A DNA stretch of 64,000 bases. Source: Methanosarcina spelaei (GTDB lineage: Archaea > Halobacteriota > Methanosarcinia > Methanosarcinales > Methanosarcinaceae). The DNA lies in the NCBI RefSeq assembly GCF_002287235.1, contig NZ_LMVP01000223.1:1-64000 (forward strand), given 5' to 3'. The position numbers and the translations under genes were made by a program. The notes below the pieces were generated by a model. It had not been told where the DNA came from and ran no database searches. It worked only from the letters and a program-made list of their open reading frames with translations. Numbering within the stretch: position 1 is the first letter of the stretch; each line of letters starts with the position of its first letter. Below are positions 1 to 64,000 of this stretch, piece after piece.

Positions 1-242
1 ATAATTATATTTTAAATGGCATTAAGTTTTCGACATTTCAAGTGCGTAAGTCCTAATGAATTTAACCTTAGTTCCTAAATATTTCTGACAATTACTTTTA
101 GTAATAGTAAGATTTTCCTTTTTCGGTTTAAATGCTTTACGACCTCATTTTCAGATTATTTCTGCCCCTGGAAATGAATTATCGGACAACCTATGAAAAC
201 CATGTATTTGTGGCCTTCTGCGCTCCCGATGTAATAAATTCG

Positions 243-878
243 TTATTTGAGAACTGTTACTTGAGAGGGATCTACCTTCACAGCTAAGTTAGAGACATTA
301 GAATGGAATAATTCCTTATTTGCGGTTAGAGTTCCATTTGATCCCTTATTATTTATTTTTTTAGCAGGAACTCCTGCGATAGAAATGCCTTTTTCATAAA
401 ATGATTTATTTACAACGGAATTTGCTCCAATTGCAATATCGTCCGCAATTGTAATATTCCCAAAAATTTTAGCCCCCGGCCCGATGTATACATTATTTCC
501 TATTTGTGGAGCCGAAGTTTCGTCTCTGTTAGATCCTATATTGGTACAGGCATGTATCCTGCAATTTTCTCCAACCCTGACATTCTTGTTTATAATAATA
601 GTTCCTCTATGAGCTATGCATAACCCTGGGCCAAAAACATTTAGGGGTATAGTAAACCCTAGACGAATACTCATCTGGTGATATCTGTACTGTATATATT
701 TTAAATATAATTTGGAAATCAAGGATTTTTTACAATTAGTATAATACTCAACCTTTCTTAGGATTCTCTGAAATTTCCATATATCATCACCAACTAACTT
801 AGGCTTCCGATAGTTTTTTCCACAAGCTAACTTATCTGCTTTAACATAAAAGTCGTAATCTGCTTTTGATTTGATTAT
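243..878 (-). CDS. Serine O-acetyltransferase-like hexapeptide protein, start codon unclear
   Basis: Likely transfers an acetyl group to serine or a sugar in the cytoplasm. The C-terminal part shows the left-handed beta-helix pattern of hexapeptide acyltransferases (GPGLCIAHRGTIIIN, GENCRIHACTNIG, IGNNVYIGPGAKIFG) with the expected His in the AHRG motif, and ends in AGVPAKKI. The first ATG-like start is TTG at 722. However, the same frame stays open to an in-frame stop at 891-893, and those upstream codons read like a genuine family N-terminus (ADYDFYVKADKLACGKNY, then DDIWKFQRILRKVEYY). That stretch contains no ATG, GTG or TTG, so either ATA at 878 initiates or the start was lost. The 878 boundary is therefore an inference. 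Full length would be about 211 residues, usual for this family. The gene stands alone, with no cysteine synthase beside it. Confidence 0.75.
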   Translation of the reverse strand: MIKSKADYDFYVKADKLACGKNYRKPKLVGDDIWKFQRILRKVEYYTNCKKSLISKLYLKYIQYRYHQMSIRLGFTIPLNVFGPGLCIAHRGTIIINKNVRVGENCRIHACTNIGSNRDETSAPQIGNNVYIGPGAKIFGNITIADDIAIGANSVVNKSFYEKGISIAGVPAKKINNKGSNGTLTANKELFHSNVSNLAVKVDPSQVTVLK

Positions 879-893
879 AAAAACCCCCCCTTA

Positions 894-1450
894 TTCAATA
901 ATAGGTACTAGGAATTTCCTATATCAATCTAGTGTCATGAAAATTTAGTTATTGGTAACCTTATGAGCTCAAAATCGGTGTATGCTGATGGAAGCTATCA
1001 AGATTATGCTCAACAATTAAATTGCCGAGACACTAGTGTCGAGTCAATCACTAAAGATTCAATAATTGCGAGTAATTGTAATCGATTTTATACGATATTT
1101 TGCTGTTAACTCAATACTGAAATTACAAATATATTCAATTGACCTGGTTAGTTCTGAAACAAAGATCAAAGTTTTAAGGAACGTCAATAAAGTAACTATA
1201 CATATTTAATTAAAGAGATGGGAACTAAGATAAAATTTTCTTAAATGTTTAGAAAACTTTAACATTGTTGAAACTTTTAAACGATTTTTCGAAATAAATA
1301 AATTACTTTAAAATGCTTGGTTTTAATAATGTCCCTTAGTAGTTTTATGAGGTTCAATTAAAACTCAAGAGAGACCAAAGTTAAAACGGACATCGTTACT
1401 CAAAAATTAAGAAGAAAAATCGAGAAAACTTGAAAAAAAGAGAAAAGTTT
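894..1450. other. AT-rich intergenic region, no gene seen
   Basis: No convincing reading frame, RNA gene or terminator was seen between the acetyltransferase and the tandem repeats. Base composition is strongly AT-rich with frequent stops in all frames. Confidence 0.6.
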
Positions 1451-1668
1451 TCAAATGAATTTTTGCTCAAGCTTTTTTTTAAAAAGCTCACGAAAAATCA
1501 AAATTTGTCAAATGAATTTTTGCTCAAGCTTTTTTTAAAAAGCTCACGAAAAACCAAAATTTGTCAAATGAATTTTTGCTCAAGCTTTTTTTAAAAAGCT
1601 CACGAAAAACCAAAATTTGTCAAATGAATTTTTGCTCAAGCTTTTTTTTAAAAAGCTTGAGCCAAAGC
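1451..1668. repeat. 56-57-bp tandem repeat, four copies, hairpin in each
   Basis: Units begin at about 1451, 1508, 1564 and 1620. Each carries GCTCAAGCTTTTT, an A/T run and AAAAAGCTCACG. This gives an imperfect inverted repeat in the first three units and a nearly perfect one (GGCTCAAGC-type arms closed by GCTTGAGCC) in the last. The array ends about 35 bp before the start of the PAPS-reductase-like gene. Arrayed terminator-like hairpins or a structured leader are both possible. Confidence 0.85.
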
Positions 1669-1702
1669 CTTTTAAAGGTTAACCTCTCTCAATCTGCATG
1701 AC

Positions 1703-3607
1703 ATGTCCAGACCAGCATATCTTGGAAAAATGCTTCTGCACTGGTGTGAGGCCTGTAATGTGCCTGTACTAGGTAAAAAGTGCGGATGCGGCAAAAGTAC
1801 AAAAAAAGTTGAGGTAACCCCTCCGGGAGATATCCGCCCGGCTTTTGATTATGATATAAAACGCATAAACTCGATTTCGGAAAAGGAGTTCAATGCGCCC
1901 CTTATACCTGAAGGACACCTTGTAGTGCTAAATAAAGCTCCATATGAAGACCGAATGGACGAGATTATAGTTGACGGGGAAGTAATCGCGTCTCTCAGAT
2001 TTGAGATCGAGAGCTGTGAATGGGTTCTGCTTCCCAGGCTCGAAGGGGCAAGAAGGCTTTTCCAGGGAAGGGATAAAAAAGCTCTGAAAAAGTGGGTTTT
2101 TATCGAGCAGTCAGTAGTGCCTTTTATTCTGGAAAAAGGAGCAAGTGTTCTGGCACCAGGGGTTCTTGATGCCGATCCACAAATCAAAAAAGAAGATGAG
2201 GTAATTGTACTGAATCCTGCGGGGGACGTAATATGCTGTGGGCGGGCCCGAATGACAGGAAAGGAGATGTGTGAGGAAAACCGCGGGCATGCCGTAAAAC
2301 CACGCTGGAGCGGAGAACCAGAGCCTCAAAAAGCAAAACTTGGAGGACAAACCTGGGAAGATGCCGTAAAAGCCAATGAAAAAATTCTGGACGGCATGAT
2401 AGAAAGATCCCACGCTTTCATAAAAAATGTCGCAGGAAGTATGGATCTGAAGGTAAGCGTATCCTATTCCGGTGGAAAGGATAGCCTTGCTGTGCTCCAG
2501 CTAGTTGATGAGAGTCTTGACGATTACGAGATTATGTTTGCAGATACCGGGCTTGAGTTTCCGGAAACCGTTGAGAACGTCAAGCAGGTTGTTGAGCATT
2601 ATGGGAAAAAACTCAGGAGCTCAAGTGCAGGAGAAGCTTTCTGGGACTCGATAAGTGTTTTTGGCCCTCCTACCATGGACACCCGCTGGTGTTGTAAGAT
2701 CTGCAAACTAGGACCGATCACCCGGTTAATTGATGAGAACTACGAAGGTGGATGCCTTAGTTTCATAGGACAGCGTCAATATGAATCTCATGCCCGTTCA
2801 ATCAGTAAGAAAGTCTGGAAGAATCCATGGGTGGGAAACCAGGTAGGAGCATCTCCTATACAGGAATGGACGGCCCTTCATATCTGGCTTTACCTTTTCA
2901 GGACAAAAGCCCCCTATAATCCGGCTTATGAGAAAGGATATGACAGGATGGGATGCTGGCTCTGTCCATCTTCCTCCCTTGCAGATTTCTTCCAGCTTGA
3001 AGAAAGCCATCCCGAACTTGCAAAAAAGCTGAACTCCCATCTCCTTGTCTATGCTAAAAAAATGGGGCTCTCTCCTGAATGGGTAAGGTATGGTTTATGG
3101 CGCTACAAGCGGTATCCTCGGATTCTCCAGGAACTTGCTGAGAAAAAAGGAATTTCTCTTCTTCCATCCCAGGAGACACCAACAGAACTTCGTTTTGAAG
3201 TAGCAACAGGGTACAGGCCCTGCAAAGCAGGAGGAATTTCTGCGGACGGAAGTTTCGGGCAGGCAATTGATATAGAAACCCTGAAAGAAAGCGGAATGCT
3301 TTCACCCATAGGAAAGGCTTCTTTTATAGAAGGAGCTGCTTCAGTCGCTTTTAGAGAATCCAGAGCACAGGTTTTTGCCTCGGGAAATGTCAATGGGAGA
3401 AGTGAAAACGAAAAAGAGCTGAAAAAGCTTATGAGAATTATTGAGTTCTCGGTAAGAAGGGCTTTACTCTGTCAGGGATGCGGAGTTTGCGTGGGCCACT
3501 GTGAGCATAATGCAATTGAAATGAAAGAAAAGAAGGTAAGAATTAAAGAAAATTGTACTCACTGCGGAGCATGTATTGAAGTCTGCCCGCTTGTTAAATT
3601 TATATAA
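1703..3607 (+). CDS. PAPS reductase-family Fe-S protein with zinc ribbon, PUA and ferredoxin domains
   Basis: A 634-residue cytoplasmic protein of the adenylyl/phosphoadenylyl-sulfate reductase superfamily. Order of domains: N-terminal cysteine cluster (about 14-30, CEAC...KCGCG), a PUA-like segment (about 130-200), a PP-loop ATP-pyrophosphatase core with SGGKDS near residue 256, CCKICKLGP and GCWLCPSSS cysteine motifs, and a C-terminal two-cluster ferredoxin (about 589-634, CQGCGVCVGHC and CTHCGACIEVCP). The PUA domain normally binds RNA, so the substrate may be a tRNA or a sulfur carrier rather than PAPS. Methanogens use related proteins of uncertain function. ATG at 1703 follows the hairpin repeats. 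It converges with dinB, ending 100 bp from it. Confidence 0.85.
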   Translation: MSRPAYLGKMLLHWCEACNVPVLGKKCGCGKSTKKVEVTPPGDIRPAFDYDIKRINSISEKEFNAPLIPEGHLVVLNKAPYEDRMDEIIVDGEVIASLRFEIESCEWVLLPRLEGARRLFQGRDKKALKKWVFIEQSVVPFILEKGASVLAPGVLDADPQIKKEDEVIVLNPAGDVICCGRARMTGKEMCEENRGHAVKPRWSGEPEPQKAKLGGQTWEDAVKANEKILDGMIERSHAFIKNVAGSMDLKVSVSYSGGKDSLAVLQLVDESLDDYEIMFADTGLEFPETVENVKQVVEHYGKKLRSSSAGEAFWDSISVFGPPTMDTRWCCKICKLGPITRLIDENYEGGCLSFIGQRQYESHARSISKKVWKNPWVGNQVGASPIQEWTALHIWLYLFRTKAPYNPAYEKGYDRMGCWLCPSSSLADFFQLEESHPELAKKLNSHLLVYAKKMGLSPEWVRYGLWRYKRYPRILQELAEKKGISLLPSQETPTELRFEVATGYRPCKAGGISADGSFGQAIDIETLKESGMLSPIGKASFIEGAASVAFRESRAQVFASGNVNGRSENEKELKKLMRIIEFSVRRALLCQGCGVCVGHCEHNAIEMKEKKVRIKENCTHCGACIEVCPLVKFI

Positions 3608-3706
3608 ATTTTTACAATTGACACGAGTTAGAACTGGAGTAATATTGTAGAAAGAAAAAGTGAAGCCTTCGATAGAGGTAAATGTAAAACTTCAAAAAAG
3701 GCAAAG

Positions 3707-4804
3707 TTAATAATCAAAAAGGCTTTTCTGGCCTACCCTTTTCTGAAGTTCCCCTACCCTGACACCTATCCGCCTGAACTCAGTATGACTTTCCGAAACA
3801 AACTCACCCAGGATTTCGCGAGCTACCTCGAGGAGAGACTCCTTTGAATAAACAGGGTGGTTTAACGTACGGCTTTTGGTATACATTTTAAACTTTGAAT
3901 TTATGACCGTAACGGTTACAGTCCTGAAGGAAAGATCCCTTGAATCGAGTTTTGAAATCACATCCTCTGCCAGCCTGTCAAGTAACTGAGAAATAAGATT
4001 GATGTCGAGCGTATCCTCAGGCAGAGTTGCAATCCTTCCTATCTGTTCCGAGCCATCCCTTTTTTTTACTGGAGAATCATCGATTCCTGCCGCAGCCTGT
4101 TTAAGCCAGATACCCCGTGTTTTTCCGAAAATAGAGATAAGATCAATAACATCGTGTTCAGCAAGGTCTTTTATTGTGACTATGCCCATTTCCTGCAGTT
4201 TTCCTGCAGTTACATTCCCTATCCCCCAGAGTTTGGACACTTTGAGAGGCCAGAGAAAATTCTCTAATTTATCCGGACTTATGACCGTAATCCCATCGGG
4301 TTTCTGGACAGAGGATGCCATCTTGGCAATAAGCTTATTTGAGCCTACTCCCACAGAGCAGGTCAGCTTCTCTTTATCCTTTATTTCATTCTTAATCTGG
4401 GTTCCAATCTCAAAGGCCAAGTTAAAGTCTCCACCTGTTTTTTCCGTAATTTCCAAGAAAGCTTCATCTATGCTTATCTGTTCAAACGCCTCTCCAGTCT
4501 CCCTGGCATCCGTATAACTCCTGAGAATTTCCATAATCCGATCCGAGACCGAAGTGTAGAAGTCCTTTCGGACAGGTAGAAAAACAGCTTCAGAGTTCAA
4601 TTTTTTTGCCTTCGAACAGGACATGCCTGCTCTGATCCCGGATTCCCGTGCGATATAATTGCAAGTACTTACAGCTCCACTGAACTCGCTTCTTCCGGAC
4701 AGCATGCAGACTACGATAGCTTTTCCCTGAAGTTTAGGGTTTTCCCGTTCTTCAATGGCTGCAAAAAAGTAGTCCATATCTACATGGAGAACAACACGTT
4801 GCAT
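3707..4804 (-). CDS. dinB: DNA polymerase IV (Y family)
   Basis: An error-prone translesion DNA polymerase. The palm-domain motif HVDMDYFFAAIEE lies at residues 7-19 and the second catalytic acidic motif SIDEAFLEI near residue 110. A helix-hairpin-helix region follows (KLWGIGNVTAGKLQEMGI), then the little-finger domain. The C-terminus QKSLFDY resembles a PCNA-interacting peptide, as expected for an archaeal Y-family enzyme tethered to the sliding clamp. Length (365) is normal. The start is ATG at 4804. The gene is monocistronic, convergent with the preceding gene. Confidence 0.95.
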   Translation of the reverse strand: MQRVVLHVDMDYFFAAIEERENPKLQGKAIVVCMLSGRSEFSGAVSTCNYIARESGIRAGMSCSKAKKLNSEAVFLPVRKDFYTSVSDRIMEILRSYTDARETGEAFEQISIDEAFLEITEKTGGDFNLAFEIGTQIKNEIKDKEKLTCSVGVGSNKLIAKMASSVQKPDGITVISPDKLENFLWPLKVSKLWGIGNVTAGKLQEMGIVTIKDLAEHDVIDLISIFGKTRGIWLKQAAAGIDDSPVKKRDGSEQIGRIATLPEDTLDINLISQLLDRLAEDVISKLDSRDLSFRTVTVTVINSKFKMYTKSRTLNHPVYSKESLLEVAREILGEFVSESHTEFRRIGVRVGELQKRVGQKSLFDY

Positions 4805-5039
4805 CGAAAAAAATAGGTTGGGAAGATTTGTATAATTATCTCTTAAGCTCTCTATAGGAAGAGTCCATCTTTATTACATTAATGATGTTTTAGGTCACAC
4901 GGAGAGGGCATGCCCTAGAAACGTTGAACCTTACAGAAAGAAATATAGAAGCATTTGTTTCAAATAAATATACGTGAAAATACTGTATTATATACACTTG
5001 CAAATATGCTTAATAATATAAACTATTTCTTATAAACTT

Positions 5040-5305
5040 TTTCTTTTTAATGCCGATGCAAGAATCTATTAAAAAATTAAAGGGCATAGAAGGTATTTCC
5101 AGGCAGGACATTTCCATCAAGTATTCTCGTCTACTAATAAATATATAAGTAGATTAGATCTTCAACCAAAACGCAGTAAGCTAATCCTACAAATACTCTT
5201 TTTGAACTAACTTTTATTAATTGTTTTTTTAGTACAAAGCTTACAGACAACGATAATTTTTCATTAACACTCAAATTTCCGATATAAGTCAATAAATAAT
5301 ATAAA
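5040..5305 (+). repeat. Upstream module, copy 1 of 3
   Basis: About 250 bp similar to 6585-6865 and 8125-8390. Shared blocks are ATTTCCAGGCAGGACATTTC-like, TACT/AATAAATA-like, ACGCAGTAAGCTAATCC-like, and AGTACAAAGCTTACAG plus CGATAATTTTTCATTAACA-like. It precedes the first membrane winged-helix-like gene. It is probably a shared promoter or leader region. The boundaries are approximate. Confidence 0.6.
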
Positions 5306-5540
5306 AAGAATATTTATATTATAACCTATAAATTTATATGTATACTTTAACATTAAAAATGGACACTGAATCTTCTGTTCACTTAGGTTTGTAATTTAAA
5401 GTCCACGAAAGTAACGGAAAAAGTAACACATTTCATACAAAGCTAGTGATCAATTGATTATAAATTTGGATAATATAGCATAAAAATTGTAGAATAAGTA
5501 AATAGAAAATCATAAGATATGTGAATAAATGAAACACAAA

Positions 5541-5569
5541 AAAGAAGGTCGTGTCCGTGAGTTACTGAT
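5541..5569 (+). promoter_or_regulatory. Conserved leader block, copy 1
   Basis: AAAGAAGGTCGTGTCCGTGA followed by GTTACTGAT is repeated almost exactly at 7181-7209, upstream of the paralogous gene. In this copy it is separated from the gene by about 140 bp of extra MITE-like DNA that the second copy lacks. Confidence 0.6.
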
Positions 5570-5572
5570 TTC

Positions 5573-5715
5573 TGAAGCAGTGTTCTAAATTTGTTGTAAA
5601 TTTTAATTCACATTTTTGTATACTGTATCTGAAACTGGTCTACCACGATTGAGTTTTCAATTTAACAACTTTTAAAAAAATTGGTATTTTATAGAACTTT
5701 CAGTACACTACTAAC
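5573..5715. mobile_element. Degenerate MITE-like insertion in leader
   Basis: This stretch is absent from the otherwise matching leader of the paralog at 7210-7263. Its two ends are imperfect inverted repeats (GCAGTGTTCTAAATTTGTTG against the reverse complement of AGAACTTTCAGTACACTAC). It resembles the core of the MITE at 7874-8117 (GCAGTGTGCC...TTCTGTAAA and CAGTATACAAAAATTT). The outer TTGAGC ends are missing. Confidence 0.45.
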
Positions 5716-5771
5716 TCAAAAAAAGAGTAAATATTTTATGTTTAAAAAAATGGGAAAATGGAGAGATATTC

Positions 5772-6344
5772 TTGCGCTTGCATTTCTCAAGAATTAACAC
5801 TTATTATCGAAAAGTAAATAAATTATTTAGTCCTCAGAAAACTGTACAAACACAATCGCAATTATCAAAGAGCGATATTTTTGGAGTACTCCAGAACAAC
5901 CGAAGAAGGCTTGTGCTGGAACTCCTCCGCAATCAGGGAGGCCAGAGTGTACGCTCCCTATCCGAAGAGATAGCACATGTTGAATCCCAAGCCGAAGAGC
6001 CAAAAAGGAGTGTTAGAAAAAGTATATATGTTTCACTGCTTCAGACACATATCCCAAAAATGGAAAACCTGGGAATCATTACCTACAATAAGGAGAAGGA
6101 CACTGTGGAACTTCTCCAAGCTTCCCAGGACTTTGACATCTACCTAGAAACTGTTAATAAAGGAGACATCCCCTGGAGCCAGTTCTATCTTGGCCTGAGC
6201 ATACTTGCCTTTATCAGTAGCCTAATTATATTCATAGGAGTGATTAACTGGATCTCAAGTTATAAGTGGATGTTTTTCACAAATGGTCTTTTCATGGTAG
6301 CCTCAATAGCTTATAAACGCCACGCCCGCAAACTTGAGAAATGA
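5772..6344 (+). CDS. Membrane-anchored winged-helix-like protein (DUF7344-like), copy 1
   Basis: A 190-residue protein. Residues about 35-115 (KSDIFGVLQNNRRRLVLELL, then SVRSLSEEIA and SLLQTHIPKMENLGII) look like a winged-helix domain, followed by two C-terminal transmembrane segments (about 136-157 and 165-182). This is the layout of archaeal DUF7344-type proteins, whose role is unproven. A membrane-bound transcription regulator is an inference. TTG at 5772 is chosen because GGAGAG lies six bases upstream and the same GGAGAG-N6-TTG arrangement is kept in the paralog at 7264. Protein identity to that paralog is high through the whole length after residue 20. It shares an upstream module with the TasA-like gene at 8555. 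Confidence 0.8.
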   Translation: MRLHFSRINTYYRKVNKLFSPQKTVQTQSQLSKSDIFGVLQNNRRRLVLELLRNQGGQSVRSLSEEIAHVESQAEEPKRSVRKSIYVSLLQTHIPKMENLGIITYNKEKDTVELLQASQDFDIYLETVNKGDIPWSQFYLGLSILAFISSLIIFIGVINWISSYKWMFFTNGLFMVASIAYKRHARKLEK

Positions 6345-6377
6345 ACGCATTATAAATAGCGTAGACATTGCTGTCTT

Positions 6378-6507
6378 AGAGCCTATCCGAAAAGTGGTTA
6401 TCTGCTATAACTTTTAGATATACAACATGCAAAACCGGAACAGATGCCGGGATATTTAGACCTATCGCAATTTTTGATATGCATTACTGACTTTTCGGAT
6501 AGGCTCT
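6378..6507. mobile_element. MITE-like element with 18-bp perfect terminal inverted repeats
   Basis: AGAGCCTATCCGAAAAGT at 6378-6395 is matched exactly by its inverse complement at 6490-6507, enclosing 94 bp with no reading frame. The size (130 bp) and the terminal sequence are typical of miniature inverted-repeat elements mobilised by an IS transposase elsewhere. It lies between the two winged-helix-like genes and could also act as a bidirectional terminator hairpin. Confidence 0.75.
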
Positions 6508-6584
6508 TAATCAACTTTAGTCTTTTTTAAGATAATGGATAAATTTTTGACAACATATATTAAAAAATTAAAGCATTTTTAATT

Positions 6585-6865
6585 TTTTTCTTTTTTTATA
6601 TCTTCTCTCTTACCTCATGCATTGGAGTATTTCTAGAACGGACATTTACTTCAAATCTTCTGATCTACTTAACATACTTAAATAAACATTTAATCTTACA
6701 TAAAATGCAGTAAAATTAAGCCTTTACAAACTTGGTAACGTACTATTATTTGAATTAATTTATGATTAACTCCTTTTTCTCCTTAAAGCCTATTGATAAT
6801 GGTAATTTATCGTTACCGGCTCAAAATTTCTGTTAATTAACCAATAACTAATACTAAAGAAGCAC
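6585..6865 (+). repeat. Upstream module, copy 2 of 3
   Basis: Matches 5040-5305 and 8125-8390 imperfectly. It ends with GGTAATTTATCGTTACCGGC and TAACCAATAACTAATACTAA, the latter exact at 8361-8380. It precedes the second winged-helix-like gene. Boundaries are approximate. Confidence 0.65.
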
Positions 6866-6881
6866 AATTATCATTGTAATT

Positions 6882-6940
6882 ATGATACATTTTATGATAC
6901 ATTTTATGATACATTTTATGATACATTTTATGATACATTT
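6882..6940. repeat. 12-bp tandem repeat, five copies
   Basis: ATGATACATTTT repeated at 6882, 6894, 6906, 6918 and 6930. Short reading frames through it are low-complexity artefacts. Confidence 0.9.
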
Positions 6941-7180
6941 GTAGTTAGTTAAGCCTGTTAATATAAGAATAACTACTACAATTATCGATTCTTTTCGGCT
7001 TACCTGATGAAGTTTATAGAATATAATAAAAACGATAAATATATTATAAAACGCCATAATAAATAATATAAATAAAATATAAAATAACATAAAATAACAG
7101 ATTATATTGTAATATAACATAAAATATGTGACTGAATCAGGCTTCTATTGATAACTAAAACCAAGTCATTCATGAATGAA

Positions 7181-7209
7181 AAAGAAGGTTGTGTCCGTGA
7201 GTTACTGAT
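7181..7209 (+). promoter_or_regulatory. Conserved leader block, copy 2
   Basis: AAAGAAGGTTGTGTCCGTGA followed by GTTACTGAT, matching 5541-5569 with one difference. It lies 55 bp upstream of the TTG start at 7264. Confidence 0.6.
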
Positions 7210-7263
7210 CAATTCCGAAAAAGAGAGTAAATTTTCTATGTTTGAAAAATTGGAGAGATATTT

Positions 7264-7836
7264 TTGTGTTTACTTCTTTCAATAACTCAGGCCCATTACC
7301 AAAAGGAAAATAACACATGTAACCCTCAGATAACTGTACAAACACAGATGCAGTTAACAAAAAATGATATTTTCGGAGTCCTCCAGAATGACAGAAGAAG
7401 ATGTGTCCTGGAAATCCTTCGAAGTCAAGGAAGGCAGAGTGTACGCTCACTGTCCGATGAAATCGCCCGGATTGAATCCCAAGCCGAAGAACCAAAGGAG
7501 AATATTAGAAAAAGCATATATGTTTCATTGCTTCAGACACATATCCCAAAAATGGAAAGTTTGGGAATCGTTGCCTATAGTAAGGAACAGGACACTGTGG
7601 AACTTCTCCCAGCTTCTCGGGACTTTGACATTTACATGGAAACTGTTAAAAACGGGGACATTCCCTGGAGCCAGTTCTATCTTGACCTGAGCATTCTTGC
7701 CATTGTCGGCAGCCTTATGATATTTTCAGGGTTAATCAAATGTATCTCAAGTTTTCAGTGGATATTCTTCACAATTGGAATTTTTATGGCTACCTCAATA
7801 GCCCATATGTACTACGTCCGCAAACTTGGAAAATGA
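7264..7836 (+). CDS. Membrane-anchored winged-helix-like protein (DUF7344-like), copy 2
   Basis: A tandem paralog of the 5772 gene, also 190 residues. It has the same winged-helix-like segment (KNDIFGVLQNDRRRCVLEIL through SLLQTHIPKMESLGIV) and two C-terminal membrane spans (about 136-158, 165-182). The core sentence IYVSLLQTHIPKME and the DIPWSQFYLDLSILA linker are nearly identical between copies, so the duplication is recent or under strong constraint. The start TTG is supported by GGAGAG six bases upstream, conserved in both copies. The N-terminal 20 residues differ from copy 1. Its position just before the TasA/SipW-like set suggests a regulatory role there, which is an inference. Confidence 0.8.
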   Translation: MCLLLSITQAHYQKENNTCNPQITVQTQMQLTKNDIFGVLQNDRRRCVLEILRSQGRQSVRSLSDEIARIESQAEEPKENIRKSIYVSLLQTHIPKMESLGIVAYSKEQDTVELLPASRDFDIYMETVKNGDIPWSQFYLDLSILAIVGSLMIFSGLIKCISSFQWIFFTIGIFMATSIAHMYYVRKLGK

Positions 7837-7873
7837 GCTAAATTTATTACGCGAATACGTGTTCTTTAATTAT

Positions 7874-8117
7874 TTGAGCTCATCCCAAAACCAATTTTTT
7901 TCCAAATATCATACTATTTTCATGTTAGAAATTAAAGCAATTGGCAGTGTGCCACTTTTTCTGTAAAATTATAAATCTTATAAAGTTTGTGGTTTGAAAA
8001 TCCCCTAGCAAGAGAACTGAATTTTGTTCAGTATACAAAAATTTGACTTTGAATTTACAGAACTTTCGGCACACTGCAAGCAATTATTCAAAATTCAAGG
8101 TTTGGGGATAGGCTCAA
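7874..8117. mobile_element. MITE-like element, 244 bp, palindromic along its length
   Basis: The ends TTGAGCTCATCCCAAAACC (7874-7892) and the inverse complement of GGTTTGGGGATAGGCTCAA (8099-8117) match at 16 of 19 positions. Inner arms also pair: AGCAATTGGCAGTGTGCC with the inverse of GGCACACTGCAAGCAATT, and TTCTGTAAAATT with AATTTACAGAA. There is no transposase gene. A short reading frame crossing the right end (8024-8221) is not believed to be a gene. Confidence 0.7.
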
Positions 8118-8124
8118 GAATAGA

Positions 8125-8390
8125 TGTCAAAAGATTGTTTTATTCTTTTTTAGTACTTAAGCGAAGGTACTTCTGGATACAACAGTCACCTCAACTTTTC
8201 ATCTACCTTCCAGAACATTAAATAAGTATTTCGATCTTAACCAAGAATCTTTTTTTCCTACAAGCAACTTTTCAGAGTTAACTGTTGATTAACTTCTTTT
8301 TCAATACAAAGCTTAACGATAGTGGTAATTTTTCATTAACAGCCCAAAATTTTCGTTAAGTAACCAATAACTAATACTAAGGAAGAATGA
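8125..8390 (+). repeat. Upstream module, copy 3 of 3
   Basis: Similar to 5040-5305 and 6585-6865. The clearest part is the right half: CAATACAAAGCTTAACGATA, GGTAATTTTTCATTAACAGC and TAACCAATAACTAATACTAA. It lies about 165 bp upstream of the TasA-like gene, so all three neighbouring genes carry the same upstream block. Confidence 0.6.
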
Positions 8391-8554
8391 TAAGGAAAAA
8401 AAATCCTGATGTGAGATACTTGCAATTAAAAGATGAATAGAATTACTTATTCTAATTCTTCTAATACAGGCTCAAATAAATGAAAGTGCCTTCAAGTGTT
8501 TTCATACCAGATCTGATATTACAGGATTAAAAACCGAAAAAAGGAGGCCATATA

Positions 8555-9067
8555 TTGGTTAATAAAAAAATAATATTGAGTATACTTATTATAGGCTGTA
8601 TTGCCACCGTAGCAGGTGCAGGAACGTGGGCATACTACACAAGTTCTGCAACTAGTTCAGGAAACAGTTTTACTGCAGGAAATATGAATATTAGCGTAAC
8701 CCAAGAAATTGGTAACGTGTCGATAAAGCCAGGTGATGAACTTGGTGATAAGACTATTGTTGTTAAGAATGGAGGAAGCATTGCCATAGGAAAAATAAAC
8801 CTAACCTATAAACCCAGTAATAATCAGCTCAGCCAGCATATTGAATTTAGCAGTGTGGATATTGACGGCAAACAAATAGCTAAAAAAGGGGTACTTTCAG
8901 ATCTTAGTAGTCAAACCAGTGTATATGAACCAGATAACCCTATTCAACCTGGTAACAGCTTTAAGATTACATTAAACGATTTGAAAATGGACGATAAGGT
9001 TACAGAAGGTCAGGGTCAAACAAGCACTTTGGTTATAACACTTGAGGCAGAACAAGTGCATAAATGA
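8555..9067 (+). CDS. TasA/camelysin-like secreted protein with SipW-type signal peptide
   Basis: A 170-residue exported protein. Residues 3-26 form a hydrophobic signal segment, followed by GTWAYYTSSATSSGNSFTAG, the pattern of substrates of SipW-type signal peptidases (as in TasA and camelysin of bacilli). The rest is beta-rich, with ISVTQEIGNVSIKPGDELG and a hydrophobic ETLVITLEAE-like end. TTG at 8555 is supported by AGGAGG eight to nine bases upstream. A dedicated signal peptidase is encoded at 11423, with another likely substrate at 9281. By analogy it may form surface fibres or a matrix. That role is an inference. Confidence 0.75.
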   Translation: MVNKKIILSILIIGCIATVAGAGTWAYYTSSATSSGNSFTAGNMNISVTQEIGNVSIKPGDELGDKTIVVKNGGSIAIGKINLTYKPSNNQLSQHIEFSSVDIDGKQIAKKGVLSDLSSQTSVYEPDNPIQPGNSFKITLNDLKMDDKVTEGQGQTSTLVITLEAEQVHK

Positions 9068-9078
9068 AGGTGACTAAT

Positions 9079-9218
9079 AGAGCTAAAAGTTCCAAAAAAG
9101 TCAATAGTGACATACTGTAAAATGTTACAATAGAGTGTATATCGAGTACAAGCTAAGTTGTGATCTACTGTCAATTGTAAAAGTTACAGTAGGTCACAAC
9201 ACTTTTTGGACAGGCTCT
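9079..9218. mobile_element. Probable degenerate MITE, 140 bp
   Basis: The right end reads AGAGCCTGTCCAAAAAGTGT on the complement. The left end AGAGCTAAAAGTTCCAAAAAAG is similar with small indels. Inner stretches CATACTGTAAAATGTTAC and the complement of GTAAAAGTTACAGTAGG also pair. It lies between the TasA-like and PKD genes and may instead serve as a terminator hairpin. Confidence 0.45.
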
Positions 9219-9280
9219 AAAACCCAAATTCGTACACAAAGAAAACAGTACTTACTAGTAAAAACACTAGATGATCCAAA

Positions 9281-11275
9281 ATGAGAACATCTAATAAGAT
9301 TATTTTTTTGGGATTGATATTTGTTTTTCTCACCTTCACGTGTAGCACTTTACCTTTTTCAGATACATCCGCTTCTTTCAGTGATACAAAACATACGAAT
9401 GCTGAGATCACCGCAGGTCTCTGGGACACCCCAGCAAGCATGATTGGATTATCGGATCCTAATCTTACCGCAAAAAGCGAAAAACTCAATAGAACTGTTA
9501 ATAGTGCAAAAGGAGATAATGATTCAACATCCACTTACGAAAGTACCTTAGCCGAAAATTTTTCTAATAATGTAAGTTCATTTCTGAATAACATAAGTTC
9601 AGCAGAAAATCTGACTAATAATTCCTCTACAGCAGTAAACAGGACAATTACCCTGATAGAAGCCAGTGAAAACAACATGAGTTCAAGCATGGACTTGAGT
9701 TCAAGCATGGGCTCAAGTTCTGGTTCCACAACAACTATAGAAAAAGATGAGGAGATTACTCCGGTTGCAAACTTTAGAAGCAACGTAACTGAAGGTTATA
9801 CCCCCTTGACTGTACAGTTTACTGATCTTTCGGAAAATGTAACCGAATGGAACTGGGAATTCGGAGACGGAGATACTTCAAGTGAACAAGATCCAGTGCA
9901 TACTTACTCTGCAACAGGGACCTATGAAGTCAGCTTGATTGCAAACAATGAAAATGGTACAGATTCAAAGCTTGCCACAATAACCATTCATGAACAACCT
10001 GATGGAGCCATTCCGATTGCAAACTTCACCAGTAATGTAACAGATGGTTTTGCTCCTCTGACAGTTAAGTTTACAGATCTCTCGCAAAATGCAACTGAAT
10101 GGGACTGGAACTTTGGAGACGGAGATACTTCAACTCAGCAAAATCAGATGCATACCTTCTCAGTAGCGGGAAATTATAACGTTAACCTGACAGTAAGTAA
10201 CGAAAACAGCACTAGTTCAAAGCTTGCCACAATAAACGTTCATGAACAAATTGCAGTCATTCCGGTTGCAAACTTCACCAGTAATGTAACAGATGGTTTT
10301 GCTCCTCTGACAGTTCAGTTTACAGACAGCTCGAAAAATGCAACTGAGATAAACTGGAACTTCGGAGATGGAGATACTTCAACCGATCATGACCCAGTTC
10401 ATATTTACTCTGCATCAGGAAACTATAGCGTTAATTTGACAGTACGTAATGAAAATGGAACAAGCTCGAAACTCGCCACAATAACTGTTCAAAAGCAATT
10501 TGCCGGAACATTCCCAGTTGCAAACTTCAGCAGTAATGCAACTGAAGGTTATGCTCCTTTGACTGTACAGTTTACTGATCTTTCTGAAAATGCAACTGAA
10601 TGGAAATGGGATTTTGGAAATGGAGAAACTTCTACCGATCAGAACCCAGTGCATACTTTTTCAGAAGCAGGAAGTTATAAAGTTAACCTGACAGTAAACA
10701 ACGAAAACGGCACTGGTTCAAAACTTACTAGTTCAAAACTTACTAGTTCAAAACTTAACACAATAACCATTTTACAACCCATATTTCCGGTTGCAAATTT
10801 CACCAGTAATTTAACTGAGGGTTATACTCCTCTGACAGTTCAGTTTACTGACCTTTCGGAAAATGCAACTATGATAAACTGGAATTTTGGAGACGGAGAT
10901 ACTTCAACTGAGAAAAATCCGATGCATCTTTACTCAGCAGCAGGAAATTATAACGTTAACCTGACAGTAAATAACGAAAACGGCACCAGTTCAAAACTTG
11001 CCACAATAACCATTTTACAACCCATACTTCCGGTTGCAAACTTCACCAGTAATTTAACTGATGGATATGTTCCTTTGACAGTTCAGTTCACAGATCTTTC
11101 GGAAAATGTAACTGAATGGGAATGGGATTTTGGTGACGGAAGCACTTCAAGAGAGCAAGAACCTGTGCATACTTTTTCAGAAGCAGGAAATTATAGCGTT
11201 AACCTGACCGCAGACAATGATAATGGCACGAGTGCAAAAACAAGTAAAATTATTGTGAATGAAATTCCAAGGTAA
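9281..11275 (+). CDS. Secreted protein with six PKD domains and SipW-type N-terminus
   Basis: A 664-residue surface or secreted protein. The N-terminal hydrophobic stretch (about 7-25) leads into SASFSDTKHTNAEITAG, again resembling the SipW-substrate motif. Residues about 60-160 are Ser/Asn/Thr-rich with many N-x-S/T sites. Six PKD domains follow, each starting PVANFxSNxTxGxxPLTVxF and holding WxFGDGDTS. PKD domains are beta-sandwiches common in Methanosarcina surface-layer and adhesion proteins. Between repeats 4 and 5 a 15-base unit (TTCAAAACTTACTAG) occurs three times in frame, giving SSKLTSSKLTSSKL. There is no C-terminal membrane anchor. It is probably glycosylated and processed by the peptidase encoded next. 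Confidence 0.85.
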   Translation: MRTSNKIIFLGLIFVFLTFTCSTLPFSDTSASFSDTKHTNAEITAGLWDTPASMIGLSDPNLTAKSEKLNRTVNSAKGDNDSTSTYESTLAENFSNNVSSFLNNISSAENLTNNSSTAVNRTITLIEASENNMSSSMDLSSSMGSSSGSTTTIEKDEEITPVANFRSNVTEGYTPLTVQFTDLSENVTEWNWEFGDGDTSSEQDPVHTYSATGTYEVSLIANNENGTDSKLATITIHEQPDGAIPIANFTSNVTDGFAPLTVKFTDLSQNATEWDWNFGDGDTSTQQNQMHTFSVAGNYNVNLTVSNENSTSSKLATINVHEQIAVIPVANFTSNVTDGFAPLTVQFTDSSKNATEINWNFGDGDTSTDHDPVHIYSASGNYSVNLTVRNENGTSSKLATITVQKQFAGTFPVANFSSNATEGYAPLTVQFTDLSENATEWKWDFGNGETSTDQNPVHTFSEAGSYKVNLTVNNENGTGSKLTSSKLTSSKLNTITILQPIFPVANFTSNLTEGYTPLTVQFTDLSENATMINWNFGDGDTSTEKNPMHLYSAAGNYNVNLTVNNENGTSSKLATITILQPILPVANFTSNLTDGYVPLTVQFTDLSENVTEWEWDFGDGSTSREQEPVHTFSEAGNYSVNLTADNDNGTSAKTSKIIVNEIPR

Positions 11276-11422
11276 CCTAATTTGAAAGATTTTACTTCGT
11301 TTGAGTTTAGTAAAGGCTACGTCAGTGAAATATCTCTGGAAAAGACTGAACTCAAAAATTGAAACTTATCCAAATTAGGGTTGATAATTCTGAAAATAGA
11401 AGTTCCAGTACGGGAATAAAAA

Positions 11423-12460
11423 ATGAATAAAAAAGAAGTTCTTCAAGCAGCAATTGTCCTTATCATTGCGATTTTTCTGTTCAAGGCCTTGATTCCGTTC
11501 ATTACAGGATCAGAGAAAGCTTTTATAGTATTAAGCGGGAGCATGACGCCCCTAATGCTACCTGGAGATATAATAGTTGTAAAATCGGTAGACCTGAACG
11601 ACCTTACTGTTGGAGATATCTTAACTTTTCAGGATCCTGGAGGTAAACCTAATACCTACGTAACTCATCGGATCATCACCTTAAAAGAAGATAAGGAACT
11701 GATTTTTAAGACAAAAGGGGATGCAAACAATGCAGAAGACAACTTCAACGTGACCGCATCAAAAGCTGTCGGACAAATGGTCTTTGTCATCCCATTTGTA
11801 GGCTACCTACCGAAGATTGCAAAAAATAAAAATATTTTTTTCCTCATGGTTATATTGCCTGCAAGTTTAATCGTGATTGGTGAAATATGGAATATAATTC
11901 TATATAGTAGCCCTCAACATGCCAGAAAAATAGAAAGAAAACGCAAAAAAACAACGACGAAAGCTTTTTATGAAGTTAAAGGGAAGAAACTGACAGCACT
12001 CATTCTTATAAATGGGCTTATTTTTACAGGGATAATTACACAAAATCTGGGAGAAAATGGGCCTGTAATTCTAAATAAAGAAAACAATATAGAAAACTCA
12101 GGATTTCTTTCTATGATATATGTTTTCACGCCTGATGACCCAAAGCAAACACTTTCAATTGATCATTGGTACGGAGTGATTCCCCAGAATAATGAAACTC
12201 AAGTTATTGCGCCGGAAAATACCCCTGCAAAATTGAACACTGTCCCTTATATTCTGCCTGTTTTCTGGATACTAGAACTTACAAAAATAAATCCCTATCT
12301 TCCTGTAGCTGCCGAAATTGTAGTTTATGCCTCAATTTTTACACTAATATTACTTCCTATATGGTACAGGAAATCTACAATTGGAGGACGTAGGAAAAGG
12401 ATTAGATTTTACCGAATGTTTGCACAGTGGAAACGAACTTTCCGCTTTGTAAATTTATAA
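11423..12460 (+). CDS. SipW/Sec11-type signal peptidase I with C-terminal membrane extension
   Basis: A membrane serine peptidase that removes signal peptides outside the cytoplasm. An N-terminal membrane span (about 7-27) precedes the catalytic Ser40 in LSGSMTP. The general base is His, in YVTHRI near residue 83, rather than Lys, as in SipW and eukaryotic Sec11. TKGDANNAED holds the conserved acidic residue. After a second span (about 138-158) a basic linker and roughly 160 further residues with spans near 195 and 295 are present, much longer than minimal SipW. ATG at 11423. It lies directly after the two putative substrates, which points to a dedicated processing enzyme. Confidence 0.85.
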   Translation: MNKKEVLQAAIVLIIAIFLFKALIPFITGSEKAFIVLSGSMTPLMLPGDIIVVKSVDLNDLTVGDILTFQDPGGKPNTYVTHRIITLKEDKELIFKTKGDANNAEDNFNVTASKAVGQMVFVIPFVGYLPKIAKNKNIFFLMVILPASLIVIGEIWNIILYSSPQHARKIERKRKKTTTKAFYEVKGKKLTALILINGLIFTGIITQNLGENGPVILNKENNIENSGFLSMIYVFTPDDPKQTLSIDHWYGVIPQNNETQVIAPENTPAKLNTVPYILPVFWILELTKINPYLPVAAEIVVYASIFTLILLPIWYRKSTIGGRRKRIRFYRMFAQWKRTFRFVNL

Positions 12461-12631
12461 GGAAGTTAGCTTAACGATATGTAATAAAATAATATGCAAA
12501 TATAAGGATATATCAAAAAGTTTGTGAGCAAAAAGGCTGATTTGATGTCAATAAATATTTTGTAAATATCTTATTACTTTAATTATTTCGTTGTAAATAT
12601 GAAACAGATCTGGAACAAATTCAACTTTATC

Positions 12632-12650
12632 TTGAGCTCATCCTATAACC
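12632..12650. other. Solo MITE end
   Basis: TTGAGCTCATCCTATAACC resembles the left terminal repeat of the element at 7874-7892 (TTGAGCTCATCCCAAAACC). No partner end was found before the next gene, so this is probably a fragment. Confidence 0.4.
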
Positions 12651-12731
12651 GATTTTACTCTCAAAAATCAGTAAAATTTCAGAACTGTTTTTCACCTGAA
12701 TCAGGTTAATTACTAGTGTATCGATTCAAAA

Positions 12732-12768
12732 ATTGATCAATAATCGAAGGAAGAGTTTATTGATCAAT
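12732..12768. promoter_or_regulatory. Perfect 12-bp inverted repeat upstream of DUF5305-like gene
   Basis: ATTGATCAATAA at 12732-12743 and its exact complement at 12757-12768, with a 13-base spacer. Each arm contains the palindrome TTGATCAA. It lies about 210 bp before the next start. It could be an operator or a transcript hairpin. The rest of 12461-12979 holds no gene. Confidence 0.5.
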
Positions 12769-12979
12769 GAATAGGTTTAGAATTTCAGTTTTATGAGTGT
12801 ACTTAGGAATCGAAGTACTAGGATTACTGGGTTCAGAAAGAATATTGAGTTCTGGGACTAGCTATTAGATACCTTTAAATTTAGAATTAAATTTATAAAA
12901 TTGTGATTATAAAACATTTTGATTAAATTGGAATGTTTATTCATTAGGGAAATATGAAGGCGATATTCTGAAAATTCTA

Positions 12980-14101
12980 TTGTTTAAACTTAAAAATGCC
13001 ATAATAGACAGACATAAAATACTCATACTTTTATTTGGAATAATGCTGATTCTTTGCGGGTTCTGGACTTACGAAACTTCAAGGGCCGTCTATGAAGACA
13101 AAGATGAAGTAGTTACTCTATATACACATCATGGGTCCTATAATTATACGGTGCCTGTAACAAAGGAAAATCCACTCTACGGAAAAGGAACCACGCTTAA
13201 ATTGGGAATGCCTGCGTATTATTTTGCCGTATCTCCCACTGTTGACATGTCATTCACTTACAATCTTGAGGCTAATGATTCTTCTGATATCAGAGGAAAG
13301 ATACAAACAATAGTTGTTGCAACTGATAAGGGAGAATCTGAGACTGATGAATATTATGGAAATAATGGATCTGAAACTGAGGGATCAGGTAAAGAAGAGA
13401 AAATTTTCTGGCAGAAAGTATTTCCTTTGAAATATAAAGAAGGTACTGAAACCTGGACTGGAACATCCGTAACTAGAAACTTTTCCCTTAACGTGTCCGA
13501 AATTCACTCAATAGTTAAAGACGTTCAGGAACAGCTAGAATGCTCAGATGACGCAACAATAGAAATTGTAAATCGCGTCAGTTATAACGGAAAAATAAAC
13601 GGAGAGAACGTCCAGGGTACAAAAGATTTTGTTATACCTCTGGTAATAAGTTCTTCATACTATCAGATGCCTGAAGAACTGGAATTCAGTCAGGATACTA
13701 ATGTAACTAAAAAGATAAGTGTCAAAAATTCCCCTTCACTGTCAACCATTAAGATACCTCTACTCTTATTCCTGCTTAACCTGATTTTTGTTGGGGTTAC
13801 TCTACTCTGTGTGAAAACAAATAAAATCGAGCCGAATTATATTGAAAAACTAGAAAAGGAACGTAGCCGCGAACCTTTTAAGGAGTTCGTCAGCAAAGGC
13901 AAGCTTCCCGAAAATGTAAGTTCCCTTATCAAAGTTGAGATAGGTTCCCTCCAGGGACTTGTAGACGCAGCTGTTGATATGAATTCAAGGGTAATTTATG
14001 ATTCTGAATCAAGGATGTATTTCATGATTCATAGTAGCGTGCTGTACATTTTCTTTGATACACCAAAGAGAGAAAACAAAAACCTATCAAACTCAGATTG
14101 A
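12980..14101 (+). CDS. DUF5305-like membrane protein
   Basis: A 373-residue protein. An N-terminal membrane span (about 14-32) is followed by a large external domain with YNYTVPVTKENPLYGKG and YYFAVSPTVDMSFTY, typical of the DUF5305 family. A second span lies near 256-277, then a roughly 95-residue cytoplasmic tail (KIEPNYIEKLEKERS...). Archaeal DUF5305 proteins are often found beside SipW-like signal peptidases. The function is unknown, and a role in export or maturation of the SipW substrates is a guess from context. The start is TTG at 12980. An earlier ATG near 12955 hits a stop after five codons. Confidence 0.7.
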   Translation: MFKLKNAIIDRHKILILLFGIMLILCGFWTYETSRAVYEDKDEVVTLYTHHGSYNYTVPVTKENPLYGKGTTLKLGMPAYYFAVSPTVDMSFTYNLEANDSSDIRGKIQTIVVATDKGESETDEYYGNNGSETEGSGKEEKIFWQKVFPLKYKEGTETWTGTSVTRNFSLNVSEIHSIVKDVQEQLECSDDATIEIVNRVSYNGKINGENVQGTKDFVIPLVISSSYYQMPEELEFSQDTNVTKKISVKNSPSLSTIKIPLLLFLLNLIFVGVTLLCVKTNKIEPNYIEKLEKERSREPFKEFVSKGKLPENVSSLIKVEIGSLQGLVDAAVDMNSRVIYDSESRMYFMIHSSVLYIFFDTPKRENKNLSNSD

Positions 14102-14528
14102 TGTTGAGAGAACTAACTAGAAAAGTTGAAATTTATATATTTACTCCTTTATTTTTTCTTATTGGAAATTACACAAAAATTAAATTAGCAGTTATTTCGG
14201 AACGAAATTTTCTATAATTTGGGGAATATGTCCTACTTTAAGGTTATTTAGTTCTTGGGTTTCAAAATAATTTCATATTTGAGTATATATGTTTTAGGTA
14301 TTTTCTTGGATTGCTTATTTCCGTCCTCAAGATAATTTTTATTAGGCACGCAACATAGCACTGCAAATTAAACTCGAATCAAAACGAAAATTAAACAAGA
14401 TATAATAAGCAAAAGGAGAATTACAAACCATAACAAATAAGAAAGATAACTTCGTTAGTTGTAATACTATTTTTAAAAAAAGTTAGTTTTCAGAACTAGG
14501 CGCGATTTTCATACAGGATGTTTTCAGT
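14102..14528. other. AT-rich intergenic region, no gene seen
   Basis: It separates the surface-protein region from the cobalt/nickel transporter. No open frame or obvious hairpin was found. Confidence 0.6.
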
Positions 14529-15512
14529 ATGAGTACTCCGAATTTCCCATACGACTCAGAAGAAACGGAAACTTTCCCGAAAGAATCAACAGACAAAACA
14601 AGCCAGATATCCGGAACATGTTCCGAAAAATCGGGCAAAGCCTTCGAAAGAAGCGGCATTCCTGTACTGGAAGTCAGAGACTTATGCCATAGATATCCTC
14701 ATCTTGATTCGAACGCTCTGGATAGAGTCAATCTCAAAGTATTCAAAGGAGAAAGAGTTGCAGTGCTTGGGGCTAATGGAGCAGGAAAATCAACTTTGTT
14801 CAAACATCTTAACGGGATCCTTAGGCCTCTTTCAGGGGAAGTCCTGATAAAAGGGGAAAAAGTAACTAAGAAAAATCTCAGGAAATGCAGGGAAACCGTA
14901 GGAATCGTCTTCCAGGACCCTGATGACCAGGTGCTTGCTCCAAGTGTTGAAGAAGATATTGCTTTTGGGCCAATTAATATGGGTTTGCCCAGAAATGAAG
15001 TCGAAAGGAGAGTCAAAGAAGCCCTTGAAATGGTCGGACTCACAGGTTTTGAGGAAAGGGCCCCGCATCATCTTAGCGGAGGACAGAAGAAACTTGTAGC
15101 AATCGCAGGTATCCTTGCCATGCGCCCTGAAGTTATAGTCCTTGATGAGCCAACCGCCGGACTTGACCCTCTCAGTTCGGCTCGCGTTCTTGAGTTAATC
15201 ATGAAGATGAACAGGAAGCTTGGAATCACCCTGCTTCTTTCTACCCATGATGTGGATGTGGTCCCTTATTTTGCAGAAAGAGTTTTTGTTCTCCATCATG
15301 GAAGACTTGAAGCTGACGGAAGCCCGAATGAGATTTTCAGCGACCCCGAACTTCTTAGGAAAGCCCACCTCAGACTTCCGAGAGTGGCTGAAGTATTTGA
15401 AATGCTCCAGCAAAAAGGACTCAATGTTAACATACAGATAACAGCAGAAGCAGCCAGAGACGAAATATTGCAGCTCGTAAGCTTGGGACATCAAAAGGTG
15501 AAGCTTGAGTGA
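14529..15512 (+). CDS. cbiO: ECF transporter ATPase (CbiO-type, Co/Ni)
   Basis: The cytoplasmic ATP-hydrolysing subunit of an energy-coupling-factor transporter. An extra acidic, Ser/Thr-rich N-terminus of about 48 residues precedes the ABC core (VLEVRDLCHRYPHLD). Walker A GANGAGKST is near 81, Q-loop FQDPDDQ near 126, signature LSGGQKK near 182, Walker B VIVLDEPTAGLDP near 203 and the switch His in STHDVD near 240. ATG at 14529. The membrane subunit gene follows at once. CbiM and CbiN are 3.2 kb downstream. Substrate (Co2+ or Ni2+) is inferred from those partners and cannot be settled from sequence. Confidence 0.88.
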   Translation: MSTPNFPYDSEETETFPKESTDKTSQISGTCSEKSGKAFERSGIPVLEVRDLCHRYPHLDSNALDRVNLKVFKGERVAVLGANGAGKSTLFKHLNGILRPLSGEVLIKGEKVTKKNLRKCRETVGIVFQDPDDQVLAPSVEEDIAFGPINMGLPRNEVERRVKEALEMVGLTGFEERAPHHLSGGQKKLVAIAGILAMRPEVIVLDEPTAGLDPLSSARVLELIMKMNRKLGITLLLSTHDVDVVPYFAERVFVLHHGRLEADGSPNEIFSDPELLRKAHLRLPRVAEVFEMLQQKGLNVNIQITAEAARDEILQLVSLGHQKVKLE

Positions 15513-15546
15513 AAGCCGGAAAGAGTCCTTCAGAGGAGAAGTTTCA

Positions 15547-16353
15547 ATGGTAACGCTCACGGATATTGAACGCGAATCATATAAAGACAGTCCAGTACAC
15601 AGGCTTGACCCCAGGATAAAGCTGCTCTTTGCACTTGCAATAATCATTTATGCAGTTAGCCTGCCCCGGATTCACGAAAAAAATATGGTCCGCCTTTTTT
15701 CCATAGAGGTTTATTTGCTGCTTCTGGTGCTTGTTGCAGGGCTCGACTTAAGGTACTTTTTCCTTCGTGTTCTTACGATTTTACCGTTCGGACTTGCAAT
15801 TGTCCTTATCCAGCCATTCCTTAGACCTTCCTTTATAGAAAATTATACTCCATATCCTCTTGATCTGCCTTTCGGGCTCAGTATAACTTATGAAGGACTT
15901 AATTTTGGAAGCACACTGTTTGCGAAATTTCTGGTATGCATAACAGCTGTAATTCTATTTTCTTCTACTACGCGGCTCAGGGACATGGTTGCAGCTGCAA
16001 GCAGAATAGGTATCCCAGGTGAATTTACACTCCTTTTGAGCATGATGGTACGCTACCTCTTCCTTTTTTGGACTGTTCTCAAAAGGATAAAGACCGCACA
16101 GCAAACAAGGCTCTTTGATATATGGAACAAAGATGTGCCAAGAAGATGGATCATCGAGCAAGTAGGGAACAGCATGAGTTCAATTTTTATACGTTCCTAC
16201 GAGCAGGGAGAAAGGACCTATATAAGCATGCTTTGCAGAGGCTACGGAAGTGGTTACGAAAAGGCCTACTATAGAACAAAAATAAGAACTCAAGATATCT
16301 TGTTTCTGCTCCTGAGTGCAGGCTTCATATTATATATTCACATGTCTGTATGA
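15547..16353 (+). CDS. cbiQ: ECF transporter membrane subunit (CbiQ-type)
   Basis: The transmembrane coupling protein (T component) of the Co/Ni ECF transporter. It opens VHRLDPRIKLLFALAIIIYAVS, the usual CbiQ N-terminus. Several membrane spans follow (about 27-45, 62-80, 85-100, 240-260 in this numbering). The two cytoplasmic coupling helices contain the Ala-Arg-Gly-like motifs TAQQTRLFDI and MLCRGYGSG. ATG at 15547 is preferred because GGAGA lies eight bases upstream. The frame is also open to a TTG at 15505 that would overlap cbiO. The gene is 34 bp after cbiO, so probably co-transcribed. Confidence 0.88.
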   Translation: MVTLTDIERESYKDSPVHRLDPRIKLLFALAIIIYAVSLPRIHEKNMVRLFSIEVYLLLLVLVAGLDLRYFFLRVLTILPFGLAIVLIQPFLRPSFIENYTPYPLDLPFGLSITYEGLNFGSTLFAKFLVCITAVILFSSTTRLRDMVAAASRIGIPGEFTLLLSMMVRYLFLFWTVLKRIKTAQQTRLFDIWNKDVPRRWIIEQVGNSMSSIFIRSYEQGERTYISMLCRGYGSGYEKAYYRTKIRTQDILFLLLSAGFILYIHMSV

Positions 16354-17402
16354 GAGGACTGCTTACACTGCTTTTTAACATTTTCTGAGTTTCCACTTCT
16401 TTTCAACATTTTAGAAAATTGAGCATTAGAAGGCTTACAGGTAACAGAGAGAAGACAAATGTGAGACGTCTTGGACTTAATTTATCCGGATTGCAGGAAT
16501 TTGTTCTAATTTTTTCTTCCCCTAAATCAGAAAAATTGAGTTACTACCAAGAATCCTCTGTGGGACTGACTGCTTTTTCAACTGTGGGACTGACTGCTTT
16601 TTCAAATCTCTGTGCCTCCAGAAGAAGATTGACTGAGGCGTTTACAAATCCGATTTCTGAAAAAAGGAGAACTGGCAATAATTTTATTGCAGTCTATAAA
16701 ACACTTCCACGGAATTATAAAATAAAGATCTTTCTACTTTCCTTTTTTCGGCAGTGTTGATAATTTCACATAAATTTGAAACCAGTCTCAGAAACTAATA
16801 TCACTTAGTTCTATTGGTTGTTGTATTCTTCAGTGTCGCTCTTTACGACTAATGGTTTCGACTGAAGGAGTTTTATTTTCTGACACTTTATGCGTGCATT
16901 TTTTAGCCTAATACCACTTGCTCTTGCAATTTTCTCAGACATATTTTACTCCTTTCCTGACCTACAGGATTTTCTCAACTTCTTGTTCATACGTTTAACA
17001 GATTTCTTAAGATAGGTTAATTTCTATTGTTTATAATTTGAGTACAAAGTTAATAAATTTGTCTATAGAAATAATACCAGAGTGAAATTTAATAATAGAG
17101 ATCAGTTAAAAAGGTCATTTCAAAGAATACAAATATTTCAGTAGATGTGGATTCAATAGGTTTCTATAAGGCTATTTTGAGAATTAAAAGCTTTAAAATC
17201 CCCCATCCTCAGAGCCGGCACTCCTAAAAATATAAGTAATCTGAGTTTCTATCCGCGTACTGAATTTTAATATTGTTTGGTTTAGTAGGATAAAGTATTT
17301 ATTATTTAGGATATTTTAATATATAGTAATACTGAAATTAAATTTGTTAATACCTATTAACGTTTTGTTGTGGGAAAATAGGGTATAAAAGGGGTAGATA
17401 CG
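16354..17402. other. Long intergenic region with a 24-bp duplication
   Basis: TGTGGGACTGACTGCTTTTT plus CAAC is present twice in tandem at 16559-16606. A 113-codon open frame at 16419-16760 runs through it but lacks a recognisable domain or ribosome site, so it is not called. The rest is AT-rich with no feature recognised. Confidence 0.5.
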
Positions 17403-18389
17403 GTGCAGGAAATCAGAACAAAGAAATTTTTGCCAAAGAAAAAAAATACTTTGCTGGTACATAGAGTGCGGGATAAGTTAATTCCTGTATCTTCACCAGT
17501 TCCTCCTACTGGCCTATACTTATCACCTTTTACTTATCCTGTTTCTAATCCTGCTCCTGACTGTTCATTTTGTTCTCCAGGTCTTCTCTATCTCGATTTG
17601 AATATTTATCGGGAAACTGTAATAAAAGCTCTTGTTAAAGAACAAAGTGAGGATCTGTACAAGCTAATTGAGGAAGTTAACTTTGACGGAAAATATTATC
17701 GGATAAAAAGTGTGCGTTTCAGGGAATGGGAACACTGCTGGGATCTGGCGGTTCGAGTGCAATTTTATGGAACAATGCCGGGATTAGCCTTCGAACCGAG
17801 AAAAATCATTTATAAAGAAAACAAGAAAATAATATATAAATCCCTTGTTCTGGTAAACCCATATGAGTTGTGGGAAAGAAAATTGGTTGAAAAATTATGG
17901 AATTTACAGGATAGAATTGAATTCCTTATAGCAAAAATCCTCTTTCACGAGTGCATCCATATTCTTATATTCCATGGAAAAACTCTACACTCAGGTTTGG
18001 AGCAGACAAATATTTTCCTTGAATTCAAAGAACTGCTTAAGTTTACAAACTCGAAAAAATTGTGCCCTGAAGGTTGCGGTGTCCGGTACCACCTACGAAA
18101 TCTGGTTGACCTTTACCCAAGTTTTTCCAAAAACTCCGAAGAAAAATCAGATTTGGTTAGTGAACTTTACGAGTTTCTGATCCACGAAAAATACAGCATT
18201 AAAAAAACCGATCTGGCTTTTGGCCTTCCATGCAGCAACAGAAAAATTTCCCAGGACTATGTGAAACTGACAGCTTTGAAAACGGGACCCTGTATGGAAA
18301 TTAATAAAAAAAATTGGAAAGAAGAAGTTAACAGGTTGCAGAAGGATCTGGAAAAACTGTATGATAGAATTGATGATAACCAGAGATGA
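17403..18389 (+). CDS. Unknown protein with HExxH zinc-peptidase-like motif
   Basis: A 328-residue soluble protein not assigned to a family. Around residues 178-190 it reads ILFHECIHILIFHGK. HECIH fits the HExxH zinc-binding motif of metallopeptidases, and it sits in a predicted hydrophobic helix as in true zincins. Possible third ligands are Glu in SGLEQ or later acidic residues. Cysteine pairs occur near 58-62 (CSFC) and 218-222 (CPEGC). No signal peptide or membrane span is evident. The C-terminus is a charged helix. GTG at 17403 has GGGG about ten bases upstream. It lies between the two halves of a cobalt/nickel transporter, without evident operon linkage. Confidence 0.6.
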   Translation: MQEIRTKKFLPKKKNTLLVHRVRDKLIPVSSPVPPTGLYLSPFTYPVSNPAPDCSFCSPGLLYLDLNIYRETVIKALVKEQSEDLYKLIEEVNFDGKYYRIKSVRFREWEHCWDLAVRVQFYGTMPGLAFEPRKIIYKENKKIIYKSLVLVNPYELWERKLVEKLWNLQDRIEFLIAKILFHECIHILIFHGKTLHSGLEQTNIFLEFKELLKFTNSKKLCPEGCGVRYHLRNLVDLYPSFSKNSEEKSDLVSELYEFLIHEKYSIKKTDLAFGLPCSNRKISQDYVKLTALKTGPCMEINKKNWKEEVNRLQKDLEKLYDRIDDNQR

Positions 18390-18520
18390 GAATGAGGTAA
18401 ATTGAAAAATTTGGGGCTAAATTAACTTATTTAGCTCAAAATCAGATTTAAATGATCGAAATAATAAACCATAGCATAAAGCTCGAAATCACTTATGATA
18501 TTTACCAGAATTGAGTATAT

Positions 18521-18582
18521 ATGATTCTCTCACTAATCTGATTCTTTCACTAATCTGATTCTTTCACTAATCTGATTCTCTT
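18521..18582. repeat. 17-bp tandem repeat, three to four copies
   Basis: CTAATCTGATTCTTTCA repeated with minor changes downstream of the HExxH gene. Confidence 0.8.
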
Positions 18583-18702
18583 ATAGTATGTAAAAAATAA
18601 GAACATTCCTACAAAGGTAATAAAAATTGATAAATTTAGACAACAAACAGCTATGAAAAAAATCCTTAATTTAACTGGAAATTCTACACCTTTGCACTAA
18701 AT

Positions 18703-18731
18703 CCCTGCCTGCTTTATTACCACAGGCAGGG
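18703..18731. terminator. Strong hairpin, possible terminator or small RNA end
   Basis: CCCTGCCTG at 18703-18711 pairs perfectly with CAGGCAGGG at 18723-18731 across an 11-base AT-rich loop, followed by GCAAAAAGG. It is unusually GC-rich for its surroundings and lies 310 bp after the nearest gene end, so it may belong to an unannotated transcript. The remaining 18732-19530 shows no supported gene. Confidence 0.5.
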
Positions 18732-19531
18732 GCAAAAAGGAGTTCAGATGACTTAGGCGATTTAGGAGGTAATTTTTTATTTGTGTCTGTTCGCCAGAGA
18801 TCCTTTATCGATATTACCAGCTAATATTTAAGACTTTTGGTATATTTCCTGTTACAAATTATTAACTACAGCGAGATTATTCTTACGCAATCTGGACATT
18901 GTTTTATGGAGAATTTATCATCTTGAAGTGACAAAACATTGAGAGTGAGTGAAGAGTTTAAAAAGCTAGATAATATAGATAAACACAATGCAGGAAAATG
19001 ACGCAAGGAAACAAAACAGTTTAACCCTTTTAGACTTAATCGACAAGTTTTCTCTATCTACGTTGGAACAAAAATCTCCAGTTATTTTTCATTAATTTCA
19101 AAACAAATTAGGGGATAGAGTCAAGAAATTAATGAGAACACATGTTTGACTTAATGGAAAACACATGTTTGACTTGTTTGACTTAATGGAAGATACAAGG
19201 ATACTTAATCTGATTAAAAATAAAAATAAAAGTACTGAAGAAGGTGTCAATAAAAAGATTATCGAAAAAAGTAATATCAAAACGTATATATGTAATACTA
19301 AACAATGTGGTATTATCTAACTTGTTATTGATTGTATTCTTTAAAAACAGTTGCCTGAAACATTGTAGTAAACTCAAAAATATTAAGGCTGCTCCTGAAA
19401 GAACTTTTAGATTTCATGTTAAAGATATTTATCAATTCCTTGCTTCAGAAATATTCCTGAACCTAAAAAACTCCTGTTCGGATTTTTGCAGGAAACAAAC
19501 ATGATATTCCTTGAATAACATGCACAACTAT

Positions 19532-19563
19532 ATGAAAATGCATGCTGATGGCAGCATTTTCAT
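19532..19563. promoter_or_regulatory. Inverted repeat upstream of cbiM
   Basis: TGAAAATGC at 19533-19541 and GCATTTTCA at 19554-19562, extended by one more pairable position on the outside. It lies 40 bp before the cbiM start, where an archaeal repressor or activator would act. It partly resembles a TATGA...TCATG dyad of nickel regulators, but no assignment is made. Confidence 0.5.
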
Positions 19564-19602
19564 GCTAAATAAGAAATAGGAGTAAAAAGAGGGAAAAGTG
19601 AA

Positions 19603-20268
19603 ATGCATATACCTGATTCATTCATACCGCTTAGCCAGGCAGTGATTTACTGGATTATAGCCCTTCCGTTTATAATAACGTCAATGAAATGGGCAAAAAA
19701 CGAGCTTGACGAGATGAAAGTACCGATTCTTGCCGCCCTTGCTGCAGGAATTTTTGCAATCCAGGCCATGAATATTCCCATCGGGATGGGAACAAGTGGA
19801 CATATGGTAGGAGCAGCCCTTGTTGCTATTGTCTTTGGAAGCCCATGGGCTGGGGTTCTTGTGCTTACTCTAGTCCTGATTGTGCAAGGATTCGCCTTCG
19901 GTGACGGGGGAGTCACTACTATGGGAGCGAATATTCTGAATATGGGTGTTATTTCCGGATTTATCGGATATTATACATACGTTGCCCTTCGAAAAAGTGT
20001 AGGTACAAGTATTGCGAGTTTTGGAGGCGCCTGGCTCGGTCTCTTTATTTCGGCAGTAGTCTGTGCGGTTGAGATGTGGATTGCAGGTACTTTCCCACTG
20101 GTTCCCGGCCTGGTTGCCATGGGCACATATCATCTTATAATTGGTTTTATTGGTGAAGGCCTGATCACTTCAATTGTAATCATGGCGATTGCAAAATCCC
20201 GCCCTGACCTTCTTGAGGATAATTTTACTGCCAGATCAGAAAAGAATAAAAAGGAGACACACGCATGA
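19603..20268 (+). CDS. cbiM: ECF transporter substrate-binding membrane protein CbiM/NikM
   Basis: The S component that captures Co2+ or Ni2+. The N-terminus MHIPDSFIP matches the family, in which the free Met1 amino group and His2 bind the metal, so ATG at 19603 is secure. About six membrane spans follow, with conserved [24 protein letters not shown], which supplies a further metal-ligand His, and [18 protein letters not shown]. Length (221) is typical. It overlaps the next gene by four bases. It presumably works with CbiO and CbiQ encoded at 14529-16353, as no other Co/Ni ATPase is in the window. Confidence 0.92.
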
Positions 20269-20570
20269 GCGGAAAATCAAACGTGAAATTCTTTTACGTC
20301 GGAATTGCAATTGCACTTCTGCTTGCAATTCTAGCTCCTTTCCTTGCATCCTCCGACCCAGACGGACTGGAAAGTGCTGCTGGAGGGATAGTTGAAGAAT
20401 CGAAAATTTCCCAAATTGAAGCGACTGAACCTGTAGTAAGCTCTCCAATGCCCGATTATTCAATAGAAGGCCTGGGAAAAGGGGGAGAAGTAGCAGCAAT
20501 AGCCGTTGGAACACTTGCAGTACTGGCAATCAGTCTAGGGCTGGGCAAAGTTTTCAGCAAAAAAATCTGA
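20265..20570 (+). CDS. cbiN: CbiN/NikN-like PDGLE-domain protein
   Basis: A small accessory subunit of Co/Ni ECF transporters, 101 residues with two membrane spans (about 9-28 and 75-93). The external loop begins [13 protein letters not shown], the diagnostic PDGLE motif, and has [10 protein letters not shown] before the second span. The start ATG overlaps the cbiM stop (ATGA), so the two are translationally coupled. Confidence 0.85.
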
Positions 20571-20598
20571 CATAAAATAGAGTTCTTTTTTCAAAAAA

Positions 20599-20632
20599 TC
20601 GTTTCTCTTCCCGAAAGGTAGAGGAGAAACGA
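20599..20632. terminator. Hairpin between convergent cbiN and nth
   Basis: TCGTTTCTC at 20599-20607 pairs with GAGAAACGA at 20624-20632. It lies between two convergent genes and could end both transcripts. Confidence 0.6.
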
Positions 20633-20657
20633 CTTGCATATCTCTGGAAGAAACGTC

Positions 20658-21365
20658 TCAGCTACTGCCAATAAATATAATACTGGAAGGACATAAGTCC
20701 TTTACAATACAGATTTTACACTTTGGTCTCCTTGCCTGACAGATTTTCCTCCCATGATAGATCAGGGTCATGGAGATTGAATCAAGATCTTCCTTTCTGG
20801 CAAGTGAGATAAGATCCTGTTCAATTTTAGCGGGGTCGGAGTTTTTCGTGAGTCCCAACCTTCTGGAAACCCTTTTTACATGGGTATCTACAGCAATTCC
20901 CTCTACTACTCCGAATGCTCTGGAAAGTACTATATTAGCCGTTTTCCTTCCGACGCCTGGCAGACTAATAAGCTCTTGCATAGTTTTCGGAACTTCACCA
21001 TTATACTTTTCAACAATCATCTGAGCAGCCGTTTTGATATTCTTTGCCTTGCTTTTATAAAAGCCTGTGGAATATAGATCATTTTCAAGTTCCCTGAGAT
21101 CAGCACTGGCATAATCTTCTGCAGTCCTGTACTTTTTGAATAATTTATCAGTCACTCTGTTAATCTGTACATCGGTTGACTGAGCTGAAAGAACAGTTGC
21201 CACAAGAAGTTCAAGAGGATTGCTGTAGTTAAGAGAAGGTTTTACATCAGGATACTCTTCTTTTAGAAGAGCCCAGATCCGGTCGAAGTTATGTCTGTTA
21301 TCAGGAATATTGTATTCAGAAACAAAATCCTCAGTATCAGATTTTTTTGGCTTTTTTTCAGGCAT
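20658..21365 (-). CDS. nth: Endonuclease III, DNA glycosylase/AP lyase
   Basis: A base-excision repair enzyme that removes oxidised pyrimidines and cleaves the abasic site. The helix-hairpin-helix LPGVGRKTANIVL supplies the catalytic Lys, and GIAVDTHVKR supplies the catalytic Asp. The C-terminal CQARRPKCKICIVKDLC fits the C-x6-C-x2-C-x5-C site for a 4Fe-4S cluster. Length 235 includes a 20-residue Lys/Asp/Glu-rich N-terminal extension. The start is ATG at 21365. The gene is monocistronic. Confidence 0.95.
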   Translation of the reverse strand: MPEKKPKKSDTEDFVSEYNIPDNRHNFDRIWALLKEEYPDVKPSLNYSNPLELLVATVLSAQSTDVQINRVTDKLFKKYRTAEDYASADLRELENDLYSTGFYKSKAKNIKTAAQMIVEKYNGEVPKTMQELISLPGVGRKTANIVLSRAFGVVEGIAVDTHVKRVSRRLGLTKNSDPAKIEQDLISLARKEDLDSISMTLIYHGRKICQARRPKCKICIVKDLCPSSIIFIGSS

Positions 21366-21474
21366 GTTAACTCCGTCTTCCAGTCATTTCATAATTTAGC
21401 CAGAAACTTATTTGTTTGAGGAAACAGTACTTTCAATGTCCCTTGAAGTTTGAGTTTATGTCCGATCCAGCAGG

Positions 21475-22827
21475 TTACAGCATATAAGGAATATCCGAAC
21501 ATGTAGTAGGATAGGTAAAGATCAGTCTTTTTATGTCCGAGGCTTTAAACCCCAGCCTCATTACCGCAGCAAAAATATTGATAGCTTCTTCGGCATTAGG
21601 ACCCAGAATATGTGCTCCCATTATACGGTCGTTTGCTTCATCGATAATTACTTTTGAAGCCGCAAACTCCATTCCTGCTTTCCGAGTTGTATACCAATTG
21701 CTTCTGTCCTGGAAAATAACTTTATACTTATCACTATCTTTAGAGACACTGATTCCTACCGACGCGAGAACCGGAATGGTAAAGACTGCACTTGGAATGC
21801 CTTTATAGTCTGCCTCAATACTATCACCCTCAAGGACATTAATTGCGGCAACTTCTCCCTGGAGACTTGCAACAGGAGTTAATTGCACGCCCTCCAATGC
21901 GCAGTCTCCACCTGCATAGATCCGGGAGTTTGAGGTCCTCATGTGCTTATCAACCACAATAGCTCCCTTTTCGGTTTTAACTCCGGCGTTCTCAAGACGC
22001 AGGTTCTCTATATCGGCTACACGACCTGCTCCGTGCACTACCATATCCGTACGGAAAATCTGAGTTTCTGGTTCAGTTTCAGACTTAGATTTAGTCTTGA
22101 CCAGAAAGCCATTCTCGTCTTTTTCTATCGAGACTACTGGTTTGTTTATAAGGATCTTAATTCCTGAGGCTTCAGAGGCTTTCACAAGCAGATTTACCAT
22201 ATCAGAATCAAAAGCTCCCAGGACCCTTTCACTTCTATGCAGGATTGTTACTTCAGCTCCAGTTCTTCGCGCAACATGAGCGAACTCCATGGATATATAC
22301 CCGCCACCGATGAAAATAATTTTATCAGGAAGCTTTTTGGTTTCTAATAACTTCTCGCTTGTAGTAACATACTCCTCACCTGGAATATTGAGTTTTCTGG
22401 GCCTTGCACCTGTAGCCAGGAAAATATACTCTCCTTTAAGTTTGTCCTCTCCAACAATGACTGTGTTTTGGTTTTCAAAATGCGCTCTCCCATGATATGT
22501 ATCAATTCCCATCTCAACCAGATGTTTCTCTGTTTTGCTGGAATATCCCTCCGTAAATGTCTTTTTGAACTCGATGAGTGAAGTCCAGTCAAGTTTTAAA
22601 GGAGTACCTATCCCTACACCTTTTCCTATTAGCCGATTATTAGAGTCAGTAACACCAGCAGTATTGGTAAGCACTTCTTTCGGATCACATCCCCTTAGAG
22701 GACAGGTGCCCCCATATTCCCTGGAATCAATTATAGCGATCTTTAACCCTGAATGTGCAACTTTACCTGCAAAGCTTCTGCCCGCAGTACCCGTCCCGAT
22801 AATTATAATATCATATTTCTTTTCCAT
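21475..22827 (-). CDS. FAD/NAD(P)-dependent disulfide oxidoreductase (glutathione/mercuric reductase-like)
   Basis: A 450-residue flavoprotein of the pyridine-nucleotide disulfide oxidoreductase class I type. FAD site GTGTAGRSFAG is at 11-21. Redox-active CPLRGC has Cys42 and Cys47. The NAD(P) site is GGGYISMEFAHVARRTG near 170, and the second FAD motif RIYAGGDCA near 305. The C-terminus reads FTYPTTCSDIPYML where classical members have HPTxSE, so the catalytic His is replaced by Tyr. The substrate is therefore uncertain and probably not glutathione. Methanosarcina lacks glutathione, and coenzyme M, cysteine or another thiol is possible. ATG at 22827. Confidence 0.85.
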   Translation of the reverse strand: MEKKYDIIIIGTGTAGRSFAGKVAHSGLKIAIIDSREYGGTCPLRGCDPKEVLTNTAGVTDSNNRLIGKGVGIGTPLKLDWTSLIEFKKTFTEGYSSKTEKHLVEMGIDTYHGRAHFENQNTVIVGEDKLKGEYIFLATGARPRKLNIPGEEYVTTSEKLLETKKLPDKIIFIGGGYISMEFAHVARRTGAEVTILHRSERVLGAFDSDMVNLLVKASEASGIKILINKPVVSIEKDENGFLVKTKSKSETEPETQIFRTDMVVHGAGRVADIENLRLENAGVKTEKGAIVVDKHMRTSNSRIYAGGDCALEGVQLTPVASLQGEVAAINVLEGDSIEADYKGIPSAVFTIPVLASVGISVSKDSDKYKVIFQDRSNWYTTRKAGMEFAASKVIIDEANDRIMGAHILGPNAEEAINIFAAVMRLGFKASDIKRLIFTYPTTCSDIPYML

Positions 22828-23179
22828 GAACTCCCCTACCCTCTGATATTATTTTCTGAAATGAATAAAGAAGATATTTTAAAAGTATATATTATATGCA
22901 ATTTTTATCCATTTTGATTTCAGAGAATAAGTATTTCACCTGGACTCTGATCCAGAAAATGAAGCAAAAAGTGTGGCTTTAGAGAATTATGCATGAAAAG
23001 TACCAAAAACTTAAAGAACTAGATTTCCAGAAGGGTTCTGGCAGTACCTTAACGGAAATACTGAGTTTGTAAAATATAAGTCCGGTTTATCCGGAAAAAA
23101 CGCCCTTTTTTAATATAATAATGTGTAGACCATAAGTTTTATAGCTAAGAATTTTTAAACCAAGGATATTGGTGATTTT
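22828..23179. other. Divergent promoter region
   Basis: It lies between the divergent oxidoreductase and purH. AT-rich TATA-like stretches occur on both sides. TCCGG appears twice as TCCGGTTTATCCGG near 23080. No gene. Confidence 0.4.
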
Positions 23180-24796
23180 TTGGTAAAGAGGGCACTGCTC
23201 AGCGTCTCAGACAAGACAGGAATTGCAGAATTCGCACGCGGGCTTGAATCATTTGGCGTGAAGATTATTTCAACAGGCGGGACAGCGAAAATTCTTCGCG
23301 ACGCCGGCATAGAAGTTACTGATGTCTCGGAAGTCACAGGCTGTCCAGAGATGATGGGAGGAAGGGTCAAAACTCTCCATCCAAGAATTCATGGCGGGCT
23401 CTTATGCCTGCGAGAGAGCAAGGAACAGATGGCTGAGGCTGAAAGAGAAGACATTTCGCTTATTGACATGGTGGCTGTAAATCTCTATCCGTTTGAGGTA
23501 ACAGTCTCAAAGGAAGGCGTCGAACTTGAAGAAGCCATTGAGAACATAGACATCGGAGGGCCAACTCTTCTTCGTTCGGCAGCTAAAAACTACCGTTCGG
23601 TTACAGTGCTCTCAGACCCTTCGGACTACGGGCATGTTCTCAAAGAACTTCGCTCAACAGGTGTAGTTTCGGAGACAACCAGAGCTGCTCTTGCAGTTAA
23701 GGCTTTCAGGCATACTGCGGATTATGATGCAGCAATCGACACCTATCTGAGCAGAACCCTGCTTGAGGAAAACGTGCTACGCCTGAACTTTACCGACGGT
23801 GTAAAACTTCGTTATGGGGAGAATTGGCACCAGAAAGCCTACTTTTATAAAGATCCCAAAATTGAAGGTCCTACCCTGGCAAAAGCTATCCAGCTGCACG
23901 GAAAAGAACTCTCCTATAACAACTATGTGGACGCAGACAATGCCCTTCAGACAATAAAAGAACTTGGAAATGCTCAGCCTGCCGTAGCGATCGTAAAACA
24001 CAACAATCCATGCGGGCTTGCAACCGGAAGCACACTCCTACAGGCTCTTCAGGCTGCCTGGGACGGAGACCCAATTTCAGCTTACGGAAGCATAATCTGC
24101 ACCAACGAAACCTTTGACCTTGAAGCTGCAACTTTTCTGAACGGAAAATTTGTGGAAATTATTCTTGCTCCTGACTTCAAACTCGATGCCCTTGAGTACC
24201 TGAAAAATAAAAGTGAAAACCTTCGACTCCTTAAGCTGCCTGAACTCAGAGAAGCTTTTGGGACAGAATACACATACAAGTATGTGATAGGAGGCATGCT
24301 CAAGCAGAGCCGTGATATTGGCCTCTACGAGAAATGGGAGTCAGTTACAGATATTCCCTATCCTGAAGAGAAGCGCTCTCTTTCGGAATTTTGCCTTAAA
24401 GCCTGCAAGTCAACTAAATCCAACGCAGTGATCCTTGCTCACGAGTACGAGCCAGGTTTCTTTATGGTACTTGCTATGGGTGCAGGACAACCGAATAGGG
24501 TTGACTCTATTCGCAAACTTGCAGCCACAAAAGCTGTTGAAAATCTCAGGGTAATTTACGAACGGGAAAATCCTCCAACTTCCTTTGAAGCTTACTGCAA
24601 GAAAGTTATGTCAGAGTGTGTAATGGCCTCGGATGCCTTTTTCCCCTTCAATGATAGTATAATTTATGCTGCAGAAAATAACATACACTATATAGTCTCT
24701 CCAGGTGGATCAATTCGGGACGGCGAAGTCATTGATGCTGCAAATCGGCTAGGAGTTGCCATGGCCTTTACAGGCATGCGACACTTCCTTCATTAA
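23180..24796 (+). CDS. purH: Bifunctional AICAR transformylase/IMP cyclohydrolase
   Basis: Catalyses the last two steps of purine synthesis, AICAR to FAICAR to IMP. The N-terminal MGS-like IMP cyclohydrolase domain (1-200) shows VSDKTGIAEFARGLESFG, STGGTAKILRDAGI and GGRVKTLHPRIHGG. The C-terminal transformylase domain shows LRYGENWHQKA and VKHNNPCG with catalytic His-Asn. Length 538 is full. Start TTG at 23180 begins VKRALLSVSDKTG, with GGTGAT six bases upstream. Many archaea use PurP and PurO instead, so this bacterial-type fused enzyme is a lineage mark of Methanosarcina and relatives. Confidence 0.95.
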   Translation: MVKRALLSVSDKTGIAEFARGLESFGVKIISTGGTAKILRDAGIEVTDVSEVTGCPEMMGGRVKTLHPRIHGGLLCLRESKEQMAEAEREDISLIDMVAVNLYPFEVTVSKEGVELEEAIENIDIGGPTLLRSAAKNYRSVTVLSDPSDYGHVLKELRSTGVVSETTRAALAVKAFRHTADYDAAIDTYLSRTLLEENVLRLNFTDGVKLRYGENWHQKAYFYKDPKIEGPTLAKAIQLHGKELSYNNYVDADNALQTIKELGNAQPAVAIVKHNNPCGLATGSTLLQALQAAWDGDPISAYGSIICTNETFDLEAATFLNGKFVEIILAPDFKLDALEYLKNKSENLRLLKLPELREAFGTEYTYKYVIGGMLKQSRDIGLYEKWESVTDIPYPEEKRSLSEFCLKACKSTKSNAVILAHEYEPGFFMVLAMGAGQPNRVDSIRKLAATKAVENLRVIYERENPPTSFEAYCKKVMSECVMASDAFFPFNDSIIYAAENNIHYIVSPGGSIRDGEVIDAANRLGVAMAFTGMRHFLH

Positions 24797-24834
24797 CAAG
24801 CTTTTAAGGTGTCGATAAAGTAATAAATGAATAT

Positions 24835-24862
24835 CCCTGAGCTAAAGACTCAGGGTTTTACG
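24835..24862 (+). terminator. Terminator of purH
   Basis: CCCTGAG at 24835-24841 pairs with CTCAGGG at 24849-24855 around CTAAAGA, followed by TTTTA. Confidence 0.65.
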
Positions 24863-25215
24863 CTTCTTAACATAAGTTTGTTAAATGATTTGATTTAGTT
24901 TTAACTTTCTATTGACCTTAATTCTTTTTACTTTCGTTTATTGCCTGGTATTTTGTAAATGTGTTACCTTCCGGACTCTTTTATATAATTTTATAATTTG
25001 TCTGGTGATCTGCTATTTGATTTTTCGATATTACAGTCAAAATTTTTACTAACGTACTCTTGTTTCAAGTTTTAAACACTAAAAACTTATTTAACGTTAA
25101 ATCAGGCTCCGATTTTAAAACTTTTTATGCGAAAGCATTTTTCGTTTCAGACTAATTTTTGATATAATTAATTTAAAATAATTAAAGGGATTATTTTATG
25201 TTGTACATAGAGATA

Positions 25216-25380
25216 ACAGAAAGAGTGAGTACGGGTATGAATAGTTAGTAAAGAATTGCCTGGAAACTTTTGAACCTGTTCCGAGTAATATGCTTGGGGG
25301 AGCGTATTTTCGGATCAACCGTATCGGGGGCTACGGTAAAGGGAACATAAGTTTCCGGGCTTTTCCTTACCCTTCTTTTA
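25216..25380 (+). ncRNA. Candidate structured RNA with two G-rich-loop hairpins
   Basis: A GC-richer island in very AT-rich DNA with no reading frame. Hairpin 1: AATATGCT (25287-25294) pairs with AGCGTATT (25301-25308), loop TGGGGG. Hairpin 2: ACCGTA (25318-25323) pairs with TACGGT (25332-25337), loop TCGGGGGC. A third stem, GTAAAGGGAAC with GTTTCC/CCTTAC (25336-25370), precedes a pyrimidine and T-rich stretch (CCTTCTTTT) that could end the transcript. TATA-like sequence (GATATAATTAATTTAAAATA) lies near 25160. The ends are guesses and the family is not recognised. Confidence 0.5.
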
Positions 25381-25404
25381 ATGTACGTTTCTCTTATTTT
25401 TTCT

Positions 25405-25562
25405 ACTAATTCTATTATACTAATTCTATTATACTAATTCTATTATACTAAGTTTATATGCTAAGTTTATTATACCAATTTTGTTATACCAATTTTGTTA
25501 TACTATTTTGTTATACCAATTTTGTTATACTAATTTTGTTATACTAATTCTATTATACTAAT
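25405..25562. repeat. Irregular 13-15-bp AT-rich tandem repeats
   Basis: Units of the form TATACTAATTCTAT and TATACCAATTTTGT follow one another about ten times. Confidence 0.8.
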
Positions 25563-25795
25563 ATCGTTAGCCTTTTTACTGTATTATCGTTAACCTTTTC
25601 ACGGTATTTTTCACGATGACGGCAGACTATGAGCCTCTAGAACGGCAACAGTATCTGACCATTAACAGCCATTTCTAACACTTGTGAACTTTCTCTTTCA
25701 GTTATGACTGAGAAAAACCGTTGAATTGTTTCCAGAAAAATACTGCTTGTTCCTGATAGTTAACGGCAATCAGATAGACAATCAGAAGAATATAT

Positions 25796-25886
25796 CAATC
25801 AAAAGAAGATTTCAATCAAAAGAAGATTTCAATCAAAAGAAGATTTCAATCAAAAGAAGATTTCAATCAAAAGAAGATTTCAATCA
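25796..25886. repeat. 17-bp tandem repeat, about five copies
   Basis: AATCAAAAGAAGATTTC repeats with almost no variation. Open frames across it are low-complexity. Confidence 0.9.
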
Positions 25887-25926
25887 GAAGAATCTATGTT
25901 TTCAGAAGAAGATTATAAATTTAAAC

Positions 25927-26118
25927 TCAGTAAAATATAATTTTGGAAAATCCCTGAGAAAGCTTTTCCCCCAGGAATTTTTCCACTTCTTCTTTCAGGT
26001 TTTCAATAGCTTCTTCAATAGTGGTTCCCTTGCAAATTATATCAGCTTCAGGGCAGATTGAGATATAGAAACTGTCTTCCTGACGGATAGTTGCGGAAAA
26101 AGGAAACCATATTGTCAT
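25927..26118 (-). CDS. Orphan HicB-like small protein
   Basis: A 63-residue protein with the partial RNase-H-like fold of HicB antitoxins: FSATIRQEDSFYISICPEAD, then KGTTIEEAIENLKEEVEKFL. It has no DNA-binding C-terminal extension. HicB usually pairs with the HicA toxin, a dsRNA-binding RNase, but no HicA-like frame is adjacent here, so it may be solitary or regulate something unrelated. ATG at 26118. Confidence 0.75.
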   Translation of the reverse strand: MTIWFPFSATIRQEDSFYISICPEADIICKGTTIEEAIENLKEEVEKFLGEKLSQGFSKIIFY

Positions 26119-26259
26119 GTTTTAAAAATCTGTCAGCCTACGTTTAAATGTTTTGTATCTTCTTGTTTATTAAGGTCTTCTTTGAGGAAGGTCTCCTTTT
26201 GAGCGCAGGAGTTTTATACTTAAGCTGAGATCACAGTCTAAATATATATTGTTAAGTTC

Positions 26260-27531
26260 GTGGGTCCTATGCCAATAGAGTTTATACTGTCTTCTCCTGT
26301 ACCTTTACCTGACCTTTCAGTACTTACTCTTCTGGGCGTCTTTGTACTTACAGCTCTCAGGCAGGTCGGGTCTTTAAGGCTGCAGATCTGGCAAATCATG
26401 ACCTTTGGAGCGATACTGGTACTGTTGCTCGGTGAGATTTCACCGCAAGAAGCTCTTGCAGCGATTAATACGGATGTGCTTGTCTTTCTTTTCGGGGCTT
26501 TTTGCGTAGGAGAAGCACTTAATAGGAGTGGGTATCTTGCCTGGATCGGGGATAGGATAGTTTCCAGGGCAAAGGATACGGATCAACTTGTTTTGCTTGT
26601 GCTGTTTTCTACAGGAATTCTTTCAGCTGTTCTCATGAATGATACTCTGGCTATCATGGGGACTCCACTTGTTCTGGGTTTTTCCAGAAAGTACAATGTA
26701 TCTCCCAAACTCATGCTCTTTTCCCTGGCATTCGGGGTAACTACAGGAAGCGTTATGAGCCCTATAGGAAACCCACAGAATCTTCTCATAGCAATCAATG
26801 GAAATCTGGATTCCCCTTTTGTAGTATTTTTGCATTCACTCGCTCTACCAACCCTTATCTGCCTTTTAATTGCTTATATAGTGCTAAAACTCTTTTTCAG
26901 AGAGGAATTCGGAAAATCAACTTTTACTCAATCAGAAGAAATCATTACCGATCCTGAACTTGCCAGTACTGCAAAAAAGGCTCTTTCTCTTTTGTTAATT
27001 CTCATAATCTGTAAAATTTTCCTGGTGGAGTTTTTCCCTGCCTGGGATTTCAGTCTGAGCTGGATTGCTCTTATCTCCGCATCGCCTGTCCTGCTCAGTA
27101 AAAAACGCGTTGAGATCCTGAAAAATATTGACTGGTCAACCCTGGTTTTTTTTGTTTCAATGTTTGTGTTAATGCAAAGCGTGTGGATTTCCGGAACATG
27201 CCAGGAATTGCTTGCCAGGTTATCTCCTCAGTTAGGTTCAGTGTCAATGATCCTCGCACTCAGCATAGGACTAAGCCAACTCATATCTAATGTTCCCTTT
27301 GTAGCGCTCTATCTGCCTGCCATGGGTAGTACGGTTTCTCAGGGGCAGTTGATGGCACTTGCTGCGGGAAGTACAATTGCAGGAAATCTTTTGATCTTGG
27401 GAGCTGCAAGTAACGTTATAATTATTCAAAATGCAGAAAAGGAAGGAAAAACTATCTCATTTGTTGAATTTTCCAGAATTGGAATCTTAATTACAATTTT
27501 AGATGCTATTATTTACTTTATCTTTCTCTAA
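26260..27531 (+). CDS. SLC13/ArsB-NhaD-type ion transporter
   Basis: A 423-residue integral membrane protein with about 11-12 spans, of the ion-transporter superfamily that includes ArsB, NhaD and citrate/sulfate carriers. Visible signatures are FGAFCVGEALNRSGYLAWIGDRIV, the helix-breaking VLMNDTLAIMGTPLVLG in the first half, VMSPIGNPQNLLIAI, and LISNVPFVALYLPAMG plus AAGSTIAGNLLILGAASNVIIIQNAE in the second half. The ion (arsenite, Na+, dicarboxylate or other anion) cannot be told. GTG at 26260 or ATG at 26269 could start it. No linked regulator. Confidence 0.8.
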   Translation: MGPMPIEFILSSPVPLPDLSVLTLLGVFVLTALRQVGSLRLQIWQIMTFGAILVLLLGEISPQEALAAINTDVLVFLFGAFCVGEALNRSGYLAWIGDRIVSRAKDTDQLVLLVLFSTGILSAVLMNDTLAIMGTPLVLGFSRKYNVSPKLMLFSLAFGVTTGSVMSPIGNPQNLLIAINGNLDSPFVVFLHSLALPTLICLLIAYIVLKLFFREEFGKSTFTQSEEIITDPELASTAKKALSLLLILIICKIFLVEFFPAWDFSLSWIALISASPVLLSKKRVEILKNIDWSTLVFFVSMFVLMQSVWISGTCQELLARLSPQLGSVSMILALSIGLSQLISNVPFVALYLPAMGSTVSQGQLMALAAGSTIAGNLLILGAASNVIIIQNAEKEGKTISFVEFSRIGILITILDAIIYFIFL

Positions 27532-27635
27532 TACTTATATGTTCTATATTATCTTATAATTGATTTGCAAGGTTTATTGCTACCTAAAACTCTATTTAAA
27601 GGAGTTTTGGTTTCAATAATTTTGTCTCTTTTTTA

Positions 27636-29825
27636 GTGAATAGAAATACTTTTCAACTCTCCAATAAACTTGATATACTCAAAGTGCATACACTTTTTTC
27701 TGGAAGATATAAGATCATGACCCAGAATAATACAGATCCAAATACCAGGCGTAAGCGCGCCAGGTGCACTGTACAGAAGAAAACCTTTGGGCCTGTTGAA
27801 GACCTTGAAACTCATGTCCGGTCCGACTGGTGGCAGACTCTTTTTAACTCACTTTACCTTAAGACCGATGCCGATCTTCTGGATGATATGGAGGTTACTA
27901 GAAAAGAGGTCGATCTCATTGTTTCCATTTTGGGAGTGGCTCCTGAAGAAAAAATTCTTGATCTATGTTGCGGACAGGGGAGACACGTACTTGAACTGGC
28001 AAGAAGAGGCTTTTCAAACGTAGAGGGATATGACAGATCTCAGTACCTTATAAGGAAAGCCAGAACAAGAGCACAGAAAGAGAACCTGCAAGTAAGGTTC
28101 AGAGAGGGAGATGCAAGAAAGCTTCCCTACCCATCTGATACTTTTGACGTGGTTACTATACTGGGTAACAGTTTTGGCTACTTTGACTCAACGCTCCAAG
28201 ACCAAAAGGTCCTTGAAGAAATTTTTAGGGTTCTGAAGCCTGATGGCAGAGTTTTCATCGATGCCGTAGATGGAGACTACATGAAAAAGAGTTTTCAGCC
28301 CAGATCATGGGAATGGCTGGACAGGAAATATTTTGTCTGCAGGGAAAGAGCTCTTTCGGCCGATGGAGATCGGTTAATTTGCAGGGAAGTGATAAGCCGT
28401 ATTGACAAAGGCGTGATTGCAGACCAGTTTTACGCTGAAAGGTTATACAATAAAGAAAGCCTTTTTGAGCTGCTTACAGTGTCAGGATTTAGTAGTCCCG
28501 CCTTTCACACTACTTTCAGTCCGGTGTCCGCTGGGACCCAGGATGCAGGCATGATGGAACAGAGAATTCTGGTCTCGGCCTCTGTTGAAAAACCGTGGCC
28601 TACATCTCTCCAGGCAGTCGGGAATAAAAAACCAATGAATATTGCAGTTTTGCTTGGAGATCCGCGAAAAGAAGATCAGGTTAAGCCTGCCTGTATCTTT
28701 GATGACGATGATTTTGATACCCTTGAGAGAATGAAAAAAGCACTTGCAGAGATTTCTTTTATGAAATTTACTTTTCTTGACAGGCATGAAACTTTACTGG
28801 AGGATCTGAAGAAGAAAGCAGCGAAAATTGATCTTGTACTTAATCTCTGTGATGAAGGATTTTATAACGATCCCACAAAAGAACTTCATGTCCCGGCTTT
28901 GCTTGAACAGTTAAATGTCCCGTATACAGGAGCAGGTCCTCAATGTCTTGCTTTTTGTTATGACAAATCCATTATAAGGGGAGTTGCCAGAGAGATGCGC
29001 ATTCCTGTAGCAAAGGGAATGCTTGTAACCGAAGATGCAGAGCTTTCAAAGCTGTCTCTCTCTTTCCCCTTGCTTGTAAAGCCCAACTCAGGGGACTCAA
29101 GTTTTGGGATTACACAGAAAAGCATTGCCCATAACCGTGAGGAGCTTCTTGAAATTCTTGCGGCATCCCGAGAAAAGATGGGTTCTTGTAGGCCTTTCCT
29201 GCTGGAAGAGTTTCTTCCAGGAAAAGACATCAGTGTTGGCATTATTGGAAATCCGCCTTCATGCAATGTACTGCCTATTACGGAAGAAGATTACTCAGAA
29301 GTACCTGAAGAATTTCCAAAGATTTGCGGGTATGAGGCGAAGTGGCTTCCGGATTCTCCTTACTGGAACATAAAATCCGTGCCTGCTGATCTCCCTGAAA
29401 AAACCAGAAAGGAAATCGTAAAGTGCTGTCTTGCTCTCTTTACAAGGCTGGGTTGCCGTGATTATGCCCGTTTTGACTGGAGACTTGATGCCGAAGGCAA
29501 ACCCAAACTTCTTGAAGTGAACCCCAATCCTGGATGGTGCTGGGACGGTCATTTGGCAAAGATGGCAGCTTATGCTAATATTTCCTATTCCGGAATGCTT
29601 GCGGCCATTATAGAAGCTGCAAAAGAAAGGTATGGCCTTGGAGCTTCTGAAAATCTCGAGCTGAGGAAAATGCCTGAAACCACTTCCAGAAAAAGCCCGG
29701 CTGAATGCGCTGCCGAGTTTGAAGAAGAAATTGAAGCAAGAGACTCTATGGATTCCGAAAATGCTCGGAAGAAAAGTGTTTTTTCAAATTCCTCCGAAAC
29801 AATACAGGCTTTTGAGAGCGTATGA
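27636..29825 (+). CDS. Fusion of SAM methyltransferase and D-Ala-D-Ala ligase-like ATP-grasp enzyme
   Basis: A 729-residue cytoplasmic protein of two enzymes. Residues about 60-320 form a class I methyltransferase: KILDLCCGQGRHVLELARRG is the SAM-binding motif near 105-125, with REGDARKLPYPSDTFDVVTILG following. Residues about 330-680 form an ATP-grasp ligase like D-alanine--D-alanine ligase: NIAVLLGD, PYTGAGPQCLAFCYDKSI, LLVKPNSGDSSFGI, FLLEEFLPGKDISVGIIG and the metal-binding KLLEVNPNPGW. Methanosarcina has no murein, so the product is probably a small peptide or amino-acid ligation product that is also methylated. The start may be GTG 27636 or ATG 27717. The C-terminal 50 residues are acidic and low-complexity. 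Confidence 0.8.
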   Translation: MNRNTFQLSNKLDILKVHTLFSGRYKIMTQNNTDPNTRRKRARCTVQKKTFGPVEDLETHVRSDWWQTLFNSLYLKTDADLLDDMEVTRKEVDLIVSILGVAPEEKILDLCCGQGRHVLELARRGFSNVEGYDRSQYLIRKARTRAQKENLQVRFREGDARKLPYPSDTFDVVTILGNSFGYFDSTLQDQKVLEEIFRVLKPDGRVFIDAVDGDYMKKSFQPRSWEWLDRKYFVCRERALSADGDRLICREVISRIDKGVIADQFYAERLYNKESLFELLTVSGFSSPAFHTTFSPVSAGTQDAGMMEQRILVSASVEKPWPTSLQAVGNKKPMNIAVLLGDPRKEDQVKPACIFDDDDFDTLERMKKALAEISFMKFTFLDRHETLLEDLKKKAAKIDLVLNLCDEGFYNDPTKELHVPALLEQLNVPYTGAGPQCLAFCYDKSIIRGVAREMRIPVAKGMLVTEDAELSKLSLSFPLLVKPNSGDSSFGITQKSIAHNREELLEILAASREKMGSCRPFLLEEFLPGKDISVGIIGNPPSCNVLPITEEDYSEVPEEFPKICGYEAKWLPDSPYWNIKSVPADLPEKTRKEIVKCCLALFTRLGCRDYARFDWRLDAEGKPKLLEVNPNPGWCWDGHLAKMAAYANISYSGMLAAIIEAAKERYGLGASENLELRKMPETTSRKSPAECAAEFEEEIEARDSMDSENARKKSVFSNSSETIQAFESV

Positions 29826-29924
29826 CAACTTATATTAACTTATAAAAGAAGGTAAATGCGAAAGAATTAGAAATTTTCTTTTTCGCGTTTCCGTTTTTTC
29901 TTTATTTTTCCTTCTTGTTTTACT

Positions 29925-29978
29925 TCAGGATGTTTATATTTACTTGTTTTACTTTTGGATGTTTATGTTTACTTGTTT
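29925..29978. repeat. 29-bp tandem repeat, left part of an interrupted array
   Basis: Unit TTGTTTTACTTCTGGATGTT plus TATGTTTAC. About two copies lie here before the mobile-like element, with the array resuming at 30239. Confidence 0.85.
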
Positions 29979-30238
29979 CCTACATTCGGCAGCAAGCACA
30001 TTCCAACATCTAAATATTCTTAATTGTTATTTTTTGTAGGTTAAGTTAAAAAACAGCATCTTGCGGATTATCTATCTAGCATGATTTGTCTTTTATCTCA
30101 TATATTATAAATATATATTAATTATGTTATGGTTAACATTTAGTAATTTTTGATTTAAATTAAATATCAAAAGTTCTAAAAAAAACGATATCAATAGAAA
30201 AATTGAATGGATTTTTATGTCGACCTGCCGAAAGCAGG
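29979..30238. mobile_element. Two-copy 260-bp element, copy A
   Basis: It begins CCTACATTCGGCAG and ends GACCTGCCGAAAGCAGG, so the ends are imperfect inverted repeats (CCTRCWTTCGGCAG). It is flanked by TTGTTT on both sides (29973-29978 and 30239-30244), consistent with a target duplication. It is similar over its whole length to 45951-46211, with the last 55 bases almost identical. There is no reading frame. The 3' end can fold as ACCTGC-CGAAA-GCAGGT. Confidence 0.7.
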
Positions 30239-30390
30239 TTGTTTTACTTCTGAATGTTTATATTTACTTGTTTTACTTCTGGATGTTTATGTTTACTTGT
30301 TTTACTTCTGAATGTTTATATTTACTTGTTTTACTTCTAGATGTTTATGTTTACTTGTTTTACTTCTGAATGTTTATTTCTGAATGATAA
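30239..30390. repeat. 29-bp tandem repeat, right part of the interrupted array
   Basis: The same 29-bp unit as 29925-29978, about five copies, alternating GAATG/GGATG and TATAT/TATGT. It runs to the stop codon of the DRG GTPase gene. Confidence 0.9.
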
Positions 30391-31468
30391 TTGTAAGAAT
30401 ATCTTCATCCTGCATTCCATGGTCGAGGCCTACTCTCTGTCCCGGATGTTTTGCAGAGGTGCCCCAGATTTGAGCATAGCGGAACTTCCTGCGGAAGTCC
30501 CTGTGCAGACGGTCACAAATCTGGCCTATGTCGGTCCCACTCATAACTATCAGGGGCTCTTCCATATCTGCAGGCTGACCCTGTGGTTTTAAGTAAACTC
30601 GAATGAAACCCAGCGTGTCGTAAATAGCCTCTTTAAGAACCTCGATGTTAATGCCTTCATGGGCTGAAATAAAAATCGAGTTAGGGTATAGCTCTCTGCA
30701 TTCTTCGATCAGTTGGGGATAGGCAAGGTCAACCTTATTAACAGCTATCAGAGACCTGACATAGCTGCGGTTACTCAGGACGACGTCAATAAGCTGGTCA
30801 ACCGTTATGTTTTCTCTTATAAGCACACTTGCGTTGTGGATCTTATACTCATCCAGCACAGCCTTGATAGTTTCCTCATCCAGGTCAAGGTCAACGGTTG
30901 AATTGATCACTACCCCACCCCTATCTTTTTTCTTGAATACCACCTCAGGGGGTTCTTCATCAACGCGAATGCCGGCCTGGTAAAGTTCGTCCATAAGTAC
31001 TTCGTAATGCTTGGGCTGGAAGACATCAAGCAAAAATATAACCATATCCGAGTTTCTGATAACAGATATGACTTCTTTTCCACGTCCACGCCCTGAAGAT
31101 GCGCCTTTTACGAGCCCAGGGACATCAAGGAACTGGATTGTTGCACCTTTGTGTTCCAATACGCCTGGCACAACTGTAAGGGTAGTAAACTCATATGCTG
31201 CCACTGCAGAATTGGCACCCGTGATTTTGTTCAGAAGCGTAGATTTCCCTACTGATGGAAAACCTACAAGGGTGACGGTTCCATCTCCTGATTTTCTGAC
31301 CGAGTACCCTTCCCCTCCTCCTTTTGCCGAGGCTTTTTTCTCAACTTCATCCCGCATGCGGGCTAGCTTGGCTTTGAGGCGGCCTATATGATGGGAAGTT
31401 GCCTTATTGTATACGGTCTTTCGAAGTTCGTCTTCGACTTCCTGTATTTGCTCCTGTATGCTGCTCAT
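30374..31468 (-). CDS. DRG-family (OBG-like) GTPase with TGS domain
   Basis: A 364-residue GTPase of the developmentally-regulated GTP-binding group, present in archaea and eukaryotes and linked to ribosome function. An N-terminal helical segment (1-55) precedes G1 GFPSVGKST near residue 68, G3 DVPGLVKGASSGRGRG near 115 and G4 NKVD near 245. The C-terminal TGS domain (about 290-364) includes RRKFRYAQIWGTSAKHPGQRVG and ends EDILTIIIQK. ATG at 31468. The stop codon lies at the edge of a 29-bp repeat array. Confidence 0.92.
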   Translation of the reverse strand: MSSIQEQIQEVEDELRKTVYNKATSHHIGRLKAKLARMRDEVEKKASAKGGGEGYSVRKSGDGTVTLVGFPSVGKSTLLNKITGANSAVAAYEFTTLTVVPGVLEHKGATIQFLDVPGLVKGASSGRGRGKEVISVIRNSDMVIFLLDVFQPKHYEVLMDELYQAGIRVDEEPPEVVFKKKDRGGVVINSTVDLDLDEETIKAVLDEYKIHNASVLIRENITVDQLIDVVLSNRSYVRSLIAVNKVDLAYPQLIEECRELYPNSIFISAHEGINIEVLKEAIYDTLGFIRVYLKPQGQPADMEEPLIVMSGTDIGQICDRLHRDFRRKFRYAQIWGTSAKHPGQRVGLDHGMQDEDILTIIIQK

Positions 31469-32022
31469 CTGGAACCTGCCGATTTAGAGACTAAAGAAAT
31501 GATTTTCATATTGATTGGAAAAAGAAATCGCTCCAAGCGATATCTACAAACCCTTTTTGATCCAAAAGAGATCCGTGTCTGGATATTTTATTCTGAATAG
31601 TTAAATGAAATATATATACCTATGGAATGTTTTTGTTTACTAATTACGAGGCTATCAAATTAGCTCTAAAAAATTCAGATCTAATTTGACAATCGTTTTT
31701 ATGAAGATCTCCTATGTGTATTCTTATCTCCAAACAGTTCTACGCTATCTTATTAGCAATCCAATATAAGAAAATAGATGCGTCCACGAATAGTGAAAAA
31801 GAAGATAAGTTTTTAAATCAAAATTCTAATTTGAGAACCTCGATTACGAATAATAGAGTTACTCAGAACGTTTATATTTCATAATAAATATAATAATATT
31901 TAAAGCTTATTGAAAACTGATCCTGGTAAAAGTTTATTCACCATGAACTGATTCAAATAGACAGTCACTCAAGTTTAATGGAGTAGCTGTCTCTTTTACT
32001 TAAAGGGACTGTCTCAACGGGG
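31469..32022. other. AT-rich intergenic region, no gene seen
   Basis: An open frame on the plus strand at the DRG start (to 31600) is antisense shadow. No hairpin or RNA was recognised. Confidence 0.5.
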
Positions 32023-32300
32023 TTACCTCTCTTGTTTGAGGGAACACTATCTCTAAGAAATTATCTCTCTTGTTTGAGGGAACACTATCTCTAAGAAATT
32101 ATCTCTCTCGTTTGAGGGAACATTATCTCTAAGAAATTATCTCTCTTGTTTGAGGGAACACTATCTCTAAGAAATTATCTCTCTCGTTTGAGGGAACATT
32201 ATCTCTAAGAAATTATCTCTCTTGTTCGAAGGAAAACTATCTAAAAGGGATTACCTCTCTGTTCGAAGGAAAATTATCTCAAAGGGATCACTTTTCTTGT
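32023..32300. repeat. 38-bp tandem repeat, about seven copies
   Basis: Unit TCTCTTGTTTGAGGGAACAC plus TATCTCTAAGAAATTATC. Copies differ by a few bases (TTG/TCG, CACT/CATT) and degenerate to 32360. Units abut with no variable spacer, so this is not a CRISPR array. It lies downstream of the MoeA-like gene. Confidence 0.9.
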
Positions 32301-32387
32301 TCAAGTAACTGTCTCAAAGGAACTTCACCTCTAATTCAAAGGGGCTATCTCAAAGGACAATCTCTCCCATCCATTATGATTATTTCA

Positions 32388-34313
32388 TTAGAAGAAGATT
32401 ATTTCTCCTGTCCTCTCATAAACGTGCAGCCCGGAGGGGAGCTTTGAAGCGAATTCTGTGGAGGTAAGAGTTTCTAGAAACTTGCGGACTTCGGAAGTTT
32501 CCAGAATTTCCTTCCTTATAAGGAAATCGTATTCTTCTTCTGCAATTTTTATAAAGTGGAGACCATTCTTTTCGGTACAGCTCCTTATTCCCACCCCTAC
32601 TTCGGCCTTTCCTGAGGTAACTGCCTCACATACAGCTACTTCCGATTTCGCTCCGGATGCATAGCCAGGAATCGAATCTGTAAACTCTTTTTTACTAATT
32701 CCTTTTCCAGCTATAAATTCTGCAATTTTCAGGTCTAATAAAGCTCTTGCACCTGAACCCCGATTCCTGTTAATAAGGTGCTTTCCAGGAAGGCCCAAGA
32801 TCCCAGAGACCAGGCTATCCTGCCTGACAATAAGTCCGACTTCACGCCTGTAACCTTTGACAAGAACAGTCCCTGAAAGTCCCATATTCTCGATTGTAGG
32901 GACGTTAGACAGGATTCCGTCCTGTCCTCTTGGGTCACTTGACGGCATATTCACACCTGCAATATCGGCTGTGTTTGAGGCAATTGCGCTGAAGCCTCCG
33001 CTTGAACTTGTGAAAAGGGTCCTGAAATAAAGTCCACTAAGGTCTTCAAGCAGATCAAGGCCAGGACAGAAGCCACCTGCTATCAGAAGGTCAGGTTTTT
33101 CAACCTCCCCAAAAAGAGTCACTTCTACAGGAGTTCCCGCTTCAATAAACTCTGTACTTGATGGAATTTTAATAAAGCCATCTGCTCCGGAAAGCGAGGT
33201 TATGGCACCTGAGCCTCTGTCTGCAGGATAAACCCTTCCCCGGATCAGGCCTACTGGGAGAAGTTGCTGTCTTCCTTCTGAACGGAAACGTGTGCCCATA
33301 ATTCCACTCTCCGTTTTTTTAAGTGCTTTATCTTCTCCAAGGGCTTTTCTGAGCATGGGAGCTACGAACTCGTTAAAAATCATCAATGCAGATGTAGGGT
33401 TTCCGGGCAATCCTATTATGGGAACCCCTTGTATTATTCCAATAACCACAGGTTTTCCAGGTTTTATACTTATTCCATGTGCAAGAGTTTCTCCGATCTC
33501 GTCAATGAGCCTGTACATAATGTCTCCTGCTCCCGATGATGTGCTGCCAGAAGTCAGGATAAGGGCACACTCCGAAACCGCAGTTTCAAGTGTTTTTTTC
33601 ATTGCGGTCTCATTATCTTTCACAATCCCATAAAGCAGAGGGAAGGCTCCACACTCACGTATGCCGGCATATAAAGTGTAAGAATTTGCGTCATATATCT
33701 TCCCGGAAGTAAGTTTTTCTCCGGGTTGCACAAGCTCGTCTCCTGTTGAGATTATCCCAACCTGTAATTTTAGAACAGGCACATCCTTTTTTCCGATAGA
33801 AGCAAGCACTCCTATTTCTCTGGTTCCGAGCTTTCGTCCTGCCCTGAGCACGCGTTCTCCCTTCCGTATGTCAGAACCGGCTTTCATGATATTTTCTCCC
33901 ACAGTTACAGGACTGTAAATCGATACTGTTCCGTCTCCTTCAGAGCTATATTCAACCATGACCACAGCGTTTGCGCCTTCAGGAATCGGAGATCCGGTAG
34001 ATACTTCCACGGTTCCCCCTGCCGAAACCTTGAGTTTTGCATCCGAGCCTGCTGGGAGGTTTCCCAGGAGTTTGAGTTCTACAGGCCTGGTTTCACTGCA
34101 TGCATATGTATCCTCTGCCCTGACCGCATAACCGTCCATTACAGCTCTTGGAAAAGGAGGAACATTAATTTCGGTAACAATATCCCCGGCAAGGATTTCA
34201 CCGTAAGCGTTTTCAAGGGCCAGGCTTTCCGGTCTGGGAAAAACTTGCAGGTTGTTTATTATTTCACGTGCTTTCTCTACAGAGATAAGTTTCCGAAATT
34301 CTTTGCGTTTCAT
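32388..34313 (-). CDS. moeA: MoeA-type molybdopterin molybdotransferase fused to a periplasmic-binding-protein-like domain
   Basis: Inserts molybdenum or tungsten into molybdopterin, needed for formylmethanofuran dehydrogenase. Residues 1-400 are MoeA: FPRAVMDGYAVRAED, EVSTGSPIPEGANAVVMVE, GIISTGDELVQPGE, LTSGSTSSGAGDIMYRLI and GLPGNPTSALMIFNEFV. Residues about 405-641 form a second domain like the substrate-binding part of molybdate or LysR proteins (LLIAGGFCPGLDLL, RNRGSGARALLD, GKAEVGVGIRSC), possibly sensing molybdate or a cofactor intermediate. Such fusions are known in archaea and some bacteria. Length 641. ATG at 34313. No other molybdenum gene is in the window. Confidence 0.9.
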   Translation of the reverse strand: MKRKEFRKLISVEKAREIINNLQVFPRPESLALENAYGEILAGDIVTEINVPPFPRAVMDGYAVRAEDTYACSETRPVELKLLGNLPAGSDAKLKVSAGGTVEVSTGSPIPEGANAVVMVEYSSEGDGTVSIYSPVTVGENIMKAGSDIRKGERVLRAGRKLGTREIGVLASIGKKDVPVLKLQVGIISTGDELVQPGEKLTSGKIYDANSYTLYAGIRECGAFPLLYGIVKDNETAMKKTLETAVSECALILTSGSTSSGAGDIMYRLIDEIGETLAHGISIKPGKPVVIGIIQGVPIIGLPGNPTSALMIFNEFVAPMLRKALGEDKALKKTESGIMGTRFRSEGRQQLLPVGLIRGRVYPADRGSGAITSLSGADGFIKIPSSTEFIEAGTPVEVTLFGEVEKPDLLIAGGFCPGLDLLEDLSGLYFRTLFTSSSGGFSAIASNTADIAGVNMPSSDPRGQDGILSNVPTIENMGLSGTVLVKGYRREVGLIVRQDSLVSGILGLPGKHLINRNRGSGARALLDLKIAEFIAGKGISKKEFTDSIPGYASGAKSEVAVCEAVTSGKAEVGVGIRSCTEKNGLHFIKIAEEEYDFLIRKEILETSEVRKFLETLTSTEFASKLPSGLHVYERTGEIIFF

Positions 34314-34708
34314 AGAAATTCAACCCTAATTTATAGGCCTTCAGATAAATTTTCTAGTTTAATAGCATTTCCAGACATGTTTTATACTTACCTTTTCCCC
34401 CTCGAAAAACCTTGAAGGCAAGTTAGTTAAAAGCTGCTCAATTGAAGTCTAAAAAGAAACTCAAATATTAGTCCAATTAGCAGTTTAAATAGAAACTCAA
34501 AATTATTTCAGGTAGCAATCTAAATAGAAACTCAAAGCTATTCCAAATAGAAACTTAAGTAGAGAATCAGAAAACTTAGAATAAACTTAGAATATGGATT
34601 TGAAACAAAAGCTTAAAAAATTCAAAAGAAACTCAAAAACAGTAGGTAGGAATTTAAAAAAGGTTCAGGCAAAAGCTGCTTCAGAAAATTGTCCAAAAAG
34701 AACCATGG

Positions 34709-34724
34709 CGGGAAAAATCCCGCT
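34709..34724 (-). terminator. Hairpin downstream of ilvE
   Basis: GCGGGA-AAAA-TCCCGC, followed on the minus strand by a CTTTTTGG stretch, 47 bp after the ilvE stop. The rest of 34314-34770 holds short Lys-rich open frames with no support. Confidence 0.55.
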
Positions 34725-34770
34725 TGATTTTACTGCCCTTTTTGTTTCTTTAATTTTTCAGGGCTGCCCT

Positions 34771-35649
34771 TTACTTATAAATTGGTGTTCCCGTACTCTG
34801 AGTTATTTTCTCAAAAGCTTCAACCATCTTCATCGTCATGGGCCCGGGTTTGCCTGTGCCTATAATCCTTCCGTCAAGTCTGGTTATAGGAGCAGCTTCA
34901 GCTGCAGTGCCTGTGACAAAAACTTCATCAGCTGTGTAAAGGTCAAACAGGCCAAGATTTGACTCGGTAACTTTGCATCCCATCTCATCCAGAAGTTCAA
35001 TAGCTGTGGCTCTGGTAACCCCTTTTAAATTGCTGATTGTAAAGGGAGTAAGAACCTTATTGTTCTTGACTATGAAGATATTATCTCCGGAACCCTCACA
35101 GACAAAGCCATTCTGATCCAGGAAAATGGCTTCATCTCCTCCTTTATCATTGGCTTCAATCTTTGCCAGGATATTGTTCAGGTAGTTCAGAGACTTGATA
35201 TTCGGGGATAGGGCATCAGGGGCATTTCTCCGGACACAGACACTGACAGCTTTGAGCCCGACTTCATACAGGTCGCCGTACATGGCACCCCAACCCTGGG
35301 CTATGACAACCACGCAGGGCTTCCCACAATTGCGGGGGTCAAGTCCGAGATCTCCAACTCCCCTTGAAACAATAGGGCGTATATAAGCATCTTTGAGGTT
35401 ATTTTTCCTGAGGGTTTCAAGTATTGCTTCGCTCATCTCTTCTTTTGTAAGGGGGATATCCATTGCAATCGCTTTTGCCGAGTCATAAAGCCTGTCAACA
35501 TGCTCTTTTAACTTAAAGACACGGCCGTTGTATGCCCTTATGCCTTCAAAAACACCGTCGCCGTAGAGGAAACCATGGTCATAGACCGAAACTTTGGCTT
35601 CGGATTTGGGAACAAACTTCCCATCCAAGTAGATCAGTAACTCACTCAT
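34771..35649 (-). CDS. ilvE: Branched-chain amino acid aminotransferase
   Basis: A PLP enzyme (class IV fold) for the last step of valine, leucine and isoleucine synthesis. The start [35 protein letters not shown] is typical. The PLP lysine is in [34 protein letters not shown] and [10 protein letters not shown] are conserved, and [18 protein letters not shown] lies near the end. Length 292 is normal. ATG at 35649. Single gene. Confidence 0.93.
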
Positions 35650-36000
35650 TTGCGAACAATCCTCTGCAATCTTACTATTTTATAGAGTTTACCTATTTTC
35701 TTGATAATGTCAGTTAAATATGGTTGTAATATGCAAACCCTATAAACCATTTACTTTTTTCACTCATTGACAGTATGTAAGCTCTGCGAGGGGTTTAAAT
35801 AAATCAAAGCCTCAGGGAAGTTTCCATACTGGCAAATTCCTAAGCAAAATGCCGAATAAGTCAGTATATACTAAATATATATTACAATTCCGCTTCTATA
35901 TAAATATTTTAAGATATTTGCAGTCCCAATTAATGTATCCATGCAAAAAGCTTTTATGTTAAAACGCTCATTTCGTATTCCGCAGTAGGAAAAGCGAACA
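35650..36000. other. Promoter region of ilvE and tRNA-Arg
   Basis: AT-rich DNA with several TATA-like tracts (for example TATATAAATATTTTAAGATA near 35898). AAAAGCTTTTATGTTAAAAC at about 35945-35964 may be the tRNA promoter. No gene. Confidence 0.4.
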
Positions 36001-36075
36001 GGGCTCGTGGCTTAGCCAGGATATAGCGCTGGGCTTCTAACCCAGACGTCGGGGGTTCAAATCCCTTCGAGCCCG
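36001..36075 (+). tRNA. tRNA-Arg (anticodon TCT)
   Basis: Acceptor GGGCTCG pairs with CGAGCCC. The D arm is GCTTAGCCAGGATATAGC, the anticodon arm CTGGG-CTTCTAA-CCCAG, and the T arm GGGGGTTCAAATCCCTT. The loop gives anticodon TCT, reading AGA/AGG. The CCA end is not encoded. No intron. Confidence 0.95.
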
Positions 36076-36410
36076 CTTAATTCTTTACCTTTTTCCACCC
36101 AGCCTTAGAAAATTGTTTTTCAATTCTCTATTTACTTCAAATTAACCTGCGCAAACTATTTTCACTCTCTTTCTTTCCAACATGCTTACCCTTTTTCTGT
36201 AGAGCTTTATACTTTCTATCTGCCCTCTCTGTTTTTAGGCCTTTTCTGTAGTAAAGAGTCTTAACGTAAACTGCAGTTTTACCAGAGTACGCGCAGCTTT
36301 TGATTTGAAACGTTTCATATTAAAATTATGGATCGAAATTGCAGGATTAAAACTATAGGGTTAAAATTAGAGAATCAAAATTGCAGGATTAAAATTGTAG
36401 GGCTAAAATT

Positions 36411-36525
36411 GGAGAATCGAAATCGGAGAATCGAAATCGGAGAATCGAAATCGGAGAATCGAAATCGGAGAATCGAAATCGGAGAATCGAAATCGGAGAA
36501 TCGAAATCGGAGAATCGAAATCGGA
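36411..36525. repeat. 14-bp tandem repeat, about eight copies
   Basis: CGGAGAATCGAAAT repeated nearly perfectly, preceded by a looser AAAATTG/GGATT repeat from about 36340. The open frame through it is an artefact. Confidence 0.9.
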
Positions 36526-36601
36526 GGAGACATAGATAGAGTAATGTATAAAAAACTCTGTAAAATATGAAGCCTAAAAAGTCACTGGATGAAATCTGTT
36601 T

Positions 36602-37210
36602 TCATAATAACAGGTACCCCAGTCCCAATGTGAGAAACATTAACCCTGACATTACTGAAGTGATCAGCCCGATCTGCCTTATATTTTCCACTTTAGCTGC
36701 GAGACCCAGCGGCACCAGTAATATGAGATAAAATGAGGTTCCAACAAAAAATCCTCCAAATAGTAATACGCTGCCTGCAATACTGGCGTACGACAAAGCT
36801 GCGGACATTGCCAGAAGGAATGGAGGACACACATTAATTCCTGTCAGGAAGCCAAAAAAGGCAGGATAATTCATGTATTTTTTACTTAGCTTGCATAACC
36901 CGAAGTGAGGCCATTTTTTTACTGCTACGAAGGCTAGCATCAAGACGGAAAGTAGAATCATAGCAATCCCGATAGCTCTGTTAAGCCATGAACCGTCTAT
37001 CTGCTTGCCGAAAATTCCCAGGATCAGACCGAAAAACAGGTAGGCAATTAGCCTACCCATTGCAATCTCTACAACGGATAGTATATTTCGCCTCAACTTT
37101 CGATCTTCCGATAAGACAAAAGGCACATATACAGGAGCGCAGGTGACCAGACAGAAAATACCCGTGGACAGCCCTAAAAGTATGCCCTGGGAAACAGCCT
37201 CTATGATCAT
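36602..37210 (-). CDS. DsbD/CcdA-like (SafE/UreH-type) membrane protein
   Basis: A 202-residue protein with six membrane spans. GIFCLVTCAPVYVPFV in the first span and GINVCPPFLLAMS in the fourth resemble the cysteine- and proline-bearing spans by which DsbD/CcdA proteins pass reducing equivalents across the membrane. No thioredoxin domain is attached. It ends a minus-strand set with a small membrane peptide and a NapH-like Fe-S protein, suggesting a route for electrons to external disulfides or haem maturation. The role is an inference, and transport of sulfite or a metal by a related UreH-type protein is the alternative. ATG at 37210. Confidence 0.7.
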   Translation of the reverse strand: MIIEAVSQGILLGLSTGIFCLVTCAPVYVPFVLSEDRKLRRNILSVVEIAMGRLIAYLFFGLILGIFGKQIDGSWLNRAIGIAMILLSVLMLAFVAVKKWPHFGLCKLSKKYMNYPAFFGFLTGINVCPPFLLAMSAALSYASIAGSVLLFGGFFVGTSFYLILLVPLGLAAKVENIRQIGLITSVMSGLMFLTLGLGYLLL

Positions 37211-37220
37211 CAGCCACCAT

Positions 37221-37316
37221 TCAGAACTTCGCTAACAACGCAAAACCGGCAATCACGATAAGAATCGTGTACAGATACATTACCCATATCCTGATATTTT
37301 TTTTGTCAATAGCCAT
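37221..37316 (-). CDS. Small single-span membrane peptide
   Basis: A 31-codon frame, MAIDKKNIRIWVMYLYTILI then a hydrophobic stretch ending ALLAKF, with a basic N-terminus and one clear membrane span. Initiation at ATG 37316 has GGAAG eight bases upstream. A further in-frame ATG at 37331 would add five residues. It sits between the NapH-like gene (ends upstream at 37360) and the DsbD-like gene (starts 11 bases after its stop), so all three look like one operon. Probably an accessory subunit of the membrane redox set. Confidence 0.55.
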   Translation of the reverse strand: MAIDKKNIRIWVMYLYTILIVIAGFALLAKF

Positions 37317-37359
37317 TTCAGAAACTTCCATTATTATCAGTTAACAAAAATAAATGCAA

Positions 37360-38523
37360 TTATGGGATACTCCCTATCTCACCGGTCGTCAGATATTGTA
37401 CAATCATCCATACAAAGCCTGACACAATAAGCAAGTTAAAAATAATTGCCAGCGGAATAAAATATAACCTAATTCTCTGATCAGTAAACATCAACTTGTA
37501 ATCGATCGCACCTGCAGGACATTTGTCCATGCACTTTCCGCACTTGGCACACTCTATTGTCGTTTTTCCCATTGCAAGCGATTCTTCATTGATCGCGAAC
37601 AGTTCACAATTTTTTATACATAAACCACATTTCTTGCAAAGATTTGTGTCGATTTTTACCTTAAACGGATTGATGACCCCAATTATAGAATTAGCAGGCA
37701 TAAGTGGACATATAAAGCTACAGAACAGTCTTTTCTTTGTGAGCAGCGGGCCTATCACCAGAAAAATCAGTCCGCCAGTCACGAATATCAGTGCTGTAAT
37801 CCATTGGAAAGTCGTTGTCACGCCAGGCGGATCATAGATGATACGCAGCGGGCACATATAAGCGCAGAAGATAGGTATCAGAAGGACAGCACTGACCAGG
37901 ATCAGGAACAACATAAATGCGTAAGGAAATAATTTTGCCCATTTTGGTGAGTTTTCAAGAGGTATGATAGGCTTCTTTAATAGAGATGCGAAAAACTGAT
38001 CCATCCATCCGAAAAAACATATCCAGCCGCACCACCCTCTTCCCAGGATAAGTACAAGACCGAGCCACATGAAGAGAACAGCAAACAGCGATGTGACCGG
38101 AGATGGAAAAATCATTTTTCCCTCGATAAAGTATGGCACCGCTACGAACGGAATCGTAATCGGACAGATCGGAGCGCTATTATTGTTCAAGGCTTGACTT
38201 GTCAGCAGAATGCTGCCCCTGTTCACCTCATGTTCCAGACTAAGCGCTATGGTAAAAATTAAACCATCCATTCCAATAAAGGTTACCATGCGGAGAAGGT
38301 TAACTCTGCCAGTCCACAGGATGAAAAAAGTTATTGCTGTACCTACCATAACAATAAACGCGGTGATTGCCAGGTGAGCTGAAGAAGAATCTCCATGTCC
38401 TATAAGAAAAAATAAGATTAAACCAGTGATGACTGCCGCAGTAAGACTAACCGCTAAAGAATATTTTAAACGGTCTTTATCGCATCGTGCTTCTTTACTC
38501 TTGCTTTTGTTTAATTGACACAC
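37360..38523 (-). CDS. NapH/CcoG-like membrane Fe-S protein
   Basis: A 387-residue polytopic protein with about six spans. Cysteine motifs CGWICFFG, CAYMCPLR and CSFICPLMP mark the NapH/NosR/MauN family. Two 4Fe-4S clusters follow near residues 290-340: CKKCGLCIKNCE and CAKCGKCMDKCPAGAI. A last membrane span lies near the C-terminus. Such proteins move electrons between quinol or methanophenazine and periplasmic partners. Here the likely partner is the adjacent DsbD-like membrane protein. ATG at 38523. First gene of the apparent three-gene operon. Confidence 0.82.
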   Translation of the reverse strand: MCQLNKSKSKEARCDKDRLKYSLAVSLTAAVITGLILFFLIGHGDSSSAHLAITAFIVMVGTAITFFILWTGRVNLLRMVTFIGMDGLIFTIALSLEHEVNRGSILLTSQALNNNSAPICPITIPFVAVPYFIEGKMIFPSPVTSLFAVLFMWLGLVLILGRGWCGWICFFGWMDQFFASLLKKPIIPLENSPKWAKLFPYAFMLFLILVSAVLLIPIFCAYMCPLRIIYDPPGVTTTFQWITALIFVTGGLIFLVIGPLLTKKRLFCSFICPLMPANSIIGVINPFKVKIDTNLCKKCGLCIKNCELFAINEESLAMGKTTIECAKCGKCMDKCPAGAIDYKLMFTDQRIRLYFIPLAIIFNLLIVSGFVWMIVQYLTTGEIGSIP

Positions 38524-38536
38524 TTGCTTACCTCAT

Positions 38537-38593
38537 CTGACACCAAAAAGCTGGTCTGACATCAAAAAGCTGGTCTGACACCAAAAAACTGGG
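38537..38593. repeat. 19-bp tandem repeat, three copies
   Basis: TCTGACACCAAAAAGCTGG with small changes, directly upstream of the NapH-like start. Confidence 0.85.
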
Positions 38594-38851
38594 CTCACTG
38601 ACTAACAAGAATAATTTTCTCTGCCACTTATATAAAAACTTATCGAAATTTTTTGGAAATATATATTAATATTTCAACGCCAGCTAGATGTTACTGCTGC
38701 TGTTTTCTGAGGCTTGATAAACTGACTAATTTCGAAACTAAGAAGTTAACATTTACTCAGAAAAAAGTCACATATTTACGCTTTGGATTTAGTATTCACA
38801 TGACACTGATCAAAAAAACTTGATATGAGCTCATAGATGAACTTAAAAGTT

Positions 38852-38990
38852 GAAAAAGGAAAGTGCTAAGAGAAAGAAATAAAACATGAAAAAGGAAAGT
38901 GCTAAGAGAAAGAAATAAAACATGAAAAAGGAAAGTGCTAAGAGAAAGAAATAAAACATGAAAAAGGAAAGTGCTAAGAGAAAAAATTTA
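38852..38990. repeat. 35-bp tandem repeat, about four copies
   Basis: AAAAGGAAAGTGCTAAGAGA plus AAGAAATAAAACATG repeated almost exactly, downstream of the PspC gene. Confidence 0.9.
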
Positions 38991-39025
38991 CAAAATAGAA
39001 TTTTTTAAAATTTCACTGCTGGAAG

Positions 39026-39739
39026 TTACTGCCCTGAGCTAGAAATCATTTTATATCCCTCTCCAGAAGGCATAAGTATTGCCAGGATAATATACAGGGC
39101 AATACCAATTCCCCCTTGCAGAGCAAGGGCTGCGAAAGCAAGCCTCATAAAGGTAGGGTCAATGCCAAAGTACTCACCCAACCCTCCGCAGACCCCGAAG
39201 AGCATACGTTCTTTCTTGCTTTTAGTCAGACGCTTTTTCATAGTGTAGGCAGTACGCTTTTCTCCTCTAGCTTCTTCCTGGGCTTTCCTGGATTCTTCTT
39301 TGACCTTCTCTCCAGCTTCTCTAGGAAATTCCTCTTTTTTTTCTCCAGGTTCTATGATAACCCTCCCTTCCATATCTATAGGCTTTGTCCAGGATCTCTC
39401 AGTATAGCCGGCCTCAAGTTCTCCCGGAGCCTTGAACTCGCTTTTATCCGGGACTTTTCTCTCTTTGAATGTTGGACTTCCTACAGCTTCTTCTTCCATA
39501 TTTTCAGGTTTTTCCCAGGATTCCTCTTTATAGCCAGTTTCAAGCTCTCCTTGAGATTTGAATTCGTTCTTTTTCGGCTCCTTTCTTTGCAGAGGTTCTC
39601 CACTTTCACTGGTCATGTCGGTCTTCCCCCCAGGTTTCGTACTTGTTCCTCTTTCAGATTCGGCTTTAGCTATCCCTGGAACTTCAAAAAAACTTTTTTT
39701 AGTTACCTTTTTTTCTTGAGATTCGGGATTTTCCTGCAT
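39026..39739 (-). CDS. PspC-domain membrane protein with repeated charged N-terminus
   Basis: A 237-residue protein. The C-terminal PspC domain (about 170-232) reads RLTKSKKERMLFGVCGGLGEYFGIDPT and has one or two membrane spans (AALALQGGIGIALYIILAILMP). PspC proteins respond to envelope stress in bacteria. The N-terminal 165 residues are charged and disordered and hold two related units of about 45 residues (KKNEFKSQGELETGYKEESW and VPDKSEFKAPGELEAGYTER). ATG at 39739. The promoter region is a 17-bp repeat array. Confidence 0.85.
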   Translation of the reverse strand: MQENPESQEKKVTKKSFFEVPGIAKAESERGTSTKPGGKTDMTSESGEPLQRKEPKKNEFKSQGELETGYKEESWEKPENMEEEAVGSPTFKERKVPDKSEFKAPGELEAGYTERSWTKPIDMEGRVIIEPGEKKEEFPREAGEKVKEESRKAQEEARGEKRTAYTMKKRLTKSKKERMLFGVCGGLGEYFGIDPTFMRLAFAALALQGGIGIALYIILAILMPSGEGYKMISSSGQ

Positions 39740-39784
39740 AATGATTATTCTATTTTTGAGGATTTATAATATGCTGGTACCTTT

Positions 39785-39968
39785 TCTATTCTCTTTGCTA
39801 TTCTATTTTCTTTGCTATTCTATTCTCTTTGCTATTCTATTCTCTTTGCTATTCTATTCTCTTTGCTATTCTATTCTCTTTGCTATTCTATTCTCTTTGC
39901 TATTCTATTCTCTTTGCTATTCTATTCTCTTTGCTATTCTATTCTCTTTGCTATTCTATTCTCTTTAC
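39785..39968. repeat. 17-bp tandem repeat, about eleven copies
   Basis: TATTCTATTCTCTTTGC repeated with very little variation between the permease stop and the PspC start. Because 17 is not a multiple of 3, it opens all three frames as artefactual hydrophobic peptides. Confidence 0.95.
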
Positions 39969-39990
39969 TATTTTCATTTCCTCCTCGATT

Positions 39991-41466
39991 TCAGTGGCAT
40001 TCCGAGCAGCCGCATTCATTTTTACTGCGGAAAATTCCATATAACATCAAGGGGAGAAGGAAAAATGCAAAACCCAACTTTAGATCTTCGGGAAGCAGCT
40101 CTTTTGCAGCCCCTACGGTTGCTACTGCACTGATCCCGAGTTTTAGATAAAACCAGTCCAGCAGAAAACCTGCTCCAAGAGCGCAGAGGGAAATCACACC
40201 AAGATATAGAGCTGCCGAACGTTTACCAAGAAAACGCGCAACCATCGTTATAGTTGCTGCATTGGTTGCCGGGCCTGCAAGTAGAAAAACAAAAGCTGTA
40301 CCCGGACTCATGCCCTTGGATATGAGGCTTGCGGCAAGAGGAGTAGAAGCTGTTGCGCAGATATAAAGTGGAATTCCCACTAAGAGCATGACCAGCATTG
40401 AATTAAAGCCGCCTCCCAGGTAATTCTGAATCAGATTTTCAGGAATTGCATAGGAAATTATTCCTGCAAAAAAGATTCCGATGAGCATCCATTTGGAAAT
40501 CTCGGCTGGCAGCTCGATATAAGCATACTTAACTCCTTTAATCAGCGTGGATTTTATAGACTCCTTATTTTTTCTATCTTCTCCGGGCTCCAGATTTATC
40601 CCTTCTTTTCCGGGTTCCATATTTATGCCTTCTTTTCCGAATTTTTTATGTTTCCCATCTTTTCCCAATTCTTTTTCTTCGTACCCGCATTCCTGACATC
40701 CACAGGAAGAAACCTCTTTCCGGAAGTCCGGACTTACCATGGAAAGCCTCTGGGTGTTTTCAGAGTTATTATTGATTTTCAGAAGCTTTGATCCTGAAGG
40801 CTTTACATCTATGGCCCTAGTCATAGTGCCTATAGACTCAGTTTTTTCGCTACCGGAATCTGCTGGCTTATGGCAACTGCAAGAAGAAGAAGAAGAAGAA
40901 GAAGAAGAAGAACTACACGTTTTTTCCTGTAAAGGGGTACCGATAAAGGTTGAGACTGCAAGAACTCCTGCTTTTTTCCCGTAATTTTCCGGTTTTTTGA
41001 GATTCATCTTTTCCGAATTTTCCCCGATCAAAAAATTATCTGCTAGCCCTGCAAGGACAGCGGTCACAAGGGCAGCAAGTGGACGGAAAACTGCCATCAG
41101 AGGATCCAGGAGAGCGTAACTAACCGCTATAGAGTCTACTCCTGTCTCAGGAGTTGAGATGAGGAAGGAAAGGGTTGCTCCCCTATTAGCTCCCCTTTTT
41201 CTGATTGACATAGCAGTAGGAACCACTCCACAAGAGCAGAGCGGTAAGGGAAGGCCTGCAAGGGCTGCATTGACAACAGAGCGAACTTTTCCTGCCGACG
41301 CTCCAAGATAATCCACGATCTTCTGGTCAGGCACCAGGACATTGAGAAGACCTGCAATACCCAGGCCGAAAATCAGATAGGGAGCCGTTTCTACGAAAAT
41401 ATTCCAGGATTCCAGGAGAACTCCTAAAAGAAAAAACAGAAAAGTGTTTAAAAATTCAAAGTTCAT
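39991..41466 (-). CDS. Metal permease (SO_0444/DUF318-like) with Cys-rich and poly-Ser insert
   Basis: A membrane protein of about 491 residues like YraQ/DUF318 permeases and the SO_0444 Cu/Zn efflux group. The first half has GLPLPLCSCGVVPTAMSIRKRG and ISTPETGVDSIA. The second repeats the fold with VGIPLYICATASTPLAASLI and LAGPATNAATI. Between them is a hydrophilic insert of about 150 residues with a poly-Ser run (CSSSS...SCSCH), a CGCQECG motif and EPGKEGIN repeats. The C-terminus NECGCSECH is another metal-binding site. ATG at 41466 is chosen: it overlaps the arsR stop (ATGA) with GGAGG just upstream. Zinc or another soft metal export is inferred from the regulator. Confidence 0.85.
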   Translation of the reverse strand: MNFEFLNTFLFFLLGVLLESWNIFVETAPYLIFGLGIAGLLNVLVPDQKIVDYLGASAGKVRSVVNAALAGLPLPLCSCGVVPTAMSIRKRGANRGATLSFLISTPETGVDSIAVSYALLDPLMAVFRPLAALVTAVLAGLADNFLIGENSEKMNLKKPENYGKKAGVLAVSTFIGTPLQEKTCSSSSSSSSSSSCSCHKPADSGSEKTESIGTMTRAIDVKPSGSKLLKINNNSENTQRLSMVSPDFRKEVSSCGCQECGYEEKELGKDGKHKKFGKEGINMEPGKEGINLEPGEDRKNKESIKSTLIKGVKYAYIELPAEISKWMLIGIFFAGIISYAIPENLIQNYLGGGFNSMLVMLLVGIPLYICATASTPLAASLISKGMSPGTAFVFLLAGPATNAATITMVARFLGKRSAALYLGVISLCALGAGFLLDWFYLKLGISAVATVGAAKELLPEDLKLGFAFFLLPLMLYGIFRSKNECGCSECH

Positions 41467-41810
41467 GCTTTTTCCTCCACATGTTCGAGGCACATTTCAA
41501 TTAGTGTGCGGACGTGCTTGTCTGCAATATAATAAATTGTAAATTTTCCTTCCCTTCTGACCCGTACGAGGTCAAGCTGCCTGAGGGTTCGAAGCCCGTG
41601 CGATACTGCGGATTGAGTGACACTAAGTACCTGTTCGAGTTCACAGACGCACATATCCTTTTGCTTTAGTAAGAAAAGGATCTTAAGACGAGTATCTGAC
41701 TGGAGCGCCTGAAAAACTGCAGCCATCCGCGTGATACTTTCAGGGTCCGGAACTTTTTGTAACAATTTTTCTAGCTGTATTGAGTCAACTCGTTCACAGT
41801 TGTCATGCAT
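41463..41810 (-). CDS. ArsR/SmtB-family metal-responsive repressor
   Basis: A 115-residue winged-helix repressor. The recognition helix is SVTQSAVSHGLRTLRQLDLV and the wing RREGKFTIYYI. The C-terminal helix DKHVRTLIEMCLEHVEE keeps D-x-H-x10-H-x2-E, the alpha-5 zinc site of SmtB/CzrA. A CVC pair (DMCVCELEQ) sits at the alpha-3 position used for softer metals. So both site types may be present. It is the first gene of a two-gene operon with the permease (4-base overlap). Its own operator is a 26-bp palindrome touching the start codon, indicating autorepression relieved by metal. Confidence 0.92.
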   Translation of the reverse strand: MHDNCERVDSIQLEKLLQKVPDPESITRMAAVFQALQSDTRLKILFLLKQKDMCVCELEQVLSVTQSAVSHGLRTLRQLDLVRVRREGKFTIYYIADKHVRTLIEMCLEHVEEKA

Positions 41811-41811
41811 G

Positions 41812-41837
41812 AATATATGAACAGCTGTTCATATATT
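41812..41837. promoter_or_regulatory. Perfect 26-bp palindromic ArsR/SmtB operator
   Basis: AATATATGAACAG followed by its exact inverse CTGTTCATATATT. It contains the ATGAACA-TGTTCAT core typical of SmtB/CzrA operators and ends one base before the arsR ATG (41810), so bound repressor would cover the promoter/start region. Confidence 0.88.
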
Positions 41838-42021
41838 AATATCTATTTAGGAGTTGCATCACCTAAGAAAGTTGTCAGAACCCTGGCGTTATGTTAAAAC
41901 TCTAGAGTTTGTTAAAACCTTTAGATTTATCAAAACTGAGAGTTTGTCAAAACTTAGGCTTCTTCGGGTATAAAAAAGCTGCTCGAGTGTTTATTTCATA
42001 AAAATCCTCTTGAGCACTCGT

Positions 42022-42795
42022 TCAGAGAATTAGAATAAAGAGAATAAAAAGTGCGAGCATAAAAAGGGCTCTCCAGTCGTTTTTATGCATGGAAAGCTCG
42101 TGTATTGATGTCCTTCGGCTTCCCTGATAACCTCTGCCCTCCATTGCAAGGGCCAATTCTTCTGCATCCCGAATTATGCCTCTTAGCAAAGGAATTGCAA
42201 GGGCAGGAATTGAACGGAGAGGATTTTTTACGAAATCCATTCCTCTTGCAGTCTGAGCCGCTTTTGTCCGCTCTACCCTCTCGAACAGAAGGGGGAAAAA
42301 TGCTATAGATATGTTCATCATTGTGGCAAGCTCAAAAGAGCTGATTCCCAGCCAGCGCAATGGCAAAGGCCTTACCATCCTTTCTACACCGCAGGTAATT
42401 GCAGACGGATCAGTGCTGGCTGTCAGGAGGGCTGCAAAAAGCAAAAGGAATATAAATCGGGCAGCAAGTTTGAGCCCTTTTTCCAGCCCTTCCAGACTTG
42501 GCTGCAGAATCCAGTAAGAAGCAAAGGGCCTTCCATCAGTAAAAAACATCTGCGTAAGAAAGATAAAAAATATAAACAGCATCATAGGCTTTACTGCTCT
42601 GAGAAACACTTTTACTGGCAATCCTGAGAGTAAAGCGAGGACAAAGAAAAATGCGAAAAGAGCCACTATTCCTGCAAAATTATCAATCCTGAATGTCAGA
42701 ATTCCGAGCAGCATTACGGCTGTAACTTTTGTCCTGGGGTCAAGCCTGTGGATAATGGAAGCCCCAGGCACGTAACTGAAGACAGGTTCCTGCAT
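42022..42795 (-). CDS. ECF transporter T component of the biotin system (EcfT/BioN)
   Basis: A 257-residue membrane coupling protein: SIIHRLDPRTKVTAVMLLGIL at the start, five or more spans, and cytoplasmic helices with KAAQTARGMDF and ALAMEGRGYQG, the two Ala-Arg-Gly motifs that grip the ATPases. It is the last gene of the set bioY, two ATPases, T component. ATG at 42795. Confidence 0.88.
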   Translation of the reverse strand: MQEPVFSYVPGASIIHRLDPRTKVTAVMLLGILTFRIDNFAGIVALFAFFFVLALLSGLPVKVFLRAVKPMMLFIFFIFLTQMFFTDGRPFASYWILQPSLEGLEKGLKLAARFIFLLLFAALLTASTDPSAITCGVERMVRPLPLRWLGISSFELATMMNISIAFFPLLFERVERTKAAQTARGMDFVKNPLRSIPALAIPLLRGIIRDAEELALAMEGRGYQGSRRTSIHELSMHKNDWRALFMLALFILFILIL

Positions 42796-42846
42796 GTTTC
42801 CTTCGACTTTCTTTATAAATTATCTTTCAGGAATTTTTCGGAGCTT

Positions 42847-42925
42847 CCCGTTTTAGTTAATTCCCGTTTTAGTTAATTCCCGCTTTAGTTAATTCTCGTT
42901 TTAGTTAGTTAACGTTCCAGTTAAT
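42847..42925. repeat. 16-bp tandem repeat, about four to five copies
   Basis: CCCGTTTTAGTTAATT and variants, in the gap between the second ATPase gene and the T-component gene. Confidence 0.85.
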
Positions 42926-42928
42926 TAC

Positions 42929-43768
42929 CTATTTATTCTCATTATTGTCTGTTCCAAGAATCGATTTTAATTTCATAATCTCTTCAAGAGCGTCTTCAAC
43001 CGTGAAGACTGTAAGGTTTACTGGCAGTCCTCTTACTCCGAGTTCTTTCATCATGGAAGCTATAGGCGGAAGAGGCTCGAACCCTTTTTTGAGGTAGCTT
43101 TCCCGGCTTCCCTGAAAAGCTATTCTTCCTTCCCTTAGGAGAACTATTTTTTCCAGCAAGGGGAAGAATCCTTTAAGATTATGGGTTACAGTTATGACTG
43201 CGGTACCCTTTTCTTTTATTCTGTTAAGTGTCTTAAGAATGTCATTTTTCCCAATCGGGTCAAGCCCTGTTATGGGTTCATCGAGTACCAGATAGTCTGG
43301 CCTGAGGGCAAGAGCACTTGCAAGAGCAACTCTTTGCATTTCTCCTCCACTCAGGCTGAAAGGGTCTCGAGAAAGCTCGGTCTGGTCAAGAGAAACAGCT
43401 TCAATTGCCTCATATACCCTTTGCTCGGTTTCTTTTTTTGAGTACCCAAAATTCAGGGGCCCAAAAGCTATTTCCTCATACACAGTCTTACAAAAGAGTT
43501 GATCAGCAGCTTGTTGGAAAACCATCCCTATCTTACGTTTTGCTTCTCTTGAAGAAGGATCAAGACCATCCACACGAACGATTCCGGTTTCCGGCTTAAA
43601 AATTCCGTTAAAAAGTTTTGTTAGGGTAGATTTCCCTGCGCCTTTTTCCCCCAGTATTCCTACAAACTCTCCTTTTTCTATCCGCAGGTTAATTTCTCTC
43701 AAAGCGGAGGTTTCTAGAGGAGTCTTTTTGGAGTAGGAAAAGCTTACGTTTTCAAGAATAATTGGCAT
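42929..43768 (-). CDS. ECF transporter ATPase 2 of the biotin system
   Basis: A 279-residue ABC ATPase. Walker A GEKGAGKST, Q-loop FQQAADQLFCKT, signature LSGGEMQRVALA, Walker B YLVLDEPITGLDP and switch TVTHNL are intact. It overlaps the previous ATPase gene by 25 bases. The two ATPases differ enough to form a heterodimer as in EcfA-EcfA'. Confidence 0.9.
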   Translation of the reverse strand: MPIILENVSFSYSKKTPLETSALREINLRIEKGEFVGILGEKGAGKSTLTKLFNGIFKPETGIVRVDGLDPSSREAKRKIGMVFQQAADQLFCKTVYEEIAFGPLNFGYSKKETEQRVYEAIEAVSLDQTELSRDPFSLSGGEMQRVALASALALRPDYLVLDEPITGLDPIGKNDILKTLNRIKEKGTAVITVTHNLKGFFPLLEKIVLLREGRIAFQGSRESYLKKGFEPLPPIASMMKELGVRGLPVNLTVFTVEDALEEIMKLKSILGTDNNENK

Positions 43769-44568
43769 ATTTCCTCTGCAAAGCTCTGGGGGGAAGCGGT
43801 TTTTTCCCAGGGAATTATTACTCCATGTGTTTTAAGGGTCTCTGCTAGCTCTATCAGGGAAGGCAGGTCAAACCCAAGGGTCTTGAGGGAAATATCGGAA
43901 AAAATACTTTTCGGCTCGCCTTCAAGCATTACTTTCCCTTTTTCCATGACAATAATTCTGTCTGCGTCATGAAGTTCTTCGAGATTGTGAGTGATATATA
44001 CAATTGTTTTTCCTTTCCTGTGCAACTTTTTTATGATTTCCATGACAGAAATTCCGGATTCGGGGTCAAGCATGGAAGTTACCTCATCAAAGATAAGACA
44101 TTCAGGCCTCATTGCAAGAACTCCTGCCAGAGCTGAACACTGTCCCTGTCCTCCACTCAAAGTTTTCGGAGAACGATGCCTGTACTTCTCAAGACCGGTT
44201 TCGGCAAGTGCCATATCAACACACTTTCTGATTTCCATGGGGGAAAAGCAAAGATTTTCTGGGCCAAAAGCCAGATCTTCTTCGACTGTCCGGCCTACAA
44301 ATTGAGTTTCAGGATTCTGGAACACGATACCTACGAACTTTCGGATTTCTGGAAGTTTTGAGGGATCACGGGTGTCCATTCCCCTTATCATTACCCTTCC
44401 GGCCTGTGGTTTCAGGAGCCCACTTAGTTGAAGGGCAAGCGTGGATTTCCCACTGCCATTTTTTCCGATTATCCCAATAAATTCCCCTTTTTTTATAACC
44501 AGATTTAAGTTCTCAAGTGCAGGGGTACCATCAGGATAACTGTAACTCACTTTTTCAAGCCTGATCAT
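43744..44568 (-). CDS. ECF transporter ATPase 1 of the biotin system
   Basis: A 274-residue ABC ATPase: Walker A GKNGSGKST near 37, FQNPETQFVGRTVEEDLAFG, signature LSGGQGQCSALAG, Walker B CLIFDEVTSMLDPE (Glu is replaced at the usual DEP position by DEV, catalytic Glu kept), and switch YITHNLEE. The C-terminal tail carries the extra domain usual in EcfA subunits. ATG at 44568. Confidence 0.9.
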   Translation of the reverse strand: MIRLEKVSYSYPDGTPALENLNLVIKKGEFIGIIGKNGSGKSTLALQLSGLLKPQAGRVMIRGMDTRDPSKLPEIRKFVGIVFQNPETQFVGRTVEEDLAFGPENLCFSPMEIRKCVDMALAETGLEKYRHRSPKTLSGGQGQCSALAGVLAMRPECLIFDEVTSMLDPESGISVMEIIKKLHRKGKTIVYITHNLEELHDADRIIVMEKGKVMLEGEPKSIFSDISLKTLGFDLPSLIELAETLKTHGVIIPWEKTASPQSFAEEICQLFLKT

Positions 44569-44696
44569 GTTTACTCTGAATTGTAAGTTTCATTTCAAAT
44601 TTTTTACAAATCTCTTGATAACTTGAGTTTCGTTTTTATTTTTTGCTTATCTAGAAAAAATTAAAAGAAAATAGGTTTAGAGCTTTGAAAGTAGCT

Positions 44697-45260
44697 TTAG
44701 AGCTTGTAGGTTGAAGTAATATATGCGGCAACTCCAGCTTTTATAATTTCTCCAGGCAGAAAAGGAACGACGCCAAGAGCAAGGGCTGCTCCAGGCCCGA
44801 TTTCAGACACAAACATTAATTGAATAAATCCGCAGGTATAGATAACCAGGACTCCTACACTCATATTAATGACATTAATCAGGAGGCTGGACTTGTCAGC
44901 GTTTTCAGCCTTCTCGAAGAGCTTTCCCACAGTATAAGCCGCCAGAATGAAACCAATTATGTACCCGCCTGTTGGCCCAAAAAGTACGCCCATTCCGGAA
45001 CTACCTCCTGCAAACACAGGAAGTCCTGCAATGCCAAGCAGGGTATATACTATTATGCTCAAGCCTCCCCATTTGCTTTTCAGCATGCTTCCGGCAAGCA
45101 GGACAAAGAAAACCTGCAGTGTAACAGGAACTGGAGAGAAAGGTATAGGGATCTGTATGTAAGCTCCTGCTGAGGTCAGAGCTGCAAAAAGAGATGCGAA
45201 AACCATCATTCTTAGTTCAGGGGTCCGGTTGGAATAGGGTTCGTTGCTTTTTATATGCAC
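44697..45260 (-). CDS. bioY: BioY biotin-binding membrane protein
   Basis: The S component that binds biotin. It is 187 residues with six spans. Family features are GAYIQIPIPFSPVPVTLQVFFVLLAGSMLKSKWG, YTLLGIAGLPVFAGGSSG, LFGPTGGYIIGFILAAYTVG and the end PFLPGEIIKAGVAAYI. It heads the set with its own two ATPases and T component, so this is a self-contained biotin importer. Biotin is needed here by pyruvate carboxylase. ATG at 45260. Confidence 0.95.
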   Translation of the reverse strand: MHIKSNEPYSNRTPELRMMVFASLFAALTSAGAYIQIPIPFSPVPVTLQVFFVLLAGSMLKSKWGGLSIIVYTLLGIAGLPVFAGGSSGMGVLFGPTGGYIIGFILAAYTVGKLFEKAENADKSSLLINVINMSVGVLVIYTCGFIQLMFVSEIGPGAALALGVVPFLPGEIIKAGVAAYITSTYKL

Positions 45261-45688
45261 ATATTTTCCTCTTATCAGTTTTATTAGGTTTTTCTAATTT
45301 TTTTCACATTTTTCAAGCCTGTCAAAGCTTTTTATGCCCCTAAATTGGCAGGCAATATAATCTGGTGCAAAGTAAAGGATATAACAGATAGAAAGACTGG
45401 AACCGCAGTAACCTTACTATCCATAATGATAACTTCATAAAGGTTAATTTAAATCCTGGAAAATATATCTCAATTGAAAATCTTGAAAATGTGAAATATT
45501 GTTAACCTTTGGGAGATCAAAGGTTAACATTGGATTTAAAACTTTCCTGAAAAATCCTGGTTCTTGTTTCCAGGTTTACATTCAGTTATGAAGCGATAAT
45601 TTGATATATATCTTATACCGGTATTATGGATCACCTGAAATGTAAATAGTAGATAGTTGCAAGATTGCATTTTGAGGAAGCTTTTCAT
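45261..45688. other. Intergenic region between bioY and tRNA-Arg
   Basis: An imperfect dyad GTTAACCTTTGGGAG...AAAGGTTAAC (arms GTTAACCTTT and AAAGGTTAAC, about 45502-45527) lies here and could be an operator or hairpin. No BirA-box match is claimed. TATA-like TTTATATA is weak. No gene. Confidence 0.45.
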
Positions 45689-45763
45689 GGGCGTGTGGCC
45701 TAGCCAGGATATGGCGGCAGCCTCCTAAGCTGTAAATCGGGGGTTCAAATCCCTTCGCGCCCG
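45689..45763 (+). tRNA. tRNA-Arg (anticodon CCT)
   Basis: Acceptor GGGCGTG pairs with CGCGCCC (one G-T). The anticodon arm is GCAGC-CTCCTAA-GCTGT and the T arm GGGGGTTCAAATCCCTT. Anticodon CCT reads AGG. The body is close to the tRNA-Arg(TCT) at 36001. CCA not encoded. Confidence 0.95.
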
Positions 45764-45774
45764 CTAATTTCCTT

Positions 45775-45950
45775 TAATATGTCTTTTTCGTAACGAGTAT
45801 TTACTTAGCTGTCTTTTTCGTAACCAGTATTTACTTAGCTGTCTTTTTCGTAACCAGTATTTACTTAACCTGTCCTTTTGTAACTCTATTTGTTAAACTT
45901 GTCTTTTTCGTAACCCATATTTACCTGATCTGTTTTTTTGTAATCTTATT
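45775..45950. repeat. 30-bp tandem repeat, left part of an interrupted array
   Basis: Unit GTCTTTTTCGTAACCAGTAT plus TTACTTAGCT, about five to six copies becoming more divergent to the right, where it is interrupted by the element at 45951. Confidence 0.85.
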
Positions 45951-46211
45951 CCTACATTCGGCAGCAAGCACATTCTAACACTTAAATATTCTTCATCATT
46001 AGTTTTTGTAGTTTTAGTTAAAAATCAGTATCATGAGGACTAAATATCTATTCAGATTTGTCGTTTCTCTCCTTTTGTTACAAATATATATTAATAATGT
46101 TATGGTTAACATTTAGTAATTTTTAATTTAAATTTAATTTAAATAGTTCTGAAAAAAACGATATCAATAGAAAAATTGAATGGATTTTTATGTCGACCTG
46201 CCGAAAGCAGG
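45951..46211. mobile_element. Two-copy 260-bp element, copy B
   Basis: Same ends as copy A (starts CCTACATTCGGCAGCAAGCA, ends GACCTGCCGAAAGCAGG) and similar along its length. GTTATGGTTAACATTTAGTA and the last 55 bases are essentially identical to copy A. It is flanked by TTATT on both sides (45946-45950, 46212-46216). It is inserted in a 30-bp repeat array that resumes on the right. Confidence 0.7.
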
Positions 46212-46290
46212 TTATTTATTTAACCTGCTTTTTTCGTAATCCTATTTGTTTAACCTACTTTTTTCGTAATCCTATTTGTTTAACCTGTCT
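46212..46290. repeat. 30-bp tandem repeat, right part of the interrupted array
   Basis: CTGCTTTTTTCGTAATCCTA plus TTTGTTTAAC, about two and a half copies, related to the units left of the element. Confidence 0.8.
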
Positions 46291-46489
46291 TCTTCGGTTT
46301 TTTCAAGAAACGAAAGTCTATTTTTGAACTACATAGCTTTCAACTCTAAGGCTTTCTGAATATTCTGCCTGCTTAGAAGAACCGAATTTTTCTGAGTAAC
46401 TGGGTACTCTTGTAAACAATGGAAAATTTCTTATCCGGAAAGTAAGTATTGCATAGAAGTACACAATAAGGTTTTATTATTATAACCCA

Positions 46490-46996
46490 GTGGATTCTGT
46501 TTTATTAGAAAAGAAAATGCTAACCCAGAGGAAACACGAATTGATCAGAAAAGCCAGAGTAAATGACGTAGTTGTAATGAAACAAATCATCAATACTTAT
46601 TCGAAGGAAGAGTTGATGCTCGCCCGTTCTCTGAGTGAGATATACGAGAACATCAGGGATTATTACGTCTGTGAGATTGATGGAGAAGTTGTAGGCTGTT
46701 GTGCCCTACATGTAGTGTGGGAAGACCTTGCAGAGATACTTGCCCTTGCCGTGAACCCGGTCTGTGCAAGAAAAGGAATAGGTACAAAGCTTGTTTCTGC
46801 CTGTCTTGAGGATGCTAAAAACCTTGGTATGAAAGAAGTTTTTGCCCTTACTTACGTACCCGGCTTTTTCGAGACTCTGGACTTTAAGGTTGTAGACAAA
46901 AACAGCCTTCCTAGAAAGATCTGGTCCGGCTGCTTGAGATGCCCTAAGTTTCCGGATTGTAATGAAATTGCTGTTATGAAGTCGGTTAATCCCTGA
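46490..46996 (+). CDS. GNAT N-acetyltransferase (short N-acetylglutamate synthase-like)
   Basis: A 168-residue acetyltransferase. The acetyl-CoA site is VNPVCARKGIGTKLVSACLEDA. The C-terminal LPRKIWSGCLRCPKFPDCNE, with its cysteines, is typical of the short ArgA-like group that can make N-acetylglutamate for arginine synthesis. This assignment is likely but not proven, because no arginine gene is adjacent. GTG at 46490 or ATG at 46517 could start it. Confidence 0.75.
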   Translation: MDSVLLEKKMLTQRKHELIRKARVNDVVVMKQIINTYSKEELMLARSLSEIYENIRDYYVCEIDGEVVGCCALHVVWEDLAEILALAVNPVCARKGIGTKLVSACLEDAKNLGMKEVFALTYVPGFFETLDFKVVDKNSLPRKIWSGCLRCPKFPDCNEIAVMKSVNP

Positions 46997-47221
46997 ACTG
47001 CTTATGAAATCCTTCTCCAGGATCTTTCTTTTCTATTTTTTGAATATAAAACTTGAAACTCGAAACTTGAAATTCGAAATTTGAAATACAGGATTTAAAT
47101 TTGCAAGATTTAAAATAAATGTAAATAGCCAAAGATCAAAAATTATTTATTCAGGTGGTTACATTTTTAGGCTATCCTAATACCGGATCTTGAATCAGGC
47201 ATACGCTGGCGGGATGACGTA

Positions 47222-47887
47222 ATGCATATCGATCGATTTGAAGAATATCTTGAAACTATTCTCTATCTCATTAGAAAAAATCAGAGCCCTGCAAAGACAA
47301 AACAGATCTCTGAAGAACTCAACGTATCTCCGCCGAGCGTGACGGAAATGATAAAAAAGTTACATTCTTCAGGGCTTGTAGAGTATACACCTTATCAGGG
47401 AGTTGAATTGACAAAGAAAGGAACTGATCAGGCTATCAAGATCAAAAGAAAACACCAGGTACTTGAAACCTTCCTGGTTGATGTCCTTGATTTTGATAGG
47501 AAGGAAGCCCATAAAGAAGCCTGTGAACTTGAGCATGCAGTCTCGGATGCCGTACTTGAAAAGATATACGAATTTCTGGGATGCCCCGAATATTGCCCTG
47601 ACGGGAATCCTATCAATATTGATAAAAATAATATAAGGCAAGAGGAAAGTTTTATCCCGCTTGATGAAATGGAAGAAGGTAGTTCAGGCAAAGTTGCCAG
47701 AGTGACCCTTCCAAGAGAGACAAAAGAGCGTTTGACTTCCCTTGGTATTCTTACAGGAGAAGATATCGAGATTAGGAGAAAACAGAAACAGGGCTGTATC
47801 TCGGTTATAGTGGTAGGATCAGAAATAGCTCTCGGAAGGGACATTGCAAAGAAAATATTCATAGCTCCAAAAAGCAAAAGAGTGTAA
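47222..47887 (+). CDS. DtxR-family iron-dependent regulator with FeoA-like domain
   Basis: A 221-residue regulator. Its winged helix spans residues 1-65 (ISEELNVSPPSVTEMIKKLHSSGLVEY). The dimer and metal domain carries CELEHAVSD, the C-x2-E-H iron ligands of DtxR. The C-terminal SH3-like FeoA segment is about 150-218 (GKVARVTLPRETKERLTSLGI). It lies 45 bp before feoB, so it probably represses iron uptake when Fe2+ is ample. ATG at 47222. Confidence 0.9.
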   Translation: MHIDRFEEYLETILYLIRKNQSPAKTKQISEELNVSPPSVTEMIKKLHSSGLVEYTPYQGVELTKKGTDQAIKIKRKHQVLETFLVDVLDFDRKEAHKEACELEHAVSDAVLEKIYEFLGCPEYCPDGNPINIDKNNIRQEESFIPLDEMEEGSSGKVARVTLPRETKERLTSLGILTGEDIEIRRKQKQGCISVIVVGSEIALGRDIAKKIFIAPKSKRV

Positions 47888-47932
47888 AAGTACGAGAAGG
47901 CATACAACTGGAACGGAGTAAAATAACTAGAG

Positions 47933-49912
47933 ATGACAGGAATTTCAAGTTCATGCTGCACTTCGGGAAGTGAAAGTAAGAACAAAAGTCCCTATGACCT
48001 TACAATAGCTTTCATAGGAAACCCAAGCGTTGGAAAAAGCGTATTCTTCAGTAGATTAACCGGGGTAGGTGTAGAGATCTCGAATTATCCGGGTACGACA
48101 GTTGCTCTTAAAAGGGGAATTGTAAAGGCTCGGGGAAAAACTATTGAAATCATTGACCTGCCAGGCATTTATTCTCTTGGGGTCACAAATGAAGATGAGA
48201 AAGTAACTAAGAAATTTCTGATTGAGGACCGGCCGGATGTTATAATCAATGTCGTTGACGCAAGCAGGCTTGAAAGGAATCTGTACCTGACTCTACAGCT
48301 TCTGGAACTCGATATTCCGATGGTTGTTGCGTTAAACCAGGTAGATCTGGCTGCAGACCTCGGAATTCTCGTTGATAAGGACGGACTCTCAGAACTTCTT
48401 GGCCTGCCTGTAGTGCCAACAGTTGCGACCTGGGGAATAGGGCTCGATGAGGTAATGCTTGTAGCCCTTGACGAACAGAATAAAAATCAGGAACACCATC
48501 AGGTAAGATATAGCCAGTGGATCCGGCAGGCTCTTTCTAGCCTTGACTATGCTTTTCCCAACATACCTCCAATCGTAAAAATGGCAGCTCTACTAAATGA
48601 TGCTGAGTTTGTAGAACTCTGCTGTATGCCGCCTGAGGCTAATGCCTTGCTCTCTTCTGCCAGACGGTTAAGACAGAACCTGGAGATCGAACAGGGAATT
48701 TCAGTACCTGATACTGTTGCAAGAGATCTCTATGGAGAAACAGGATATATTGTGGACAGCGTGGTTTCAAGGTTTGAACCTAAAAAAAATATAAGAGAAA
48801 GAATAGATGCCATCCTTACTTCCCCGAATTTCGGAATTGCAGTGCTCATATCTGCTCTGCTCTTTACTTTCCTTCTTGTTTTCCGGGTAGGAGGCTTCCT
48901 TGAGACCTGGATTGTGAATGAAATCTTTGAGCCTCATGTGATCCTTCCTGCCGAAGCCGCAACTTCGGGCATGTCGCCTATCATGAAAAATCTGATTATA
49001 TATTCTCTTCGGGGAGTAGAGGCCGGTTTTGCAATTGCCATTCCATACATCGCAGTTTTTTACGCCATTCTTTCCGTATTTGAGGATTCGGGTTATCTTA
49101 CAAGGGCGGCTTTTCTGCTCGATAATCTTACGCATAAGCTTGGTCTTCACGGAAGAGCCGTGATTCCGCTGGTTCTTGGCTTTGGTTGCAATGTTCCTGC
49201 AATTATGGCAGTGCATTCCCTTGGCACGCAGAGGGAAAGGAGGATAGCTTCTCTTCTTATATCTTTAATTCCCTGCTCTGCACGGACCGTCATTATCCTG
49301 GGACTTGTTGGAACTTTCGTAGGTTTCTGGCCTGCAGTTTCAATCTATCTTATGGAGATTTTCATTATTGCTGGCATGGGTTTGATTCTGGGAAAGAGCC
49401 TGCCAGGACAGAGGAGTGGCTTCATCATGGAAATGACTCCTCTTAGAAAACCGGAACTGAAATCTACCCTCAAAAAGACTTGGATGAAAAGTAGAGAATT
49501 TTTGTATATTGCTTTCCCGCTTCTACTCGTTGGAAGCGCTTTTTTGGGAATTGCCGATGCTCTTGGCCTTCTTTCCATCTTCCAGGACTTTGTAGAGCCT
49601 ATATCCGTGGGAATGCTGGGCCTTCCGGCATTTGCGGCAACTGCCCTGGTTTTTGGGATACTTAGAAAGGAAATGGCTCTTCAGATTCTTGCAGTACTTG
49701 CAGGTACAGCCAATTTTGCAGCTGTAATGACACCTGTCCAGATGTACCAGTTTGCTGTAATTACGACCATTTATGTGCCATGTGTGGCAACGATTGCAGT
49801 ACTGAAGCACGAACTTGGAATAAAGGATACGGCTTTGATAGTTATTTTCACTATACTACTGGCTATTGGAATGGGCATCCTGATCCGGATTTTTGGGCCT
49901 ATTTTTCTGTGA
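47933..49912 (+). CDS. feoB: Ferrous iron transporter FeoB
   Basis: Membrane Fe2+ importer, 659 residues. The N-terminal G domain has GNPSVGKSVFFSRLTG, ISNYPGTTVALKRG, DLPGIYSLG and NQVD. The membrane part carries paired Gate motifs (RAAFLLDNLTHKLGLHGRAV, GFGCNVPAIMAV and GILRKEMALQILA). Short Cys-rich N-terminus MTGISSSCCTSG. No separate feoA gene is nearby. Its domain is instead on the upstream DtxR protein. Confidence 0.95.
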   Translation: MTGISSSCCTSGSESKNKSPYDLTIAFIGNPSVGKSVFFSRLTGVGVEISNYPGTTVALKRGIVKARGKTIEIIDLPGIYSLGVTNEDEKVTKKFLIEDRPDVIINVVDASRLERNLYLTLQLLELDIPMVVALNQVDLAADLGILVDKDGLSELLGLPVVPTVATWGIGLDEVMLVALDEQNKNQEHHQVRYSQWIRQALSSLDYAFPNIPPIVKMAALLNDAEFVELCCMPPEANALLSSARRLRQNLEIEQGISVPDTVARDLYGETGYIVDSVVSRFEPKKNIRERIDAILTSPNFGIAVLISALLFTFLLVFRVGGFLETWIVNEIFEPHVILPAEAATSGMSPIMKNLIIYSLRGVEAGFAIAIPYIAVFYAILSVFEDSGYLTRAAFLLDNLTHKLGLHGRAVIPLVLGFGCNVPAIMAVHSLGTQRERRIASLLISLIPCSARTVIILGLVGTFVGFWPAVSIYLMEIFIIAGMGLILGKSLPGQRSGFIMEMTPLRKPELKSTLKKTWMKSREFLYIAFPLLLVGSAFLGIADALGLLSIFQDFVEPISVGMLGLPAFAATALVFGILRKEMALQILAVLAGTANFAAVMTPVQMYQFAVITTIYVPCVATIAVLKHELGIKDTALIVIFTILLAIGMGILIRIFGPIFL

Positions 49913-51189
49913 TTTCTTCATTCCGGTTTCTGTTTTGTTCTTTATTCCGGTTTCTGTTTTGTTCTTTATTCCGGTTTCTGTTATTATACTATGTTGCAGG
50001 TCTTCTTACCCAGACTTACCTCATAAGTAACTATCTTTCTCTACTTATTTATCTAAGTGTATGTGATTAATCTAGCAAAAGGAAAATTTTGCTATATCTG
50101 GCGCAACATTTATATATTAATAAATGTGTTTCTTCTTTTCAAAAAATTCTGTTTTTATCGCAAACTATTAATATTTGATACATAGTGTTATTCCCGATGA
50201 CCCGAATTACCACTCACTTACACAAAAACGTGTTGAGTGTTATTATGGATATAATCGAAATGGACAATTTCCGCGAGCCTGGACTTGATGAGGTTCAATT
50301 TTTCCTTGAAAGCACCGGAACTCACGGTTCCGTTGTTAATGAAGATGCTGCGGAAATGGACTGTACCTCTTCCAAAATTCAATCGAGGGAGAATGTACTG
50401 GTCGATTTTAATAGTTCCTTTTCGTCCATTAACTAACACTTCCCTTAAGGATATTTCTCCCTTCTTGAAATCCAACTCTTTAACTCTTTTATTTTAAGTT
50501 AAACTTGGGTTTCATTTACTTATTTTACAGTTTATGAACCTTTTTTCTCTGGATTTCTCTGTAAATATATCGGGATTTGAATATTACTCTCACTCGATTT
50601 GTTCAGGCATGCAGGAACTGCACAAGTATATCTATTTATTACTTATCATGCATATATCGAAAAATATTTATATAAATTTTCGATCAAGTTATTCCTCTTT
50701 TGCTTCTTAATTTTCTTTTGCTTCCTAATTTTCTTTTGTTTCCTCAATCCTCTTTTGTTTTTAATTTTCTTTTGTTCCCTAACCCTCTTTTATTCCCTAA
50801 CCCTCTTTTGCTTCCTAATTTTCTTTTGTTCCCTAACCCTCTTTTATCCCTTGATCCCTTTTAGTCCTCTTCTATTGTTTCCTTGAAAAATCAGTTCCCG
50901 CTTCAGGAAACTTTTTATCACAGTTTTTGGTATCTCCAGCACGATTTACGGAATATTTCGGCAAAAATTAAATAAAAAGATTTTTGTTCCTCTTTGTAAG
51001 AGTTAGAAAAGGCAGGAAAAACTATCGATTACCATATATATTTAAAGTAAGATTACATGTACTTTGTATATATTATTTAAATTCCTATGATCTAATCAAT
51101 TTAATTATTATTGTGCTGACTGCTTTATCACCAGAAAATTCCAGGCAGTCAGAAAATCGGAACCCGAATTTATCATAAGAGGTACTTTT
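49913..51189. other. Long intergenic region with repeats and a possible gene remnant
   Basis: 49920-49980 holds a 24-bp repeat (ATTCCGGTTTCTGTTTTGTT plus CTTT, 2.6 copies). 50185-50436 is open on the plus strand (MTRITTHLHKNVLSVIMDII...ESTGTHGSVVNEDAAEMDC...) and looks compositionally gene-like in more than one frame. It may be a transposase fragment but was not identified. 50690-50870 is a pyrimidine-rich degenerate repeat (CTTTTGCTTCCTAATTTT). Confidence 0.5.
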
Positions 51190-52206
51190 ATGAGAACTGG
51201 ACAGAGGGATGTGCACAATACACCGCTTAAAAGGCGATTATCGGTAACCTATGAGGAGCTTGAGACTCTCAAGAAATCGATTAAGGTTTCGGTTCTCAAT
51301 GAACTGCGGGCCGAAATGGAAAATGTTTCCGATCAAGACTCCATCAAAGATCTTGTCCTTTCCGAAATCAGAACAGAGCTTATGGGAATTCCTAACCCTG
51401 CCTTACTCAAGGCTTCAATCCTGAACGAATTAAGAACAGAATTGAAAGCATCAGGAGAAAATGACTCGGGAGCAGCTGACAGGAAACTTAGGGAACTTGG
51501 AAGCATTCAGGATGGGCTTGTCCGCGAATTGCTTGACCAGAAAACGATAATAAAAAAACTGGAAACACAGATAGGGGATCTTGCTAAACAACTGGATAAC
51601 GCAAAAAAAATTGCTCCGGTTGCTCCACCTTCTGTGGTCCCGTCTTCTCCTTCTACTGTTCCATCTTCCATTACTCTGCCTCTTCCTGAAGACCCTCTTG
51701 ACCTTCCGCCCCTTTCCAGAAAAGCCAAACCGAGACCTGAGCTTAAAAAAGAAAGACCGGCATATAGACTGGGACAATTTAAGGAAGCTCCTGCCTCCCT
51801 GCCAGGTATAGGCGCAAAAGTTCAGCTAAAACTCAGAGAAATTGAGCCGGCAGATCTAGACAGAGATGAAGCCGAAACTAAGTGTGAATATATTATTGCA
51901 GAAAGTGGTGATAAAAGAGGGCTTAGAGGCATTATTAGACAGGGACACTCAGTTAGAGAACCTGCCAGGCAACAACAGCCGATCAAAACACAGTTCAGGC
52001 AGCCATCCCCGGTACCGTCGTTACATGAAAGACAGCCTTCTACTGATAATACCGGCTCTATGAATCAACCCGCAGATGATTATAAATGTGAGTATATAAT
52101 TGCTGAGAGGCCTTCGAAAAAGCATTTCATAGAAGAGTCAGTGGACGTGCGGGAAAAAGAAGATGCCGAAGTTATCACATGTAGCCGGAAAAAAAATTCT
52201 CGGTGA
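51190..52206 (+). CDS. Unknown coiled-coil protein upstream of smc
   Basis: A 338-residue soluble protein of no recognised family. Residues about 15-75 hold two related helical units (SVLNELRAEMENVSDQDSIK and ASILNELRTELKASGEND). A coiled coil spans about 90-135 (LVRELLDQKTIIKKLETQIG). A Pro/Ser-rich hinge lies at 138-175, and a C-terminal region where KCEYIIAE occurs twice (near 234 and 302). The duplicated motif may be a binding peptide. ATG at 51190 has AGAGG nine bases before it. It lies 57 bp before smc and so may be part of the condensin operon. Confidence 0.6.
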   Translation: MRTGQRDVHNTPLKRRLSVTYEELETLKKSIKVSVLNELRAEMENVSDQDSIKDLVLSEIRTELMGIPNPALLKASILNELRTELKASGENDSGAADRKLRELGSIQDGLVRELLDQKTIIKKLETQIGDLAKQLDNAKKIAPVAPPSVVPSSPSTVPSSITLPLPEDPLDLPPLSRKAKPRPELKKERPAYRLGQFKEAPASLPGIGAKVQLKLREIEPADLDRDEAETKCEYIIAESGDKRGLRGIIRQGHSVREPARQQQPIKTQFRQPSPVPSLHERQPSTDNTGSMNQPADDYKCEYIIAERPSKKHFIEESVDVREKEDAEVITCSRKKNSR

Positions 52207-52263
52207 AATAAAGCTTAAAAAGACAGAAACATTCTCAAAAACGTAAGATTACAGAGGCATTCT

Positions 52264-55200
52264 GTGTATATAAAAGAGATTGAATTTGTTAACTTTAAGT
52301 CTTTCGGAAAAAAAGTAAAGATTCCCTTTTATAATGACTTTACTACAATTTCGGGTCCGAACGGGAGTGGGAAGTCTAATATAATAGACGGGATTCTTTT
52401 TGCACTCGGGCTCACAAGTTCAAGGACTCTTCGTGCTGAAAAACTTACCGATTTGATTTATAATGGCGACGCGTCAAAAAAGCCTGATTTTGCTCAGGTT
52501 ACGATCCGTTTTGATAACTCTGACCATAAGTTACCTTTAGAGCTTGATGAAGTTGAGGTCTCAAGAAAGATCCGGCGGACAAAAAGCGGATACTACAGCT
52601 ATTTTTATTTCAATGGAAAAGCCGTAAGTCTTGGAGAAATCCATTCCCAGCTTGAAAAAGCCGGAATAACGCCTGAAGGCTACAATGTGGTTATGCAGGG
52701 AGATGTAACGCAAATTATCTCCATGACTTCCGTAGAAAGAAGAAAGATTATAGACGAAATCGCAGGAGTTGCGGAGTTTGACGAACGAAAGCAAAAGGCA
52801 CTTGATGAACTGGAAATCGTAAGACAGCAAATCGAGCGAGTGGATATAATCCTTGAAGAGGTACGCACTCAGTTAGGAAAACTTGCAGGGGAACGAGACC
52901 AGGCATTAAAATACCAGGCGCTCAAGGCTGAAAAAGTAAAATTTGAAGGATATCTCCTGCTTTCCAAACTCAAGGACGCTAGAGCTGAACTGCAAAATGT
53001 TGATAAGGAACTCACAGGCAAGGAAGAACACCTTGAAAAAGTCCAGCTACTCCTGAACGAAAGAATGAAGGAACTTCAGGCTCTTGAAGAAACCCTAGAA
53101 GAGCTTTCAGTCGAAATCCGAAAGAAAGGAGAGGATGAACAGCTTCAGGTTAAGAGGGAGATCGAAGAAATAAAGGGAGAAATTTCTCGCTGCGTAGATA
53201 GTATAGAGCTTTCGGAATCCGAACTTGAGGAAGCTGACTCACGACGCAGGAAAGCCTTTGTAGAAATCGATTCCACCAAGGGTAAGGTCAGAGAACTCGA
53301 AGAAAAGATTGAAGCCGAAAACCTGAGAAAAGAAAGCATTTCTTCAGAGCTTTCCGAGCGTAAAACAGAACGCATGCTGCTCCAGAGCAAGATTGCTGAT
53401 GTAGATGCAAAATTTACTGCTACACGGGATGAGCTCATGACTGTCAGGAAGAAGCTGGAAGATGTAAAAAATGAAAAAAACGAACTGATCCGAACAGAGG
53501 ACCGACTTCTTGACACACTTAGGAGAAAATCTTTGGAACTTCGGGAGATCGAAAACCAGATCAGAGACGCCGAAGCAGCAGTTGCTACCTCTGACAGTGA
53601 TACGCTTTCTGTCAGGTACGAGCTTGAAAAGCTTTCCGAAAATCTGGAATCTCTTATTCGGGACCGTGATGATATCGAAAGCAGCCATTTCAGGATAAAG
53701 GAAGATATAAAGAAACTTGAAAACAAACTCCACAGCCTCCAGCAGGAGTACACAATCACGGAGGCAAGAGTGCGGGCATCTGAACAGGGCGGAGGCTATT
53801 CCAGGGCTGTGGAAATGGTAATAGGGGCTGCAAGGCAGGAAGATCTTTTTGGAATTCACGGGACCATTGCCCAGCTTGGAAGAGTGGACAGGCAATACTC
53901 AATAGCTCTGGAAGTTGCTGCAGGAAACCGAATGCAGGCAATTGTTGTGGATACTGATGCCGATGCTGCCGAAGCAATCGAATACCTGAAGCGTAGGAAA
54001 GGAGGACGAGCTACCTTCCTTCCCCTCAATAAAATGAAAGAGCCCAGACGACTTGGAAACCTGAGCTACGAAGATGGAGTAATAGGGTACGCAATTGACC
54101 TTATTCAGTTTGATTCCAGTTTTGAACCTGCTTTCTGGTATGTTTTTCAGGACACTCTTGTTATGGAAAACCTTGCAAGTGCCCGTCGCCTCATGGGAAA
54201 GGCGAGAATGGTAACCCTTGAAGGCGAACTTCTGGAAAAAAGCGGAGCAATGGTAGGAGGATCAGTTTCCTCTAAATCAGGAGCTTCTTTTGCGGCTGCA
54301 GAAAAAGATAAACTGCTTGAACTTGCAGAGGAGATCAGGTCCCTGGATGCAAGTCGGAATGCAGCCATAAGCAAGCAGGACAGCATTGAAAGCCATCTTT
54401 TCGAGCTGAGCAGGAAAATTCGGGACTGTGAAGCTACGATCTCAAGAAAAGAGAACCAGCTTGAGGAAATTGCAGGCAGGGAAGCAAAACTTGCTGAACT
54501 TCTTGAATCCAAACAGGCCGACCTTAAATCAATCGAGGAGTCCAGAACCGAACTCGGAACTGAAATGGAAAAGGTATCTGCGGAGAAATCCGACAAGGAA
54601 AATACCGTATCCGAGCTTGAGGAGCAGATCTCAGGGCTTGAAACTAAACTTGCTGATTCCCCTCTGCCTGAAATCAACAAAAAAATAGAATTCGTTGACG
54701 AAGAACTCCGCAGGCTAGATGGCCGAATCCGAGATATTGAAGCCACATTAAATGCCTTGCAGCTTGAAAAAGAGTATACCGAACAGAAAATTGCTGAAGC
54801 AAAGGAAGTTATCAGGGAACTTGATGAGAAGAAAGCTTCAAGAATGGAGAAAGTTAATAATCTGAAGATAAAAATAAAGGAGTTTGAAGAAAAACTTGAA
54901 GAAAAGAAAGTCAGGGAGGTTGAACTCTCAGACGAACTGCTAGGTCTTCAGCAAGAGCGGGAAAAAGTTCAGGTTGAACACAATGCGGTCAAACGCAGGG
55001 TAAGTATTGCCTCAACCACACTTGAAAAAGCGAAGCAGCAGGTGCTTACGCTCACGGCTACTAAAAACGCGCTTTTAGACCAAGAAAAGCAGTTTGCTGA
55101 AGAAATCCTGAAAAGAGGCATAGAGGAGACTGATGAGGTTCCGAATTACGAAACCGTTTACATGCGGATTCAGGCAATCGATGAAGCCCTCAGGCGGCTT

Positions 55201-55791
55201 GAGCCCGTCAACATGCGAGCAATTGACGAGTACAATGAGGTAGAACTCAGGCTTTCGGATTTGCAGGGAAAACGTGACACTCTCTTTACCGAGAGAGAGC
55301 AGCTCCTTGAGCGCATTAACCAGTATGAGCAATTAAAGCGAGATGCCTTTATGGAAGCCTATACAGGTATTAATGCCAATTTCAGGGAGATTTTTCATGA
55401 GCTTTCCGATGGCATGGGTGAACTTTTGCTTGATGATCCCGATGACCCCTTTGCAGGAGGGATGACTATTCAGGCGCAGCCCAAGGAAAAAACTCTCCAG
55501 CGGATCGAGGCGATGTCCGGAGGGGAAAAGAGTCTTACTGCACTTGCTTTCATTTTCGCGATCCAACAATACCGTCCTGCTCCTTTCTATGCTTTTGATG
55601 AAATTGATATGTTTCTGGATGGCTGGAACGTAGAGAGGGTTTCAAGGCGCGTTAAAACCTCAGGATCAAAAGTCCAGTTTATTGTTGTTTCCTTAAGAAA
55701 ACCTATGATCCAGGCCGCGTCCAGGACAATAGGGGTTACAATGCAGGAAAATAATCTCACAAGCATTACCGGAGTGAGACTTAATGGCTGA
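52264..55791 (+). CDS. smc: Chromosome condensation ATPase SMC
   Basis: A 1175-residue SMC protein for chromosome organisation and segregation. The N-terminal head has GPNGSGKSNIIDGILFALG (Walker A, about 32-50). Long coiled coils flank the hinge (about 515-650, GIHGTIAQLGRVDRQYSIAL...GGRATFLPL). The C-terminal head has the signature MSGGEKSLTALAFIFAIQQY and Walker B PFYAFDEIDMFLD. GTG at 52264 begins YIKEIEFVNFKSFGKK. Its stop overlaps scpA by 8 bases, as expected for a complex built together. Confidence 0.96.
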   Translation: MYIKEIEFVNFKSFGKKVKIPFYNDFTTISGPNGSGKSNIIDGILFALGLTSSRTLRAEKLTDLIYNGDASKKPDFAQVTIRFDNSDHKLPLELDEVEVSRKIRRTKSGYYSYFYFNGKAVSLGEIHSQLEKAGITPEGYNVVMQGDVTQIISMTSVERRKIIDEIAGVAEFDERKQKALDELEIVRQQIERVDIILEEVRTQLGKLAGERDQALKYQALKAEKVKFEGYLLLSKLKDARAELQNVDKELTGKEEHLEKVQLLLNERMKELQALEETLEELSVEIRKKGEDEQLQVKREIEEIKGEISRCVDSIELSESELEEADSRRRKAFVEIDSTKGKVRELEEKIEAENLRKESISSELSERKTERMLLQSKIADVDAKFTATRDELMTVRKKLEDVKNEKNELIRTEDRLLDTLRRKSLELREIENQIRDAEAAVATSDSDTLSVRYELEKLSENLESLIRDRDDIESSHFRIKEDIKKLENKLHSLQQEYTITEARVRASEQGGGYSRAVEMVIGAARQEDLFGIHGTIAQLGRVDRQYSIALEVAAGNRMQAIVVDTDADAAEAIEYLKRRKGGRATFLPLNKMKEPRRLGNLSYEDGVIGYAIDLIQFDSSFEPAFWYVFQDTLVMENLASARRLMGKARMVTLEGELLEKSGAMVGGSVSSKSGASFAAAEKDKLLELAEEIRSLDASRNAAISKQDSIESHLFELSRKIRDCEATISRKENQLEEIAGREAKLAELLESKQADLKSIEESRTELGTEMEKVSAEKSDKENTVSELEEQISGLETKLADSPLPEINKKIEFVDEELRRLDGRIRDIEATLNALQLEKEYTEQKIAEAKEVIRELDEKKASRMEKVNNLKIKIKEFEEKLEEKKVREVELSDELLGLQQEREKVQVEHNAVKRRVSIASTTLEKAKQQVLTLTATKNALLDQEKQFAEEILKRGIEETDEVPNYETVYMRIQAIDEALRRLEPVNMRAIDEYNEVELRLSDLQGKRDTLFTEREQLLERINQYEQLKRDAFMEAYTGINANFREIFHELSDGMGELLLDDPDDPFAGGMTIQAQPKEKTLQRIEAMSGGEKSLTALAFIFAIQQYRPAPFYAFDEIDMFLDGWNVERVSRRVKTSGSKVQFIVVSLRKPMIQAASRTIGVTMQENNLTSITGVRLNG

Positions 55792-56686
55792 ACTTATGGA
55801 TAACGAGGGGGCAGCGCTTGAAGTACCGCTTCTTCAAACTAATAAGGTTTCCGAATCCGGAGAAAATGACTCTCTTTTTGTGAAATCCGAGATTTATGAA
55901 CTGTCAGGTACTGTTTCAAGCCTTGGAATCGATTGGAACCTGCTTGATATTTCGGAGTTTGAGACCTCAGAACCTCTGGGCATACTGGTTGAACTTGCCC
56001 GAGCAGGAAAAATCGATCCCTGGGACATAGACATAGTACAGCTTACTGACAGTTTTCTGGGAAGGGTGGAAGAGCTAAAGCAGATGGACCTTAGAATTTC
56101 CTCAAGGACGCTTCTTTATTCTGCTATTCTCCTGCGCATGAAGTCCTCGGGAATCCTTGAGGTAGAGGAGGAAGAGGTTGATACATTTGATTCGGATTTC
56201 CCTGAAGATCCTGATTTCCCTGAGCCTGCAGAGTTTCCTATCCCGAAACTTCCAGTTCGTCGTGTTTCCACAAGGCCGGTAACACTCAATGAACTGATTC
56301 TGGAACTCAAGAAAGCAGAAAAACACCTCTCAAGAAAAAATGAAAAAAAAACCAGCCAAAGTTCAGAAGAATCAAGTCCTCGTCCAAAGCTTACTACGGG
56401 AGATATCCTGGGCATTGCACACGATGAAGCCATAAGCTCTCGGTTATCCCTTATGTGGCAAAGGCTTGCCGAACTATTTGCGAAGCAGTCTGTAGTGGTT
56501 TTTTCCAGTTTACAGGAAAGAAGTGAAGACAAAATTATGGATTATCTTTCTCTTCTTTTTCTTGCCTCAAGCAGGAAGATATGGCTTTTCCAGAATGGAC
56601 TTTTTGAAGAATTATACATTTATCCGGGAGAAGAATCCGGTTTTTCCACCGAGGCTAATCCATCCATTTTCCGCGAAATATTGTAA
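55784..56686 (+). CDS. scpA: Segregation and condensation protein ScpA (kleisin)
   Basis: A 300-residue kleisin bridging the SMC heads. The N-terminal helix contains LVELARAGKIDPWDIDIVQLTD, typical of ScpA. The acidic middle (EVEEEEVDTFDSDFPEDP) and the C-terminal winged helix (SRLSLMWQRLAELFAK, VVFSSLQERS, FLASSRKIWLFQNGLFEELYI) fit. ATG at 55784 overlaps smc. After the stop, a minus-one frame remains open to 56802 and reads like a hydrophilic tail, so the C-terminus may have been altered by a frameshift. Confidence 0.93.
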   Translation: MAELMDNEGAALEVPLLQTNKVSESGENDSLFVKSEIYELSGTVSSLGIDWNLLDISEFETSEPLGILVELARAGKIDPWDIDIVQLTDSFLGRVEELKQMDLRISSRTLLYSAILLRMKSSGILEVEEEEVDTFDSDFPEDPDFPEPAEFPIPKLPVRRVSTRPVTLNELILELKKAEKHLSRKNEKKTSQSSEESSPRPKLTTGDILGIAHDEAISSRLSLMWQRLAELFAKQSVVVFSSLQERSEDKIMDYLSLLFLASSRKIWLFQNGLFEELYIYPGEESGFSTEANPSIFREIL

Positions 56687-56802
56687 AATCAAAAACTAAA
56701 CCTTCAAAACCTGAAATTAAAGACTCTTCGGAACCAAATTTGACAGAGGAGATTCCTTCACATGAAAACCAGGAGGAAGAGCCGAAGTTAATTGTGAATT
56801 GA
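56683..56802 (+). other. Open minus-one frame after scpA
   Basis: From 56683 the shifted frame encodes KSKTKPSKPEIKDSSEPN, then LTEEIPSHENQEEEPKLIVN and a TGA at 56800. The charged composition looks like a real C-terminal tail rather than intergenic DNA. Either a lost tail, a programmed shift or a sequencing error. Confidence 0.4.
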
Positions 56803-56851
56803 TATTTACCCTTATACTTTGACATTATACTCGTAATTTGACATACTTTGT

Positions 56852-56913
56852 ATCTTGAATATTATCTTGAATATTATCTTGAATATTATCTTGAATATTA
56901 TCTTGAATATTAT
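56852..56913. repeat. 12-bp tandem repeat, about five copies
   Basis: CTTGAATATTAT repeats between scpA and scpB. Confidence 0.9.
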
Positions 56914-57029
56914 CTCGTGTTCTAAGGTTTTAATCTTAGTAAAAGCCTGCAAAAACGATTAATTAACCCCGTCTTATTACCAATTAACCTGATTAAAGAA
57001 TATTTGTTCTTTTTCTGGAAGTGAAAATT

Positions 57030-58145
57030 ATGAGTGAGCTTGAGATTATAGAAGCCGCGCTTTTTGCTGCTGGCAGGGCTGTAAGCCTCGAAAAGCTTAC
57101 AAAAATTACAGGAAAACCAAAAAAAGCAGTTCTTTCGGCAGTACAGAAATTGACAGAGGCTTATTCTTCCCGAGGATCCGGGATTGAGATTCTTGACCTT
57201 GGAGAGAGATATGTTATGCAGGTCAAACCCGAATACTCCGAGCTTATGCGGGAAGTAGCCCCAAAAGAGCTTTCAGCCCCAAAACTTCGTACCCTTTCCA
57301 TGATTGCCTATCATCAGCCCCTGCTCCAGTCAGACCTCATTGATATGAGAGGAAGCGGAGCCTATGACCATATAAAGGACCTTATAGAGCGAGGTTTTGT
57401 AGACTCTGTGCCTTGCGGGAGAAGCAGGCAGCTTTCCACAACTCCTCTTTTTGCAGACTATTTCGGGCTTAAAAGAAATGATCCTAAAGCAATAAAAGAC
57501 AAAATCCTTGAACTTTTGAGATCACAGGCCGGGCAAAGTGATATCAACCTCTGGATAGGAAGGAAGACTATTGCCGTGACACCCATGTACGAATCTTTTA
57601 TGAACATGTGCGGAATTAAGGAATATTTCATAGCAAATGCTTACTCGCCTTCAAAGGAGGAAATTTCCCGGCTACTTGAGGCCGACGTAGTCATTATCTC
57701 GGCAGGTTATTCCGATACTGTACGGCAGTACTGCGACGGAGAAATCCTTGAGGTGCATTCAACAACTTTTGAAGACCTTATAGAAGCTCTTTCCCTACTT
57801 GTCGAAGAACTTCCCGATGAGGTAGACTCAAAAATGGTGGAAAAAAGCATTGAGAAAATTAGAGAAACCAGGGAAAGATATGTTTCTTCGGCTGTCCTTA
57901 TCGAGAAGAAGGTTAAGCCGGCAACTGAAATGGTTTCAAGAATCGTAAACGATCTTTCTCTTGGAATTTCCGCAGACGGAGTTCTTATCGCACCTGACTA
58001 TGGAGTTTCGAAAAGTGGGGTTAAGATCGAAAAGGGTGCTCAGATCCTTATACCCACACATCGTAGTGTTGAGGGCGATCTTCTTCAGAGAGTCTGTGCA
58101 AAGTATGATTCTATTCTCGAAGGTCTTAAGAAGTTTAAAGACTAA
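57030..58145 (+). CDS. scpB: ScpB-like condensin subunit with long C-terminal extension
   Basis: A 371-residue protein. Residues 1-165 carry the two winged helices of ScpB (IIEAALFAAGRAVSLEKLTK, YVMQVKPEYSELMREVAPKE, LSMIAYHQPLLQSDLIDMRG, FVDSVPCGRSRQLSTTPLF). Bacterial ScpB ends near 180-200, but here about 200 more residues follow (including NLWIGRKTIAVTPMYESFMN and GYSDTVRQYCDGEILEVH). They form an unassigned second part. ATG at 57030 is chosen because GGAAG lies eight bases upstream. GTG at 57021 is too close to it. It is separated from scpA by 343 bp, so it may have its own promoter. Confidence 0.88.
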   Translation: MSELEIIEAALFAAGRAVSLEKLTKITGKPKKAVLSAVQKLTEAYSSRGSGIEILDLGERYVMQVKPEYSELMREVAPKELSAPKLRTLSMIAYHQPLLQSDLIDMRGSGAYDHIKDLIERGFVDSVPCGRSRQLSTTPLFADYFGLKRNDPKAIKDKILELLRSQAGQSDINLWIGRKTIAVTPMYESFMNMCGIKEYFIANAYSPSKEEISRLLEADVVIISAGYSDTVRQYCDGEILEVHSTTFEDLIEALSLLVEELPDEVDSKMVEKSIEKIRETRERYVSSAVLIEKKVKPATEMVSRIVNDLSLGISADGVLIAPDYGVSKSGVKIEKGAQILIPTHRSVEGDLLQRVCAKYDSILEGLKKFKD

Positions 58146-58279
58146 TTACCTGATAAAATATACAAACTCCCTCGTCTCCACTCATTTTTTTTAAATGACG
58201 GGCGTCCTTAATTTAAGCTTTTCTATGGCCTTTATATTCCATATATAAACCATTTATATAGTAACCTGGGTATTTAACT

Positions 58280-58328
58280 ATAGCTTTATATACTGGTTAG
58301 AGGATATTACCTTTGCTTTATATACTGA
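58280..58328 (+). promoter_or_regulatory. Tandem TATA boxes before the TBP gene
   Basis: GCTTTATATACTG occurs twice, at about 58281-58295 and 58315-58328, with another TATA-like tract (CATATATAAACCATTTATATA) near 58240-58260. The second box lies only about 17 bases before the ATG, too close to serve a normal leader, so it may be an autoregulatory TBP site. Confidence 0.6.
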
Positions 58329-58338
58329 GGGTTGACTA

Positions 58339-58890
58339 ATGAGCGAATCTAGCATCAAGATCGAAAATGTGGTTGCATCCACTAAACTCGCTGAAGAATT
58401 CGATTTAACTGTTATCGAGTCCCAGTTCGAAGGAGCCGAGTACAACAAACAGAAGTTTCCCGGACTTGTTTACAGGGTTTCAGATCCTAAAGCTGCATTC
58501 CTGGTCTTTACTTCCGGTAAGGTTGTCTGTACAGGGGCAAAAAATGTTGCCGATGTACATACAGTTATAGGCAATATGGCGAGAAAGCTGAACAGTATAG
58601 GGATCAAGACCATAGAGAATCCCCAGATTACTGTCCAGAATATTGTTGCTTCAGCAGACCTGCATACTATTTTGAACCTGAACGCAATTGCAATAGGGCT
58701 TGGACTTGAAAACATTGAATATGAGCCCGAGCAGTTCCCTGGTCTTGTATACAGAATTGATGAGCCCAAAGTAGTTGTGCTTATATTCAGCTCCGGAAAA
58801 CTGGTAGTTACAGGTGGAAAATCTCCTGAAGACTGCGAGAGGGGAGTTGAAGTCGTCCGCCAGCAGCTCGACAATATGGGGCTTTTATAA
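58339..58890 (+). CDS. tbp: TATA-binding protein
   Basis: General transcription factor, 183 residues, made of two direct repeats of about 90 residues. First: [18 protein letters not shown]...[29 protein letters not shown]. Second: [18 protein letters not shown]...[29 protein letters not shown]. The paired Phe residues that kink DNA are present in part (FPGLVYR, FTSGK and FSSGK). ATG at 58339. Methanosarcina genomes may carry more than one TBP gene. Confidence 0.97.
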
Positions 58891-59005
58891 GAACCTTCAA
58901 TATATTACATACAACCTTTACTGGAAGTAAAGTAACCGATATAACTTATACAATAAAATGGATTTATACAATAAGATTAACTTATACAATAAAACGGATT
59001 CTGCG

Positions 59006-59962
59006 ATGCGCGTAGAGGTTCCGGCAAAGGATATGTGTGACGTGAACAGCGTAGATGTTTGCATTCTGATTCCCACCCTGAACGAAGCTGCAACAATAGG
59101 GCAGCTTATTAAAGACTTCAAGCAGGAAGGCTTTTCCAACATTCTGGTAATTGACGGAAACAGCAAGGACGGCACGGGGCAAATTGCAGAAGCTGAAGGC
59201 GCAAAAGTTGTCATGCAGACCGGAAAAGGTAAAGGGCAGGCAATGATTCAGGCTTTCGAGCTTATAGAGAGTCCTTACATAATAATGGTTGACGGTGACG
59301 GAACATACCTTACCCGAGAAGCTCGCTCCCTTCTAAGGCCTTTACTGGAAGATAGTGCCGACCATGTAATAGGCAACCGGCTGGAGAATTATTCCAAGGG
59401 AGCTTTTACGAGGTTCAATCTTGTGGGCAACCATCTTATAAACATATTTTTTGACGTTGCATATGGCGTAAAATTAAAAGATATCCTCTCAGGTTACCGT
59501 GCGTTTACGCTTGAAAGTGTGAGAGAACTTGAACTTAATAAGACCGGTTTCGAGATAGAAACCGAAATTTCTGTAGAATGTATTCTTAAAAAACAGAGGG
59601 TTGAAGAAGTTCCTATCACTTATTTGCCGAGAAGTAAAAAAGGCGCAACCAAGTTAAATCCGGTAAAAGACGGATTCAGGATTGGATCTACAATCTATAG
59701 GCTTGCAAAAATGCACAATCCTATGTTCTACTTTGGGATAATAGGTTCTATCTTTATCCTGACAGGGCTGTTCACAGGAATCTTTGTTGTAATTGAGTGG
59801 TGGTCCCGTGATATTACTCATGAACAGCTTTCCGTTTTAACAACCCTGCTAATTGTGTTCGGCCTTCAGATGTATATATTCGGACTCTTGAGTGATTTCA
59901 TATTAACTCTCCATAGGCAAACTGTCCGTTTAATCATGGAGCAGAATAAACAGAAGAAATAA
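59006..59962 (+). CDS. aglJ: AglJ-type S-layer glycoprotein glycosyltransferase
   Basis: A family 2 glycosyltransferase that starts N-linked glycan assembly on dolichol phosphate. Conserved features: ILIPTLNEAATIGQLIKDF, VIDGNSKDGTG, MVDGDGTYL (metal-binding DGDG), VIGNRLENYSKGAFTRFN and ILSGYRAFT. Two membrane spans lie at the C-terminus (MFYFGIIGSIFILTGLFTGI and LIVFGLQMYIFGLLSDFI). ATG at 59006 is preferred because the upstream in-frame ATG at 58958 lies in a DNA repeat (ACTTATACAATAAAA units at 58940-58995) that gives only low-complexity residues. Both starts are possible. Confidence 0.85.
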   Translation: MRVEVPAKDMCDVNSVDVCILIPTLNEAATIGQLIKDFKQEGFSNILVIDGNSKDGTGQIAEAEGAKVVMQTGKGKGQAMIQAFELIESPYIIMVDGDGTYLTREARSLLRPLLEDSADHVIGNRLENYSKGAFTRFNLVGNHLINIFFDVAYGVKLKDILSGYRAFTLESVRELELNKTGFEIETEISVECILKKQRVEEVPITYLPRSKKGATKLNPVKDGFRIGSTIYRLAKMHNPMFYFGIIGSIFILTGLFTGIFVVIEWWSRDITHEQLSVLTTLLIVFGLQMYIFGLLSDFILTLHRQTVRLIMEQNKQKK

Positions 59963-60417
59963 AGAATTTCTATTTTTTCAGTCTATGTTTTTTTAATTTT
60001 AGTTAATGACTTTTTGAAGCTAAGAGATCATTAAAACTTTTTAGTATCAATTGTCTTAATGATTTTTTCTTCTTTTAGAATGCGTACAGCTTATGTTTCC
60101 AAAAGGTAACTTGGGATATAAAGCCTGGTAAAAAAATAACTGGTTGTGATTACCCTATAGATAATTTCTGCCTAAAAAATCTTAACTAATTTTTTATCTG
60201 CCCGTTTCCAATATATAAATATTCTTTTACCTAAAATTGATAAAGTATTAGCCTGAAAACTTATAAAGAATTAATTTAAAGTAAGGAATATAGAGTTCAA
60301 ACAAAAAATTTAAAAGTTAACTTGAATTTCATACGTCCAGAGGCAAGAGAATCATAGACATTACAGTATCTGCTTGCAAATGTCGAAACTGTACCTTAAT
60401 TCTTAGAGGTAAATAAA
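59963..60417. other. AT-rich intergenic region, no gene seen
   Basis: It holds TATA-like tracts (CCAATATATAAATATTC near 60209) that may drive the following gene. No other feature was found. Confidence 0.5.
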
Positions 60418-60711
60418 ATGTTATTAGTTACACAATTTGATATTGATGCGGATATTATAGATGTTCCGCAAACAATAGTAGAAGACGCTGAATATTATCA
60501 AGATCAATTTCTCAAATGGCTTTACAACAAGTCTGTCAACCATTCATACTGGTCTTATAAAGACAGCAAGAAGCATGGTTTGATTTATCGTTCCGATGCA
60601 TTTGTAGAATGGTTGAATAAGTATCCACTAAAAGAAAATAGTCAAAAGGCAAAGATTGTATCACAACATTTAAGTGAGTATGAAAAAATCTTGCCGATTT
60701 TGTTCTTTTGA
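60418..60711 (+). CDS. Unknown small protein
   Basis: 97 residues, acidic N-terminal half (FDIDADIIDVPQTIVEDAEY) and a Tyr/Lys/Trp-rich middle (KWLYNKSVNHSYWSYKDSKK). No signal peptide or known motif. ATG at 60418 follows AGAGGT by six bases, a good ribosome site. It is 13 bp before the next gene and probably co-transcribed. Function unknown. Confidence 0.6.
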   Translation: MLLVTQFDIDADIIDVPQTIVEDAEYYQDQFLKWLYNKSVNHSYWSYKDSKKHGLIYRSDAFVEWLNKYPLKENSQKAKIVSQHLSEYEKILPILFF

Positions 60712-60724
60712 GAGAGCAATAAAC

Positions 60725-61534
60725 ATGACGAAAAAAGATCGCTATTTTGTTGCTATATTTTTAATTCTTTTTACAGGGGGCATTGTCGTGAGCATTTTTC
60801 TCCACTCAGGTTATATGGATTCAATAGATTGGAGGGATAGAGGTCAACGGTATAATTGTATATATGACATCAATGTAGAGGGCCTTTCCGGAAGAGATGT
60901 ATTGGGGCCTACCGTAATAATGGTTCCGATTCCTGCAACTAAAGAAGGCAAATTTTTTACTCCCCCTGCTCAGAAAGACCCTTGTTTTACCCAGAAGCTG
61001 ATGCACGAGATCGATAACTGGCCTGAACAATACCGCAAAGGTCCCTATTTTGAAAATGCAACTGAAATCTTTGACAACAAAACAACACCAGGAGGTTGGA
61101 CAACCTTTATTGCAGAAACCGAAAAAGGATATATGCTTGGATTCAGGACAAATGAATCCAGGCTTCAGGATATTTCTTTTAGTGCAAATTTTGTTGCAGA
61201 CTATTTTGATATTTTTGATCCTATAAGTAACGGAAGTCCAATATTATTCCCGGTTGAAAATATTTCGAATATTTCTGTAATCCCTTATGGAGAATACACC
61301 AGGTATGACTCAAATCCGACTTATGACAGTTATGTCTACGTAAGTGAATGTAGACAAGGAGCACCGATATATTTCCACATCCGTTTGGAAGCAAATAATG
61401 ACCCAGGGGAGTGGCCTAAAGAGTACAGGGGCCAGTACCTGAACGAAATAAAAGAAACTACTAGTGGCACAGGCTTTTTAAAAGCCAAAGTTACTCTGGG
61501 ACAGGAATTTTATTTCATGGCAATACCTAAATAA
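60725..61534 (+). CDS. Unknown membrane-anchored extracellular protein
   Basis: 269 residues. One N-terminal membrane span (about 8-28, FVAIFLILFTGGIVVSIFLH) and an external domain with three cysteines (RYNCIYD, DPCFTQ, SECRQG). No family was recognised. ATG at 60725 is chosen with GAGAG nine bases before it. An earlier GTG at 60674 would overlap the previous gene. Linked to the small protein at 60418. Confidence 0.65.
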   Translation: MTKKDRYFVAIFLILFTGGIVVSIFLHSGYMDSIDWRDRGQRYNCIYDINVEGLSGRDVLGPTVIMVPIPATKEGKFFTPPAQKDPCFTQKLMHEIDNWPEQYRKGPYFENATEIFDNKTTPGGWTTFIAETEKGYMLGFRTNESRLQDISFSANFVADYFDIFDPISNGSPILFPVENISNISVIPYGEYTRYDSNPTYDSYVYVSECRQGAPIYFHIRLEANNDPGEWPKEYRGQYLNEIKETTSGTGFLKAKVTLGQEFYFMAIPK

Positions 61535-61651
61535 GTCCAGAATATTAGCTATAAAATTCCTAATTATGTTAATGAAACTTTTTAACAGTAACAAAACTGG
61601 GTGTTCCTTCTATTCCATTAGTAAAATTTATAATATTGACTTAAATGTCTC

Positions 61652-61693
61652 TGTGGAGTTCAAGCAAACTTTCCAGGCCATTTGAACTCCACA
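61652..61693. promoter_or_regulatory. Perfect 12-bp inverted repeat with 18-base spacer
   Basis: TGTGGAGTTCAA at 61652-61663 and TTGAACTCCACA at 61682-61693. It lies 118 bp after one gene and 490 bp before thiC, so it is either a transcript hairpin, a terminator (no T tract follows) or a dyad operator. The rest of 61535-62180 is AT-rich with TATA-like tracts and shows no clear TPP-riboswitch core. Confidence 0.55.
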
Positions 61694-62180
61694 ACTAGGA
61701 GTAAATAAATGATTTTTTGGAGTGACGCAAGTATCAAATATGCATAGAAACTATGTAAATTTAGTTATGACAATTTTTGCCAATGAATTTACCAAGTAGG
61801 CAATAGTTAAAAAGAGTAAACTAATTTTTGAATATAGAAAATTGAGGTCTTGTGTTTCCCCCGTTAGACTATCTATATTATACCTGATTTTACTATGAAC
61901 CTTGCTTTCTTCAATTTTCAATTTAAAACAATTTTACTTGTCTTTTACTCAAATAATGTTTAATATATATTTATAAAACATTTATTTTAATCACATGTCT
62001 TATATTTTCCGCTAACTGTAGACGTTGAAGTAAAGTAAACTTGAGTAAGGTTAAAGTTAGTTTTTTAAAAAGTGTTATATATAATTACGCGCCTTTTATG
62101 ATTTAACTCACTCTTACCTTAATTACAGCTTAATCTTACAGATACATTTTACAGATAATAGAAAGCTTGAGGTTAATAAT

Positions 62181-63467
62181 ATGACAATCGTGGAAGATGC
62201 ACAAAAAGGGATTATTACTGAAGAAATGAAGATCGTTGCAAAGGATGAAGGACTTGACCCTGAATTCATCCGGCGTGGTGTAGCAGCCGGAAGAATTGTT
62301 ATTCCAACTTCTCCATACAGGCAGGTAAAGATATGCGGGATAGGAGAAGGACTCAGGACCAAAGTCAATGCATCTATCGGTGTATCTTCAGACATTGTTG
62401 ATGTAGATATGGAAATTAAAAAAGCTCAGGCTGCCGAAGCTGCAGGTGCAGACACTCTTATGGAGCTCGGAACTGGTGGAGACTTCCTTGCAATCAGGAA
62501 AAAGGTTATTGACAGTATTTCCCTTTCAGTGGGTTCAGTGCCTCTTTACCAGGCTTTCATTGAAGCTGCAAGAAAGTATGGCTCAATCGTGCATATGACC
62601 GAAGACGAACTCTTCAAGGCAACCGAAGACCAGGCAAAGCTCGGAACCAACTTCATGGCAATCCACACAGGAATCAACAATATTACCATGGATCGGCTTA
62701 AAGCCCACGGCAGGTACGGTGGCCTCTGCTCCCGTGGTGGCGCCTTTATGACTTCCTGGATGCTCCACAACGAAAAGGAAAATCCTCTTTATGCAAATTT
62801 TGATTACCTTATTGAAATCCTCAAGGAGCACGAAGTAGTCCTTTCTACCGGAAATGGAATGCGTGCAGGTGCAGTCCACGACGCAACCGACCGCGCCCAG
62901 ATCCAGGAACTCATCATCAATGCCGAACTGGCCGATAAAGCCCATAAACAGGGCCTGCAGGTTATTGTTGAAGGTCCGGGTCATGTCCCTCTTGACCAGA
63001 TCGGAACCAACGTAAAACTCATGAAGGAAATGAGCGGCCACAAGCCCTTCTACATGCTTGGCCCGCTTGTAACTGACATCGCACCCGGTTATGACCACAT
63101 TGTAACTGCAATCGGAGCATCTATATCTGCATCATACGGATGTGATTTCCTCTGCTATGTTACTCCTGCAGAACACCTAGCCCTTCCAAACCTCGAAGAT
63201 GTCATCACAGGAGTCAAAACCTCCAGGATTGCAGCTCACGTAGGCGATATGGTAAAATATCCAGACAGGGCAAGAGAACAGGACCTTGCGATGGGCAGGG
63301 CCAGAAGAGAACTCGATTGGCAAAAGATGTACTCTCTTGCAATCGACCCAGAACACGCAAAAGAAGTTAGGAGCAGCAGGGCTCCCGAAGATTCTGACGC
63401 CTGCACAATGTGCGGTAACTTCTGTGCCCTGAAGATTGTCAACCAGAACTACAACCTCGCAAAATAA
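62181..63467 (+). CDS. thiC: Phosphomethylpyrimidine synthase ThiC
   Basis: A radical-SAM enzyme converting AIR to HMP phosphate in thiamine synthesis. It lacks the long N-terminal region of bacterial ThiC (428 residues). Core motifs: VNASIGVSSD, TLMELGTGGDFLAIRK, FMAIHTGINNITMDRLKAHG, SRGGAFMTSWMLHN, VEGPGHVPLDQIGTNVKLMK and MLGPLVTDIAPGYDHIVTAIG. The C-terminal cluster site is CTMCGNFC (C-x2-C-x3-C), one residue shorter than the bacterial CxxCxxxxC, as in other archaeal proteins. ATG at 62181 with GAGGT nearby. Confidence 0.95.
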   Translation: MTIVEDAQKGIITEEMKIVAKDEGLDPEFIRRGVAAGRIVIPTSPYRQVKICGIGEGLRTKVNASIGVSSDIVDVDMEIKKAQAAEAAGADTLMELGTGGDFLAIRKKVIDSISLSVGSVPLYQAFIEAARKYGSIVHMTEDELFKATEDQAKLGTNFMAIHTGINNITMDRLKAHGRYGGLCSRGGAFMTSWMLHNEKENPLYANFDYLIEILKEHEVVLSTGNGMRAGAVHDATDRAQIQELIINAELADKAHKQGLQVIVEGPGHVPLDQIGTNVKLMKEMSGHKPFYMLGPLVTDIAPGYDHIVTAIGASISASYGCDFLCYVTPAEHLALPNLEDVITGVKTSRIAAHVGDMVKYPDRAREQDLAMGRARRELDWQKMYSLAIDPEHAKEVRSSRAPEDSDACTMCGNFCALKIVNQNYNLAK

Positions 63468-63486
63468 GCAGGTACTGGTAACGCAG

Positions 63487-63508
63487 AGTAAGGCCTTCGG
63501 GCTTTACT
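63487..63508 (+). terminator. UUCG-tetraloop hairpin after thiC
   Basis: AGTAAGGCC-TTCG-GGCTTTACT: nine pairs (one G-T) closed by the very stable C(UUCG)G loop, 20 bp after the thiC stop. TCTCATCTTTT follows. Confidence 0.7.
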
Positions 63509-63780
63509 AATCTCATCTTTTAAAATGCCTTCATGTTTTTGTTCTCATTGAATTCTTTTTCTTGCTCTTTTTTTCAGTAAGTTATAACACTCCGCCTAAT
63601 TCATACATTTTTATATTTTGAAGCCCGCTTTTTTGCCGTTCTGTCAGTTCAAAATCGACAACTTTTTACATTATTATCTTAAAAATATCAATAGTTATTC
63701 TTATTATTTTATTGAGATACTGGAAAAGTTTCTTATAAATCTAAGTTGAAATTTTTTAATTTATTAAGGGTGGCGCTTTT

Positions 63781-64000
63781 ATGAGATATAAATCGGTTAA
63801 AGAGCTTGTTGCTCTCGGAATAGTTAAAGGGCTCATCACTCTGGGATTATTACTCTTTTTTTCAACGTTTTCAGAATGCGGTGCTTCTGCAGAGGTTACG
63901 AATTTTTCTGAAACACTAAACCAGGAACAACCATTTCAAAAGCTTAATCCCGATGAGGTTACGACTGAATGGAATGATACATATCTTTTCAGCAGCCGAG
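63781..64000 (+). CDS. Secreted protein, cut by window end
   Basis: The frame is open from ATG 63781 to the end. It begins with a basic stretch and a hydrophobic signal segment (GIVKGLITLGLLLFFSTFSE, then CGASAEV), followed by a hydrophilic region (NFSETLNQEQPFQKLNPDEV). Only about 73 residues are visible, so the family is unknown. GGTGG lies about nine bases upstream of ATG. Confidence 0.7.
   Translation, partial: MRYKSVKELVALGIVKGLITLGLLLFFSTFSECGASAEVTNFSETLNQEQPFQKLNPDEVTTEWNDTYLFSSR

Follow-up and report, generated by a model that had tools for sequence, protein, structure and literature searches.

The window, a 64,000-nucleotide stretch of Methanosarcina spelaei DNA (contig NZ_LMVP01000223.1), contains a locus that probably encodes a dedicated module for the Sec-dependent export, cleavage and assembly of subunits that would form a donor-strand TasA-type fibre. 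Four open reading frames (8555-14101) code for a TasA-like protein, a PKD protein, a signal peptidase and a DUF5305 protein, and two genes for DUF7344 regulators are located upstream (Table 1). The intergenic gaps measure 147-519 bp. A preliminary description had named a small TasA-like protein and a PKD protein with SipW-type signals, a His-type Sec11/SipW-like peptidase with an unusual C-terminal membrane extension, a DUF5305-like membrane protein and upstream regulators. All genes were found as claimed, with a weaker signal on the PKD protein. The set had also been called complete: a minimal set is present, and the short second SipW of most related clusters is missing. As far as sequence reaches, the reading as a dedicated pathway is supported by conservation, the structure match to TasA and the context of fimbrial loci.

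TasA-related archaeal filaments and SipW-type export are already known (PMC9674648, PMC10151520). New are the joint occurrence of DUF7344, extended peptidase and DUF5305 in loci of both TasA and Taf type, the homology of the Ig-like peptidase extensions, and a conserved upstream DNA element. In the proposed mechanism, the DUF7344 regulators would turn the module on via the shared upstream element. The Sec pathway would export the TasA-like subunit and the PKD protein, both with SipW-type signals. The signals would be cut by the long Sec11/SipW-like peptidase, whose C-terminal extension is predicted to hold an Ig-like domain outside the cytoplasm. The peptidase may act beside DUF5305, a predicted membrane-anchored beta-sandwich protein, so that the subunit would be freed where a handover is possible. 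Polymerization would proceed by donor-strand exchange, and the PKD protein may be an adhesive or a tip/anchor component.

Table 1. Features of the locus, in positions of the window.
Feature	Position	Strand	Evidence or remark
Upstream element copy 1, before regulator 1	5213-5301	+	repeat D5; nhmmer E=3e-25
DUF7344 winged-helix regulator 1, C-terminal hydrophobic segments	5772-6344	+	PF24035 E=5.2e-24
Upstream element copy 2, before regulator 2	6763-6862	+	81% identical to copy 3, E=6.5e-21
DUF7344 winged-helix regulator 2, paralogue of regulator 1	7264-7836	+	PF24035 E=1.3e-23
Upstream element copy 3, before TasA-like gene	8285-8385	+	repeat and nhmmer search
GGAGG ribosome-binding site of the TTG-started TasA-like gene	8543-8547	+	sequence
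TasA-like fibre subunit (putative)	8555-9067	+	camelysin domain, SipW-type signal, TasA structure match
Large secreted PKD protein	9281-11275	+	SipW-type N-terminus, Ser/Thr/Asn-rich linker, six PKD domains
Sec11/SipW-type Ser-His signal peptidase core	11423-11890	+	TIGR02228, SEC11C; gene ends 12460
Peptidase C-terminal extension, extra TM helices around Ig-like ectodomain (about 12044-12295)	11891-12460	+	
DUF5305 membrane protein	12980-14101	+	TM helix, beta-sandwich ectodomain, TM helix, cytoplasmic domain

The exported proteins

The TasA-like protein matches the Pfam camelysin family (PF12389, E=7.7e-9) and the SipW-type signal model (TIGR04088, E=1.6e-8). The signal reads GAGTWA|YYT, with a predicted cleavage after Ala26. 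A phmmer search of the single protein against PDB sequences yielded no significant match, and a family profile was therefore needed. Built from 33 relatives, it retrieved the Bacillus TasA crystal structure (5of1, E=3.3e-11) and fibre (8aur, E=3.9e-11). The P2' residue of the predicted cut (GTWA|xF/Y), counted on the alignment, is Phe or Tyr in 31 of the 33 relatives. TasA itself is reported to have Phe at P2' and to be cut poorly by the signal peptidase of E. coli (PMC10269814).

The second exported protein carries the six PKD domains, while its SipW-signal score reaches the model cut-off only (19 bits). Its position is taken in related clusters by a smaller SipW-signal protein, and some of these counterparts have higher-scoring, recognizable SipW-type signals. 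The predicted signal of the PKD protein thus rests more firmly on its positional counterparts than on its own score. The TapA model (TIGR04087) scored weakly on the window proteins (E=0.0065), in the signal region only.

Camelysin/TasA-family proteins are heterogeneous. The export set might therefore serve soluble or cell-wall-bound surface proteins of an adhesin or coat, the TasA-like proteins being secreted as monomers, as some camelysins are, and the peptidase-DUF5305 pair merely ensuring their processing. The adhesin-like PKD partner and the several diverged TasA-like paralogues in each cluster fit such a role. However, the profile match covers the TasA domain for the most part, taking in its N-terminal strand, the conserved Pro/Asn-x-Gly region and the C-terminal N-x-QG...Q region. 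According to PMC10151520, the residues best conserved among TasA-like proteins lie in the protomer interface of the filament. In other archaeal loci, annotated fimbrial subunits are accompanied by the same auxiliary genes. Export of non-polymerizing proteins is thus improbable, and a TasA-type fibre is the preferred reading.

The gene set resembles the tapA-sipW-tasA biofilm fibre operon of Bacillus subtilis (PMC9674648, PMC10151520) in its TasA-family subunit with a SipW-type signal, a dedicated Ser-His SipW-type peptidase alongside and another exported protein whose signal is of that type. In contrast to that operon, the archaeal window has a large PKD protein in place of a clear TapA, its peptidase carries additional transmembrane helices and a putative Ig-like domain, and DUF5305 and DUF7344 proteins belong to the set. 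Another TasA-related archaeal filament protein is AbpA of the bundling pili of Pyrobaculum calidifontis (Wang et al., 2022, PNAS, as cited in PMC9674648 and PMC10151520). The TasA-like family profile, run against PDB sequences, returned TasA entries and one insignificant chain; AbpA was not among them.

The extended signal peptidase and DUF5305

The long peptidase (345 residues, 11423-12460) matches the archaeal signal peptidase model TIGR02228 (E=4.6e-32) and the Bacillus SipW model (E=8e-26). Its core is homologous to human SEC11C (E=1.3e-21). Ser40, His82, Asp100 and Asp106 do not vary among 22 relatives, and the enzyme is therefore of the Ser-His type. The core is followed by a conserved extension of about 190 residues. 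In the structural model (mean pLDDT 67), extra transmembrane helices surround a beta-rich ectodomain at residues 213-275. Fold searches with the extension returned a PapD-like domain of HYDIN (E=0.075), the MSP domain of yeast SCS2 (0.089) and the fimbrial chaperones FaeE (0.11) and YadV (0.27), none of them significant alone. Pfam comparisons gave Ig_VWA7 (1.3e-5) as well as Cep192_D3, Ig_CFAP65 and MSP. These weak but mutually consistent matches suggest an Ig-like ectodomain of the PapD/MSP type.

In a donor-strand fibre system, a peptidase fused to a domain resembling fimbrial chaperones would be mechanistically sensible. One quite doubtful proposal is that the extension is a PapD-like chaperone domain which caps the freshly cut TasA-like subunit and, with DUF5305, passes it to the fibre. 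If true, archaea would possess an equivalent of chaperone-usher assembly that works with one membrane, and fimbriae of the TasA type (Sec, SipW signal) and of the Taf type (Tat-like signal) would both use it.

The intact archaeal signal peptidase core would also suit a general second signal peptidase that lies beside secreted proteins by chance. Against this stand a housekeeping peptidase encoded elsewhere in the host genome (G000:C2:2117-2599, 185 aa, no extension) and, within the genus, the confinement of the long form to genomes with DUF5305. A general function of the long peptidase is very improbable.

DUF5305 was assigned with E=5.4e-39. The model (mean pLDDT 75) predicts a transmembrane helix, a beta-sandwich, a second transmembrane helix and a small cytoplasmic domain. 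Comparison with the PDB gave no credible sequence match and no significant fold. It is possible, though somewhat doubtful, that DUF5305 assists the peptidase as an accessory subunit, as SPC22/23 does for SEC11, with no part in fibre assembly; this role would be compatible with the remainder of the fibre module. The signal peptidase nearly always adjoins DUF5305, and the model shows a single transmembrane helix followed by a beta-sandwich. However, searches of PDB sequences up to E=10 retrieved no subunit of the signal peptidase complex, no significant fold match appeared, and DUF5305 also has the second transmembrane helix and the cytoplasmic domain. The window peptidase and the eukaryotic signal peptidase complex (SEC11A/C) share the homologous core, but DUF5305 and the extension have no found sequence relation to SPC subunits. 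No partner of the SPC22/23, SPC25 or SPC12 kind matched DUF5305 in PDB sequences or folds, and no SPC accessory chain was among the matches listed for the extension. A kinship of DUF5305 to SPC subunits is accordingly unsupported by the PDB sequence or fold search. Homology between DUF5305 and the extension was likewise rejected (hhalign probability 0.6).

Conservation and the link to Taf fimbriae

The gene set is a conserved system, well beyond chance. The conservation search proposed in the preliminary description found the order kept within Methanosarcina and outside it. Eleven Methanosarcina genomes contain the conserved set, as do named genomes of Methanoculleus and Methanocalculus, and the cluster order recurs in further archaea. 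With variations, the Methanosarcina order is DUF7344, TasA-like (1-3 genes), short SipW, SipW-signal/PKD protein, long peptidase and DUF5305. Most related Methanosarcina clusters contain the additional short SipW, which is missing from the window locus, from its orthologues L024 and L025, and from Methanoculleus. The long peptidase and DUF5305 genes overlap in Methanoculleus and Methanocalculus, which suggests co-transcription there. Of 393 genomes sampled from the phylum, 101 encode DUF5305, and a signal peptidase is nearby in 18 of 20 DUF5305 loci of distant families. In locus L022 (genome G021), a long peptidase gene (657-1811) lies away from the cluster core, and a short peptidase fragment (7791-8081) is fused in frame with the distal extension motif; this suggests duplication and decay.

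The host genome encodes two DUF5305 proteins, three DUF7344 proteins, four SipW-type signals and four archaeal-type signal peptidases. Apart from the 185-residue housekeeping peptidase, all of these, and thus three of the four peptidases, map to the window locus or to a single paralogous cluster on contig C73. A survey of 31 genomes of the genus found DUF5305 in 11, and the long peptidase in exactly these. SipW-type signals were detected in these 11 and in two incomplete genomes, while congeners without DUF5305 keep the housekeeping peptidase alone. Genome-wide exclusivity and co-occurrence in the genus rule out a chance neighbourhood. The second host cluster (G000:C73:420-7023, locus L018) comprises a pair of TasA-like genes, one additional short SipW (159 aa), a SipW-signal protein without PKD domains, a long peptidase, DUF5305 and one DUF7344.

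Methanosarcina acetivorans, used as a control genome, gave no match for a SipW-type signal, DUF5305 or DUF7344 at the thresholds used, and would therefore be a clean host. The species is genetically tractable. Archaeal fibre assembly thus becomes testable, and the module ties an unrecognized subgroup of archaeal signal peptidases and two uncharacterized families, DUF5305 and DUF7344 (neither name found in the literature searched), to the putative assembly of beta-strand surface fibres. It also brings archaeal TasA-type and Taf-type systems into one framework.

Distant DUF5305 loci are of two kinds, with either TasA-like subunits or DUF1102-/Taf-like proteins. The Taf loci (NCBIfam TafA, TafC, TafE, TafF) are haloarchaeal, and Taf stands for the Tat-exported fimbriae described in Haloarcula hispanica. 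All five loci with a bona fide TafA contain the long peptidase. For DUF7344, two of them are confirmed and the rest were read by eye, and DUF5305 is adjacent in three. The other Taf models were scored on two of the five loci, where TafC, TafE and TafF exceeded the cut-off. Loci L119 and L120 have TafA, a DUF7344-type regulator and the extended peptidase; DUF5305 is not nearby, yet it is encoded elsewhere in both genomes. Since two of the five loci lack an adjacent DUF5305, the protein may be dispensable or act in trans.

The auxiliary set of DUF7344, extended signal peptidase and DUF5305, as drawn here from the Taf loci and not from a published definition, is present in the window. Both locus types share DUF7344, the homologous peptidase extension and often DUF5305. 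They differ in their subunits, which are of Taf type with twin-arginine-like signals (MNRRNVL...) in the Taf loci and TasA-like with SipW-type signals in the window. The extensions of window-type and Taf/DUF1102-type peptidases are homologous (hhalign probability 96.7, E=3.5e-10; at most 0.3% in 12 column shuffles). A single clade of long peptidases is unsupported: in the tree of the core, the two groups fall on separate sides of a branch, their extensions being nonetheless homologous. TasA-like and DUF1102/Taf subunits align with an hhalign probability of 60 over 48 columns, a merely suggestive value for one subunit superfamily. Given this weak likeness, the two groups may make different fibres. 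The TafA, TafC, TafE and TafF models did not match the window proteins, and the host genome has no TafA match at E<=1e-10.

Regulators, upstream element and repeats

Both upstream regulators belong to DUF7344, with E about 1e-23. An element of 90-135 bp precedes each regulator gene and the TasA-like gene. BLAST against the host genome gave strong matches to the three copies of the window locus only. A diverged copy is located 5' of the TasA-like gene on C73, and other Methanosarcina clusters have related elements upstream of TasA-like and/or DUF7344 genes. The DUF7344 proteins may bind this element and thereby control the locus.

Another repeat, TTGAGCTCATCC (7874, 12632), was considered as a regulatory site of the locus and rejected as a dispersed genome repeat with 38 matches. 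It occurs as TTGAGCTCATCCnAnAACCnATTTT at 7874-7898 and 12632-12656; the genome holds 38 matches at <=2 mismatches, against 0 in a reversed-pattern control. A perfect 18-nt inverted repeat, AGAGCCTATCCGAAAAGT, occurs at 6378-6395 and 6490-6507, 94 nt apart. It resembles the ends of a small mobile element, and a further, related sequence is located around 9200-9220. Between the two regulator genes, positions 6868-6940 consist of a 12-nt tandem repeat, TTATGATACATT.
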